Under the pieces are notes generated by a model. The model did no database searches and was not told the origin of the DNA. It was given only the letters and a program-made list of their open reading frames with translations. Both the position numbers and the translations under genes were made by a program. From Ochromonas danica (Eukaryota > Sar > Chrysophyceae > Chromulinales > Chromulinaceae), in NCBI GenBank assembly GCA_015146655.1, contig VKHL01000040.1, forward strand, positions 124,001 through 188,000: a DNA stretch of 64,000 bases, given 5' to 3'. This document shows, in pieces, positions 1 to 64,000 of the stretch (position 1 is its first letter; each line of letters begins with the position of its first letter).

Positions 1-130
1 CAATACTACAAGCAAGTATCTAAGTCATCAATTATCAAACTCTATGTAATGAACTTAAGCTAATTTTATGACATGCAAAGATGCCATAAAGAATCTATCT
101 TGTAGCAGTAAGTGGGTTGGCTAGCATTCA

Positions 131-933
131 CTAGTGCTTGTTCTTCTTGGTGGTTGGGCCACTACCTGCCTCGACTGCTTCCTCGTGAAGTCGCTTGACA
201 GTCACTATGGGACTCAACGGCTCATTTGGTAAAAGGTCCGGCTGGACCTCATGAGGAGTGCGAAACTGACGATCTCCCGCGTCGCCAATACCAGGCAGAA
301 TCATGCCAGTGGGGGAGAGGTCGGGGTCCATGGCGCCGAGGTAGAGATCCACATCGGGGTGGAGCTCCATTAGGCGGTCAACGCCCACCTTCGAACCCAC
401 GGCACAAACCACAACAATCTTCTTTGCACCCCATTTCTTAAGAATGCTCACCACAGCATGGATGGTGTTGGCCGTGGCAATGCACGGGTCCACCACGAAA
501 GCAACATCACACTTTTCGTTTTTGGGTAAACGATTGTAATACTGGATAGGTAACAACGACTCCTTTGCTCGATACATGCCTGGAGAGAAAGAGTTTAAGA
601 TCACAAAGTCATAAGCAAAGGAAGAAGACGCGTACCGATGTGGTGCACAGTGGCTCTGGGCATGAGGTCCAGCATAGCGTCAGCCATGCACAGTCCAGCG
701 CGCAGGATGGGCACGATGGCCACATTGTCGGCCAGCTTAGAGCCTTCGAAGTCCACTTCCATGGGAGTACGGATCTTCTCAGTCTGCAGGTTGAGACCTC
801 GTGTGGCCTCATAGCCCAGGAAGTAAGTCAATTCCTTAAGCACGCGGCGAAAGTCATAGGAATTGGTCGTGATATTACGAAGATGGGTCATCTTGTGAGC
901 AATTAACGGGTGAGAAGCAACATGGAGAGGCAT
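131..933 (-). CDS. Uracil phosphoribosyltransferase (UPRT)
   Basis: UPRT makes UMP from uracil and PRPP in pyrimidine salvage, normally in the cytosol. The model has two exons (933-636 and 579-131) and a 56-bp GT-AG intron, giving 248 residues, the usual eukaryotic size (about 240). The split codon restores the conserved run VHHIG-MYRAKE. Family landmarks seen are VPILRAGLCMADAML in exon 1, the PRPP loop region FVVDPCIATANT, and the C-terminal PGIGDAGDRQFRTP uracil-binding segment. The PRPP loop reads ATANT where many bacterial enzymes read ATGGS; related deviations occur in eukaryotic members as I recall. The start is the ATG at 933, 10 bases after the end of an A-rich leader. No organelle presequence is apparent. 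Confidence 0.92.
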
Positions 934-1160
934 GGCGGAAGTAGAAGATTTAGAAAAATGGACAGATCTGATGAGGTTGAATTATAGGAATTCTGTTGAA
1001 AAGATACCGCCGTGCTGGCACTCAGCAGCTAGGAATTGAACTATTGTTACGATGCGTGGGTTACCTCCCCCTCCCACAACGGAAAACTTGTTGGGTTCCC
1101 GCGCAATAACCAATCGCCACCTCCTATGGACCTGCCACCTGATTCAATTCAAGTTTAATC

Positions 1161-2421
1161 ATGGATACTGACACTGAAGATTCTATTCGTTTTGAGATTA
1201 GTGAAATTAAAGCTCTTCCTATTGCTCAAAAGACAGAACACCATTTCAAGCGATTGAACGATCTGGAAGCTGAGATTCGTCGCAGACATCCTGAGCTTCA
1301 AGGTAATTCATCTTTCCATTCCATTTTCTGACAATAGACTTATGAATTTTCTTCTTAAATAATTATTTTGACAGCTGGAGCGAATTGTGGAAATGCTGGT
1401 TTGTGAGCTTTTTGTTTCTGATTTATTTCCAACAGCTTTTCTTCTTTAGTCAGAATTATGGAGTTTGAGCTCTCTTTTGCGAATGCAAGCACCAATTCAA
1501 TGGAAGTTGTCACTCAAGATTCTCTTCATCTGCACAACAACCAAACCCTGGATATCACCGTCAAATCATGCTGCATTGATTTCAGTGACTACGCCAACAA
1601 AAAGGCTGAAGCGTTGGATGTGGCAGGAGTCCATCTTTGATATTAGCTGACGATTCATTATTTCCATTGAGCACCGATCCTGCCATTGAAAACGCGGCAA
1701 AGGAAGTTCAGATCGAGTTGATGAAGCGAACTAGAGATAGATTTGGAGGAAGCTTCCGAATACACCAAAAGAGAGTTTATTGCTCCCCTGCTGATTGCCG
1801 CCGTCTGTGTCTGCAATGTTTCTGAGAAATTGATAATCATGTGCGAGAAGTCGGTGGTGGGAAAGCATGGCCGTGGTCCAATCGACTACACTTTGTTGTT
1901 TGAGCTCATTTTTGTTATCCTGACCGAAGCAAAAACCACCGACCTGCGGGGAGGACTGACTCAAAATATCGTCCAGCAGAGATCCTGTCGTGAGTCCCTT
2001 GCCAATGCCTTGGTTGTGCCCGTCACTTCAGTTGGTGAGACAAGAAAGCGAAAGTATGACCAGGCTTTTGATGTTGTTCGGACCATCCCCACTTTCGGTA
2101 TTGTGACAACAGGCGGACAGTGGCAATTCACGAAAGTTGATCGCAGTCGTGAAAATACGATGGTGACCAAATCATCAATCTTCAATCTTCTCCTTGAACC
2201 GTGTTCAGATGGCCACTCAACTGCAAAACATCGAAGTTATTCTTAGACGTATAGTGGGGGTGCTGAGGTATCAGATGGAAGAGGTTAATAGCCATGCGGA
2301 AGTGAAAGATTTGATGAAGAGCGTGGATCCGAAGGAATTGGCAAACATTGAAAGAGCTTTTCAGAGATCGGCCGAAGCCATGGGTGGTGACAATGAGGAC
2401 GATGCTGATGTCGAAGCTTAA
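1161..2421 (+). pseudogene. Crinkler-like PD-(D/E)XK nuclease-fold gene, interrupted
   Basis: Coding-like sequence runs from an ATG at 1161 to about 2421 but has no single open frame. The 5' part shows plausible short introns and possibly a very small exon near 1375-1398. The central part holds HGRGPIDYTLLF, ILTEAKTTDLRGG and a following Q, which fits the D...E-x-K-Q core of restriction-endonuclease-like folds. The GPIDY...EAK spacing resembles the C-terminal nuclease module of Crinkler (CRN)-type proteins of stramenopiles. The end, with ILRRIVGVLRYQMEEV, looks like the family's closing helices. The frame looks broken two or three times, so I treat it as a relic; the fairly intact motifs suggest recent loss. 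No LFLAK-type translocation header is seen. The family assignment is inference from motifs. Confidence 0.5.
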
Positions 2422-3224
2422 ATGAACTGTGATTGACAATTAATTGCTTTCAAACAAACACACCACACCACATCACATCCGAACACCACATTTGACCATA
2501 TCATATCACATCACATTACACAAACATCGCAAAGAAAGCAAACAACTTGAGACCTTCAATAATAGAGGTGGATCTATCCTCACCTGTGATCATACAGAGT
2601 CGAGATGTGTCTGTTGTGAGCAGAGACAAAAACGTTTTGGTGAAAATGTTCTGCTCTGTTTACAGTCAATTAGACTGCTGAGGGTAGATGCAGTCTATTA
2701 GGGAGTAGCTGGCTGTACAAGCATATTTTCATTGTTAACTCAGGGTAGTATTTCCTGTGTACGGCCAAATGCTACAAGTCTTAACACCACACGCATTGCA
2801 ATGTGGAATAGCCGCCCTACATCTTGCAATGGTAGAGGTTGCCACTGAGTCGGAACGCCAGTGCTTTAAAAGCAACGACAACAAAATTGAATGTAAAATT
2901 GGAAATAGTCTACTACAAGTCACAAGCACACACGACCATCATGCACATCTAAATTATGTTGAAGAAGTCGATATCGATCCAAAGGATCTGCTTCAGTGAG
3001 TTCAGCGAGTCTCAATTAATTTTGAAAAAATGGAGACATAACTGAAGGTGTACACAGTCACATCACTGCAAGACTACTAGTAGCAGACTAAACTACAAGA
3101 CTGACCACGCCTCAAAGAATACAGCCCATCATAGGATGCCATTTGGCATTCATACAATATTCTTTGGCTTTTTGCTTGCATTCATTTGCTTGTTTTCATC
3201 AGCACTCATTGCTCGCTCCTTGCC
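2422..3224. other. Intergenic, no gene seen
   Basis: About 800 bases between the interrupted nuclease-like gene and the tandem-module gene. Short open frames are present on both strands but none shows codon bias, a domain or splice support. A run of CAC/CATCACA-rich low-complexity sequence lies at about 2456-2530. Confidence 0.5.
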
Positions 3225-6173
3225 TTAAAAGCCAAAAGCGTGTGCTATTGACTTACCAGTTTTGGTGGCAAAGTTCGAAACACTTTTACTAGCACTGTTA
3301 AAAGCATTGGCAGCGCCACTCCCAATAGTGTTACCTAGATTGATAACACCATCAGAAACTTTATTACCTGCAGACGCCAATGCATCTTCTGATTTCTTAA
3401 TACCATAATTAGTCACTTGTGTAACAGCATCAGCAGCTTGTTGTGCAGCCTTAACAGAATCGTTATAAACTTGTTCTGCTTGTTTAGCTGCTACAAGTGC
3501 CTGGTCTGCAAGATATTGTAATTCATCTTGCGTATTGTTGTAAGCAACTGCTGCCTGGTTAACTCCGCACGATGCATACGTGATGGCTTGGTTAATAGAC
3601 TTACCAGCATTCAACGCAGCATTAATGGCAACGATTGTTGGATTGAGATCAAGGTCTACATTAACGTCCGCTTTTAAGCCGATTAAAACAGCAGCCTCGC
3701 CAGAGATGCCTATGCTAATCTTGTTATCCTGGAATGTAACGTGTTCTTCACCTTCAGCACCAATTTGTTCACCGTAACTTACATCTGCACCACCGTCGGC
3801 ACCAACACCACCAATTACAGTAGTTACACCTACTGAACCATTTACTCCTGCGCCAATACTATAACCTGCGATTGCACCTGCTGAAATAGTAGCACCATCT
3901 TCACCGACCGCTAAACTACCGTCGGCGCGAACATAAACTTCTGCGTAAACACTTGCATTGCCTTGTGCTGAAGCTTCCGCAAGTTGAATACCTAATAAAA
4001 CTGCAGCTGCTTGTGCTTCTGCATTCACACTTGCTTCTATTTTAATATCCATGTCAACCGTAGCACCTACTGTTACATTATTACCATCGAGACCTGCATT
4101 GGCTTCTGCTGATTCACTCGCAGATGCACTCGCAGAAGCACCAGCTGAACCACCAGCACCAATACTTCCGGTGCTATCGCCAATCGAGGTCGAACCACCT
4201 GTTGATCCTTCAACCCCAGCCTCGGCACTTGCACTTTCTCCAGCACTTGCATGCTTTCCATCTATGCCCGCGTGTGCTTCTCCGCTAGCGCTTGCTGATC
4301 CACGAAAAGAAACACCGTTCATTTTAATATGAACATCGGTTTCTACCTTTGCTTGTACTGCGGCTTGCGCTTGTACCGCTGCTTGATTCTTTGCATCATA
4401 ATCTGCTTTACTACTTGCTTCAGTTGCAGCAGCTTGATTAGCAGCAGTCTGTGCATCCACAATTGACTGAACTTCGCCGTAAATAGTTACACCGACTCCG
4501 ACATCACCACCATCGTCTTTAACATGCACTTGCAACCAGTGTTCGCCTGCTTCTAGTAATACAGCTGCGCTCCAGGTGTGTTGGAAGTCTTTAATATCCA
4601 CAACTTTTTTACCATCGATAGAAACCCAACCTTCTGAACCGTCGCAAGATCCGACAATTGTATAATATGCTCTTGCGGGTACAGTGAAGCCAGCACTTGT
4701 GTCAACTACATTCTGATATGGGTTCGGCCATGCAGCGTTTGCATTTAAGAATTGACACCATCCTCCGTGTGTTTTAGGAATCCATCCCCAGTTACGCATA
4801 GCATAGTTTTTAAGGCTAAAGAAAGTGGTCGATGATCTATCGACGCTGACAGCGACACCATAATTCCCACCGTCATCCTTGCCATAGATTCGAATATTAT
4901 GATTACCAGCATTTAACCAAACATTGGTTGACCAAACATTCGAAAAATCTATGATATCCAGAACTTGAACTCCGTCAATCCATACTGTACCATAATTATC
5001 ACACGAAGCGTTTACAGCATAATATCCATCTTTGGGTGCATTGAATGACCATGTTTGATCTACCTGGTTTTTGTAGGCAGATAACCAAACAGCGTTAGAT
5101 CTTAGGAAAGGACCCCAATCACTACAGGTTCGTGCCGACCAACCGCCTGATTTTAATGCTTCTGATCTTAAATCGAATATACTGGTTGATCTATCGACGC
5201 TGACAGCGACACCATAATTCCCACCGTTATCCTTGCCATAGATTCGAATATTGTGATTACCAGCATTTAACCAAACATTGGTTGACCAAACATTCGAAAA
5301 ATCTATGATATCCAGAACTTGAACTCCGTCAATCCATACTGTACCATAATTATCACACGAAGCGTTTACAGCATAATATCCATCTTTGGGTGCATTGAAT
5401 GACCATGTTTGATCTACCTGGTTTTTGTAGGCAGATAACCAAACAGCGTTAGATCTTAGGAAAGGACCCCAATCACTACAGGTTCGTGCCGACCAACCGC
5501 CTGATTTTAATGCTTCTGATCTTAAATCGAATATACTGGTTGATCTATCGACGCTGACAGCGACACCATAATTCCCACCGTTATCCTTGCCATAGATTCG
5601 AATATTGTGATTACCAGCATTTAACCAAACATTGGTTGACCAAACATTCGAAAAATCTATGATATCCAGAACTTGAACTCCGTCAATCCATACTGTACCA
5701 TAATTATCACACGAAGCGTTTACAGCATAATATCCATCTTTGGGTGCATTGAATGACCATGTTTGATCTACCTGGTTTTTGTAGGCAGATAACCAAACAG
5801 CGTTAGATCTTAGGAAAGGACCCCAATCACTACAGGTTCGTGCCGACCAACCGCCTGATTTTAATGCTTCTGATCTTAAATCGAAAACTGGTCTAGAATC
5901 TTCAAAAGTCAAGTCATCGCCGTTTTCGTCGTTGGTAGATGGCGTTGGTGCACAAAGCACTTGATCTGTACTGTCAATAGTACAGACCCAGCTTTCTTCT
6001 TCGATTATTAATGACTCTTGACCTATATCCTCATTAGTAGCATAATAGGCGCAGCGTCTTTTTTTCAATGACTCCGCATGATGATGCACTTGACCTATAT
6101 CCTCATTTGCATAATGGGCGCGTTGTCTTTTACCGATTATCAATGATTTTGCACGATGATGCACTTGATCCAT
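3225..6173 (-). CDS. 982-residue tandem beta-sandwich-module protein with Ala/Gly/Ser-rich tail
   Basis: A single-exon gene of unknown function. Residues 1-96 hold a short internal repeat (VHHRAKSL / VHHHAESL, each followed by NEDIGQ). Residues 97-450 are three 118-residue modules, nearly identical, each with WGPFLRSNAVW, APKDGYYAVNASCDN, VWIDG and GKD(N/D)GGNYGVAVSV. A diverged fourth copy follows (about 451-565; GYY becomes AYY, GVGVTIYGE). The alternating Y/W/G pattern and the 'W-I-D-G' strand recall PA14-like or other carbohydrate-binding beta-sandwich folds, but I cannot assign a family. The rest is Ala-rich helical sequence, an Ala/Gly/Ser stretch of probable solenoid or low-complexity type, then a second Ala-rich helical region and an AFGF terminus. 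No N-terminal signal peptide is visible, which is odd for an adhesin-like protein. A TATTTAAA motif lies about 50 bp upstream (6223-6230). The lack of introns and bacterial-looking composition make transfer possible but unproven. Confidence 0.8.
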   Translation of the reverse strand: MDQVHHRAKSLIIGKRQRAHYANEDIGQVHHHAESLKKRRCAYYATNEDIGQESLIIEEESWVCTIDSTDQVLCAPTPSTNDENGDDLTFEDSRPVFDLRSEALKSGGWSARTCSDWGPFLRSNAVWLSAYKNQVDQTWSFNAPKDGYYAVNASCDNYGTVWIDGVQVLDIIDFSNVWSTNVWLNAGNHNIRIYGKDNGGNYGVAVSVDRSTSIFDLRSEALKSGGWSARTCSDWGPFLRSNAVWLSAYKNQVDQTWSFNAPKDGYYAVNASCDNYGTVWIDGVQVLDIIDFSNVWSTNVWLNAGNHNIRIYGKDNGGNYGVAVSVDRSTSIFDLRSEALKSGGWSARTCSDWGPFLRSNAVWLSAYKNQVDQTWSFNAPKDGYYAVNASCDNYGTVWIDGVQVLDIIDFSNVWSTNVWLNAGNHNIRIYGKDDGGNYGVAVSVDRSSTTFFSLKNYAMRNWGWIPKTHGGWCQFLNANAAWPNPYQNVVDTSAGFTVPARAYYTIVGSCDGSEGWVSIDGKKVVDIKDFQHTWSAAVLLEAGEHWLQVHVKDDGGDVGVGVTIYGEVQSIVDAQTAANQAAATEASSKADYDAKNQAAVQAQAAVQAKVETDVHIKMNGVSFRGSASASGEAHAGIDGKHASAGESASAEAGVEGSTGGSTSIGDSTGSIGAGGSAGASASASASESAEANAGLDGNNVTVGATVDMDIKIEASVNAEAQAAAVLLGIQLAEASAQGNASVYAEVYVRADGSLAVGEDGATISAGAIAGYSIGAGVNGSVGVTTVIGGVGADGGADVSYGEQIGAEGEEHVTFQDNKISIGISGEAAVLIGLKADVNVDLDLNPTIVAINAALNAGKSINQAITYASCGVNQAAVAYNNTQDELQYLADQALVAAKQAEQVYNDSVKAAQQAADAVTQVTNYGIKKSEDALASAGNKVSDGVINLGNTIGSGAANAFNSASKSVSNFATKTGKSIAHAFGF
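4824..5885 (-). repeat. Three tandem 354-bp coding repeats
   Basis: Three head-to-tail copies of a 354-bp unit inside the tandem-module gene. The phrase starting ctatcgacgctgac recurs at 4837, 5191 and 5545. The copies at 5191 and 5545 look identical over the stretches compared; the copy at 4837 differs at a few sites (for example gtcatcc for gttatcc). Near-identity at silent sites points to recent duplication or ongoing gene conversion. Confidence 0.95.
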
Positions 6174-6992
6174 TTATTGCTCTTCCTTTGAAAGTATACT
6201 GACACAAGTGACTTTGGGTTTTTAAATAATACTAGTTCTTCGTCGAAAATTGGAGCAATGTTCCAATCTTCTTTTTGCCAGAGGCTGTGACGACAATCAA
6301 TTGTGAAAGCAGCCCTTTAAACCGCGACCGACAAAGGCAAGCCGTGCTGCCAAAGATACGCAGAAGGTGTTCTTCTTCAAGATCGCATGGAAGAAAGAAG
6401 GCTTTGGACCGGGGGAGGGGCAGGGGGAGGGGCAATGCATTTGCAAAAGATCCCGCCGACCCCAACGTTGTTCCGATGATAAAACAAAAGGGGGAGGGGC
6501 AAAATGAGACTTTTGGGAGAGGGATGTGTGTGATTTAAATCTTATTTTAAGGGTTCGGAAAACAACACAGTTAAGGCCTTTTTTTATGAAACAAACAGTT
6601 TTTAGATAGTGCAGCGCTTTGACATTTCCAGTTTTCGGCCGGCTGGCTGTGCATGCGATGGCGTGGGACAAGAATAACTGGAACTCGACCACTTTTTGTA
6701 GTCTTTGCCATTAGTCCATGTGGATAACAATAGTGTGACTTGGTGGGATGTGATGTGATGGCAACAGTTCAGTAAAAACCGCGATAAAGCTTCATTATTT
6801 TATAACAAAGCTATGAAGACTTATGTAGATGAAACGTAAAATTAAAGAGATTAAACTGTGGCTTAGATAAACAAGACTCACTGACGCTAAAAGACTAAAT
6901 TTCTTCAATGGATCACTCAATGACACACTCGATCAGTGAACAGAACTGACCACGCGAGTGACATTGATGTTAAGATACATAGTTATCAATGT
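6174..6992. other. Intergenic, no gene seen
   Basis: About 820 bases upstream of the tandem-module gene and downstream of the decayed kinase. It contains a G-rich patch (gggggagggg repeats, about 6410-6500). No convincing coding sequence. Confidence 0.5.
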
Positions 6993-8866
6993 TTAATAAA
7001 CGACAGATTGCATTGCAATGATGGATTTGTCAGTCCTACCACAGCCGTAGCTGGGTTTATTTGAATGAATGCAAGGGTCGGTAAGTTTGAAAACAGCCGC
7101 TCCTTCTTCAACCTTGAGCTCTCCCTGGAGATCCCAGCATTGTACGTTTGGTGTGACGATCAGTGTGCAAAAATGCTTGAGGAACATCCGCCTCTAAGAC
7201 CTCTCCCTCAAGTTGACGGACAAACTCGCTTGCAATAGGTCCCAAATCTTTCCCTTGAATGTCTTCCCCTCTATCTTCTTCCTCATCCCCTTCCTCAAGC
7301 TTCCGCTCTCTTTCCCAGAAGACCCTTGGATGGATCAGCAAAGACGAGCGAACTCTACTGCTCGCAAGTTTTCCCTTCCGATGCCATCAACAGCTCCCGC
7401 ATTATCGTTCCATTTCATGTAGATATTCGGATCAAGACGACTTTCACAAAGAAATGCTTTTTCCTCGTGGGTCTCGTCGTTACGATATTCATAATAAACA
7501 CAACAAGGAAGAAAGATAACTCGAGGAATTTCTGAACTCACCCCTAAACGATCCAATTTCCCATCAAAGCATCGAGCGAGTTTGGCGGCTTTCATTTGGG
7601 TTTGACAAATGTTTTGTGCCAATAGCGGAGAAATTTCAGCTTAGAAACACTCCTTCGCAACAAGAGGCTGACCAACAGGTTGGGCATTTGCATCTATCTC
7701 TGTCATGAATAACACTATTCTCTCGGCGCCTTCACCAAAATAAGCCTTGCTCAAGGCGATGCCCACTGCATCTGGGTGTTCGAGACTAAGCGCCGCAGGT
7801 CGTCGAGAAAGAATCTCCCACCATATAAAGAAGTGGAAAAGTCACTCGGCTTCTCATCAAAGAAGAAGAACAAACTAAGTGCACATTGCGCATGAGCATA
7901 TCGACTAAGCACTTCAAATGCGGCACGAAAAGCTGGTAAGTAGTTTCCATGCCTACGAGCTCCTCCTTCCCCTGCAACATCGACCAAATCGTTGTACAAC
8001 TCCCAGCTAATTGGTTCACATCGAATCTTTGTCTCACGAGAGTCTCGCATCTCTAACACAGTGGCCACATCAGTGAAGGCATGTCCATTAGCACGACTAA
8101 ACAAGCCCGAGTTGATCGGTGGTAGAGACTCTGCAATGTATTCTTCTGCCAGATTTTAATACACGCCTCTTGCGCGAGAGGAATGACCGTTCATATCCGC
8201 TTTACCCATAGAACCAGACATATCAATAATCATCACCGTATGAGAAGTGATGATAGAGGGATCAGCTCGTAAGCGGCGACGCGCCTCTTCACAGCGCCGA
8301 TGATAAGCAACCGGAATCACCTCTCTATAGAGAGGTAATTCGATTTGCTTCTAAGGAAGTCAATTGCTTGGAGAGTAACCGTTTACCCCCAAAAGGGACT
8401 TCATTCGCACCACTCACAGGGAGTGCTACCTCCTCCTTTTCCTCCACAGTCATTTCATCCTCATTCACTGACTCTTCTTCCTTCTTTGCTTTGACTTCTT
8501 CTTCTAGTGCTTGTACTGCAAACCAGTCCACCTTGGCCTTCTTCTTCTCTTTCACTACTCCCTCTTCATCACTGGGGGCAGAATGAGTCTCTTCTTCTCC
8601 TTCTTCCTTAGACCTCTTCTTGTCTTTTTTCTTAGACTTCTTCTCTTCTTGATTGTTCTTGTCATCTATTGAGGATGATGCCACAGCTGCTGGGTGGGTA
8701 GCATCATCATCATCAACAGGAGGTAATTCTGATTTATTCTTCTCGGAAGAACTCTTGGATTTCTTGACTTCATTATTAGCTTCAGAACTGGCTGAAGCTT
8801 TAGTGGTCTCACGACGTTTTTTCTCTTCCTTGGCCAAAAGTCGTTTATGGGTTGAACTATTCTTAC
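6993..8866 (-). pseudogene. Decayed vWA-alpha-kinase (vwkA-like) gene
   Basis: Read right to left, the fragments follow the order of a von Willebrand A/alpha-kinase fusion. A Lys/Glu-rich head (KRLLAKEEKKRRE at 8850-8810, then acidic low complexity) precedes the vWA core, with VMIIDMSGSMG (MIDAS DxSxS, near 8205) and FFFDEKPSD (near 7850). An alpha-kinase domain follows: QPLVAKECF, TQMKAAKLARCF, YMKWNDNAGAV, PQAFLH, CWDLQGELK and FKLTDPCIHS. I see at least five breaks: in-frame stops near 8158 and 7645, and frame changes near 8330, 7335 and 7165. No ATG fits the head, which starts near 8866. Introns of normal size cannot explain these, since the motifs on both sides are contiguous. Alpha-kinases of this type phosphorylate Ser/Thr; this copy cannot make the enzyme. 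Confidence 0.8.
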
Positions 8867-8994
8867 GATGCGTGCGATGCGAAGGGAATCCGGGAAGGGC
8901 AACACGGCGGAAGGCAAACCAAACTTCACCTCCAACGGGCTTGACTTCACTCCACAGAACAAAAGCTAGGAATAACTGTGACGTCGACTTTGTT

Positions 8995-9873
8995 ATGGGA
9001 GCTTCACCATCTGCTCAGCCTGGATATCCAGGCCATCCTGGATTTATCGCTGCTGCTTTAGGGAACAAGACTGAAGAAGAAGTGAAATACTTCCTCATGC
9101 CTGTCTACTACACCACTGCACCCCTCCTGCCGCACGAGAAGGAGCTCGCCGTCAAGGCTTGGAAAGAAATTGCCAATGCTCGAGCTAAGGAATTCTGGAG
9201 AGTAAAGAATCTGGATCCCGAAGCTGTGACCTGCAAGACTCCTATGGAGTACTTCGGCAATCAGTTCTTCTTGAGACTCTTTGAAGTCCACCCAACCTGT
9301 CGCAGTCTCTTTTCGAAAGGCTCCATGAGAGAAGGACAAGCACTTTTGCGTATGATATCCTTCATTGTCTCCGAGATTGACAACGAGGAGAAGCTGGAGA
9401 AGAATTTGACCACCTTGGCCCACTCGCACAACAAGCTGGGCGTCAAGGCGGTGGAATGTCAGTCCTAACCTTGCGTCGACTGTTGAGTCTTTAATCCTTG
9501 ACCATGTCTCTTGTGCACTCTAGATGGTTTGTTCGGAGAGGTGCTGTTCGCCACCCTTAAGAGGTGTCTGGGAGAGGAGTACGATCAAGCCACCCATGCG
9601 GCCTGGATCAAAATCTATTCTCGCATTCTCTCCTTTGTGGTACCCATCGTTGTGCACTATGAGATCACTCATAAGCCTGAAGTGGCTGTCAAAGCACACA
9701 AACGCATGGAAGTTGTGCTGGGTGCTCATGTAACCAGTCACGAGCAGACAACGCCTTTTTGCTCTCGCTCTGGAGATGATCCTGATGTCGCGATAATTGA
9801 CAACAAAACAATCCCTCCACCTGCAAAGCCAGGCGAAGGTCTCCATCACCCTCCCAGCACCCCTGCGCTTTGA
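8995..9873 (+). CDS. Globin 1, N-myristoylation-type start
   Basis: A heme-binding globin of the protist/neuroglobin-like kind; ligand and partner are unknown. Exons 8995-9457 and 9524-9873 flank a 66-bp GT-AG intron, giving 270 residues. Family landmarks are YFGNQFFLRLFEVHPTCRSLF (helices B-D) and LTTLAHSHNKLGVKAVEYG, which carries the probable proximal His (SHNKLGV), then LFGEVLFATLKRCLG and WIKIYSRILSFVVP (helices G-H). The start MGASPS fits an N-myristoylation signal (Gly2, Ser6), so membrane tethering is likely. The last 45 or so residues are a disordered Pro-rich tail. The intron splits the Tyr codon of VEYG exactly as in the second globin at 57.5 kb, so the two are paralogs. The reading frame is open upstream of 8995 but runs into the opposite-strand relic; the ATG at 8995 is preferred. 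Confidence 0.88.
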
Positions 9874-10646
9874 CAGGCGCTATTTCGATATTGTATTGTG
9901 TTTGATTTTCAGCCAGTAGCTTTCGTTTGCATTCTTTATCGTGCCGCATGCTATAAGAAATATAGGTATCCGTCCATCGTGACATCGTAATTGATTAAAA
10001 GGAATTTTTTCCTTCATCTCATTTCGAAGACATTTACGTTAGTTTAAAGCTCTGCATCAAATGGTGTCTGCCAACACCCTGAGCAGATTGATTGGTTGAT
10101 TGATGATCGCTTCCCCCACCTCTCACTAGATCTACTCTTCTTGCTAACTCCACGGACTACTGATGGTGATGTGGGTAAGAGAAGTCCACGGAATGGCAGT
10201 CCCATCGTAGTGTTTTCTTCCTTTACAATAGAACAGACAGTGAGACCAGCCATCTCTGAACCATGGGATGTTGATGAGTGGGTCAAGCAAAAATAGCATT
10301 GATAAGAGCATTATTGCAAATGCATCGAAGAAATGCTGACTTTTATTGCTCATGGCTGGCATTGCAAGTCTGTTTAGATGAATTGAGTACTGCAGTTCTG
10401 CTCCCAAACAGCTTCTGTGCGAAAGATTGCCACACACCTGCATATCGATGAGTGATCTGCACTACTCATCTATGACACGACTTGTCTTCGGCCTATCATG
10501 CGGTAGCACGAAGTTGGAGGACATGTGGGTTGTCATGCAATGCTGTCAAGCGTGTTCATCATGCCCAACCTGCTGACTGGGAACATTTTATCCTCCGACG
10601 GAGTATTTCACCTGATGTGCCAAATATAAGGAAGCTTGGCTAGATA
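9874..10646. other. Intergenic between convergent genes, nothing seen
   Basis: About 770 bases between the ends of globin 1 (+) and the fucosyltransferase-like gene (-). Short open frames here lack domains or coding bias. It presumably holds both 3' UTRs. Confidence 0.5.
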
Positions 10647-12020
10647 TCAAGTGTCTTTGGACTTCCTTTGCGGCGAATGCAGGAAGTCTTCTGGAAAGGG
10701 CACATAGTACTTCCTGGACAGCTGCTGAACACGGCCGACTTGGTCTGCATCAGCGATGGCCACATAATGCAATGCATGCGAAGCGTTAGCCATAGCCACA
10801 GCCATTCGAAACACTTGAGAGGCACACAGACCAATTAAAGTAGAAGATCGTGATAACATGAAGATATCCATGATGATCTCCAAAGTTGCGTTGTATCCAT
10901 GCTCAGGGTGAGATAAAAGATGTTTGAGCATGCCTTGAGAAGCTGTTGTCTGAGAGACTCCCACCTGCGTGCTTTCAGGTTGATAAGGAAGGGAAGTAAT
11001 AAATCCTAAGACAAAGGCTGAGCGTAGGACTTCTTGGTCATCACTCGCCACGAAGACAGGAAGTGGCATGACTACTGAATGAGGCCCGTGCGCCATTTTA
11101 TTATGAACCACCATAGACTTTGTATGATGTAAGAAATCGTGAAGAATATTTGCGGAGTGATTCATCGCCACAACGTCAAATAAGGAAGAATTGTGGCTGT
11201 CAATCTCATTGGCACGAAGGAAACATGTCTGATGACGATGTCCTCGTAGAATAGCGATTTCACGGTGATCTTCCACATAAAGGAAGCATTGATCACAGTG
11301 ATTCTTCAGCATACAATCTTTTGAAGGTGTGATAAGAGCAATCTCCTCGCTCAGAGAGTGATCACGGAAGCCATCCACATGTTTGTCACCGTGTCGTACA
11401 TGCATGCCAGCCATAGGCAGGCCTAGAGTAAACCCTCGACCTCTATGCATCAAAGAGATTTGCCGATAGATGTATTCTTCCACAAAGGGACGTACATTGA
11501 ACAGGTAGAGTTGAATGGCTCCCCACCAGAAGGCTTGGCCTTGAGTTGAGAAGGCAGAGGGCACCGCCTCGTCGTCATTGGCAGGATAGCGCTTCACATC
11601 TACTTTCTGTCCTCTCGCGAGTAGTTCATCATGGCACTGGCTGGGAGGATTAAAGAAGCATGTCCAATCATGATTGACATGCTGGCATTCGTGTCCATCA
11701 GAGTAGCCCATTAGTCGGCCTTGGATCAAAACAGGCGATTCAAAGTTCAAACCAGATAAAGCGCGCATCCACTCAGCAGCAGCAAGCTGAAACTGAGCAG
11801 CAAATCCTCCTCTCAATCCAATGGTTACGACAGTATAGGGACCAGAGCAGTTGACAGGGTGCTGGATACCGTGCAGGAATTGAAGCGCTTTGACCAGATC
11901 AGCTGATTGGAAGCGATTTTTGACGAGCTGGTTGATGTTCTTAGAAGTGGATATCTCTATCTCGAAAGAAAAGACGAAAAACCACGACCAAGTCAACCAT
12001 ATCAACCACATCATGGCCAT
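10647..12020 (-). CDS. FUT8-like (GT23) fucosyltransferase
   Basis: A single exon of 457 residues. The N-terminus (MWLIWLTWSWFFVFSF) is a hydrophobic signal-anchor, as expected for a type II Golgi glycosyltransferase. The catalytic part has AGMHVRHGDKHVDGFRDHSL, matching the FUT8/NodZ GDP-fucose-binding motif (usually HVRRTDK), followed by PVFVASDD and the late motif CASQVFRMAVAMANA. Scattered N-x-S/T sites (for example NHSANI, NASHAL) suggest glycosylation in the lumen. FUT8 enzymes add alpha-1,6-fucose to N-glycan cores; the substrate here is unknown, and replacement of RRTDK by RHGDK makes this a distant member. The ATG at 12020 starts just before the hydrophobic segment. Confidence 0.8.
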   Translation of the reverse strand: MAMMWLIWLTWSWFFVFSFEIEISTSKNINQLVKNRFQSADLVKALQFLHGIQHPVNCSGPYTVVTIGLRGGFAAQFQLAAAEWMRALSGLNFESPVLIQGRLMGYSDGHECQHVNHDWTCFFNPPSQCHDELLARGQKVDVKRYPANDDEAVPSAFSTQGQAFWWGAIQLYLFNVRPFVEEYIYRQISLMHRGRGFTLGLPMAGMHVRHGDKHVDGFRDHSLSEEIALITPSKDCMLKNHCDQCFLYVEDHREIAILRGHRHQTCFLRANEIDSHNSSLFDVVAMNHSANILHDFLHHTKSMVVHNKMAHGPHSVVMPLPVFVASDDQEVLRSAFVLGFITSLPYQPESTQVGVSQTTASQGMLKHLLSHPEHGYNATLEIIMDIFMLSRSSTLIGLCASQVFRMAVAMANASHALHYVAIADADQVGRVQQLSRKYYVPFPEDFLHSPQRKSKDT

Positions 12021-13378
12021 TCTTCCCTTTTGCTCAAATGCCTGTTTGATTGTTCACCCACAAACAGGAAAAGAGAGAAATAACTGCAAAATTGCAAGGT
12101 TTTAACAGCGAATTGCTGTTTTCGGTTTCATTTTCAGTTTCATTAAATTCGATTGAAGACGGGATTGCCACACATTTTACATTTGTACATAAAATGTTTA
12201 GAAGATGAGTCTATGTGATCTAAATTGCTATTTCTCTCGTTCGACTAGATCGTCATTCATTGCTGGCCTTGTCAGAGAGACGAACCCCATCTGACTTCCT
12301 CTCCCCTCCATGCTTTAACCTAGTCTGCTCCACTGTAGTTGAGCATGTTGGCGCCATGCTTGACATGGAGATGCAACCATTTTACATTTTTGCACGCCCC
12401 CACACTTTCCTTCCCACATTTACTTTTCTTTCCAATCAAAAACAACAACAACATTTGAATCAGCAAACCTAATCTTGTTCGTCCACGGCTCACCCTTACC
12501 CTTAAATGAGACTCCATCCATAGATTACCCAAACATAGATTAAGAGGGTAGCCTCTTCCATCATCCGAATACTCGTTATCTCAAAATAATAAGCCTAACA
12601 TCTGATATCAATAAGCCTTAGTGGTGGTTAGAGATGATGGTCTGATAGTAGACCATTTTGCTACTGTCCCAATCATCTTACCATCTCCTCTTCCACACAC
12701 GAAGCTTAACTTATTATCATATTCAAGTGTAAACGATTTACTACCCTTTCTGGTGTAGCGCTACTACCCTGTAGCTTTCGCCTGCCTCCTCTGCCCAGAC
12801 TATGATATTTTCTGACCCCAGTAAATCTTGTCCATAAACTGTAGCAATGGCACCCTCATAATTAGAACATCAAACTATCTGGTAGTCTAATTAATCTGTT
12901 TCACATGAAGAGATTGAACAATTGATGGCATCCAATCTTTGCAGATTTGGGAACCACTGGGTGAATGATAATAATAGTCCACGAGTTCATTGGCCTTCTT
13001 CACTCAGAATTTCTCTTCTTCCACACAGAGGGGTTTGTTCTCTAAGTGCTGGCGGCGAAAGGTGGAGGAGAAAGAGATGCCGATGCGAGGCGACGACCTG
13101 GCCACTGCCTCACCAAGTTTACTGGCCACCACTAGCAGACCTTTACCAACAGCCTTGAAGCATGAGTAAGAAAGTGAATACCTATCACAGCGTCCCCGAG
13201 CAATACCCTGGATACTGTACAGAAAAGCAATAGTAGAAGACCATGAAACACAACACAACATCACATCCGAGAGGGGAAAAGTCCAAAAGTGCGGGTTTCA
13301 ACTCTCAACAAATCAAAACAATCCACACCAGCACCATACAGTTCGAGTCAGAAGCAATCGAATCCACGGCCCCGAGTC
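12021..13378. other. Intergenic, no gene seen
   Basis: About 1.35 kb without a supported gene. It contains several short inverted repeats (for example atggtct...agaccat near 12634-12654). A minus-strand open stretch at 13004-13264 shows no recognisable domain and is not called. Confidence 0.45.
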
Positions 13379-13936
13379 ATGTCTTTCTTTAAACTCTCCT
13401 CACCAGAGTCTACCGCTAAGGGATCTTCATACGCTGGGAAATGGATGTCTTTCTTTGGCTCTTTTCGTTCCATTCGTCCAAGCTCGTCGACGGTTCTTCC
13501 TGCAGTGCGCAGTGAGAGCCGCGACAGCTTTGGTCTCTCCGTCTCAGCTCTCCCTCTCTCTGATAAAGCTGCAGAGGTGGAAAATGTTGGACATTCTCAG
13601 ATGACTGTGGAACATGATGAGACATGCTCTGTTGGCAATGATGATGCCGACCACTCCAATGAAGCGCAGAGACAAAGGTCTTCGTCAGCGGAAGAAGAGG
13701 GTGGTTGTTTCGATCTCTCCTCCTGGCCCTCCATCCAAGTTATCCCTCTGCAAAGGTCCGTCAAACTCGTCAGCCGGACTCAACAGTTCCGCCTGGCCAA
13801 TCCTAACCTGCCTGTGTCTCCCAGAGACCATCCTGCTCGCTCATCCACCCCACCTGCTTTACTTCTGCGCGAGAAGATGAGTGCTCGCTTTACTGAGACT
13901 AAGACAGGAAAGGATGACAGTCTCACTGAGCAGTAG
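13379..13936 (+). CDS. Small disordered hypothetical protein
   Basis: I do not recognise this protein. From the ATG at 13379 it gives 185 residues, Ser-, Pro- and charge-rich throughout. It begins with MSFFKLSS, and MSFFGSFRS follows about 21 residues later as a near-repeat. The region FDLSSWPSIQVIPLQRSV is the only ordered-looking stretch; the C-terminus is basic and Ser/Thr-rich, suited to phosphorylation. The open frame extends upstream to 13289 without another ATG. It converges on ELP3. The evidence is a moderately long open frame with plausible composition, so confidence is limited. Confidence 0.45.
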   Translation: MSFFKLSSPESTAKGSSYAGKWMSFFGSFRSIRPSSSTVLPAVRSESRDSFGLSVSALPLSDKAAEVENVGHSQMTVEHDETCSVGNDDADHSNEAQRQRSSSAEEEGGCFDLSSWPSIQVIPLQRSVKLVSRTQQFRLANPNLPVSPRDHPARSSTPPALLLREKMSARFTETKTGKDDSLTEQ

Positions 13937-14381
13937 CGCCACTCAATGAGTAGATGATATCGTGCATCTTCCTCGCCCCTTCGCTATCTTTAGAAAATTC
14001 ATCATATAGAGTCGAAATATATATATTATTCTGCATTACATTGTGACGAGAGCTTATTTCTTGGCAGAGGGTTATGGTATTGTATTCTAGTTATTCTCGC
14101 CGTTCTTCTCTAATTCTTCTGGGTCAAATATATTGTTGACCTTCTCTCTGTGTTAAAGTTCTCTCTCGCCGACTCTCTCGATCTATCTCGCTACCCTAAA
14201 GCTACAGTAGTATTTTGAGCCAATCATCCTTTTCTAATGTGTCTATATTATAACATTAATTTTTCTCTCCTGTTGCATTTATTTTGGAGCACACGCACTT
14301 TTGATCATTGGGTGGCTTGCCATTGCTTCTCACAGCATTTGGCAGATCGTTCAGTAGTCATAGTTAGTTTACCACCCGCCC
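13937..14381. other. Convergent 3' region, nothing seen
   Basis: About 445 T- and CT-rich bases between the stop of the disordered protein and the stop of ELP3. Probably two 3' UTRs. Confidence 0.5.
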
Positions 14382-16104
14382 TCACAGCAAAGACTTGCTC
14401 ATATAGGGACCATCTAATTCATAACCAAGTTTGCGGTAGTAGTGCCGCGTACCTACGCCAGCAATGACGAGAAGCTTTTCGGATTGGTGCTCCTCCCGAG
14501 CAATGCGCTCTGCCTCCTCCATGAGCAAGGTCCCGTAACCTTGATGCTGAAACTTGGTGGGGTCACGAGCTTGGAGAGGCACAGCAGAGCCATAAACATG
14601 GAGCTCTCTCACCATTGAACAGCGCTTTCCTGCCATCTCAGGGCGAAAAGCAACACTTGAAAGTTGTCTCAGACGCAAGAGACCAATCAGGATGTCTGCC
14701 ACTGGGTCTTCATATGACAGGAATGTCTCCCAGCCCCCATTGGCTGTGTAGTCTCTGCGAATGAACTCAACTTGGTCAGGATTGACACGCTGATGGATTT
14801 GTTTAATACCAACTTCTCTCGTTCGCACGTCGCGACATTGCAGATCGAGCTCTTCCATTCTCTTAAGGGAGAGTTCACGGAGATTGCCATGATCAACACC
14901 CGAAGTGACCAAAGGCATGGGGATATCTCTTTGAATGCGGTACACACGAGTCCATGGAGGAACGAGAGCAAGGATTTGCGCTACCACGTCAACCAGTTCT
15001 TCGGGCGTGTAGTTCTTGTAAGCACCTGTCTTCCACAATTCATACAATCCAGTGCCACGAATGACAAGTGTTGGGTAGATCTTAAGGCCATCTGAACGAA
15101 AAGCAGGGTTCTCAAAATACTCTCGAAATCCTTCAAGATCTCTTTCTTTTCCCATGTTAGGCAAGTCAGGCATCATATGAGTGACAATTTTGAAACCACA
15201 ATCTTTGGCCAACTGGAAAGAGTTGCAAACTGCAGCGACAGTATGACCTCGATTAGTGTCCCGGGCGACATCTTCAAAGATGCTTTGCACACCAATCTCA
15301 ATACGAGTACATCCATAACTCAACATCTCATTCAGGTGAGGCTTGAGACAATAGTCAGGACGAGTTTCAATTGTGATGCCAATGCATTTAGTCCTAGGCA
15401 AAATACACAATAAATCATTATAAGAGACAACTTCCTAAAACATACAGCAATAAATAAGGCGCTTACCGGCTTTGCTCACTGTAGGCGACGGCCTCTGCGA
15501 CAGAGGACGAATGATGGCCACTGAGCGCATCGTGGAGGTTGCGAATGAAGAAGTCCTTGTACTCGCCATCCAGAGACATAAAGGTGCCACCCATCACAAT
15601 AAACTCCACCTTGTCTACACTATGACCTAATCTACGCAGCTGATCTACACGTCCACGAGTTTGGCTGTAGGGATTATACCGCGCACGGATTGCACGCATG
15701 CTGGTGGGCTCATAGCCCGTATAAGACTGCGTGGAATACTCAAAATCACTATCGGGTCCACCGGGACAATAGACACAAACATTGCCTGTCAAAGCAATGT
15801 GAGGGCAGCGATGAGGTTTGCTCATCACGGCGACCACCGCCACACCCGATGCAGTGCGCACAGGCTTCGCTTTGATGTAAGGAAGTAGCTTCGACTTGTA
15901 GTTCTCAGGCACAGCTGCTATAATATCCACTAACTTAGGAATGTAGGATAGCTTGTTCTTCCTGGAGATTTCGCTTTTGATTTTGCTGATATTGACTGGG
16001 ACCTGCGCCTCGTAGGCTTTGATCAGAGCATTGACAATTTCAGTGATTGCATTAACATAGTTCTCATGAGACACTGCCCCAACAATGGGGGCTATCATGG
16101 ACAT
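14382..16104 (-). CDS. ELP3: Elongator complex protein 3 (radical SAM / GNAT)
   Basis: The catalytic subunit of Elongator, which makes the cm5U-type modification at U34 of tRNA anticodons from SAM and acetyl-CoA. Two exons (16104-15467, 15393-14382) with a 73-bp GT-AG intron encode 549 residues, close to yeast Elp3 (557). Radical SAM landmarks are [17 protein letters not shown] with the cluster cysteines, [18 protein letters not shown] and IETRPDYC. The exon join reads [17 protein letters not shown]. The C-terminal acetyltransferase shows [16 protein letters not shown] (acetyl-CoA loop) and [16 protein letters not shown] at the end. All key motifs are intact. It is divergently arranged with the gene at 16358, with 253 bp between starts, so a shared promoter region is likely. 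Confidence 0.97.
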
Positions 16105-16357
16105 GGTCTGTCAACAAACTCAAGAGAAGTACCACTGAATCCTTGATAACAGGACTTGTTGTCTGTCTTCGTGGTCTTCTTGTCTTTCTTGGGTGGTTGG
16201 AACATTGGGCTAGATTCCCCACGCATCATAAGTATTATAAGTACTTCCAAGGCAAAACAACAATAATACATCTCCAAACAACCATCAAGACATGAATGAC
16301 TCACAAAAGCTGAACCTTTGGATCGATATCGACTTCAACAGAATTTATTATGCTTGA

Positions 16358-18299
16358 ATGATGACCCAAGAGAATGAAAGTGATGTTTTAATGGAACTGA
16401 CCCATATTTTGTCGGAAAGGGTTAACAAGGCTGTGCTCACTGCGATAGAAGAGTTCTGTGAGAAGAAGAATCTCTCTATGACTCGAAGTCAGTCAGCCAC
16501 TCTGTGCCAATCTCTTCAACAAGCAATCCTAAATCAGCTAAAGACACACGAATGGTTGTCGAAGATGGTTATCCAATCTTCGAAATCTTCTCAGCGGGAG
16601 CGCTTTTTCTCCATATTGAGTGCTTTGACTCTTTTGATCAATCGCTCCCGATCTGTGGATGAGGTGATCAATGGCTGCAGTGAGTTATCTGGAGAAAAAG
16701 ATAAGGATGCTTTTAAATCGTGGCTAAATGATATGGAGAATTCGGGCAGACCACTTCGTGTGGATGAGAAGATCCTCTTGGATACTTTCCGCAAGGCCAC
16801 GCGGCTGACTGAAGTGAACGAGAAAGCCCCGGCAAGCAGTCAATCTGCTCCCAAGCTAGAAGTGAATGTGCCTCCACGGAGGCGAGGTCGGCCGCCTGTC
16901 AGCACGAACACATCGTCAAAAATGAGTACTCGGCAACGCCAGAAACTTGAATATGATCGTTGGATGGCGCACATTGAACAGTTAATATCCTGGGAGAGCG
17001 CTAATGGGACACTCAGTATTCCACAAGATACTGTTCTGGAGGTGGAAGGAGAATCTGTTCATATCAGAACATGGCTTGAGGGACAGAGGAAACTTATGGA
17101 CAATTACTACCACAACGACCCCGAAAAATACGATATACTCAGTACCATGGCGAAAAGAGGGTTGTGGATATCAGATGAAGTCGAGACATCATCACAAGGT
17201 CTAATACCAGTAAGAAACTCAACGATGCGTACAGATGGCGGTGCGGACTTCAGTGATGAAATAGCTTTCGAAATGGAGCACATCATGGACCAAAATGCGG
17301 TGATAGCTAAGAGACCAGTTGCTATTCAGCATTTATCATCAGAGACAAAGAGTAGTTCATCGTTATCCAGCAGTTTAGTCGAAGCACATGGTGCGCAGAA
17401 GCGATCTATATCGTCCTCTGAGAGATTACCCAGGAGCTCTGGCTGCAGTCCTCCATCAAAACTCTCAAAACCAGCTGAAGAGATGGCGCAGTTACCACCC
17501 TGTGTTCCAAATATTCCTTCCAGAAGGCTGGAGTTTGCGAAACGAAATGGAGCATCCACCACATCTGCATCTAGGAAAATTATTTACCAAATTTCAATGG
17601 GCGAGTCAGATGAATCATCTTCTAGCGATTTTGAACCACATTCTCAGATTGAGAGTGGCCCAAATGTTGAAAAGAAAGTCGAGGAAAGGCCCGTAGTGGT
17701 GCTTAGCCCCATAGCACAGGCAAAGAGCAGCTCCAACTCGGAGCAATGGTCGAAAAAAACTTCTCGAAAGTCTCAAGGACGCACTGGTGACAATTCTGAC
17801 GACTGTGCCGATTCATTTTCTCCACAAAATTCTCCTGCTGCTGAAGGAAAGGAGGGCCTCTTCGTACCTCGCCCCAGCGCCAAGACTGCTGGGGGAGCTG
17901 TTTCATACGCTGACAGCTATTTACGCCCAGGTCAGTACATAGTGTTTCGCCATTCCTTGCGGAACGGAGAAAAGGCTTTGAGCATTGGGAAGGTAGCGAA
18001 TGAAGAAGTTGTAAATGGTCGGAAGGAGTGGGTAATCCACCCTATGGATCCATCCAACCCAATTTCTTTCATGGACTCGATTTTCACTCCGAGCCCTCCA
18101 AAGAGAGTGCATGTCATATTCTCTGATATTGTAGCCTGCTCCATCCATTTCAAATCAGGTACGATCTCATCGTCTGTTATATGCCATGGGTCTCATGACA
18201 GGTTTTGATGATATATTGTTGACAGAAGGGAAGTTATCAGAAGATGCGCGGTTTCGTTTAACGCAGTTGCAAAAGTCCTTATCTTTGCCTTTGATTTGA
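16358..18299 (+). CDS. AT-hook protein with helicase-associated-like domain
   Basis: Two exons (16358-18158, 18226-18299), a 67-bp GT-AG intron, 624 residues. Residues 1-130 are helical and Leu-rich. Residues about 172-182 read PRRRGRPPVS, a classic AT-hook. Next, RWMAHIEQLISWE...VHIRTWLEGQRKLMD...LSTMAKRGLW resembles the helicase-associated (HA) domain common in stramenopiles (W..L..y, W...QR, L...G.W). A Ser-rich disordered middle follows. The C-terminal globular part (GQYIVFRHSLRNGEKALSIGK, WVIHPMDPSNP) recalls a small beta-barrel such as a BAH-type fold, weakly. Exon 2 adds a basic helix ending QLQKSLSLPLI, which supports the splice. A nuclear, DNA-binding role is inferred from the AT-hook; the exact function is unknown. 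Confidence 0.72.
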
Positions 18300-19098
18300 G
18301 TTGAGAGCTCATCATGTTGGCTATGTTTTGTAAAATAGTGTGAACAACGAACCTCAAAACATCCCATTTGTCCTCAACCTGCCTTCATTTATTAGCAAAG
18401 TCGCTGCATGCGATTGTTGATTTGAAAAGCGAAGTCACGGAATGATCTACTGCCACCAGTTAGCATAATTAATAGACCAACTCCTCTCTCCTTCCGTGTT
18501 GCTAGATTAGCTGAAACAGAAATGGATTTCGAAGGGCAGTTTATAACTGGAAACAGTCATGAAATACTTTTGCCCGCCAATTCTTTAGCGAGTTCGGAGT
18601 TGGAAGAAGAAATGAAATGAGATCTCACAAAAGGAGACGACAGCTGGTCCATCTCTCAATTCTCTCACGTTGAAGCTCCAGAGTTCCGCCCGAGCTCAAA
18701 TGCAAATCCAACGTCATTCAGATTCCATCGGAATGGGAAATCAATTGTTAAAGGCGCGGGGCAAGGCACAACACACCCCAAAGCCACTGCCGAAAAACAC
18801 CTCGGGCATTCTGTCATATTGTGATGTCATCGAGAGCACACCAAAGTTTGGTTGAAGGCGGTCGGAACAATAAAACAAGATGGAACTCGACTGTTCAATA
18901 GTGTCCCAGCACTACGGACCACGAGGATGCACCAAACTTTGATGAATAAAACAGAACGACAGTTCAGGAGAACTCTGTGGACGCCCTCACAGGTCGTCAC
19001 AATTGAATACCACAATTGAATGAGCTGTCCCAGCTTTCAAAGTAACAAAAAGTTCTGTTCGAGTCGTTGTTTAAGAAACGAAAACAAGCGAAATAACC
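18300..19098. other. Upstream region of H+-ATPase, no gene seen
   Basis: About 800 bases between two same-strand genes. No coding signal or RNA gene recognised. It should hold the ATPase promoter and 5' UTR. Confidence 0.5.
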
Positions 19099-22000
19099 AT
19101 GAGCGGTGGTCCGAATGATTATAAAACTGTGACGACCAATGAAGAGGTCGAGATCACTGTGGACCTTTCCAAACAAGGTCCACAGACCATTGGTGCGGAA
19201 GAGAATGTTCCAGCACCCACCCGAGCAACTTCACCTGCTGACAACGCTGGAAAGGAGAAGAAGCTCAATCCAGCTTTGAAGTCTTTCGCGAACTCTCAGC
19301 ATCGTGCTTCTGGTGCGAATGGTGGTGAAGATGAAGAAGTCGCTGCCGACCGAGATAGATCCTTCGTCTACTCGTTCGGCATTTCTTCAGCTGAGGCAGA
19401 GAGACGTCTGAAGCAATATGGTCGCAACGAGTTACCTGAGAAGATTATTCCCAAGTGGTATATTTTCTGCAGTCTTCTGTGGCAACCCATGCCTCTTATG
19501 ATTTGGTGTGCCGTCATCATTGAAGGAGCTATCCAAAACTTCATTGATTTTGGTGTGCTTTTAGCCATCCAGTTCATCAACGCCTCTATCGGCTTCTATG
19601 AAGTAACCAAGGCTGGCGATGCCGTGGCTGCATTGAAGAAGTCTCTGAAGCCTGTGGCGACGGTGAAGAGAGACGGGAAGTTCGAAAACATCGATGCCTC
19701 CATGCTGGTTCCCGGCGATTTGGTATTGTTGGCTTCAGGCAGTGCAGTGCCTGCGGATTGTCGTGTGAATGAGGTAAGTGGAATGAATTGAATTAACAGT
19801 AAGTGGATGTATGGAGTGGAAGTTAATGAGTGTTGCTGTGTGTTGTTGCGATGTATGCATGGCTGGGTAACAGGGTGAGATCGAAGTGGATGAGGCAGCT
19901 CTTACTGGCGAGTCTCTTCCAGTAGCAATGTTCCAGGGCTCCAGTGCTAAGATGGGTTCCACGGTGGTCCGTGGTGAGGTGGAAGCGACGGTGGAGTTCA
20001 CAGGAGCCAATACGTTTTTCGGCAAGACAGCTGCTTTGTTGGCTCAAACCAACGAGCAGAGTAACTTCCAGAAGCTTTTGATCGAGATCGTGATTGTGCT
20101 GACAGTGATTTCGCTCACGCTCTGTATAATTGTTTTCATCTATTTGTGTGTGGAGACTGGTAATGGTGTGGATGCTTTGGATTTCGCTGTGGTGCTTCTG
20201 GTGGCTTCGATTCCTTTGGCCATCGAGATTGTGACAACCACAACATTGGCTGTGGGTTCGAAAGAGCTTTCTCATCATGGTGCTATCGTGACTCGTTTGG
20301 CTGCGATTGAAGATATGGCAGCGATGTCTATTCTGTGTTCCGATAAGACGGGTACGTTGACGATGAACAAGATGGTTATCCAAGAAGAGACTCCAATTTA
20401 TGTGAAGGGCGAGACTCAGTATTCTTTGCTTCGTTATGCTGCGATGGCGGCGAAGTGGAAGGAACCTCCTCGTGATGCTTTGGACACCTTGACATTAACA
20501 GCGGTGGATATGGCATCTATGGACGAAGTTGAGCAGTTGGCTTACATGCCATTCGACCCCATCGTGAAGCGCACGGAAGGTACTGTTCGTGATTTGACTT
20601 CTCGAGAAGTGTTCAAGACGACGAAAGGTGCACCTCATGTGATTCTCAACGTGGTCACATCCACCATGACAGATAAGAAAGCAGTTGCTGAGATCACTCA
20701 GGCAGTGGAGCATGATGTTTATGAGCTTGGTCTTCGTGGTATTCGTTCATTGGCAGTGGCGAAGGGAACTGAGGACGGCAAGTGGACCTTCCTTGGGTTG
20801 CTCACTTTCCTTGATCCTCCTCGTCCTGATACGAAGCAGACGATTGAAGATGCGAATAAATATGGAGTCCAAGTGAAGATGATTACTGGAGATCACGGTT
20901 TGATTGCGAAGGAGACAGCTCGTGTGTTGGGTATGGGTGACTACATCAAGTCCCCTCAAGGTTTGCCTTCTCTGGATCCTGAGACGAAGAAGAAGCCTGC
21001 AAATCTGGGTCGTGACTTCGGAGACATGTGTTTGGCAGCAGACGGGTTCGCTCAAGTGTTTCCTGAGCACAAGTATTTGATTGTGGAATGTTTGCGTGAT
21101 CTGGGCTACAAGGTGGGTATGACTGGTGATGGTGTGAACGATGCTCCAGCTTTGAAGGCAGCCGATGTGGGTGTGGCAGTGCAGGGAGCGACAGATGCTG
21201 CTCGTGCTGCCGCTGATATTGTGTTGACGGAGCCTGGTTTGTCCACGATTGTGCATGGTATCATCATTGCTCGTCGCATTTTCGCTCGTATCCGCAACTT
21301 CTTGAACTATCGTATCGCCGCTACTCTACAGATGGTGGTCTTCTTCTTCATTGCTTTGTTCGCCTTCAAGCCTCGCCACTATCTGCCTGATGATTGGGAG
21401 ACCAAACCTGATTTCCCCGATACCAAGGAGTGGCCTGAGTTCTTCCACATGCCTGTGATTTTGCTTATGCTTATCACGGTGTTGAACGATGGAACAATGA
21501 TTGCCATTGGTTATGATAACGTAATCCCTCGTGAGATGCCTGAGAAGTGGAACTTGAAAGTGTTGTACTTCGTGTCCGCATCTTTGGCTGCTGTTACAAC
21601 CTTATCTTCGCTGATTCTGCTGTATTGCTCTCTGAACTCTTGGACCCATCATTCTTTGTATCAACGTTGGGGTATTGGTGGTTTGTCTTATGGCCAAGTG
21701 ATCTGCTCTATTTACCTCAATGTGTCTGTTTCTGGCTTTCTTACGTTGTTCTCTTGTCGCATGGGTGAGGATTGGTTTTTCAAGCGATTGCCTTCTTCTC
21801 TTCTGTTGGGGGCGGCTACTTTTGCCTTGACAATCTCCACTGTCATTGCTTGCGTTTGGCCCGATGATAACACCGACGGTATTCCCACGGAAGGTTTGGG
21901 TCGTAGAAAGCCCTATGGCCTTGCTGCCTTCGTCTGGATCTATTGTCTCTTCTGGTGGGTTGTCCAAGATTGTTTCAAAGTCTTTATTTACTGGTTAATG

Positions 22001-22126
22001 AAGAGGTATAACATGTTTGGCTATAATGACACTGGAAGACTCGAACTACCTGAATCAACTCTGAAGTATATCGCAGAGAACAAGGAGAAGGATTTGAATT
22101 CCTTCATGAAAAAAGGTCACCATTAG
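19099..22126 (+). CDS. P-type plasma-membrane H+-ATPase (P3A)
   Basis: An ATP-driven proton pump that energises secondary transport. Exons 19099-19773 and 19874-22126 flank a 100-bp intron, giving 975 residues against about 920-950 in fungi and plants. The N-terminal region is disordered, followed by AEAERRLKQYGRNELPEK. Landmarks: TGES at about 236-239 (actuator), the PEGL-equivalent region read as LVASIPLAIEIV in TM4, CSDKTGTLTMNK with the phosphorylated Asp near residue 382, MITGDHGLIAKETAR, and MTGDGVNDAPALKAADVGVA near 643. Six C-terminal membrane segments follow. The C-terminus (EKDLNSFMKKGHH) is short, without an obvious plant-type 14-3-3 site. A Na+-ATPase or other cation role is less likely given the P3A-type motifs. 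Confidence 0.95.
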
Positions 22127-22533
22127 ACCATTAGCAATTGCCAAATTAGTTTCGTTGGCTCCCCTGATTTTTCACAGTTTTGTTGCCGTCACAATCAACC
22201 GCATATGGTGATATCTGATGGTTTTAGTTCGCCCAGTAGGGGCATTGATGTATGAGTAGTTGTGTTGTCAGTGACACTGGCGCATTGTAAACTACTTAAC
22301 ACACCATCTTACACAAATTCTATCTTATTCACTGAAAACGGATTAGTCTAATTGTCTGCCCCATATTAGTTCTGTTTGGCACTGTAAAACTGCCCTTCCC
22401 TTGGCGTTGCATGCGTCACGTTTCTCCCAGCGCAATAACAACTGTCCTCCTGTCTCTCTCTCTCTGTGTGTTTGTCTTGTCTCTCTGGTGGAGTGCTGCC
22501 TGCTCGGCTGGGACAACAACATCACAAAATAAT
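22127..22533. promoter_or_regulatory. CT-rich upstream region of CDC14-like gene
   Basis: About 400 bases between the ATPase stop and the preferred start of the phosphatase. A pyrimidine tract (ctgtctctctctctctgtgtg, about 22451-22475) lies just upstream of the start, typical of a 5' leader. An in-frame ATG at 22411 would read through this tract and give a hydrophobic N-terminus. Confidence 0.4.
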
Positions 22534-24788
22534 ATGAATGCCAGCAGTAATGCGCTCTTTCCTCCCGGCACCATAGAGATTATACCAGGTAAGACACAGC
22601 TATACTTTTTCTTTGGTTTATCTAATTGGCACGTTGACAATAAATCTTGTGATGAAATCGATTAAACGAAGAGAAATTGTATTTCACTGGAAACAATCCC
22701 TCTGCCGAGGCTCGCAGCTCTTCTTCTTCCTGGATACCCTTTGTCAATGATGATTCATTAGTATATACATCTTTTTTCGCGGATTTTGGACCCCTTGATA
22801 TCGGATTAACATATAAGTTCTGTAAGCAATTGGATGAAGCTTTGAAGAAAGCTGATCGGCCAGTTTTGTATTATTTTGGCCAGTCAGAACACTCTCGCAG
22901 CAATTCTGCTGTGTTGTTAGGTGCATATATGGTAATGCGAATATCCTCATCCTTGCTGCTGTGTCCATTTGCAATGTGATGTGAACTGACTTGTGTCTGT
23001 TCAGATTTTTGTGCGGCAAGTCAGTGTGGAACAAGCTTACGCGCCTTTCATTGGCATTCAACCACCTTTTGTACCATTTCGCGATGCTGGATTTTGTGTA
23101 AATACTTTTCCTTTAACTGTTCTCGATTGCATGCGAGCAATGGATAAGGCGAGAAAACTTGGTCACTTCCAATACTCCACTTTCCGCTTGCAGGTATGGG
23201 GTATCGCCTACATACCATATGCGTATCATACATATTACATGTTTGATGGCAATCGTTGTGTAGGAATTTCAAGATTTAGGTAAGCTCCAAAATGGAGATG
23301 TTTCGTGGATCATCCCAGGGCGATTCATAGCCTTTGCTGGACCACTTGCGAAGTAAGTTTCATGAGCTCATATATTGGAGAATACCCGATTAAAAGTTAT
23401 ATCCCTGTTTCTTAGTCGTCGCAAGCTTGGTGCGGGTCTTTATACACTCAGTCCCGCTCAATACGCGGCTCTTTTCCAGTCTTTGCGTGTTGGTCTAGTT
23501 GTGAGATTCAATGACGTTTGCTACGACAAGCGAGTCTTCACTTCCGTTGGAATCAAGCACGTAGATCTTTATTATGAAGATGGCGCTAATCCTCCTGACA
23601 ATATACTGAATACGTTTCTTTCGCTTTGCGAGAGCACCTTCATGCAACAAGGTAATGCTCCATCGTAATTCACTTCATCTCCATTGTTGAGTTGCTTGGT
23701 TTGCGCATTTAGGATCTTCTTCAAGCGGGAGTCCCCTTGCGGTAGCAGTGCATTGCAAAGCGGGACTTGGACGCACTGGCACCAATATTGCAGCTTATAT
23801 GATCAAGCACTATGATTATACAGCACGGGAAGCCATTGCATGGTGTAGACTGTGTAGACCGGGATCCATAGTAGGTCCTCAGCAACAGTACTTGGTATTT
23901 CAAGAGGCCATGCTTAGACAGCAAGGAGCACTCTTTCGAGAGAGGTTTCGTCTTCCCAATCAGCTCCCAGCCTCTGCGTCTAAAGTGGGGGCTTCTGTTC
24001 CGAAGAGTGCTTTATCACAATCGAGTTCATCAACTCTAAGACCTTCTTCTGCTGCTGCTCTTGCCGGCAAGAATGGAGTTTTTCTAACTCAAGATTCAAC
24101 CACGACTCGTCCTTCGAGCTCAGCAGGTGCACAAGCCGACACGGGCAATAAGCACGTGTTGCCCCTTCTCTCAGCAGAGCAAGGGGTAAGGAGGGTACCT
24201 ATGGGATCAGTGGATGAAAGCAAAGAAGGTCCCACTGCACCGAGCAGTCTCAGCAGTAGTGGAACGAGCAATAGCAGCACCAGGTACATATCAGTAGGAC
24301 GTGATGGTATCCCGAAAAGACCTCACACAAGCAATGGTCTCAAAGACGCCAACTCAACGTCGCGTATAATTACAATTAGTTCCGATGGGTTGACAGGCAA
24401 GTCGAGCGCACGAGGTGTCTCAGTGTCTAACTCGGCCGTGACCGGTGTTGTTAAGGACCAGCATACTCCAATTCCCTCCCTTGAACCCACTGTTGCAGTA
24501 GTTGGGCAACGTCGAGCATCGTCAGCTGCCAGGACTCGGCGAGGCAGCAACTCCCTTTTATCAGTTCCCTTGTCCGAATCCTCAAATAACACCTTGGCAA
24601 GGAAAGGCAGTCGTTCGGCTTGGGAACAGTCGTCGCTCGAAAACAAGATGAACAATTCGGCTAACGCAACCACTACTGCAGCAGCAACCTTATCAACATC
24701 ATTCGGTGGCACAGCTATGGTAAAGCGCGCACCTTCTCCGATGTTGCGCATCGGTCAAGCCTCTGCAGGCCGTTCTTTGCGCCGCTGA
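22534..24788 (+). CDS. CDC14-like dual-specificity phosphatase
   Basis: Cdc14 enzymes remove phosphate from CDK-type Ser/Thr-Pro sites at mitotic exit and act at basal bodies in flagellates. Six exons: 22534-22588, 22672-22931, 23005-23193, 23264-23352, 23416-23651, 23713-24788; 634 residues. Every join keeps frame and rebuilds conserved sequence: [24 protein letters not shown] (N-terminal domain), [38 protein letters not shown], then the catalytic domain with [16 protein letters not shown] and the P-loop [12 protein letters not shown] (Cys about residue 291), then [13 protein letters not shown]. About 300 C-terminal residues are Ser-rich and disordered, typical of regulated Cdc14 tails. An in-frame ATG at 22411 adds 41 hydrophobic residues; I prefer 22534, where Cdc14-like sequence begins. 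Confidence 0.92.
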
Positions 24789-25389
24789 AATTGTTAAAAT
24801 TGCTAATATGGATGATGACACATCTTCCATTCCTCTGTTTGGTTTTACTTCAGATCAAATATGTAGAAATATGGAGTACTGTATATCATATAGGGTATAA
24901 TTTGTATATGTACTTTCATCGTAACCCATTAATCTGTACAACCACTTGTCCATCTCCTAGAACCCACTTCCTAGAACTGCTAAAACCCTAAAGAGAACTC
25001 CATTTCCAATTTCTCAGTCTTTTTTCGAATCGATTCATTTCTCATAATGGCTTCAGTAGATCAATTTGAGAAGTTGGTTCCTCAAGCACCAAGATAGATA
25101 AAAGAATTCGGTGTATTCCCTCAAGACATTAGATATCACACATTAAAAGAAAGTTTGGGTGAACCATGAACTAACCATTTATCTCTCTGTACAACGGGAA
25201 TTAAACCCATTAATCGTCTGGGTTTAATTAACCGACCTACCTCTGTGGAATTAAACCCAGTCTATTTCTCCCATTCTTTTGCGAGAAGAAGCCCACCCAC
25301 CGCGGGCAGCGCAGGCCGTGGCAAGCCCCACAGACCAGAGACCCTGCCCAAATCATAATCCTTTAGAACCCAACCTCCGAGTTCAAATT
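24789..25389. other. Upstream region of helicase gene with inverted repeats
   Basis: About 600 bases. An ATG at 25047 opens only a 16-codon frame (possible upstream ORF). Three alternating copies of attaaaccca / tgggtttaat lie at 25200-25260. No full gene. Confidence 0.4.
25200..25260. repeat. Alternating inverted repeat (attaaaccca)
   Basis: attaaaccca at about 25200-25209, its reverse complement at 25219-25228, and attaaaccca again at 25250-25259. The last two form a perfect 12-bp stem (ctgggtttaatt / aattaaacccag, 25218-25229 and 25249-25260) with a 19-nt loop. It lies about 130 bp upstream of the helicase start and could be a regulatory or hairpin element. Confidence 0.7.
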
Positions 25390-28300
25390 ATGCAAGATCA
25401 ATCTTCCAACTCGAGAGGAAGAGGTCCTCGAAGTGGTCGAAATCCTGGCCGACATCAACAACCACGTCGAGAGAACAGAGAACGAGAGGATAGACGACCA
25501 GAAGAAAAAGTCCACACCCCTGGCGCTTACTTCTTCAGATTGTGCGAGGCAACGCCCAAACCCAATGAAAATCTAATTCGTAATCGAACAGAGGCGAATA
25601 GATTTTTTGAGTCCATGATGGAGTTTGAGGAGAAATCATCCTTGGTGCACAGGCTTTCCCTCCCCGGAGGTGAGCCACCACCTGTTAGCACCCTTGACTA
25701 ATCTCAGAGTTTCCCATTGTACTATTTTGGCTTTATTTTATTTTATTTTATTCTATTTTATTTATTTTATTTATTTTTATTTATTTTTATTTTGGGCGGA
25801 TTTTGTGCTCAGGGTTGGCCGCGCTGCAACAAGCGATTGAAGAGCTGGACTACGCCAACCACTCGGCAGTACGACTGATGCTGAGCGCCTTCGAGGAGTT
25901 GAGCAAGAACTCATCGGGATTGAAGAAAACTGGAGCTCGCAAGATCTTAGCGGTGGTGTACACTATCCCGTCCTTTCTTGAGACACTGACCAGTTGCTTT
26001 GAGAGTCGCTTGCTTGGCGAGAGCCATGCCTCAGTGACTCTCTGGTTTCTACAGGAGGCCATTGATGCCACTCATAATCGAAATGATCTTCTATCGCATG
26101 TACAGAAACTTTTGAATGCGATACGTGAACGGGCTACACCGCATATGCGCGCGTCGATTGACAGTATGAACTTATTGGGGTCGCCTGGTGCAGGGCGACA
26201 GTATTCTGCAGAAGAGTTGCGTCTGATGCAGCCTTTGCACGACAACGATTTCCCTGAAGACTTCAAGAAGGTTTCTATATTTCCGACCCTGGACGAGCTA
26301 AACGCTCCTTTACAAGCCGCACCTTTGATGAGAGAATGGATGGGCAGTCCAGATGCTTCGTTACTCAAGTATCTTGATAGACAATTCCGTTTCTATCGTG
26401 ATGATATGATCTTACCTTTGCGTGAAGAGCTTCTTGAAACATTCAGTGCGACTTCTAAAACTGGCAAGAAAAGGATGCGATTTGCTGGTCCGCGTATTGC
26501 AAAGTTTTCAGCAGAGCGTGAATTTCATGTGGTTGTTAACCTTCAAGTTCCGCAGGAGCTAAGCAAAGCTCTAAAGAAATGCGCCACAAATAAAAAGGCT
26601 GAAGCATTTTTTAAGCATGATGTTGGAGAACGCATCTTTGGCTTCAACAGCATAGTGCTCTTTATTTCGAACAATCGCCTTGTGCAGCTGGGAGTGGTTG
26701 TGGTTCCGCCAGTAGCAGATGTGGAGAGTAAAAGAGATCAGCCAACCATTTCCATTGGTGTGCGGTTTCAAGACAGCGCATTGAGATCGCTGATAGGACA
26801 GCAAACAAACCTTATCTCAGAGTACGCGATTCAAGCAAGGACGACAGTGTTTTCTCACGAACCTGTGCTACATTGTCTGAAAGGTGAGATCGCTGATGTT
26901 CTAATACCTATCATATGCTGCAGAGTCTCACTTAAAAGTTGCTTCAGACATTCGAGAGGACAGCTATGTGCACTTTTCTCTCTCCTTGACGAGAAAGTTA
27001 CTTGAAGATTCCCCTTCTGTCGTTGAGCTTGATCATAACCCTTCCATACCCCAAGACATTAAAGACAAGCTACGATCGGACCCCTCTCAATTAATTGCTG
27101 CTGAACAGGCACTGATGCGGGAGGTCTCGATCATTCAGGGTCCCCCAGGCACAGGAAAAAGCTATGTGGGTGTTCAACTAGTGCGAGCGTTGTTACGAGA
27201 GAAGCCTTCAACTCGAATATTCTGTTTGTGTTACACCAATCATGCATTGGACAGCTTTTTAGAAAGTTTACTGGACAGTGGTATGAGCCAGGACCAAATT
27301 GTTCGTCTTGGCAGCATATCCAAAACCAGCGAGAGAATTCAAGCGTGCTGCATTCAAAGACGCGAGGAAAAGCCACAATTTGACAAAGCACAGAGTCGTT
27401 TATATTTCTCGTTAAAATCTGAGATCAAAGAGGCAAGTAATCTGGTTGATAGTAAAGCAAACGAAATTCAGAATTATTTGACGTCTGGAAACATCGGGTG
27501 GTCTGAAATTAGCAGGTTTCTAAATTTTCATGATTACAGTGCTTTCAAACAATTCATGGTAACAGAACGAAATGACTCCACTGTTGTGGGCAAACGTGGA
27601 AAAGCAGCAAGCAAGGATTATCTTTGGGTTCAGTGGAACAGAGGCAATGAATTACCTGCGCCATTTGCTTCCCTTACTCAGCATCTAGCAGAAACAGAAA
27701 ACTTGTGGAGGTTGTCTAAAGAGGAAAGAAGAAGTCGTAAGGAAACTTGGATGAAGCGATATCATGAGGATAATGCAGGTTCTTTCTTGAGGAGTATCAA
27801 TGAATTGAATGATTATTGTGAGCAAATCTCCTCACTTCGCGATGAATCCAAGCTATCCGCCATTGACTCGGCTCGTGTTGTTGCATGCACAACCACTTTT
27901 GCAGCTAAAAATCACAGCTTCATTGAGTCGTTTGCTCCTAATGTGATGCTGGTCGAGGAGGCTGCAGAGATCCTTGAGTGTCATATCATGACCAGCTTGG
28001 TTCCTTCTGTTCAGCGACTTATCATGATTGGTGACCACCTCCAGCTTCGTCCAAAGTTGGAATCTTATGCATTGCGCACAGAGTCAGGCTCGGGAATAAA
28101 CTTTGATCGAAGCCTGTTTGAAAGGTTGGTATTGAGTGGCTACCCATATGCCACTTTGGCTGTGCAGCATCGCATGAGGCCCGAGATTAGCAAGCTCATC
28201 CGACGCACCTACCCTGAATTGCGCGATGCTTCTAGTGTATTAAATCGGAGTTCTATCAAGGGTTGTTACAAGAATGTCTCTTTCATAAACCACTCTGTGC

Positions 28301-31300
28301 CTGAAGGAGGTCAATCAGGTGATGCAGCATTGCTGGCTGCTCATGAAAGCAGCTCCAAGTATAACGACTACGAGGTGGCTATGGTCTTAAAAATGGCAAA
28401 GTACTTTTTGCAGCAAGGCTACAAATGCGAAGATATAGTCATATTAACCCCTTATCTTGGTCAATTAATGCGTATTCGCCAGGCTATTCGGCGAGAACAA
28501 TCCTCCTTGTTTCAAATTGAGATAGGTGAGAGGGATAAGGAAGATCTATTGGCTGAAGAAGACGAGGAGGAAGATAATAGGGATCAATCTGGCTCGCTTG
28601 AGAAGAAAGCGCCTTCTTCGACATTGCGAGTGGCAACAATTGATAATTTCCAGGGAGAGGAATCAAAAATTATTATTACTTCTCTCGTGCGATCTAACCA
28701 GACTGGTGATATTGGCTTTGTATCGGGAGCCGAGCGTGTTAATGTGCTCATGTCTCGAGCAAGAGATGGATTTTTCATCATTGGTAACGCTGAGACTTTT
28801 CGAAACAGTCGCTCGAGTCGCGGAAGGGCAGTTTGGGAGCATGTGTTTGCTGAACTGGAGCGACAAGAAGCGATATTGAGTGGATTTCCAGTATTATGTG
28901 AGATTCATGGTCGCAAGCAATTGATTGAACGACCCGAAGAGTTTGACGAGAAGTGTCCTGATGGTGGATGTGACCAGCCCTGTGGAAAACCTCTCCCTTC
29001 TTGTCCAAATGGTCATCTTTGTTGGAAGAGATGTCATCCTCTCGGAAACGATTCAGTTGCTGTTCATGAACGCATCATGTGCATGACTGAGGTGGAACTC
29101 CAATGCAGTCGTGGGGAGCACAGCTATTCCAGAGCATGCCATGAAAGCAACAAGCGATTTGAGTGCACGAAGATGGTTAAAGTGCAGTGTCCCAATGGCC
29201 ACACAGTGAACCTTCAATGCCGCAAAAGCGATGCACTTGGATCAGTGAACTGGATTTCGGAATGCAAGACATGCAAAACGCTAGAAGAGGAGCGAAAGAA
29301 AGAAGAGGAGAAAACGAAGAAAGAAATGGATGCGCTCGCTGCAAAAACCGAGCAGATGCAATTAGCGGAGGGCCGTTTGAAATCTGAGGTCGCAAATGAA
29401 GCTACAAAGCGACAAGAATTGCAGAAGCAATCATTGCTGCGGGCAAACATGGAAGCTGCGGAGGAGCAGAAAGCATTGTTACAACAGAGGAACGAAGAAC
29501 TATCGCAATCCATTAACATCGGTAGTAAGGCTCGTCAAACGAAGATGCCTGCTCCCAAAAAGGATACGCGTGGTGTCTCGGGAGGCAGCAGCAGTGGTAA
29601 TGGTCATTTTGGAGACTTCAAGGTCACTGAAAGCTCTACTCCTCCATCGTTAATACTAGCTCCTCCTTCTACCGTTTCTTCCACAAAAGCTACTTACGCT
29701 CCTCCTTCGCCTCCTTCCCCTCCTTCCCCTCCTCCAGTTCCTTCCACGAAAGCTACCTACGCTCCTCCTTCCCCACCTTCCCCTCCTCCTATTTCTTCCA
29801 CGAAAGCTACCTACTACGCTCCCCCTTCTCCTCCTTCTCCTCCCGTTTCTTCTGCAAAAGCTACCTATTGTGCTCCTCCTCCTTCTTCTTCTTCTTGTAG
29901 AGAGAGTCTGCCTGCCAAAAGCACTTCTTCCGGTAGTTCACAGGTCAAAGATATTTTACGTTGCTTTAAAGACAAGAATTATGTTGACGCATTTAAGCTT
30001 ATCAAGGCAGCAGATGAAACTTTGGTAGCGGAAGAGTTGAACAAAGAAGACTTCTTGATGAGGCATCGGGTTGATCTTGTTTGCTTCTACTTGTTGTGCT
30101 ATGATAGTCTCGGCGAGGGAGACGGGTTGAGGCGCGCCTTTATAATGCAGGAAATACTCAAATCCACGGATAGGTTGGTATTTCCCGAGGAAAATGTGCT
30201 TTCTCGAGATCTTGTCAATCTCCTGTTGGACTTCACTGCAGTGATGTTATTCTCCAAGCTTAAAGATACTGCCTACTTGGTATTTAAGCATAGTGCTAGC
30301 TATTTATACAGTGCTACAAGGCTACCAGATCAGAACACCTTGTGGACCACAGCTTGGAAGGAAAGCGTGGAGGCCTGTGAACTAAAGGCGCAAGATGAGA
30401 TTCGCAACTCTCCCAAATCTTCGGCTCCTTCTGCTTCCCCACCTATCAGCAAAGGTGACCAACTCAAGAATAATTGGAAGAAGCTCCTTAAGGTATATGG
30501 CGTGGAAGAGAAGAAGATCAATGCTGTGGATAGTCTGCTTCACATGACTGGTTTGCCCAAGGTCAAAGATAAGTTCTTTGATTTGTTCAAATTGATGCAC
30601 ATCTCCAAGGAACAGGGCCGCGACATATCTTCCTCCAACTTCAACACTCGATTTGATGGCAATCCTGGTACCGGAAAAACTACTGTCGCCAATCTATATG
30701 CTACCTTTCTCATTGAGGTTGGAGTGCTCCCTGAAGGGGCGGGGTTTTTGAAAAAGACTGGCTCCGAGTTAGCAACTGGAGGTGTGAGCGCGCTTGAAAA
30801 GGAGTTGAAGGAAATGAAAGAGAAAGGAGGAGGGGTCGTCTTCGTAGATGAAGCCTATCAATTGAATAGCATGGAAGGGCGGAGGATTTTGGATTTCATC
30901 TTGGGACATGCGGAGCGCATGAAAGGAGAGTTTGGATCCTTGGTGTGGATTTTTGCAGGCTATGCGAACAAGATGGATGAACTATTTCAATATAATGTGG
31001 GCCTCCCATCGCGCTTCCCACACAAGTTTCTGTTTGAGGACTACACTGATGAAGAGCTGTTGTCTATTCTCAAAGGGATCATGGAGAGAGGTGGTGACGA
31101 TGTCCCTCCACCTGTTGTTGCACCACAAAAGGAGAAGACAACAAAGCAGAAAGCTCCTAATTTGTCTATGAATAACAATAACAACAACCCCTATAATAGT
31201 GCTTATTATGGTGGCGGGGGATACGTATATGGTGGAGGAGGAGACGAGCAGAGCGACGAATGGGGTAATGTTTGGCGGTGGAATTATGGCACGAATACTT

Positions 31301-33915
31301 TTGAGGATGACTATGGAAATGTCACTGGCTATGGGCCTTCCGGACTTGGCGAGCAACGCAATCCACTCGTTTCTTCCAAAACAAACACGATGTGGTTGTA
31401 CGATCGCAGAAGACAGCTTTGGTATGAACAAAGTAATCCTTCCAAAACCTCGCGATCTTATCCCGGAAAGCCTATTCCTGTCGATACAACTGTTAAGAAG
31501 AAAAAGAACCCTTTCGTTGCTAGTGATGAAAAATGGCTGAGGATTGCAGTGCGTCGCCTGGGCCGATTGCGTGGTACCGTGGGGTTTGGCAATGCACGTG
31601 CAGTGAGAAACCTATTCGATTTGAGCCATAGTCGCCAAGTGGCCCGCATTGACCGAGAACGCTCGAGCAATCCACGTGTAAATATCTTTGAGTTTGTTCG
31701 GGATGATCTTTTGGGTCCAAAACCTTCAAAAGAGGTTCTTCAACGGTGCCCTGCATGGCAACAGCTTTTGAAGATGGAGGGCTTACAAGCTGTCAAACAT
31801 GCTCTAGACAGTTTGTTTGATCTGGTCGTAGTTAATGCTGAGCGTGAAGAGCGCGAAGAGCCGCTGCTCGATGTCGTGCTAAATCGGATCTTTCTTGGCA
31901 ATCCTGGCACGGGTAAAACGACAGTCGCTAAACTGTACGGTGAAATTCTAGTAGATCTTGGATTGCTGTCGAAAGGTGAGTTGGTTTTGAAGAGCGCATC
32001 TGATTTGGTAGGCGGTGCCATTGGTCAGTCTGAAGAGATTACCAGAGGAATTCTAGAGCAAGCGAAGGGGTGTGTCTTGGTAATTGATGAAGCTTACGGT
32101 CTCTATCAATCTGTAGGAAGTGGAAATGACCCTTATCGAGAGGCAATTATCAACACCCTGGTGGAACAGATTCAAGGCGTTCCTGGAGAAGATCGTGCTG
32201 TCTTATTGTTGGGATATCAGGAACCCATGGAAACGATGTTGGCTAAATGCAATCCTGGACTTTCTAGAAGATTTCAGCTTGAGAATGCTTTCCATTTTGA
32301 AGACTATGACGATCGTGCTTTGTTGAGTATTTTGCGCAAGGCTGTTGAAAAGAGTGGTCTTCGCTTGGATATGGAGACTGCAATATTTGCCGTCGAGCAG
32401 CTTGCGAAGAGTCGCGCTAGGCCCAATTTCGGCAATGCTGGAGCTGTCAACAACCTGTTATCTATGGCCAAGCAGAGAATGCTTCAAAGAAGGATAAACA
32501 ACGGACAACTTGTTAAGGAGGACTTTGTGCCTGCTGGATACAGCGACGAAGCGATGGATGTCGATGGTCTGCTCGATCGCCTTGTGGGGTGTCAGAATAT
32601 TCGAAGTCAGCTACAAGAGTATCGGATAATTTATGAGACGTGCCGTAAGAGAGGAAAGGACCCCAAAGAGCTCCTGTCCTTCAATTACATCTTCACTGGA
32701 TCACCAGGCACGGGCAAGACCACAGTGGCTCGCCTGCTGGGCAAGATGTTCTCATCTCTGCAACTCATTCCTTTCGAAGAAGTCATTGAGTGTTCTGCAT
32801 CGGATCTTATGACAGGTTATGTCGGACAAACTGGCAAACAGACTCGAGAACTATTCGAGAAAGCTAAGGGGAAAGTCTTGTTCATTGATGAAGCATATCA
32901 ACTCAATCCTGCTAAAGGAGGATCGTTTATGCAAGAAGCTATTGATGAGATCGTTAAATGTCTTACACATGAGAACTACATGAATAAGATGATTGTCATC
33001 TTGGCCGGCTATGCTAAAGATATGGACGAGATGTTAGATGCCAATCAGGGACTGCGGTCAAGATTTCACGAAACAATCCATTTTGAAGATTTCGATGAGC
33101 AGACCATCCACGACCTAATCTGCAAAGGCTTAGAGATGTCTAAGGAGGGCAGAGAGAACTTGCCTGAGATCGCTAGAGAGCTGCGTTGTCTGAGAAGCTT
33201 CGCCAATGGTAGAGATGTGATGACGTTCATCAAACGCGCTAAAAGAGAAAGTATGTTGCGAGGTGATGAGAGCGGTCAAGTCGTCCTGCAAGACCTTCGC
33301 CGAGCCTTAGAGAAGATGGTGAAAGATCGAGGAATGGAGAAGGCTGCCCCTGCTCGACCTTCTAGTCACGTCGAGGCTCCTGCACTTCCTCAGATGACAC
33401 TTGCAGCTCGCATGAATCCTCCCAAACCACCGTCTGTTCGCACGGTTGTACGCCACGAGACAAAGGTGGATGAAAGTGACCCAGTGGAGGCTAATGAGGC
33501 AGTGGAAGGCGGCGATTCTTTGGAACAGGGCTTTTTGAATATCCTGCAAAATGAGCTTGACAAGAGAGGCTTGAATAGCGCCGAAGGTGTTGCCAAGCTG
33601 GCTTCTTATTCTCGTGACGATCCATACTTGAAGGACTTGGCCAATGCCATGAGTCAAGCACTGGGAAGATCGCCACAAGAGATTATGGACTTGCTAATTA
33701 AGTGGCAAGGAGATCAGCACAAAGTCCAAGAAGAGATGGAGAAGCAAAAAGAAGAAGAAAAGTTGGCTCTCAAACAGAAGCGAAAAGCGTTGGTGCCTAT
33801 TTGGAGGTGTGGAGTGTGCGGAAGGGCAGACAAACCTTACATCGCATGCTATGTTCAACCGTACATTGTCCGCTATGAGGAAAGAGACATAGGACCCTCG
33901 GGGAAGGCCATCTGA
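25390..33915 (+). CDS. NFX1-type UPF1-like helicase fused to three CbbX-type AAA ATPases
   Basis: A giant 2780-residue protein. Exons 25390-25669, 25813-26883 and 26924-33915; introns of 143 and 40 bp. The N-terminus is Arg/Gly-rich (GRGPRSGRNPGR), RNA-binding in style. The SF1 helicase has IQGPPGTGKSYVG (Walker A, about 522), VEEAAEILE (about 794), GDHLQLRPK, QHRMRPEIS, TIDNFQGEES and GAERVNVLMSRAR (about 1056). NFX1-type Cys/His repeats follow (CDQPCGKPLPSC, HLCWKRCHP, about 1110-1220), then a coiled coil (1236-1315), APPSPPSPP repeats (1356-1440), and three AAA modules with Walker A GNPGTGKTTVANLY (about 1694), GNPGTGKTTVAKLY (about 2109) and GSPGTGKTTVARLL (about 2376), each with its own Walker B and FEDY/FEDF motif. 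The C-terminal WRCGVC..ADKPYIAC may bind zinc. Similar helicase-plus-SpoVK/CbbX proteins are known to me from fungi and oomycetes; ZNFX1 relatives act in RNA surveillance and antiviral defence. Confidence 0.93.
25733..25795 (+). repeat. T/A low-complexity tract in intron 1 of helicase gene
   Basis: Degenerate (TTTTA)n/(TTTA)n tract inside the 143-bp first intron; it may serve as an extended pyrimidine/T-rich acceptor region. Confidence 0.8.
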
Positions 33916-34401
33916 GCATTACTAATCCATTTGGGCTGTTTTCTTTCTCACTCAATGTAGTGTACAGTTTGATCTGCGAAGAATCGATCAGTTTAAACAA
34001 TTAACATTTTCAATAATCAACATTATCTTACAAGGGAAGCATCCAGTTGCCTGCTCTTAGTGGCCATTCGCTTCCCGTAATTGCTGTTGACCCTTTGGAC
34101 CAGCAGAGTTTCGCAACGAAAGCCATGCTCCTGGATCGACACATTTGAAATGTTTAAATTAAGTTTATTAAAAGAAAGGTTGGGTATACCATATAGACTA
34201 GTCTAACCTTTCTTAACATATACTACAGTACTAGTAGACTATACTACTAGTAGGTATGTATATATAGTCATTCCTTTTTATAACCGGTACTATATACCAA
34301 GGTAGTAGTAGACTACTACCTTCTACTGTATACTATATGGTGTAACCTTTTAACCAAACGCTAACTTCAACATCGCATTTATCGGCTTTTGGCAGCTAGA
34401 A
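33916..34401. other. Intergenic, holds MITE-like element
   Basis: Downstream of the helicase gene and upstream of the GAF-like gene. Apart from the palindrome-rich element at 34173-34352 nothing is recognised. Confidence 0.5.
34173..34352. mobile_element. Palindrome-rich MITE-like element, about 180 bp
   Basis: The ends form an imperfect terminal inverted repeat: aaaggttgggtataccatat at 34175-34194, and ctatatggtgtaaccttt at 34333-34350, which reverse-complements to AAAGGTT..ACCATATAG. The element is nested with smaller palindromes: aagaaaggtt / aacctttctt around agactagtct, and ggtagtagtagactactacc. TTAA occurs just outside both ends (34168-34171 and 34350-34353), so a TTAA target duplication is possible. 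It codes for nothing; it is probably a non-autonomous DNA transposon. The family is not identified. Confidence 0.5.
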
Positions 34402-36175
34402 ATGCGAGTTTTTGCTATGACCACCTCTTTTTTATCCTCTGCGATTTATGGCCACGTCGAGATGATCTTGCGGGAAGATGAGAGATGGGCGATTTGTCTC
34501 CCTGCTGGTGAGCTATTGAGGTTGAAAGCTTGTCATGGAGAGCTTGTCGCTGTCATCTCAAGGCGATCCCTCTGCAGGCATCAGACGTCTTCTCGCCCTC
34601 TGCCGGCGATTCTTCCAGGTGAGCATAACAGGCCTGACCACCGCCCGTTGCACTCCCTCACCCTTTGCGCACATTTGGTGGTTATGCAATCAGACGATCA
34701 ACGCCGTGGTCTGGCTGGACACCAACCTGCTCGGGTCAGCCAATCGCCTGCTTGTTGCGCCAGGCAGTGAGGCCACCGCGTGCTGTTCAACAGAGACACA
34801 ATGTGGGACCTATCGCCACTACAAGAGAGATAGCCAGACAGTGGAGGAGGAAAACAGGTTCCATGCCACCGTGCCTATCCTCTGCGGGGAAGCCAAAGTG
34901 GGCCATCTCTGCCTCGCAGACAGTCAGCCTCGACCATTCGGCGAGAGAGAGGAGACCATGCTAACTGACTTCGCTGCTCTGATCTCCGCTTTACTGGAAT
35001 CTCATCAGCGAGAGGTTCTGGAGGAAGCGCTGGCTTCGGCCCGGCTGGTCGTTGCCGTGAATTACCGCCTCCAACAGCCTCTGCACCAGCTGGTCATTCA
35101 AAAAGACGCTCTGGTGATCGAATGGGACCTAGCGAAGAGAAGCAATGAGTGGGCGAGGTTTCATCTTCTGTCCTCTCGCTTCTTGCAGAACATCTGCTGC
35201 TTGAGAGAAATAACGGATCTCTCCATCCTCGCCACGAGACCTTTCCTTCCGCATGGACCACATCGCCATCTTCTGAACACCCAATTCCATAGTCGAAGCT
35301 CCTTTCTGGCACTTGCCGGGCGGAAGTTCCTCACACGAGAGGAAGTCTGGAAAGAGATTCGAAAAGCGGCTGGCCGTCGAGATCGCCTTCGCATTCAATG
35401 CGCCGAGGGAGAAGACGATGAAGAGAAGTTGATACTAGCACAAGACAATGAAGAACTGTGTCTTGATCTACAGACGCTTATCTTGGCTCTGGATACATTC
35501 CTCGCAGTGAAAGAACATCTTCTTCTGGCCTCGCAGTGCTCTGAACAGTCCACGTCAGAGTGTGTGATTGATTGGTCTCTTCTTCCAGCACGGACGAATT
35601 ACCCACAAGAAGATGGAAGGGCACAAGAAGAAGGACATGATGACAAGAGGCTGAGGCTCACTTTGTCATGGCGTTCTTTCCCCGAGGAATTCACCGATGA
35701 AAAGAAGATTGTGCTAGATAGTGTTAATCACATCTGCCAAGAGATTCTTCGCGATGCAATGGGAGAGATGGCCAGTGGGATTGTTGCCCGGGGAGGAACT
35801 GTGTGGAAGTGCGTGGAATTCTCTTTGCCTTGCAACAATCGCTCGGCGGGATTAATCTGCGCGACCAGTACACAAGACGAGTGGAGGAGATCGTCTGCAG
35901 TGGTGGGCAACACTGCCACATTGGATCTCTTCGACATCGCTGCATCTCCCCGCAGTGAATGTGATCAAGAAGTGAACAATGTAAAAGAAGCGTCAGGTAG
36001 ACGTGAGTCAGCTGCGATGGCAGGGGTTATGAACGCACAGCATTCATCTGTCAAGTCATCTAGAGAGATTCCAATGCTTTCTGGTTGCATGCCACGACTC
36101 AAAAAGGCTCTTCGCTGCTGGCTTTGGAGACGTGCAAGTGCTTCACCATCTGTCTTTCCATCCGACCTCCCTTGA
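34402..36175 (+). CDS. GAF-domain-like hypothetical protein
   Basis: The preferred model joins 34402-34507 to 34563-36175 across a 55-bp GT-AG intron, giving 572 residues. The alternative is one exon from the ATG at 34535. The stretch ATVPILCGEAKVGHLCLADS...FGEREETMLTDFAALISALL is the C-terminal strand and helix pattern of a GAF sensor domain. A linker helix of the type seen before histidine-kinase domains follows (QREVLEEALASARLVVAVNY). No kinase H, N or G boxes are seen. The remainder is charged and not recognised; the tail is rich in basic residues (MPRLKKALRCWLWRRA). A small-molecule sensor role is inferred only from the GAF-like pattern. Confidence 0.55.
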
Positions 36176-36778
36176 GATGCTCAGCCTATTTGATGCTTCA
36201 CATTTGATTTTATGCCTCCATGGCTTTTGATCTTTTCAGTTCCATATGATTTCCTTTGTCTTGTAGCTAGTGTAGTGAAGTGTTTTGTTTTGTTTTGTTA
36301 CATGCTGTTCGAAATGTGTGTGATGCTTACGTAGACTGTTGCGGTTTCTACTCATACTACAGTATATAGTCCATTTGATGTTGGCTATGTTGACTGTTGC
36401 ATAACTTTGATTTGGAAAGCACGGCGATCGCTAATTCAGCTTTCGCCTCTTTCTGTTTCTTGTTGTTAATCCTGTGATTGTGATAGATGATGATAGTCTT
36501 TATTTCAATGTGATTGCCTCCTATCCCTTGGCATTGCGCTAGAGTAGGTGTTGACAGCGAGTGAAGATGATGATGTTAATAGACAATTCCCCACTTCCTT
36601 CTTCTTCTTCTTCTTCTTCTTCTTCTTCTTCTTGTTTTGTTCTTGTGGGTAGTTTATCTCTCACAACAAACAAGAGCATGAACAGCATTCAATACAAAGC
36701 AAAGTACCACAGCAATCAGCCTAGCCTACACTATAAATAAGTCATTATACAAAGTCTTAATCAATGTCATGTCAAGCA
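36176..36778. other. Convergent 3' region with microsatellite
   Basis: About 600 bases between the GAF-like gene (+) and the receptor kinase (-). It contains tgttttgttttgttttgtt near 36282 and a (CTT)12 array. No gene seen. Confidence 0.6.
36598..36633 (+). repeat. (CTT)12 microsatellite
   Basis: Perfect CTT repeat of about 36 bp in the convergent 3' intergenic region. Confidence 0.95.
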
Positions 36779-39351
36779 TCAGTCCAAGTCCTTCTTGCGC
36801 TCTTCTTCTGGGGCAGAGCTCGCAGCTGGATTGGATGGGATATGCTCGGCAATCAACTCGTCCATCACCTTCAATACTTCCTGGACAGTCGGCCGCTTCA
36901 TAGGGTCGATATCTAAAGCTTGGTAGAGTGTTCGCCGAAGAAGCGCGGGCAAAGTGGAAGGAAGCGCGACACTCACTTCGCCAGCGCAGAGTTTGACGTG
37001 CCATTCGCTTTGTGTCATGAGGTGACAACTGTCTCCAAAGGGCAGCTCCAGCAGCGCCAACTCACACAATACGATAGCCAATCCATAGACTTCGCTATGC
37101 ACGGTATAGCTTTGTGCGGTCGCTGTGGAAGGGAGAACCTGCACGAAGGTTAGTGGTGAGACATACTGTAAATAGACATACTGTACCTCTGGAGGAGCCC
37201 AGTTACGCGCTGGAATAGGAGGTCGAATTTCTATTTGCTGGCCATGAATTGGACGAGCTTCGCCTAAATCTGCTAGCTTCACCCTATAGTTCTGCAGGAA
37301 AAGAAGTGCTATTGAGGTAAAGATATCAAGACAAGAATAACACAGACATCTCTCACCTCATCGACCAGGTAGTTCAACGACTTGATATCACAATGCATGA
37401 CACCACGAGAATGCAAATAGGCAATAGCTTGCACTGCATCGCGCATCATTAGCAGGCGCTGCTCGAAGGTGATGCTCTTGGCTGGACTTTGAGAAGGCGG
37501 CCGTTGGTCCCCGCCAAAGGAATGCCTCCAGCTGTTGAAATTGAAGGAGAAGATGTTAGAGACTTGATCGACTTTCTTTCTCACTGCAAGACTCATTCTG
37601 GAAGCTTGCTGCTGCTGTTGTTGTGGTGCGGAGAAGGAGGCCGAGGGAGGAGCAGATGCTGACGACGACCGCGGAGAAGTGTTGTAGTCCTCTGAGGAAC
37701 TACATTGCACTTCTTGTGACCATGACCTCTCCTCGTTCTGCTGCTGGGAGACTGTGGATAGAGTAGAGGAAGACAATGGCCGTACAGATGACGTGCTGGT
37801 TGATCCGCGCTGGCCCAGGGGAAGAGCTGAGATAGACACTGGGCGACCAGGTGGAGGATCGTGTAGGGCATTCAAGATTGCTTGCATTTGCACCTGCTGC
37901 GGATGAGAGTCATCTTGTTGTCCATGTCGTTGATGAGAGGATGGTCTGCTGTAGAACCAACTGCCAGCCTCGTCATCGCCAATGCCTTCCCCGCCTTTCT
38001 CCTCCTCCGTGGCTTTGTACAGGAAGTCAAAGAGCGAGCCATACTTGCAGTAGTCTAGTACCATGGTCAATGCTGGAGGCATAATACAGATGCCATGGCA
38101 GCCCACGATGTTTTCGTGTGCCAGCGAGTGTAACAGCAACGCTTCCGCGTAGAAGTCCTCCACGTCAGAGGGCGTCAACTCCATGGCAAACAGAACCTTG
38201 AAAGCCACGTTTTGACCTTTAAGACGACCAAAATAGACTCGACTAAATCCTCCGGCAACGAATTGCTGGTCAGTGTTGAAGTCCAGCAGGCCGTAGGGCA
38301 GCACGGGCAGCGGATGCTTGGCACTTCGTCGGGAGACGACTTCAGCCTGCTCTGCCATGGTCTGCGCAGTTTCGAGGTCCAAATGATCCCAAACCTCCCC
38401 AAGCGGATGTTTTTGACGAGGGTCTGGGCGCAGTCCCTGCCAATACTGACTGTCCAGCTGTAACGTGTGGAAAAGCACCCAAGGCTGTAAGAAAGCCACA
38501 TAAACGAAAGACACAATCGAAGCAGGACAAATAATCGAGCGGTTCTTATAATATGCGACGGAGAGGAAGATCATAGAGACGGAGTAATAGGCGGCACTGC
38601 ACTGCGCGTAGAAGACTAACGCACTGCGACGATGAAGAAAACGTTCTGGCAGAACAACAAAAGCAGCATAGAATAGCAAGAGGATGGAGAAGTAGGTCAT
38701 AGCGAGAGCATAGACCTGGTCTAATCCGTTGTCCAGGTTGAATGTTCTCTCTAAGGAGGAGAAAATGATGAAATAGAAGAGGAAGGTGATGGCACTCCAA
38801 ACCCAACTCCTTCTCAGCGCCAGTCGAATAGCACGTACACCTGCACCATAGCGCATGAGGAAGAACGCCAGACCTTCATAGAACCAGTGGAAGACTGCCT
38901 GTTCCAGAGGGATGAGCCAGTTGTGGACGTGCACGCGGTCGCTATCGTCCAGCTGGGTGATGCCGAGGTCGAGGAGGCCAGCCAGCAAACTGATCGCGAT
39001 GTAGAGGTAGATGAAGGAGAAGTAGTAGGGCAGCACGAGACCCGGGATGATGTTCGCGTTGCTCTCTGCCTTCTTGCGCAGCAGGCGGCGATTGTAACCG
39101 TGCAGGCCAAGGATGCAGAAGAAAGAGAAGAGGCGGCCCAGACCTAAGAGGATGTTCCCGCGCTCTTGGAAGAGCAGACCCATGTTGCTACCACCGAAGA
39201 GGGAAGGGGAGGAGGAGCATTGGTCATCGGCCACCACGTCGTCGTCATCCTCCGCAGCGCTTTCGCCGAACAGTGGAAGAAGAAGAAGAAACAGAAGAAG
39301 AAGGAAGAGAGAGGGCCGCAGCCGCTGTCTCTGTAGCAAAGTCATCATCAT
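36779..39351 (-). CDS. Seven-transmembrane receptor fused to TKL protein kinase
   Basis: Three exons (39351-37357, 37291-37187, 37138-36779), introns of 65 and 48 bp, 819 residues. The N-terminus is a signal peptide (LFLLLLFLLLLPLFGESAAE). About seven hydrophobic segments follow, for example GLVLPYYFSFIYLYIAISLL, SAITFLFYFIIFS, VYALAMTYFSILLLFYAAFV, AAYYSVSMIFLSVAYY and ASIVSFVYVAFLQPWVLF. A tyrosine-kinase-like kinase then reads VAGGFSRVYFGRLKGQNVAFK (Gly loop, ATP Lys), a 150-residue Ser/Gln-rich insert with QQQQQQ, MHCDIKSLNYLVDE (catalytic loop, HCD for HRD), VKLADLGEA (DLG for DFG) and WAPPE. The 48-bp intron is in frame, but removing it restores WAPPE-VLPS. The topology predicts an extracellular or lumenal start, a membrane core and a cytosolic kinase. 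The ligand is unknown. Confidence 0.88.
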
Positions 39352-39558
39352 GCTCCAGGAGATATGGAAGAAGAAACCTAACTAGTCAAGCGGTCTGATG
39401 ATCGACGCCTCCATGAAAACGCAAAGATTCAATCCGAAAGCAACGCTCGGCTGTCAACTATTATTGCAATGCGGTGGACAATGCCCCCCGCACCCCACGC
39501 ATAGTAGTACTTTGTCATCGGTTGCCTCATGTTGGCTTGAATGAATTGGTGATTCATC

Positions 39559-40464
39559 ATGCGATCCTCTCTATTTGCTTATTTTCTCCTTTCAACTTGT
39601 GTTTTAGCTCTAGTCCAGGCATGGATACGAGCACCTTCTGCATCGTGCATGCAGAGTGCATCCACTACCACGGCCTCGTGTCGAGGGCAGCGCTGTCTCG
39701 TCTTCATGGGCAGAGCTGCGGCTGTACGCGCTGCAACCAAAGCCAAAACTGATGCTTTCAAGGCCAAGAACAATGGGCGATACGCGAAGAAGATCATTAT
39801 GGCAGTGAAAGCCGGTGGCCCTGACCCAGTGGTCAATCGCCAGCTGGCTCAAGTCATCGACGAGGCAAAGGTGGCCAACGTCCCTCGTGATATCATCCAA
39901 CGAAACATCGAAAAAGCCGGAGCTGCTGCCACTGCTGACTTTAAAGAGAGCATCTTCGAGTTCTATGGACACGGTGGCGTGGGCCTGTTGGTTAACGTGT
40001 TGACAGACAACGACAATCGCGCCGCGGCGGACATCCACCTCGTAGCCAAGAAGAACTTCCTCAAGGCTGCCACGGCCAACTCTGTTGCATTCAAGTTTGC
40101 CAAGAAGGTTCGTCTGGACTTGCATTCTGTGATCGAGGAGGAGGCCTTGATGGAGCTTTGCTTGGAAGTGGGTGTCGATGATTACGCCTTGCACACCGTT
40201 CCCGATGGCAGTCCCTTGAGCCCCACAGAGGAGGGAAGATCTGTAGTCTATGTCGATCCCAAGGATTTTGTTGCGATACGCGACGCGTTGCGAGGGAAAG
40301 GCCTTCAAGTCGAGACCAAGTTGGCAAGCGTGCCATTGGATGGCTTCCTGGCGATCTCAGATGAAGACTTGGACAGCAATCTTGCTGCTATTGCTGCACT
40401 CGAGGCTCTCGACGATGTTGACTCTGTTGAGCATAACATTGACATGACCGGCGGGGATGATTGA
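39559..40464 (+). CDS. YebC/PmpR/TACO1 family protein, probably plastid-targeted
   Basis: A single exon of 301 residues. YebC-family proteins act in organelle translation (TACO1 in mitochondria; bacterial homologues help ribosomes at proline runs) or as regulators. Family landmarks are GRAAAVRAATKAKTDAFKAK at the start of the mature protein, NNGRYAKKIIMAVKAGGPDP, VPRDIIQRNIEKA, YGHGGVGLLVNVLTDNDNRAAADI and the C-terminal YVDPKDF. The first 20 residues are a signal peptide ending ALVQA; the next residue is Trp (WIRAP), followed by a Ser/Thr/Arg-rich stretch. This is the layout of heterokont bipartite plastid presequences with an aromatic residue at the cleavage site, so I infer the plastid stroma. 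Usual family length is about 240-250 without presequence. Confidence 0.9.
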   Translation: MRSSLFAYFLLSTCVLALVQAWIRAPSASCMQSASTTTASCRGQRCLVFMGRAAAVRAATKAKTDAFKAKNNGRYAKKIIMAVKAGGPDPVVNRQLAQVIDEAKVANVPRDIIQRNIEKAGAAATADFKESIFEFYGHGGVGLLVNVLTDNDNRAAADIHLVAKKNFLKAATANSVAFKFAKKVRLDLHSVIEEEALMELCLEVGVDDYALHTVPDGSPLSPTEEGRSVVYVDPKDFVAIRDALRGKGLQVETKLASVPLDGFLAISDEDLDSNLAAIAALEALDDVDSVEHNIDMTGGDD

Positions 40465-42062
40465 GTAGAGAGCAGCTGATAGCAACGGAGGCTGTAACTC
40501 GTAAAGGAAGCAGTGTAGCAAACATTCACTTTTCGTTATCATCTTCGCTATCCATCACAGGTTCTCTATCATTTTTGATAGGGGGTGAAGCAAACAGAAG
40601 ATGAAGGCAATGACAACGGATAGTTGTTAGCTTAAAACTCATCTAAATGGCAGCTCAGAATGTTAAATCAAAGAGAGAGATGCATGCATGCAAGTATGGC
40701 AGCTTGACGACGCGAAGGGAGAGAAAGGGCAGTGAGATTATCTTCCATCTGATAACCTTGTCACCAAGCTCCAAGCAAGACTAATCAACCACTTGAGTCA
40801 GTATGAAAGCAAGGCATCCCAAAGATCCTTTTCTCTTCATCCCTTCTCCATCAGCATTTTCAAGCAAATGATATTCTTAAATATACCATTTTCCTTCAAG
40901 CAGAGGAAAGAAAGCTCCAGACACAAACAGAAACATAGTAGAAGGCGCAGCAATAGCAGAACAGGAAGTAAAATGATGAAAATGTCCAAGCGGAAACGGG
41001 ATCAAATAACGATCAATTCTTGTCCCCTTGTCGACAAATGACACACCGCCTCATCTCTTGCTGCTGACTAAGCACTTAAAAAGCAAGTTATGGATAGATC
41101 AAGCAGTTAATGGAGGAATGACTGTTTTACGGCGGTGCCATTATTTAAGTGCATGGCTACGGACCTAACAAGAACTGCTAGAACAGAAGTGCTAGACCAG
41201 CTTTTAGGATTAGAATATACTTGAGGAAGAAATAGAAAGACCAACAGTGCTAGAGCGATAGGCAAACTAGGGACTGTGTTGGTCAATTAAATTGAATCGA
41301 TGCAACTAACTAGTCTGACACACCTTAGGGAAATGTTGGCTAGTCACTCCTCCGAATATGACTTGGCGGTTAGAATGGCCACCAGGCTGAGGAAGTTTCA
41401 ACAGGATTAGGTCAATTGCCGCCCCATCAGTGGCAAGACAGCTCAGACTAGATGGCGACAAGGCACAAAATAAATTGTTACTGCGGAGGTATAAAATATT
41501 GTTTGTAGGATATAATCTTTGTGAAGAAATCAAATCAATGACTGAAATCTCATCTGCTATAATAAGAGAGAACTAACACAAAATCACCCACAATCTACCT
41601 TTAGAAATTCACCACGAATATTAATAGCTTCGCCCATTGTCAATCTTCCTCTTCGGATGTCGCAACGAAGATGGAAGGCAAGGACTACTGTCAAGCATTA
41701 TCAAATTTCGCCACTATCATCCACTCTCAAGCCCTTCAACCACCAACACTACAATTAATTTCATTCCTTTCCGAAGAGAAAATTGCCAGTCCACGATTTC
41801 AAATGGAGCTTGGTACAAGTTTGAGCAGAGGAAGACGAACGATTTGATTTGAACATTGATTGATGGTACCAAAATAGCACTCTAATCTTCATCTCCTCCC
41901 TTGAATGCTCGATACACAGCACTGCTACACCACATGCTGATAATGCCCACACCACCAATTTACACCACAACACGGCACACTGCATCACATATTCATTGAT
42001 CACCCGAGTGAAACACAAACACGGAAGAACAGATAATCACTTTGCACTAACCATCCATCCTA
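40465..42062. other. Intergenic, no gene seen
   Basis: About 1.6 kb between the YebC-like gene (+) and the PP2C gene (-), i.e. convergent ends. Short open frames at about 40793 and 41637 lack any domain. No RNA gene recognised. Confidence 0.5.
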
Positions 42063-43210
42063 TTAACGAGACTCATTCAAAAAGATGGCAATAACAGTGC
42101 AATTGTCTTGAACATTCCGATTGGGCATTTCGCGGATAGCACACTCTACAATCGCATGACATGGGCATCTGCCTTCACGTCGCGCCGTAAAGGCAACTTC
42201 AAATGCAACATTTGGTGAAAGAACGTCCCACAGTCCATCTGAAGCCAGTAGGACTAGACGATCGTCGGGCAATATCTCAAAATGGTTTATGTCCGGCTCA
42301 GCGATCAGACCGTACTTCTTCAAATCCTTCCCACCAAATGCACGAGAATAGTTCAACTGCTTTGGATGCTCACCATTGCATTGCCTCCGCACAAAATCAG
42401 CACCGCGGATGTATGGTTTGTTACCATGAAGCCAAACAAGAGATCCACCAGATCTCTCAATGCGCTCCAACTCATGAGGCATATTAGGTTTGTGATCGAT
42501 GGTGAGCCACTCAGCCATGGTACGACCATCAGGCATGACTTTCATAATACAGGCTTTTGAATCTCCGATATGGGCTACAGTCAAGAGATTATTCCACAAT
42601 AAAGCTGTCACTCCAGTGCTTGACGCGTAATGGAGATTTTGCTCTGCGCACATTGCCAAAAGGCTGCGATCAGCCGAAAGGAAAGTCTCGTGCAACGCAG
42701 CTTTGATCTGACAAGCAACTGCTTCCAACGCAGGAGGTTGATGCTTTCCATCAAGATTATTGTTGGTTGAGCGAAGCAGTTCTTGCATGTGCTTGGAGGC
42801 AGCCAAGTGGTAAGGAATTTCCTTCGCGATGAAGTCCGCAGCATGCGGACCAACCGTCCCATCGAAGACACCCGCAAAGGTAACATTAGGAGAGAAAAAC
42901 TGCGGGATCAATACAAATCGGTCCTCTTGGCTTGGACGTAATCCTGTCAAAGGCATCGAGAAAATTACGACAAGCACGTGACCATCGCGACAGCATGTGA
43001 CTTACCTATATGAGTAGCAGCATCCAAGAGGATGGATTGCTGTTTAATCGGAGTGGGGAGAGACTTCGAATACATGACGAGCTTCTTGCAATCAAAGTTC
43101 GTGGCGGTCGCCACTGAGGAATGGCCGACTTTAATGTCGTTATCCATGGAAGCAGCTGACGAGTTCATAACAGAAGACAAGGTAGGCGAGTCGATATCAA
43201 CCAAAGCCAT
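42063..43210 (-). CDS. PP2C (PPM) protein Ser/Thr phosphatase
   Basis: A metal-dependent phosphatase. Exons 43210-43006 and 42943-42063, 62-bp intron, 361 residues. The PPM motifs appear in order: RPSQEDRFVLI (motif 1, metal Asp), FAGVFDGTVGPHAADF (motif 2, where the usual DGHGG is DGTVG), SSTGVTALLWNN, LTVAHIGDSKACI, LTIDHKPNMPHELERI, YSRAFGGKDLKK, LVLLASDGLWDVLSP (metal Asp) and VQDNCTVIAIF. The His after the motif 2 Asp is replaced by Thr, which may change the general-acid step. The first 70 residues are a Ser-rich extension without a clear targeting signal. The substrate is unknown. Confidence 0.93.
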
Positions 43211-45309
43211 GGAGTGAACGAGCGACCAATTGTTGCTAACAGTAAAATTTAGTTTGAATACTCCGAATGATTGATAATCAAGCCAATAATCAATTCAGAG
43301 AAAATAACACAAGACTGAGAGAGGAAAGGATAAATAAGAGAGTGTGATAACAAAGGAAAATAATCAGGCAATAAGAATAGGAACTAAAATAATAGCGGAT
43401 GAGGATTGTTTCTCAGGACGTCTTCTAGAGATATTTTTGTTGGAGATGATCGACCGAGAAATTAATTAGTTTGGAAATAATTCAAGGAGAAGGGGACAGT
43501 GAGAGCAATACACAATTGTAAGGACAGTAGCAAAGCTCAGCTAGTTCTCAGCAGTTATTGTTGTCAATTACAGTGGTCTGGACTAATCAAGCTGTCTGTC
43601 TGTCTATTGTGGGAAAGCTGTGAGACTGTCTGGCTGCCGTCACGCCGTATTGATTGCATCGCCCGCACTAGAAGGGAAGAATTGCTCGCTATATGGGGAA
43701 AACGTGGGAAAATTACAAATTCCAGTAAATTCCCAAAACCGCTGCCTGCTGGATGCATCGGATTGGAATTGTTGATTTATGAATTGTATTGCTCTTTAGC
43801 ACAGAAGAGCATTCAGAGCTGCTCACAGCGATGGTCATCAACAATAACAGAATGACAAGGATTAACACTCGCTGGATTTCACTTTCCAAAGGTTCCATGA
43901 TTATCTTGGCCATAACTTCCAGCTTTTGAGAGCGGGAAGAGTTGGTTGCAGAGCTTGATGACCATTTGCTTAGCCTCGCCAGACATTGGAGAGGACAGTG
44001 TATTTTGATTGCAGGGCTACGCTCGACTCGGGAACTATTAGAGTCTTGAAATGAGATTAAAACCGCGCATGGGAAGAAAACAGGAACAGGCTTTTGTGTA
44101 GAGGAGGGGAGTCACTCGCAGGCCTCCAATAGATCACAAAAGCCCTCTTATAACAGCACCATTACCGTCCTAGGTCATCTGTACCAGATCCACCTGGTGT
44201 CCTAGAGGAAGAACTTTCGTTCAGCACTTAAGGCTCATCCCGATCTGATGGGAAGATTTCCACTAAGAAATCACCAGGACTTGCCTTAATGACTGACATA
44301 ACTTTGAAGTGATAACAGTGATCAGCCAGTCAGTGGCGCTGGACATGAGGAAAAAATGACCGAAAGCACCTTCTTCAAAAGTCCCAAGTGAATTCTCACT
44401 TTGCAATTGGATGAGACTGATGCTATGGATGAGGATTCCAATTCCCGATTGACGCATGTTAAGAGACGTCCTGAAAGTTCATCGACTTCGTAGCGCTCCA
44501 AAAACTCCATGCAAGCTGTTGGTTGCTTCTGCAAATAGTCGCCTCAACAAAAGACAACAAAGTTTCAATCCTATATCCCACAAACGACGAAAATGGCCAT
44601 TGTATTCTCTCTCATTATCCCACAAATCAAGTCAGCGTTTCGACACGTTCTCCCGCCACCAACTGCTCAGCAACACATACCAAACCTCTCAGCAAAGATG
44701 CGTCTCATGTTACTGGTTATCTAACTTAGTTTGATCAAATCACGAGACTAGAAGCGAACAAAAAGTGCAGAAATGGCGATGGTACCCCAAGCAAAGCGAG
44801 GGTCTTCTGAATCATTAAGCATGATAAATACCTCTTCACTGATACAAGCATTAAATACAGCCACAGAGACAAGGCAACTACTGCTCCTCTAGCTCATTTG
44901 ACCTACGACCAAGTTCTTCTCGAAGAAGACTATTTTCACTCCTTTTGAGAGCACATCATTTTGGGGGTATAAAGACTATTTCCGCCCCTTGTGAGACAAA
45001 ACATTCTGTTGGGGTTTCTTTTTGTTTTGCTCAACTGGAATCTTATTAAGTTAACAAAATTTACACAACTTCCTCTCAAATGGCGTTCTGGGTCTTTAAC
45101 TTCCCACCACCACTGCGCTGCAGACCGCCACACCGGGACAGAGTTTTGACGCAGAAGTGCGTCGAAGTGGAAAGGGGGAGAGCGATTCCTCGCTGAAAGA
45201 CAATGACATAAATCATATCCAGCTTGGTCATCCTTCATCCATCCCCTGACTATTTCGTTGTGGACTGTTGATCGAGTGCTCAAGGAAGAAGCGTGAAGTA
45301 TTGCAAAGG
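43211..45309. other. Intergenic between divergent genes, no gene seen
   Basis: About 2.1 kb between the PP2C start (-) and the PDR transporter start (+). Several short frames are present but none is convincing; it may hold promoter elements for both. Confidence 0.5.
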
Positions 45310-48300
45310 ATGGCATCAAGTCTTGCACCATCCTCCAATCCAGCCTATCAGACGTTGCCTGGCCAGCGTGAAAGCGAACACGAGATCGAACTGCCGTCCA
45401 GACAAGAAGATGCAGTGGTATTTCAGTCTGTTGATAATGACATTGAGATGAATGGCGAGTCACTGGCAGTCAAAGCAATTCCCTCTGATAAAGATGAGTT
45501 GCACCTGTTACAAGACGGTAACCTCGCAGAGCTCGAGAAACTGATGGACGATAGAAAGCACTTGTTTCGTCCACAAGATATAACAATAGAGTTCTACGAC
45601 CTTAATTTCTACACGTTTGTTGATCCCGAGCGACAGATCGTTACAGTGTCTTCGGTGTTGTGGAAGTTGTTGACATTCTGGCAACCCGCTCCACAGAAAC
45701 GAGTGAACATCCTGGCTAGTGCTACAGGCCGCATATTACCCAGAAAGATGACCCTGCTGTTAGGTCCTCCAGGATCTGGCAAGTCCGGTAAGGTTCTGCT
45801 ATGTTTTAACAGTACCCTGACTTACAGAAGCTGACGAACTTGTCGACAGTGTTGCTCAAGGCTTTGTGTGGCAGGCTTTCCTCTGCTGGCAAAGCGAAGC
45901 TCTCCGGTGATGTGTATTACGATGGAGATAACATAAATGAGAACAAGTTTCTCGTTGGGAAGGTAGCAGACTATATTGAACAAGGCGATACTCATCAAGC
46001 GGTGCTGACCGTCGATGAGACATTGAAGTTTGCTTGGTCGTGCACTACTGGAGGCAATCATAGTTATGCGCGTGCCAAAGATGATGAAGCAGCAATACAA
46101 CTCAATAAAGGAAACGAGAGCTTTGCGGCTGTACATAATACTATTGCCACTTTGGGCTTGAACAAATGCAAGGACACGTACGTTGGCAATGCTGCCATTC
46201 GCGGAGTTAGCGGTGGTCAAAAGCGACGCGTCACAATAGGGGAGATGCTCGTATGTCCTCGATCGGTAAGATTGTTTTACAAGCGCAAGCGTAGCCTTTG
46301 CACTGATTATTGCTGAATCTCATTGTTTGGTTTGTCAAAGATCAAGATGATGGATTGTATTACCAATGGCCTGGACACTGCGACAGCCTACGATATTATC
46401 AAGGCTCTTCGAGTCATGAACTTAGCACTTGGGAACACGGAAGTCATTTCCCTCCTACAGGTAAGCTCCCTAATATTGTTAACTTTCCGGCACTGATCCC
46501 TAACCCTGTCTCTCCAGCCGCCACCTGATGTTTACAACCTCTTCGATGAGATTATCCTACTTAGTGATGGTTATATTATTTATCATGGCCCTCGTGAAAG
46601 AGTTATGTCTTATTTCCAGTCCTTAGGCTACCAGTGCCCAGATGATGTAGACGAGGCGGACTTTCTCCAAGAGCTGCCTACTCCTGAAGGAAAGCGCTTC
46701 ATTGTCAAGCCTGGTGCACCACATAAGCCCATCGAGTTGGTGAGTGCTTGGAAGAGTTCGGAAATATACAGTCAATTGTTGGCTGAAATGCGCTGCGGCT
46801 GCGCTGAAGAAGCAAAGAAGCTGTCCGCTAACAGTAACAAAGTTTGGTATGCTGATTACCTTGAAATGCATCCTGGAACCTTCTGGTACTATTTCAAGTT
46901 ATGCCTTATAAGAGAGTTTCATGTCGTCGTGAGAGATCCTGCTTTCTTTGCTGCTCGCTTTGGACAGAGTCTTTTCATGGGAGCCATTGCTGGTTCCCTT
47001 TTCAACAATATTGGGAAAACAGAAACGAGTACCATGAACGGCTTCCTGTTCAACACCATGTTATTCTCTGCTCTCGGTAGCTTTTCCATTTTGCCTGTTA
47101 TTTATGATCAAAAGGCAGTCTTTTACAAGCAGAAAGACGCTTACTTCTTCCCCACGTTGGCCTACGTTTTTACGCAGAACATTGCGATCTTTCCCTTGCA
47201 ATTAGCTGAGTGTGTAGCTTATGGAACTATTGTATACTGGTCTGCTGGACTTTCTGATGACTTTGACGGATCTCGCTTCTTGGCCTATTTGGCTCTCTGC
47301 TTGAACTTTTCGGTTATGATGGGGCAGTTCTTCCGCTTCTTGTCGTGCTGCATAGAAGAGATGAAGACCACTATTCCTATATCTGGTCTCATACTTATGA
47401 TTATGATCCTCTTTAGCGGCTTCATTCAACCCAAGTCGGTCATTTCCGATGGCTGGATTTGGTTCTACTGGATGAATCCTGTGTCGTGGGCTTTGAAAGG
47501 AGTTACCATCAATGAGTTTACTTCACCTCGTTACAACTTCTTGACTTGTGCGAACGAGGCTTGTACTCGCAAGGAACGTTACGGTGATAGTGTTCTGAAG
47601 TCTTATGGTAATCCAACCAACCAGCAGTATATCTGGTATTCGTTTGCCGTCATTGTTGGAATGAACATCCTCTTCTTTATACTCACGTACTTTTCTATGG
47701 AATACATAAAGTCTGTTCCTGCTCCAATCCCTCCCACTCGTGAAGATGATGGCAGTGCCGTGAAAGAAAGCCAGGACAGCAAGAAAGATAATGCTCGTGC
47801 TGTGATACCTGTTGCTAACGAGAAGAAGGAGGATGGATGCGATTTGGAGTCTGGAGACATTCCTCCAGCTGTTGAGGTTTTGTCAAAGAGCGAAAACAGC
47901 TACAAGGTCGATCAGCTTCCTTATGACCCAATCTCCTTTTCCTTCAGGGATGTCTGGTACACTGTTACTTTACCATCAGGAGATGATATTGATTTGTTGA
48001 AAGGAGTCAGCGGCTTCTTTGAGCCTGGAACCATAACGGCTCTCATGGGATCAACTGGAGCAGGTAAGACAACTTTGCTGGATGTCTTGGCAGGGCGTAA
48101 GAACACTGGAGTTATTCGAGGAGAGATGTATCACAATGGCATTCCCAAGATCGACGCCTATTTCCGTCGCATCATGGCCTATGTTGAGCAGTTTGACACG
48201 CTCCACGCGAAAAGCACCCCTCGCGAAGCGATTGAATTCAATGCTATTCTACGCCTGGCTCCCAATATCACAATGTAAGCATGTTAACTGCTGTGTCCTT

Positions 48301-50089
48301 TTTATTCGATATCCTAACATGAGGGCTTTGATTGTGTAGGGATCAACGAAAGATGTGGGTAAACTCAATCATCAAGATGATGGACCTCGGCGAAATTGAG
48401 AACGAACTGGTAAGTGCACTGCTTTTGTTGTATTGTTGTTCAGCGTAATATGTTTGATCGTTCGATTTTCTTCAGATCGGAGTAATGGCCAGTGGGGGTA
48501 TGAGTTTCGAGCAGAGGAAGCGAGTGTCCATTGGCACTGAGCTCGCCGCCAATCCTTCAATTCTCTTCCTCGACGAGCCCACCACAGGCTTGGATTCTCG
48601 TGCAGCACAAGCATTGATTGGTAATATTCGCAAGATCGTCTCCACTGGTCGCACTGTGGTTTGTACTATCCACCAGCCTTCTTCTTCGATTTTCCATTCG
48701 TTTGACAGTCTTCTTTTGCTCAAATCGGGAGGACAGACTGTCTATTTCGGAGAACTGGGACACTACGCGAGGAATTTGATCAATTATTTTGAGGGTATTC
48801 CCGGTGTGTCTCCAATGCCGCACCATGTAAATTCCGCAACGTGGATGTTGGATGTGATTGGCGCAGGCACCAGCGCACAGACTAGTTCAGACACCGACTT
48901 CAGCGCATATTACGGCGAATCTCCAATCTGCCAAATCAACATGGAGAAGTTGGCAACATTGACAGTTCCTCTCAAAACCTCTCGCAGGCTCGAAGAGGAG
49001 GATGTGGTTGATAATGGTGGATACAACGCTTCTTATGGAACACAACTGCGTTTACTTTATAATCGCACCTTAACCACTTACTGGCGCACGCCGTCTTATA
49101 CCATTTCTAGACTGGTTACCAACATCTTCATTGCATTGATCTTTGCCTCAGCCTATCCATTGCAAGATTACCACAACTACGTAGAAACCGTGTCTAGAGC
49201 TGCTGTGATCTATATCACTTCTCTGTTCTGTGGCATCTTGGCCATGATGATGGCCATTCCAATAATTAGTGCGGAGAGACCTGTCTTCTATCATGAGCAG
49301 CAGTCAAGAATGTATTTGCCATTGATCTTCTCCTTTGTGCAATCCACTGTCGAGGTAACGTGTTGTTCTCGTTGACCTCATTGCATGCGTCATATTCATT
49401 CTCTTTGTATTTGTTTTAGTTACCATATATAATCCTTGGCTCCGCTGTCTTCACACTGCCTTTCTTCTTTATTGTGGGATTCGATAATGTTGGCGACGTC
49501 ACGCAGAAGTTCTTCTGGTATTGGTGCTTTAACTTCTTGCTGCAAGCAGTCATGCTTTACATGGGGATCTTCTTCGTCAATCTCGCGCCCAATGAAGCCA
49601 CCACACATGGTAATCAACACTGTCCTCGCATTCATCATTGAGGTCTTCTCACTTCTTCTTGTTTTGTTTAGTGCTCAGCGGATTGATGAACTCTGTCTTG
49701 GGCCTCTTCTGTGGTTTCCTCATTCCGCAGCAGAGTTATCCTCCTTTTTGGCTCTTCATGTACTGGTTGGATCCCTTGCACTACGCGTTAGAAGCGTTGT
49801 TCACCACCCAATTCAAGGGTGATACGACCAAAATCACTGACCAGGATGGACAGGAGACAACTGCAGAGGATTACATCAATGACGTTCAGTTCACCAAATG
49901 GAGATATGGTCATGTTTGGTACGACGGCTTGGCTCTCGGGCTGTTCCTCGCTTTCTCCATGTAAGCAGTGCTTCACGACTTTCCTTCACTCCCGACTAAC
50001 TAACATGTGCTACTGGCTGTTCTGGTTGATATATTGATAGTGTGGGAAGCTATTTATGTCTGGCTTATCTCCGACACGAGAAGCGTTAG
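45310..50089 (+). CDS. Full-size PDR/ABCG-type ABC transporter
   Basis: A plasma-membrane efflux pump of the pleiotropic drug resistance group: two NBD-TMD halves in one chain. Nine exons: 45310-45787, 45850-46265, 46341-46460, 46518-48274, 48340-48409, 48476-49354, 49420-49609, 49672-49960, 50041-50089; 1415 residues, the usual PDR size. NBD1: [16 protein letters not shown] (Walker A), [17 protein letters not shown] (signature), then [16 protein letters not shown] at the Walker B/D-loop, where the catalytic Glu is Cys. TMD1 has LFSGFIQPK and [17 protein letters not shown]2: [37 protein letters not shown] and [17 protein letters not shown], all canonical. TMD2 has YILGSAVF-like segments and [22 protein letters not shown]. 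Asymmetric ATP sites are known in PDR pumps. The substrate is unknown. Confidence 0.94.
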
Positions 50090-50482
50090 CGAGGCTTCCT
50101 CTGTGTGGTTGAACCGGAGTCATGATATTACTTAGGATATGATATGCTTAGGATGCTTGTTTCACTGTTATTGTTACTTACTTAAAGGAAGTTCTCGTCT
50201 TCATGTAGTCTAGCTTGAATTTTGTTGTTATAAGTTGAATGATGCCTTATTCAAGCCATCTCTTTTCTATTTTACCTCACGAAGCATATCCCATTGTCTA
50301 GTTGTCTAGTTAAAGTTATATCCTTACAGCCAGTCAACAATTTGAAGTCACAGCAATCCCATCTCACTTCCCCAGGCCTCCAGATCTGAAAATCTGGACT
50401 GAGCGTTTCCCCCAAGCTCGTCGGTAAAAATCAAGAAATAGAAGAAAATCAAATCCTCTGCATGGTCCCCACCAAGAGATAG
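50090..50482. other. Short intergenic region, nothing seen
   Basis: About 390 bases between two plus-strand genes; the stop of the ABC transporter and the start of the CFAP74-like gene lie close. Confidence 0.5.
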
Positions 50483-53400
50483 ATGGATGATTTCAGAAGA
50501 ACTGTAGACCCTTCGACGCGAAGGAAGACGAACAGTGAGCTCTCGGAATTGAAGTCTTTGCGTCAAGCCTATCAGGAGGCCAAGACTGCCTTGGACAAGG
50601 CCGAGGCGGTGCTGGAGCACGAGAGCCTCGCCTTAGACTCCGCTCTGGCCTCTTTAGAAGGCGGACGCAATGCCTTATCCGAGGTTCAGGCTGAGGTGGA
50701 CGCAGACTATTTGCCTGAAGGCGCACAGCCACGCGCACGAATAGCCCAACGAGACAAACTGCTGCTGGTAAGAGAGAACTGCTCCTCTTCACACCCTCTC
50801 TCACTCACTGAGTCTGTGGTGTGTTCTGGTAGAGGGTGAGTCAACTGGAGGCAGCCTATGAGGCACAGAGAAGGGCCGCGGAGAAAGCGCAGCAGGAAGT
50901 GCACGGCAGCGAGAAAGCCTTCGCCTCGGCTGACAAAGCCTTGGCTCGCTATGCTGAACGCCTTGAAGATATTCTAGCTGCGAAGCAAACCATTGAAGAA
51001 CTGGACAAAGAAAAGTAAACCACCCCTTCTTTCCCTCCCTCCCAGTGCTAATCGTGCATTGTTTCGTGTTGGTGTTAGAGCTCGAAGAGTGGCCCGGCTC
51101 GAAGCTTCAGTGAAGGCTCGCAAAGAGCGAACCAAGCGATTACAAGAAGAAGCAGCTGCTGCTCAGGCCCAGGAGCTCGCAGCGTATGAACAAGTGCGCA
51201 AGGAGCAGGTGCAGCAATTAAATCAACAGGCCCGCCAACTGGTTGCCACTGCAGCCGCCAACACCGCGGAGGTGACACAGAATGTGAAGAATTTATTTGA
51301 GAATCAGCAAGCTGACCGTGCGGAGGCTGTCCTGGAGCTGAAGGCCAATCTTGGCGCTTCACGTGCTGTGGTGGCTTCTCTGGCTGACAAAGCTGTTAGA
51401 CGAGCTGCTCAGCGGCAAGAAGCACTGGAAGCTTCGAAGGCAAATCTCCTTGCACAAGGAAAGAACCCTTATGTAGAGTTTCGTAAGCAGGAAGTGGAAG
51501 AAGAGGCTCGAAAACGAGAGGCGAAGTTGAGAGCCTCTGTCGAAGAGAAAAAGGCGAACTTGTTGGCCACCCTGCATCGAGAGCAGCAGACAAGAGACAA
51601 GGTTGAGAAGACGCGTCGAGAAGCTGAAGTGCTGGAGAAGGCTCATCGTGAGTCGTTGGGACGTCGAGAGGTGGAGGAACGCACTCGCCAATATCTCTTG
51701 CGCACCACTTCTGCACACACAGAAGTGCTGGATCCTTCTGGAAGAGCTGCCCGCATTGATCCTTCGCAAGTGACCGACCTCGCAGATCACTCACTTGGCC
51801 TTGGTCAGGGTTCACGTATCCCTGTTGACGCCCGGCAGCGTATCACCAGCAAACTCGCCGACCGATTGCACCTGTCACGAGATGACTTAGGCAACTACCA
51901 ACATCTTACTTCTGGGCTAGAGAAGCGCACTGCAGAGACCATGATGGCGGTGGAAGGGTCTAGTGGGGCAACAAAAGCCGTGGCGGGGAGCGAGGACAGC
52001 ACTGTAGGCGTTGAACCGATTGCCGAAGAAGTTCGCCTTTCTCAGCGAGAATTAGCTCAATTGGAAGAACTCGGACAGGGTCTTGGGCGCCTTCCAGGAG
52101 CTGCAGGAGCTACCATGTCAATCAATCTTCCTGCTGGCGGTCAGAATGGTAAGCAGCTCCTCGCTCTTACTGCTCACTATGAAGGCAGCGCGGAGGCTGT
52201 CCAGAAATCCTCCACCTTTGATGCCACTGGACCTCCCAAGTATGCCCCCGTGGCCCTCAGTCGCTTTGAAGAAGATGCGTTACAGAGGGCTAAGGAGAGA
52301 CAAGAGACTCGTCTTCAACAAGGTCAGACTCAGATAGCAGCTGGTAAAGCCTTCACTGGACCATCCTTCTCGAGTCAACCCGCAGAGATCATTTTCCAAG
52401 ACTTCACAGTCGGACAGAGCTATCGAGAGTCGGCGCTGTTGACCAACGTCTCCTACACTTTCAACTCGTGCAGTCTACTGCCTCTGGCTGAAGAAGTGGA
52501 AGATTTCTTCTCGCTGACCTTCTCCCCACCTGGCAGACTTTCTGCTGGCATGACTTGTTCACTGGGAATCGTTTTCAACCCACAACTTGAAAAAGACATT
52601 GAAACTGTTATTAGCTTTCGTACAGAGACAGGACCGGTGCATATCCCACTCCGTTGCTACCGCAAGAGATGCGCACCGCGATTGGAGGTTACAAGTTTGG
52701 ATTGTGGAGAGGTTTTCATTGGTGAAAGTGTCGAGAAGAAGTTGATCATTCGCAACTCCGCTGCTTTGCCGTGCGCTTTTGTACTCGAGGCCATGGATGA
52801 TGAAGAAGAAGTAGGAAGAGAAGTGGAGGGAGAGGGAGAGGGAGAGGGAGAGGGAGAGGGAGAGGGAGAGGGAGAGGTTGAAGAGAAAGCAGACCAGGAG
52901 AAACCTGCAGAACAGAGCGAAGAACCCGCTCAGCTCACTCTGAAGCTGGAGAGTGAAGAAGCAGGAGGAGAAGGAGATGGTATCTTGGTGCAACCTGCGG
53001 GGAGTGAAGAGGTGCTGGCTGACCGTCTCCAACGGTTGACAACTGCCGCCTGGAGAGCCAAGCAGGCTTTGCAGCCTCAGCCTTTCCGTCTCCTCCCTAG
53101 ACAGGGTCAAGTGGACGGCTACAATACAACGTCACTTCACCTCCGATGTGCGCCACTGAAGGAGGGAGTCATTCAACGAACTTTTCGTGTGACCTTTCTG
53201 AATGTTGACGAGGCCCGCGATTGCGCACGATTAGCTCCTGGGGACCTGCTGGCACGCGAACAATTCTTGACTGTTACAATTGCTTGTACTCCTCATCCTT
53301 TGGCCGTGAAGGAAGAACTAGTCGATGTGCGCTGTCTTCTGCATGATCGCTTGTATCGCAGGCAAATCACGGTGATTAATCGAGCTGCCATTGCTCAACG

Positions 53401-56400
53401 ACTTGCAATTGTTGTACCCCGTGCTTTTAGACCGTATGTTGAAATATCTCCAGCGCAGTTATTGTTGGAAGCCAGTGGGCGGCAGAGTGTTTGTGTGCGC
53501 ATCTCCCCACGAGAAGAGATGTTAGTACAGAAGGGAGTCATGCCATTCACCATGCCGACACCACCTTTCTCCTCCGCGGCTGTGATAGCTGTACCAATCG
53601 CCGTGCAGCTGAGCACCTCTTCAGGGAAAGCTGGAGAGAAAGTACCTCTCCATGCACTTCCGTTGCCAATCTACTTCACTTTACGTGCCAGTGTTACTCT
53701 GTCTACCATACATCTCTCTCAAGATGTGTTTAACTTTGGGTCGGTCTATGTGGGTCAGCGGGTGATACAAGAAGTCGTACTTACCAATGCATCACGTCTA
53801 CCTCAGAAAGTGTTGATGACAGGCCTACCGCGCGAGGTGAGCATTCTTACCCCTCCTGAGGGCCAAATGGTATTGCTGCCTTTAGAACAAAAGACATGTG
53901 TGATTGCCTATGCCCCACGCTCAGCAGTGGCCTTGGATAATCAACTTCGCCTTGTCACCTCCTTGAACGATCGCTACGTTGCCAAACTCCGAGGAAATGG
54001 CGTTGACCCCCCTCTACTTTTCAGCACTCCGGTGATCTCCATGCGCACTACCCATCCCGGACAGAAAGTTGTTGCTAGCCTCTTCGTGACAAATACTTCA
54101 TCACGTCGTCAGACCTTCGAGGTGATGTTGCCTCCTTCTCGGAGGTGCTGGCTGACCATCTCTCCGCGAAGTCTTCAATTATCACCAGGTCAACGGGCCC
54201 GTTTGGAAGTTGTCTTTGCACCTCCTCGCGATCTCCTCGATCTGCTTCCTTCCAGTACAAGTGGTCAAAGTGATCGCTTTGATACCTTCACTCCTGAAAG
54301 CTACTACAGCGCATCCTCTTCCTCTCCCGAGGTTGATAAGGAGGCATTGCAGGTCGAGTGGGATTGGACTACAGGCCCTTTAGCGGGATTGCATCGAGGA
54401 GTGAGTGTCTGTGGCGAGGTGACCTGGGCTCTGCCTCAGCAGACCTCATCTTCCAACTCTATCATCACTCAAGATAATGTGAGAGAAGGTGAGGAACCAC
54501 AAAGTAACGAATTGGAGCAGTCTGGACTGTCTACACAGATACTCCAAGAGCAGCAGCAAGAAGAAGAGAAGAAGAAAGACGAGGTTCGTTTAGATGTTGA
54601 GGATTGGGGGATTCAAGGCGGATGGGATCTGCCTGTGTTGCTCCAGATGCGCGCAAGAAAGCAATTGCAAGCAGATAGTGATCCAAGTGATTCCACTTCG
54701 GTCATGTCGATGAACACCTATTCTGAAGGCTCTGCACCTGCACCATTATACTTGCAGATCGAGACAGCGGTGATTGCTCCTCAGTTCACTTCCTCAGTGG
54801 AGGTTTTAGACTTCCGACAAATGGCAACACAAACACGATCTGTGCTAGCATTGCGTCTGACTAATCATCTTCCCTCCGAAACGCTGCATTTGATTGCACG
54901 AGGATTGAATGCTCTGGGGCCATTCTCACTCGTCTTCCCACTTCCTCCACTCTTGCCTATGCAGACTCGACAGATTCTCATCGCCTGCCAACCATCAGAG
55001 CCGGGGTTAAACCAAGAGATCTTGGAGATCCTGCCCGTACACGACCACAACAACGCCAGTAGCGAACAAATGGCTGCCTGGGGAGAAGATCCAGCACCAG
55101 GTAATGCGAACCACTTGTTTTCTACTCCACTTTGATCAATTCCATCATCTTTTGTTTGTGTGTTGTAACAGAGCGAGGTGGTAATACACCCTATGGGCAT
55201 CGTGTTGAAGTAGTTCTGCGAGTTGAAGGGTTGCAACCTACGATCTCATTGCGTGGTCTATCTGCCCCTCCGGCAACCTGGGGCCCGCGAAATGGAATAC
55301 TTGACTTTGGCCTCTGTTGTGCGACTACATCCTCAGGAGTCATGAAGCAGTTCACTGTAGTGAATACCTCCTCGTTTCCTGTAGAAGTCGAGGTCGTGCG
55401 CATACCAGGGGAAGGGTTACCTCCTTCACAGCAGCAGCAATTGATAGAGCGCACTTCCTCGGGGATGCCCGTGTTTGCCATCCATCCTGTCCGCCTCCTT
55501 CTCCCTGCGCAAGGCAGTGCCAATGTAGAGGTGATCTTCCGAGCAGACATTCCACGGTTCCAACCCTACCGCGAAGATATACGGTTGCGTGTTGGAACTA
55601 CCGAAGAGGTGCTGACAGTGGGTATCATAGGGCGGGCTGTTGACCGCCTCTTCTCCCTTGAGACTGCGGTTTGTACAGACCATCCTTTCGCTAACACCTG
55701 GCTACGTGCGACCGCAACCACGGAGGATCGCCTCGTAGCACTTCGAGGCCAGCAGGAAGTACGCGACATTGTCAAAGCCAGCAGAGCGGCCTTGTACCTC
55801 ATCAAAGCGGAAGAGACAGCGCCTGTTGCTTCGCAGGGCAACGACAAGAAGAAGCCAAAAGCTCCTGTTGCCCCGACAGGAGATGGTGACGATGCTGCTA
55901 AGCCCTCAGAGAATCAAGGTGGTGGAGCAACCACCCCCACTTTGATCTTCGCAGATCCCTTCGCAGCGACTGCAGACTCTGCCTCCTATACTGTCATACC
56001 ACCCGGCGGAAACACTGCTGGTGGTAAGGCTGGCGGCAAGAACAACACTGCAAGTGCTGTGCCTGCAGTGGAGATGCGCAAGCAAGTCAAGTTGCTGCAG
56101 ATTGTTACTGCTCAGCGCAATAATGTCCTAGGTGGGGGAGCGGCAGGAGCGGGTAGCTTTGAGGTCGTTCTGGGTAAGGCTGCACGAGACAGTGGCTTGT
56201 GGTCCGTCAATCCGGACAAAGGCGCACTAGCGGAAAACACAGTCATCGCTAATATCGAGATAGTCTGCTGCCAGCCTCAGCCGCGTTTGTTGGGAGGCGT
56301 GGTGGTGGGCTGCTGGCAGACGTTTGACCTTGACGTCGTCATTCGAGGCGGAGCACTGGATGGCTCACAGCCCGAGGAGATCATACAGCCTGTTCGCCTC

Positions 56401-56421
56401 TTAGCCTACGTTAGCATCTAA
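50483..56421 (+). CDS. CFAP74-like flagellar central-apparatus protein
   Basis: Exons 50483-50767, 50833-51014, 51079-55100, 55172-56421 (introns 65, 64, 71 bp), 1912 residues. Residues 1-330 are a long coiled coil. A conserved-looking bridge follows (NPYVEFRKQEVEEEARKRE). From about residue 560 there are repeated Ig/MSP-type beta domains of the ASH/Hydin kind, each with a pattern such as LDCGEVFIGESVEKKLIIRN, FNFGSVYVGQRVIQEVVLTN and LDFGLCCATTSSGVMKQFTV. This coiled-coil-then-ASH order matches CFAP74 (FAP74 of the Chlamydomonas C1d projection); CFAP65 or CFAP47-type proteins are less likely because they lack the N-terminal coil. It implies a motile flagellate stage. A GGGAGA hexanucleotide array encodes a Gly-Glu run near residue 670. 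Confidence 0.75.
52826..52876 (+). repeat. GGGAGA hexanucleotide array in coding sequence
   Basis: About eight copies of gggaga inside the CFAP74-like exon 3, encoding alternating Glu-Gly. Length polymorphism is expected, and any slippage by six keeps frame. Confidence 0.95.
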
Positions 56422-56706
56422 CCCATCAACTACTGTATTCCTTTCTGATTGTAAGATACCAACTCATGCCATTTGATTTGATTTGATGAGTAAGCTTCAC
56501 ACACTTTATCACACATGATAAACAACCATAGAAATACTGACATCCAAGTAGAACCAACTACCGTGCATCTAAGACTTGTATGTATGCATCCAAACGAAGC
56601 AATGTTCGCATGTTGTAATGGCAAGAAAGTCCTAAACACGATACCAGGATGGTAAAATCAATAGAAACACCTTCATAGCAGACACAGCTAGGCAGGACAA
56701 TAACAT

Positions 56707-57555
56707 TCAAGGCAACAACTTCATAGGCTGGATAGATGATGTACTCAGACGTCTCTCAGTGAGATTGTCGAGAAGATCGGGATGGGCCAACTCGAATGTG
56801 ATGACCTCAGGCAACATAACGTCCAGCATCATGGAGTAGATCTTCGTCCACCCTGAAACCATCCCAGACCACATTAACAGCACAGCTGGGATAGTATATT
56901 GAGAGCTATCTAGTCACTTACCCATACGAGCCGCTGGCGTGAAGGCTTCCTCGCCCACGACTTTCTCCAACGCCCACAGAAACGCTTCACCAAGAATGCC
57001 ATCTAAACACACCACCACGACCACGAGGTCACTAGATAGAGTCGAAGCATGATAAGATAAGAGAAGATAAGGTAGGTGTCTCTAACATTCATAAGCTTTG
57101 ACGCCAATCTTGTTGTGCACCTGGGCGAGGTAGAGAAGCGTCTGCTTCAGCTTCTCCTCGTCGGCCAACTGGTGCAGACACAACGAGATGTACTGGATGA
57201 GATAGCCGCCCTGCTTGTTAATAGGGCGTAAGAAGAGCTGTCTGCACTGCGGATGGATGAGGAAGAGTCGGTCGTAGAAGACGATGGGGAAGTAGTCTGG
57301 GCAGATGCGCCATTCCAGTGCGGGATTTGCTTCTCGCAGGTGATCGAAATGCTGGCACTTGTTGCTGGTTATCATCCTCCAAACAGTCAGCGCAGCTTCT
57401 ATCTCATCGGCGGTTATCTTTGCGCTGGTGTAGTAGATGGGCAAGACGAATCGTTTGATGTCTTTCACTTCTCCGTGGCCAAGGCTGGCAGCAGTTTTTG
57501 GAATGTTCTGCTGTTCGTGGAAGTTTCTGGGGCTTCTTGAGGCACTTCCACCCAT
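56707..57555 (-). CDS. Globin 2, N-myristoylation-type start
   Basis: Paralog of the globin at 9.0 kb. Exons 57555-57087, 57002-56922 and 56852-56707 (introns 84 and 69 bp), 231 residues. It starts MGGSASRSPR, a strong N-myristoylation pattern (Gly2, Ser6, basic after). Shared landmarks are VLPIYYTSAKIT, YFPIVFYDRLFLIHPQCRQLF, YLAQVHNKIGVKAYEYG with the probable proximal His, and ILGEAFLWALEKVVG, then WTKIYSMMLDVMLPEV. The first intron splits the Tyr codon of YEYG, exactly as in globin 1; the second (after ARMG) is absent from globin 1. It lacks globin 1's long tail. Ligand and role are unknown; a membrane-tethered sensor or redox role is inferred from the acylation motif. Confidence 0.88.
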
Positions 57556-58240
57556 TCTATTCTCTCTTTTACTGGCTCGCAGTGGCCCGCCAAGACCGAA
57601 CGAACCTCACAGACGATGAGGACAAGGAGAAGGCACCCGATAGAGGCAGGCCACGCCTCTCTCCCTTGCAGTAGCGCAACTCTCCTCTCTCGCGTTGAAA
57701 AGTCCACTTTCTCGAGAAAATAGTCCAAATCAGCTCCTCACTTCACTTCATTACATTGACTTAACTCAACTTGGTTCCTTTGAGCTCCAAGACAAGGTAC
57801 AGTATCATGTTATCTTATTCATATAACTCATAAATAGCTCTTACAATTAGCTCGTAAGAAAGATAACTCTACCAGAGAATCAACAATTCTTGGGACTTCG
57901 TTTTCCAGATTCAACAGAAATCTAAACTCTTCTTCGTACAGAGGAAATTTTATACTTTCATAAATGATTAACTCTTCAACAATAGCAATCAATGCATGCT
58001 TACAACAGAAAGATGGTGAAAGAGACGCAGTCTACTGCTGTAGTTGCAGTTGTAGTCTGAAATCCAAAATCTGTCTGTCTGTCAAGCAAATGTGGAGTTA
58101 AATCTCCAGTTTTGTGAGTTGCATGAGTGGTATTGTGACAGCAAAGTCTCCCCGCGGCTGACCTGGTGCTGTGATGGCAACAAACAACAACAATCACAAG
58201 CAATCTCAGCCTCCTCAACCTTCTCCTGCCATTGCATATC
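57556..58240. other. Divergent upstream region, nothing seen
   Basis: About 685 bases between the starts of globin 2 (-) and the small plastid-type gene (+). No coding sequence recognised; presumably promoters for both. Confidence 0.5.
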
Positions 58241-58696
58241 ATGTCTTCTCTGCTTCTTGTCTTCTTCTTCTTGACCTTGACGGCCTCTGTCCACTCTTTC
58301 AAGCTGTTGCCAGGCTTCAAAGCTTCTTCACTTCTCAAAGTGAGCAATCTGCAGCAAAGTTCAACAATGGGCAAGGCACTCGTTGCTACCACTCTGCTGA
58401 CTCCTTCTATAGCCCTGGCAGATGATACACAAAACATGGTCATCTTCCCTCTCGTCATCGCAGCACTCACTATGGTGCCCTACTTCATCTACCAGCAGTG
58501 AGTACCACCCCTTCCCCTCCCCTTGTCTGTTCTGAGACCTAATGACCATTCTGTTAAACCGCGACCAATTAGAGCACTCAAACCAAAGCCTCGCAAGGTG
58601 AAGCAGATCGAACTGGACGAGTATCTTCGCCCCATAGAGGACAGCGCTACCAGCAAAGGCCGAGAGTCCGAGGCACGCGCTGCAAAGCGCAAGTGA
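58241..58696 (+). CDS. Small plastid/thylakoid-type membrane protein
   Basis: Exons 58241-58497 and 58573-58696, 75-bp intron, 126 residues. The N-terminus MSSLLLVFFFLTLTASVHSF is a signal peptide with Phe at the cleavage site (VHS-F), the heterokont plastid signature. A short transit-like stretch (KLLPGFKASSLLKVSN) follows, then a second hydrophobic signal ending PSIALADD, which looks like a thylakoid-processing site (ALA). The mature part has one membrane helix (MVIFPLVIAALTMVPYFIYQ) and a basic/charged tail (PKPRKVKQIELDEYLRP). A mature chain of about 75 residues with a single helix is the size of small photosystem subunits. I do not recognise the family. The start at 58241 begins the signal peptide directly. 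Confidence 0.75.
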
Positions 58697-58875
58697 ACCC
58701 ACTGAACCACCTCCTTAACTTTGTTTGTGAATATGTGACTCCGGTCTTAGTAAGTGATCGTATGGTAAGATAAGCTACCATTAGGGACAGCAAATAGTAT
58801 CGCCCTGATTAGAGATGGTAAAATGAACTATATACAATTAAGCAATTCCTCTAAACAATAGCACAGCTACTGTAC

Positions 58876-59685
58876 CTACGATAATGCTTGCAGCACAGCT
58901 AGCTTGGCTGCAAGTTGCAAGTTGAGCTGGACTAATTGAATGATCTCCCGCGCTGCTGACGAGACCTCCTCACTGTAATCTCCAACTCGCAGAATGCCAT
59001 CAACCTGGTCCTGTTCTTGGCCAAGAAATCTTTCCACTCGCCCTTGAAGCACCTGCCTCAGGTTGTGGCCATTGGGCAATCTCTTGTCTGCATCCTACAG
59101 TTAGCACAAGCACACGTCAGTTAGCACAAGAGATGAGTAGTTAAAGCGACAATTCGTACCTGCGACACAGATCGAGTGATGTGCTCGATCTCTGACTGCA
59201 TGGACAGCAGAGCAGCGGATTGCTTTCGCTCTCCATAGGCTGCCTGCGCCTCCATCACCCACCTCCCGCAGCGCTCCACACAGCATTCGATGGGCGAATT
59301 GCCGTGACTGGACCTTCTCTTAGACGGGAAGTCAGACAACTTCCGCAGTATCTCTTTCTCCACTGCCTGGTGGTGCACAGCGCGCAGCTGCTCTGCCAGC
59401 ACTTCCTTCTCTTTGCTCACAGAGACCTCGTGTGAGGCCAGCAGCGCAGCTCTCTGTGCCTCCATCTTTTTGTCGTGCTCCAGCATCGCTGTGGACAATC
59501 GTGACATAAGGTTGAGAGCGAAGCAGGTCAATGCAGAGGGGATGGGTAGAGGGACAGTCACCTCTTCCTCGGAAGAGCATTATTCGATTAATAACCTCTT
59601 CTTTCACTCTGTTATCATCAATAGTGCCTAAATAGCTATAGCTTTGTAGAATAGATTCAGGGGTTAGTTCTTCCATGCTTCTCAT
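58876..59685 (-). CDS. Coiled-coil hypothetical protein
   Basis: Exons 59685-59562, 59488-59160 and 59094-58876 (introns 73 and 65 bp, GT-AG), 223 residues. Not recognised. The first exon begins MEELTPESILQSYSYLGTID. The second is a long charged helix (MLEHDKKMEAQRAALLASHE, VSKEKEVLAEQLRAVHHQAV) with a small Cys pair (ECCVERCGRW). The third has a helical C-terminus (IIQLVQLNLQLAAKLAVLQA). The three frames join without loss, which supports splicing. Two ATGs lie at the start (59685 and 59676). It converges on the small plastid-type gene. Function unknown. Confidence 0.6.
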
Positions 59686-60352
59686 TCAATTCTTCCTCAT
59701 CATCTCAAAAACAAACGTTTTGATTTGTCCAAAGCGCCAAATCAAGGGAAATCCACTGCAAAGCAATAATTGTCGATGATGCCTGCTAACCTTAACTTAA
59801 CGTGTTTGTGGCCACGAATGCCATCAAACTCAACAATCCTTCAAGTCATTAGTCATTCCTGTTATCCCACATCCTGTGGGATGAGTTGAAAGACAATGAC
59901 GAGAAGACCTGTCTTTGATCTTTGCTCTGTGATGGAGTCACTATTTGTGATGGTCTAGTTGGCTTCAAGATTGGAAAAGGAAAAATAGATTCTCCCACAA
60001 TGCCTCCCTGCCAAGTGGACTCATTGCCAAAGCACATTGATCTATTCGCTGTATGCGCATAGACCAGTGTGCTTTGGCATTGAATGTCTGCTTGACGGTG
60101 TGAGCGGAGGATAAGCGACGGGAAGAGATGATTGCGTTGCGAATACTCATAGTGACGATCTGATGGAGGAACTGTGGGCATGGAACAGGGAAGGGACCCT
60201 TTGCCATGAAAAAGTTGGGATGTTAGTTAGTATAGTATGATGTCATGGTATGGATAGTGTGATGACTGAGAAACGCCATTCTTATTAGTTAGTAGGCTCT
60301 TGGTAGATAGTAGTTTGTACTGTTGGTGTTTGGTTGCTGTGATGTGGTGATT

Positions 60353-60387
60353 GGTACTGTATGTAGCCTGCTGGGTGTGACAGTACC
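60353..60387. repeat. Inverted repeat ggtactgt / acagtacc
   Basis: Perfect 8-bp arms at 60353-60360 and 60380-60387 with a 19-nt loop; the first of three adjacent hairpins. Confidence 0.6.
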
Positions 60388-60408
60388 TTGTACTGTATAT
60401 TCATGCTG

Positions 60409-60457
60409 CAAAGGTCATGTGAATGTGGTGACCCTCACCACTTCTACATGACCTTTG
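60409..60457. repeat. 49-bp hairpin with 12-bp outer stem
   Basis: Arms caaaggtcatgt (60409-60420) and acatgacctttg (60446-60457) are perfect complements. Inside them gtggtg / cacca c pairs again after a symmetric 4-nt bulge, with a 5-nt terminal loop. It could form a stable RNA stem or a DNA cruciform. Confidence 0.8.
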
Positions 60458-60470
60458 TAGCGGCGATAAT

Positions 60471-60557
60471 ACAGTCCATTCGATTATCACACAATAGAAG
60501 CTTCACTACCTCTATAGAGGTAGTAAAACTTCTATTGTAAATCGTCGACTGGACTGT
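60471..60557. repeat. 87-bp long hairpin
   Basis: Nested complementary blocks: acagtcca (60471-60478) with tggactgt (60550-60557); gatt with aatc; acaatagaag (60491-60500) with cttctattgt; and actacctc with gaggtagt around a 4-base TATA top. Small bulges separate the blocks. The shape is like a small-RNA precursor or a palindromic mobile element. Confidence 0.8.
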
Positions 60558-61147
60558 AAATAGGAAGAAGAATAAGGTAAAGGATAGTAATAATAGACTA
60601 TGCTTGACTATGAATGTCGTCCTGACCGATGAAATCATAGCGAGAGAGATGGCTAAGAGAAAGCCTCGTGTCTCGTGTGATGAGAAAGGAAGTCTTATCA
60701 TCATCATCCTCTCCTGATCCTCATTCCTCCACCTCCCCAGCCGCTATGGGAGAGTTGGAAGAGCGAAGTGTGGCTCCAGTTCAAGAGACTGTTCCTTCTT
60801 ATTGATAGCTACGACTGCAAAGAATGCAGATGATGAGAGTGGTGATGATGTGCTTTGGATGTCTCGAATGTTATTTCATGTATTATCATCTTCTTTAGGA
60901 AGTCAAAGAGGGAAAGAGACTAAGAAATAGATTTCAGGATATTATTTTTCAGATCAGACGGTACTCAATCAGCATAAAATATTATCAATTGGGATATCAG
61001 CACCACCAGAGGTGTCACCAAAAAAGATCCAACCAATCTGCTAAACTACAACACAACCACCATCTCTCCTCTCTCTCTCTCCTCCCCACACTACCTACGC
61101 AGATCACATAGTGTTCCTTGATTAGTAAGTATTGGTGAGAAGCTAAG

Positions 61148-61815
61148 ATGAGTGTTATCTGGCAATTACCTGACGATATTCTTCACAGTGTTTATTCAGA
61201 GTGGTTGGGATGGGAAGATCTATCCCACCTGGATATTGCCTGTGTGGGGCAGTCAACTCGAAAAGAGTGGTTGACTTCTTTAGGAGGCGTTAGGATGAGC
61301 AGAAGGCCTGGAGATATTTCTGATGACATATTCTATGTTTGGCTGGGTAATCGTCGAGTGTTTTGTCTGGAATGGTTTCCTGTGCGACTGGGTCATGGTT
61401 TACAGTATCTTGTGGAAGAAGAAGGGTTAGACTTCTTGGAGACCTATTGTCCTGCTATTCACTCGATTGAGATCTCACCGGGAAGGATGATGAATACTCA
61501 TGATCATCATCATGGTACTATTAAGGTATCTGAATTGAAGCACCATCTCACTGTGTTCTTAAGTCATTGTCATGTTCTGAGAGAATTGACAGTAGTTCTA
61601 AACGATTACAAGAAAGCTTTCAGATCAGTGTTACGAGTGCTGCTGGGTGAGACATTGAGAGAAAACATTCTCACTAAGATCAATATGAAGGGCAATCGTA
61701 TCGTAAGACGACTGCTATGATAGCTAACCTGCTCAGAAAGCATGCTTTGAGTTTACAAGAACTCCATCTGAGTATAAGAGAAGGAGTGGATGTGATCATA
61801 TCAATAGTAATGTAA
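61148..61815 (+). pseudogene. F-box/LRR-like family gene, broken near its 3' end
   Basis: From the ATG at 61148 an open frame runs 190 codons to 61720. Its start, LPDDILHSVYSEWLGWEDLS then HLDIACVGQSTRKEWL, has the look of an F-box-like header found in large LRR-like families of algae and protists. CHVLRELTVVLNDYKK is a leucine-rich unit. After the stop, similar coding continues in another frame (LLRKHALSLQELHLSIREGV, ending 61815), so a frame change near 61710 has probably cut the gene. The true length of the intact relative is unknown. The family call is inference; the gene could still be expressed as a short protein. Confidence 0.5.
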
Positions 61816-61831
61816 ACAAAACTAAACGATA

Positions 61832-61843
61832 ACAAAACAAAAA
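61832..61843 (-). terminator. Pol III terminator T-run
   Basis: On the minus strand TTTTTGTTTTGTT directly follows the 3' end of the 5S rRNA gene. Confidence 0.7.
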
Positions 61844-61959
61844 CGATCGTCACGAGGGCTTCGCACGTGGTCACCCACCGTACTACTGGCCTCGCCTGAG
61901 CACGCTTAACTTCCTAGATCTGACGGGTTAGGGTGCAGTAGTGCTAGTATGAACGATCA
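61844..61959 (-). rRNA. 5S ribosomal RNA
   Basis: Read on the minus strand the sequence follows plant-type 5S rRNA almost block by block: CATACTAGCACTACTGCACC, CCGTCAGATCT, AAGTTAAGCGTGCTCAGGCG (A box and loop), AGTAGTACGGTGGGTGACC (C box) and GAAGCCCTCGTG. The ends pair as helix I (GATCGT at 61958-61953 with ACGATC at 61850-61845). A T-run (TTTTTGTTTTG) follows the 3' end, as expected for a Pol III terminator. Length is about 116-118 nt; the exact ends are uncertain by one or two bases. The internal promoter boxes look intact, so it may be functional. Confidence 0.87.
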
Positions 61960-64000
61960 TGTCTGTTCCTCTCACCACCTCACTATACAAACTGTACTAC
62001 CACAACCGCTTTCTCCTTTGGCTTCATGAAGAAGATGAGAACTTACTCAAATGAGCCATGAAAATATTCCACACTATTATTATTACTGGGATGTGCTGGT
62101 CATGGATCACTCTCTGACTCCTAGAGAAAGGTTTGTATTTCTCTTCAACAATGCTGACGCTCTTCTGGCTGGGCTAGTCCTCACAGAGGGTCAGAGGGTA
62201 GCGATGAAGAGTGAGTGAGGAGGACAGTATTATTAGAGAGAGAGTGAGAGACTCTCCTAGACAGATTGAAGATCTGGAGGTGAAGGATGATGTCTGGTGC
62301 TGCACTCTGTCAGTGCTCGTCTTCTCCCTTCCCGCCATGTCGCAGCAGCCTCCTCTGGGAAGCGACGGCTTTGGCTTGTAGACTACTTCGTTTACCACGT
62401 GATGATTGATTAGTGATGGTGCAAGTAGCCGCGCAGTCGCCCACTGGTCGGCCCATCCAGTCTCTGGTCAGTCCTTCGACTGAGTCGAGAGGAGGAAGAG
62501 CTGATGACGTGATGCCTTTCGAATGAGTCCGTCAACTGAAGAGATAAAGACCTCGACAGCAGTGTTTCTGGCCTGGCCTATGCAGTTTCCTTCTCATTCT
62601 GATGCACAGTATGTATACCCTTCCATTCCGTGGCTGCTGCTATCACAATCTACCACTACGTATACTGCAGCAGGGATGTAGGGAAGTGAATACCAACGAT
62701 GTCGCCTCATCTCATCTCATCTCATCTCATCTCATCTCATCTCATCTCATCGCCTCCTCAGTCGCCATGGGGTCTTCTTTGCCGCTCAGCAGTCACTCAG
62801 CTAGGGTCGTTCGAGAGCCTTTCGAGATGATAGCGACGAGACCAACAAGCTGCTTCTTCATACCTTTTCCTCCTCTATGAACTAACATTCTCTCTATGAA
62901 GAGGCAGAAGAGCTGCGAGGAGGTGAGTGTGCGCCATAGCCATTGTGAGTATCTCTTCCATTTCCTCTGTGTGACACCAACAACTCATCCTGTCATTATG
63001 TTACAGAGCATACTATCATTGCAGTAGTCGCTCTTCTATCTCCATGGCTTGTTCTAATCCGCTACGACCTCATCGCCCATGGAGAGGCAGGAGGCTGCGA
63101 TGCTCCCACAGAAGAAATGAAGCAAGGATTCTTTGGCCAAATGCTCGTCGCGCTTCTTGACCTTAGCGATCTCATAGATTCGCTTCACATGGATCTTGCC
63201 CGCGATATCATGGCCAGGTCTACTCATCAGTCGTTACCTCGGATGAGACAAGCGAGAACAATGGAATGTATGCGGAATTTTCATCTATGTATCTATGCGG
63301 AATGTATCTCTCTCACCTTACTCTCTTGCAATGTCCTGCTGGTCGAAAATGGGAGAATCGAATCAAATGAGTTGGCGAAATCAAACACAATGAAGTGCAG
63401 ATTGTTGGTAGCAATCAATCATCATATCACTCCATCAAGAGATGAGACAGGAAAGACAGTCTGCTGGGAATAAATAACATTGAGACCAGTAATGCAGTAT
63501 TGAACAGAGAATCATCTCTCTCTTCCAGAAATTGTAGAGCGGAGCAAGAATAAGAAGACAATGAAGCAAAAGCAAAGCACAGCTTTCCATGCTTCAACCT
63601 CTAAGGTCTCTAATAACACCATCCCGCCACTACTACCTGATAATGATGATAGATAAAGTAACAACCAGGATTCCAGTGGCTGAAAGACATCTTTACCACC
63701 AAGAGAAATATCCAATACCTTGAGATGAATCTCACTCTCAATGAGGGTGAGCGTACATATTAGTGACGATTGCTTGGTTTCGATAGGGAAATTATGTCCG
63801 AAGTTGACGAGACTTGTAGTACAGCATGCTTATACATATTAAAATGATAAGATCTTTAGCCTCCTGTGTGAACAATGTCCTAATCTGGTGCATTTTTATC
63901 TTGATGGTGAGATCTTTATGAGGGATAAACGGTAAGATGACTATTGCCAAGTGATCATCTCTCATCAAGATGGTTAGATCATAGCTTAGAAGAACTGTCA
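61960..64000. other. Intergenic with possible gene remnants
   Basis: About 2 kb with no intact gene. A minus-strand stretch near 63730-63570 reads LDISLGGKDVFQPLESW and LLETLEVE, with leucine-rich spacing similar in style to the broken gene at 61.1 kb, and may be a remnant of another family member. The plus-strand frame at 63117-63473 has no recognisable domain. Confidence 0.35.
62706..62750 (+). repeat. (CTCAT)9 minisatellite
   Basis: Nine perfect tandem copies of ctcat. Confidence 0.95.

Follow-up and report, generated by a model that had tools for sequence, protein, structure and literature searches.

ZNFX1 and RNF213 both have roles in human cell-autonomous immunity, and the human proteins have in common an RZ ligase module at the C terminus. 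In the available sections of the respective papers, human ZNFX1 is described as having six NFX1-type zinc fingers (PMC11959080) and as an RNA-activated E3 (PMC13270118), and an RZ finger is given as common to RNF213 and ZNFX1 (PMC12075652). With regard to the AAA ATPases of the CbbX/SpoVK/EccA clade, the available text of the 2023 preprint PMC10659427 lists a GY and an Asn as clade signatures, describes the characterised members as narrow-target chaperones, and names in one sentence eukaryotic proteins that join an SF-1 RNA helicase to an AAA module of the SpoVK/CbbX clade. That is the domain combination reported here, and the same text states neither how many modules it has, nor in which organism it occurs, nor any function tested for it. 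A fusion of helicase and CbbX is thus by itself not new, and the suggestion of a first-pass annotation that this locus represents an under-described system holds for its function but not for its domain combination. In the open-licence papers searched, we found no report of an RNF213-CbbX or RNF213-SpoVK fusion, nor of a link between Mokosh and ZNFX1.

The window, that is, the 64,000-nucleotide stretch of Ochromonas danica DNA that was analysed, contains a predicted three-exon gene on the + strand (25390-25669, 25813-26883 and 26924-33915) encoding 2780 amino acids with no internal stop. Exon 1 begins with an ATG, preceded by an in-frame stop at 25252, and encodes an Arg/Gly-rich N terminus. 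The two introns predicted from the reading frames are 143 nt (25670-25812, GTGAGC..GCTCAG) and 40 nt (26884-26923, GTGAGA..CTGCAG) in length and both have GT..AG ends; a paralogue on contig C3 also switches frame at the place of intron 2, where GT and AG are visible by eye. Exon 3 runs from the helicase core through the stop codon. Walker A motifs occur at residues 523 (helicase), 1696, 2109 and 2376 (AAA modules), so that the gene structure and the four nucleotide-binding motifs are as originally annotated. Plain bacterial contamination was ruled out by the introns and by the neighbourhood, as the ten ORFs scanned in the window include CFAP74 and further genes of eukaryotic type.

The helicase (27079-28809) is of the SF1, UPF1-like/ZNFX1-type class, with Walker A at 27139-27162, an EEAAE box at 27943, QHRMRP at 28165 and DNFQGEE at 28630. 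Among the best 25 of the 37 Pfam families, AAA_11 (1.2e-26) and AAA_12 (5.4e-39) were matched, and the closest solved structure is ZNFX1 (9q9z, 1.2e-78; UPF1, 9e-28), which bears out the earlier assignment to the ZNFX1 type. Outside the helicase core, alignments to animal ZNFX1 were also obtained for the N-terminal segment and for the start of the zinc region. Exon 2 (25813-26883) encodes a helical, putatively ARM-like region, of which residues 136-228 (93 residues) align with 9q9z in phmmer (E 1.7e-5) and which is 41% identical to the corresponding region of the C3 paralogue, a ZNFX1-like relative without a detected AAA cassette. No ARM-type domain was matched in this region among the best 25 of 37 Pfam families, its helices are predicted at low confidence, and the single-sequence structure model of exon 2 is unreliable (pLDDT 42) and too poor for structure search. 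When PADLOC was queried with two sequences, window exon 3 and a homologous cassette from contig C37, exon 3 matched the model of the Mokosh antiphage helicase MkoA (PDLC03920, 7.3e-65), which places it among MkoA-type helicases; the best stretch spans positions 596-1098 of the 1112-position profile and residues 30-645 of exon 3, and the AAA cassette lies outside the match.

Downstream of the helicase lies a Cys/His-rich region (28921-29290), the first part of which phmmer aligns with human ZNFX1 at the first of its zinc regions. This part of the protein is short and degenerate and matches no Pfam family, so that what is left of the zinc repeats originally annotated is an alignment with the beginning of that zinc region, and no finger recognised by Pfam. 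A genome-wide search with PF01422 gave zero matches anywhere and likewise zero in the controls, and is hence uninformative. The translation then continues through a charged, probably coiled-coil stretch (29270-29520), a proline-rich linker (29660-29892) built on a tandem repeat of 54 nt (18 codons) that keeps the frame, and a probably helical segment (29941-30390, by eye, no Pfam match) preceding the AAA cassette. At the other end, the charged C-terminal stretch (33313-33915), which ends in a small motif with cysteines, WRCGVCG, at about 33802, has no family above the cut-off, no PDB match below E 0.03, and a best other match in the genome of only E 0.54.

Compared to animal ZNFX1, the window protein has, in the scanned pieces, neither an RZ finger nor a Pfam-recognised NFX1-type finger and carries three CbbX AAA modules instead. 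No RZ finger was detected in its C-terminal and zinc pieces at E values up to 1, and the whole genome yielded a single sub-cut-off match on contig C39 (21.2 vs 27 bits, in a search without a positive control genome), although RZ fingers are short, so that detection could fail, and could also be split by introns. Because no RZ finger was detected, the protein is called here ZNFX1-related rather than a ZNFX1 ortholog.

The cassette consists of AAA1 (30496-31690, CbbX/SpoVK clade, Walker A at 30658, with a low-confidence insertion at about 31096-31515 within the module), AAA2 (31747-32547, Walker A at 31897) and AAA3 (32548-33312, Walker A at 32698). Three stretches were matched by Pfam AAA (2.7e-46, among the best 25 of 37 families) and by each of the NCBIfam models SpoVK (2e-126) and CbbX (9.8e-97), with the helicase upstream and in frame, in agreement with the three CbbX-type ATPases noted in the first-pass annotation. 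The whole-protein scores, which are sums over the three modules, lie under the equivalog cut-offs (SpoVK, 420.4 vs 422.95 bits; CbbX, 323.6 vs 459.25 bits). Each module retains the sensor-1 GY signature and, ahead of the first Arg-finger position, the Asn; with the profile matches and a fold match to CbbX 3syk_B, this places all three in the clade of CbbX, SpoVK and EccA. The window protein differs from these chaperones in having three modules in one chain together with a helicase. The bacterial tandems seen have two modules in most cases and four at most, and the flanks fetched for them contain no such helicase. Scans of viral contigs with the cassette (query A1), the helicase (query A3) and an RNF213-like core found no relatives, and query A5 gave at least 34 loci there, the listed matches being no longer than about 1.1 kb.

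A homologous triple cassette is present in a second protein of the same genome, encoded outside the window on contig C37, where one frame of 6247 codons comprises an RNF213-like core and the cassette. It is this protein, and not the window protein, that belongs to the RNF213/mysterin family, from which it differs in having a vWA domain and no detected RING or RZ finger. Neither finger type was detected in the scanned pieces of either cassette carrier, and either C-terminus, neither of which has a recognised function, may contain an unrecognised E3 module. In the tree, modules of the two proteins pair by position for AAA2 (100/98*) and AAA3 (98/99*), both with starred support and with 39% identity across AAA2-AAA3, whereas the pairing of AAA1 is weak (90/56, not starred) and two long branches meet there. 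For the window protein, the AU test did not reject independent triplication (p 0.124); for the C37 protein, the rejection was only marginal (p 0.044). An RNF213-like copy without a detected cassette is 93-96.5% similar up to about 380 bases ahead of the cassette, where the similarity stops. The cassette was detected once per N-terminus type, in one genome.

We tentatively propose, as a reading that is quite possible though short of probable, that the window protein is a ZNFX1-related RNA helicase in which a triple CbbX/SpoVK AAA effector replaces the animal RZ module, acting in a defence or RNP quality-control pathway. By analogy with ZNFX1, the ARM-like N-terminal region and the helicase would attach to long or foreign RNA and travel along it, and the zinc, coiled-coil and proline-rich parts may cluster or tether the protein. 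Two chains, each contributing three AAA modules, might form a six-membered ring like the CbbX/SpoVK hexamers, in which AAA3, which alone among the three has a pore-loop aromatic, would take hold of a protein within the captured RNP and pull on it, with AAA1 and AAA2 providing ATP-driven ring geometry. The presence of a homologous cassette on an RNF213-like protein in the same genome suggests that it may be a shared effector for two sensor types in cell-autonomous defence or RNP quality control. The first-pass annotation had suggested that RNA sensing may be coupled to AAA remodelling in an immunity-like design; this idea remains a conjecture, but it is strengthened by the RNF213-like nature of the other carrier, since the RNF213 family and ZNFX1 have an E3 module in common in animals. 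An immune role need not hold for RNF213-like and ZNFX1-like proteins in algae. It is also possible, though less than likely, that the giant ATPases of the ZNFX1 and RNF213 types, which in animals have the RZ effector in common, share in this alga an interchangeable, homologous triple CbbX unfoldase cassette, so that the defence output would lie in extracting or unfolding proteins instead of coating them with ubiquitin. If so, the sensor motors would be the conserved part and the output exchangeable, and the occurrence within a single genome of both cassette-bearing and cassette-free relatives of each type would make them convenient to compare.

A housekeeping role, in which a UPF1/ZNFX1-like helicase with a Cdc48-like unfoldase removes proteins from mRNPs or from complexes that have stalled and has no particular connection with immunity, appears rather unlikely but deserves consideration, as eukaryotic members of the clade are predicted to act in RNA processing in the available text of PMC10659427, and a Foldseek search ranks the unfoldases Cdc48/p97, Rix7, Drg1 and NVL first, the Cdc48 type having housekeeping uses too, ahead of CbbX (3syk_B, rank 20, TMt 0.66). 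Against this stand, as suggestive points only, the RNF213-like identity of the other carrier and the occurrence of relatives with and without the cassette, which would fit fast-changing genes rather than a fixed machine. A further alternative, in which the cassette would form a ring of regulatory or structural function that gathers the helicase into oligomers or condensates without threading a substrate, is improbable. The pore-loop aromatic, found in 160 of 172 bacterial modules, is missing from AAA1 and AAA2 of both algal proteins, and the long, low-confidence insertion within AAA1 points the same way; however, Walker A and B, GY and the [S/R]RF arginine are present in all six algal modules, and AAA3 has the aromatic in both proteins.

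Returning to the proposed helicase-AAA effector, its single-chain architecture would be lost if two genes had been joined by assembly error or mis-modelled splicing near 29.6-30.4 kb, the junction suspected in the first-pass annotation. Despite the low-complexity linker at 29.66-29.89 kb, such a join is very unlikely, since exon 3 alone has 2329 open codons (chance about 10^-54 at the base composition of the window), the linker repeat has a length divisible by three, and a like in-frame fusion exists at C37; the open frame and this second locus rule out an assembly chimera. A cassette derived from the Rubisco activase CbbX of the alga itself, and tied to plastid carbon fixation, is scarcely credible and was ruled out by the tree, in which the plastid-type (C193) and nuclear (C65) CbbX encoded in the genome both join an Actinomadura protein (100/99*), apart from all six cassette modules. 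Further features of these two genes suggest, together with CFAP74 in the window, a flagellate alga whose plastid is of the red lineage: C193 is a low-GC, plastid-like contig, and the nuclear CbbX has a signal-like N terminus as read from its translation.

The window (contig C40, 124001-188000) lies in a genome of 31.2 Mb in 337 contigs. The gene model proposed in the first-pass annotation, with three exons on the plus strand (25390-25669, 25813-26883 and 26924-33915), translates into 2780 residues with zero inner stops. Its introns of 143 and 40 nt are both of the GT..AG type, a stop in frame lies upstream at 25252, and the last exon contains 2329 open codons, for which the chance expectation at the window's composition is approximately 10^-54. 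The claimed combination of a helicase and three CbbX-type AAA modules was borne out by domain searches, which detected an AAA_11/AAA_12 helicase followed by three CbbX/SpoVK-type AAA stretches (Pfam, best 25 of 37 families; NCBIfam, best 25 of 42). The top solved structure was ZNFX1 (1.2e-78), followed by EccA1 (1.4e-32), CbbX (8.1e-28) and UPF1 (9e-28), and exon 2 also yielded a ZNFX1 alignment (1.7e-5). The "zinc repeats" reported earlier are the weakest part of that observation, because Pfam recognizes no zinc finger in the Cys/His region between the helicase and the AAA tail; what stands is that the start of this region aligns to ZNFX1, inside a match (8.7e-20) that takes in the helicase end. 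Taken together, it is very likely that the identity and fusion of the protein hold.

A SpoVK profile search of the genome, in which the best 15 candidates were scored, revealed 12 matches. Six are modules split evenly between the window gene and a single frame on contig C37; one is a CbbX on C193, two are parts of a nuclear CbbX encoded on C65, and the remaining three were weak (E 3.6e-5 to 1.8e-4). The C37 gene is a 6247-codon open frame (98312-117052); its product joins an RNF213-like AAA core and a vWA domain to a triple CbbX cassette at the C terminus. The first part of its product matched RNF213 structures (4.2e-38 to 6.6e-36) and contains the vWA domain, a stretch of 2297 residues in the middle gave no match to RNF213 structures (E up to 1), and the second part is closed by the three AAA modules, which share 39% identity with the window protein across AAA2-AAA3 (modules are numbered along each protein). 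Searched against the genome at E up to 10, the last 117 residues matched only themselves, and the protein ends in a Cys/His/Trp-rich motif without a family match. This second carrier makes the finding more interesting than the first-pass annotation supposed, while the helicase fusion alone is less novel than was thought.

The relationship between the two cassettes was examined in a quick tree of 72 module rows. These covered all six modules of the algal cassettes, CbbX and SpoVK rows as well as bacterial modules from 23 of 80 bacterial loci and from five loci of another search. The AAA2 modules of the two proteins paired (96, starred), as did the AAA3 modules (95, starred), and both AAA1 rows joined the AAA2 pair in an open four-member group (84). 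Nine rows (seven long-branch, one further deep and one duplicate of the plastid CbbX) were removed before a careful tree of 63 rows, which again paired AAA2 with AAA2 (100/98, starred) and AAA3 with AAA3 (98/99, starred); the AAA1 pair (90/56, not starred) represents two long branches meeting. In the 63-row tree, constraining the three modules of the window protein together was not rejected (p 0.124), and the same constraint on the C37 protein was marginally rejected (p 0.044). Both CbbX rows of the alga, plastid and nuclear, clustered with an Actinomadura protein (100/99, starred), apart from the cassettes. Our reading is that a single ancestral triple cassette came to reside on two different carriers, AAA1 being the unsure part; a single origin of the two cassettes is probable.

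Relatives in which no cassette was detected exist for both carriers. A paralogue of the window helicase on contig C3 (243079-246290, minus strand) shows 49% identity in the helicase and 41% in exon 2, with a frame switch at the position of window intron 2. Its helicase frame ends where the zinc region begins, with continuation by splicing possible, and is followed by a minisatellite that includes a short stretch of unknown bases; no SpoVK match was found on C3 among the best 15 candidates scored. Between 53751 and about 63421, the DNA of a second RNF213-like copy on C37 (53751-63494) is 93-96.5% identical to that of the first, with a frame stop near 57.7 kb and an open frame again at 58.0-63.5 kb, via a shift or an intron. 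The similarity stops at position 113628 of the first copy, approximately 380 bases ahead of AAA1, and the tail was either lost from the second copy or gained by the first. A third RNF213-like frame, more distant and 2506 codons long (C132, 35207-36808), likewise had no SpoVK match among the 15 candidates scored.

Human ZNFX1 and RNF213 share an RZ finger with ubiquitin-ligase chemistry, as described in passages of PMC12075652 and PMC11959080, and ZNFX1 is presented in part of PMC13270118 as an RNA-activated E3. With E up to 1, Pfam detected no RZ or RING family in the window protein's C-terminal and zinc pieces or in the 317 residues that close the C37 protein. The two large parts of the C37 protein showed none among the families listed (all 11 for the first part, best 25 of 32 for the second), and no RING-type cysteine pattern occurs across the C37 frame. 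A single RZ match was found genome-wide, under the cut-off (21.2 vs 27 bits); sub-cut-off RZ matches also appeared in three prokaryote controls, no control being known to carry RZ. Thus, the cassette occupies the place of the animal ligase module, and on this basis we propose an effector swap, the ligase part of which rests on non-detection of RZ/RING. Tentatively, the cassette might work by unfolding, as an effector placed downstream of an RNA sensor in a defence or RNP-control pathway.

All six algal modules have Walker A, Walker B, the sensor 1 GY and the [S/R]RF arginine, and the pore-loop aromatic is kept in AAA3 only (Tyr in the window protein, Phe in the C37 protein), from which AAA3 is likely the substrate-gripping unit of both. 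Tyr also occupies this position in the plastid, nuclear, SpoVK and Actinomadura rows, and 160 of the 172 modules from the best 80 of 523 bacterial loci have Tyr, Phe or Trp; the 12 without an aromatic include three first modules of four-module proteins, and some are perhaps misaligned. The other Arg-finger position varies in bacteria too and is uninformative. A cassette model built on the window sequence together with 26 bacterial rows had a mean pLDDT of 75.3 and a pTM of 0.45. The module arrangement is not trustworthy; the modules mostly reached pLDDT 80-95, and stretch 215-354 within AAA1 was mostly below 50. Foldseek placed Cdc48/p97-type unfoldases on top, with two-domain alignments at rmsd >15, and CbbX (3syk_B) at rank 20 (TMt 0.66, rmsd 4.7).

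The same best 80 of 523 bacterial relatives from a genome-contig scan, whose two-module query favours tandems, had at least two Walker motifs per frame in 78 loci (two in 67, three in 7 and four in 4). The helicase fusion looks eukaryotic in this sample, because a two-sequence profile built for the window helicase hit none of the 1692 ORFs (≥100 codons) at the 80 loci at a threshold of 1e-3. Proteins of the helicase plus CbbX type probably occur in fungal genomes too. According to passages of PMC10659427, the SpoVK/CbbX/EccA clade includes poorly characterized eukaryotic proteins with an SF-1 RNA helicase domain and a predicted role in RNA processing, and the window fusion is of the kind described there. 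Among the open-licence papers searched, none mentions RNF213 together with CbbX or SpoVK, so a published RNF213-type carrier did not turn up there. Regarding defence systems, the helicase part matched the Mokosh MkoA model (7.3e-65) and a second MkoA model (6.6e-39), and the AAA parts weakly matched IetA, TRIP13 and other defence ATPase models (4.3e-14 at best); this shows a kinship of motors, not function.

Several other loci were noted. An SF1 helicase frame of 2289 codons on C155 (50892-57758, minus) is rich in Cys/His repeats, and its end looks IBR-like by eye; the C-terminal parts scanned had no Pfam family above the cut-off. The nuclear CbbX (C65, 51312-52641, minus) has two exons and a signal-like N terminus, and the other CbbX lies on the plastid-like contig C193 (40001-49230; 24.6% GC in the piece read). 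Within the window, a dual-specificity phosphatase-like piece under the Pfam cut-off lies upstream of the fusion gene (23748-24788, plus), and an ABC2_membrane and ABC_tran transporter with a PDR-associated domain (46605-48278, plus), a 5S rRNA gene (61842-61960, minus) and a CFAP74-like ciliary protein (50993-55132, plus), a sign of a flagellate, are also present.
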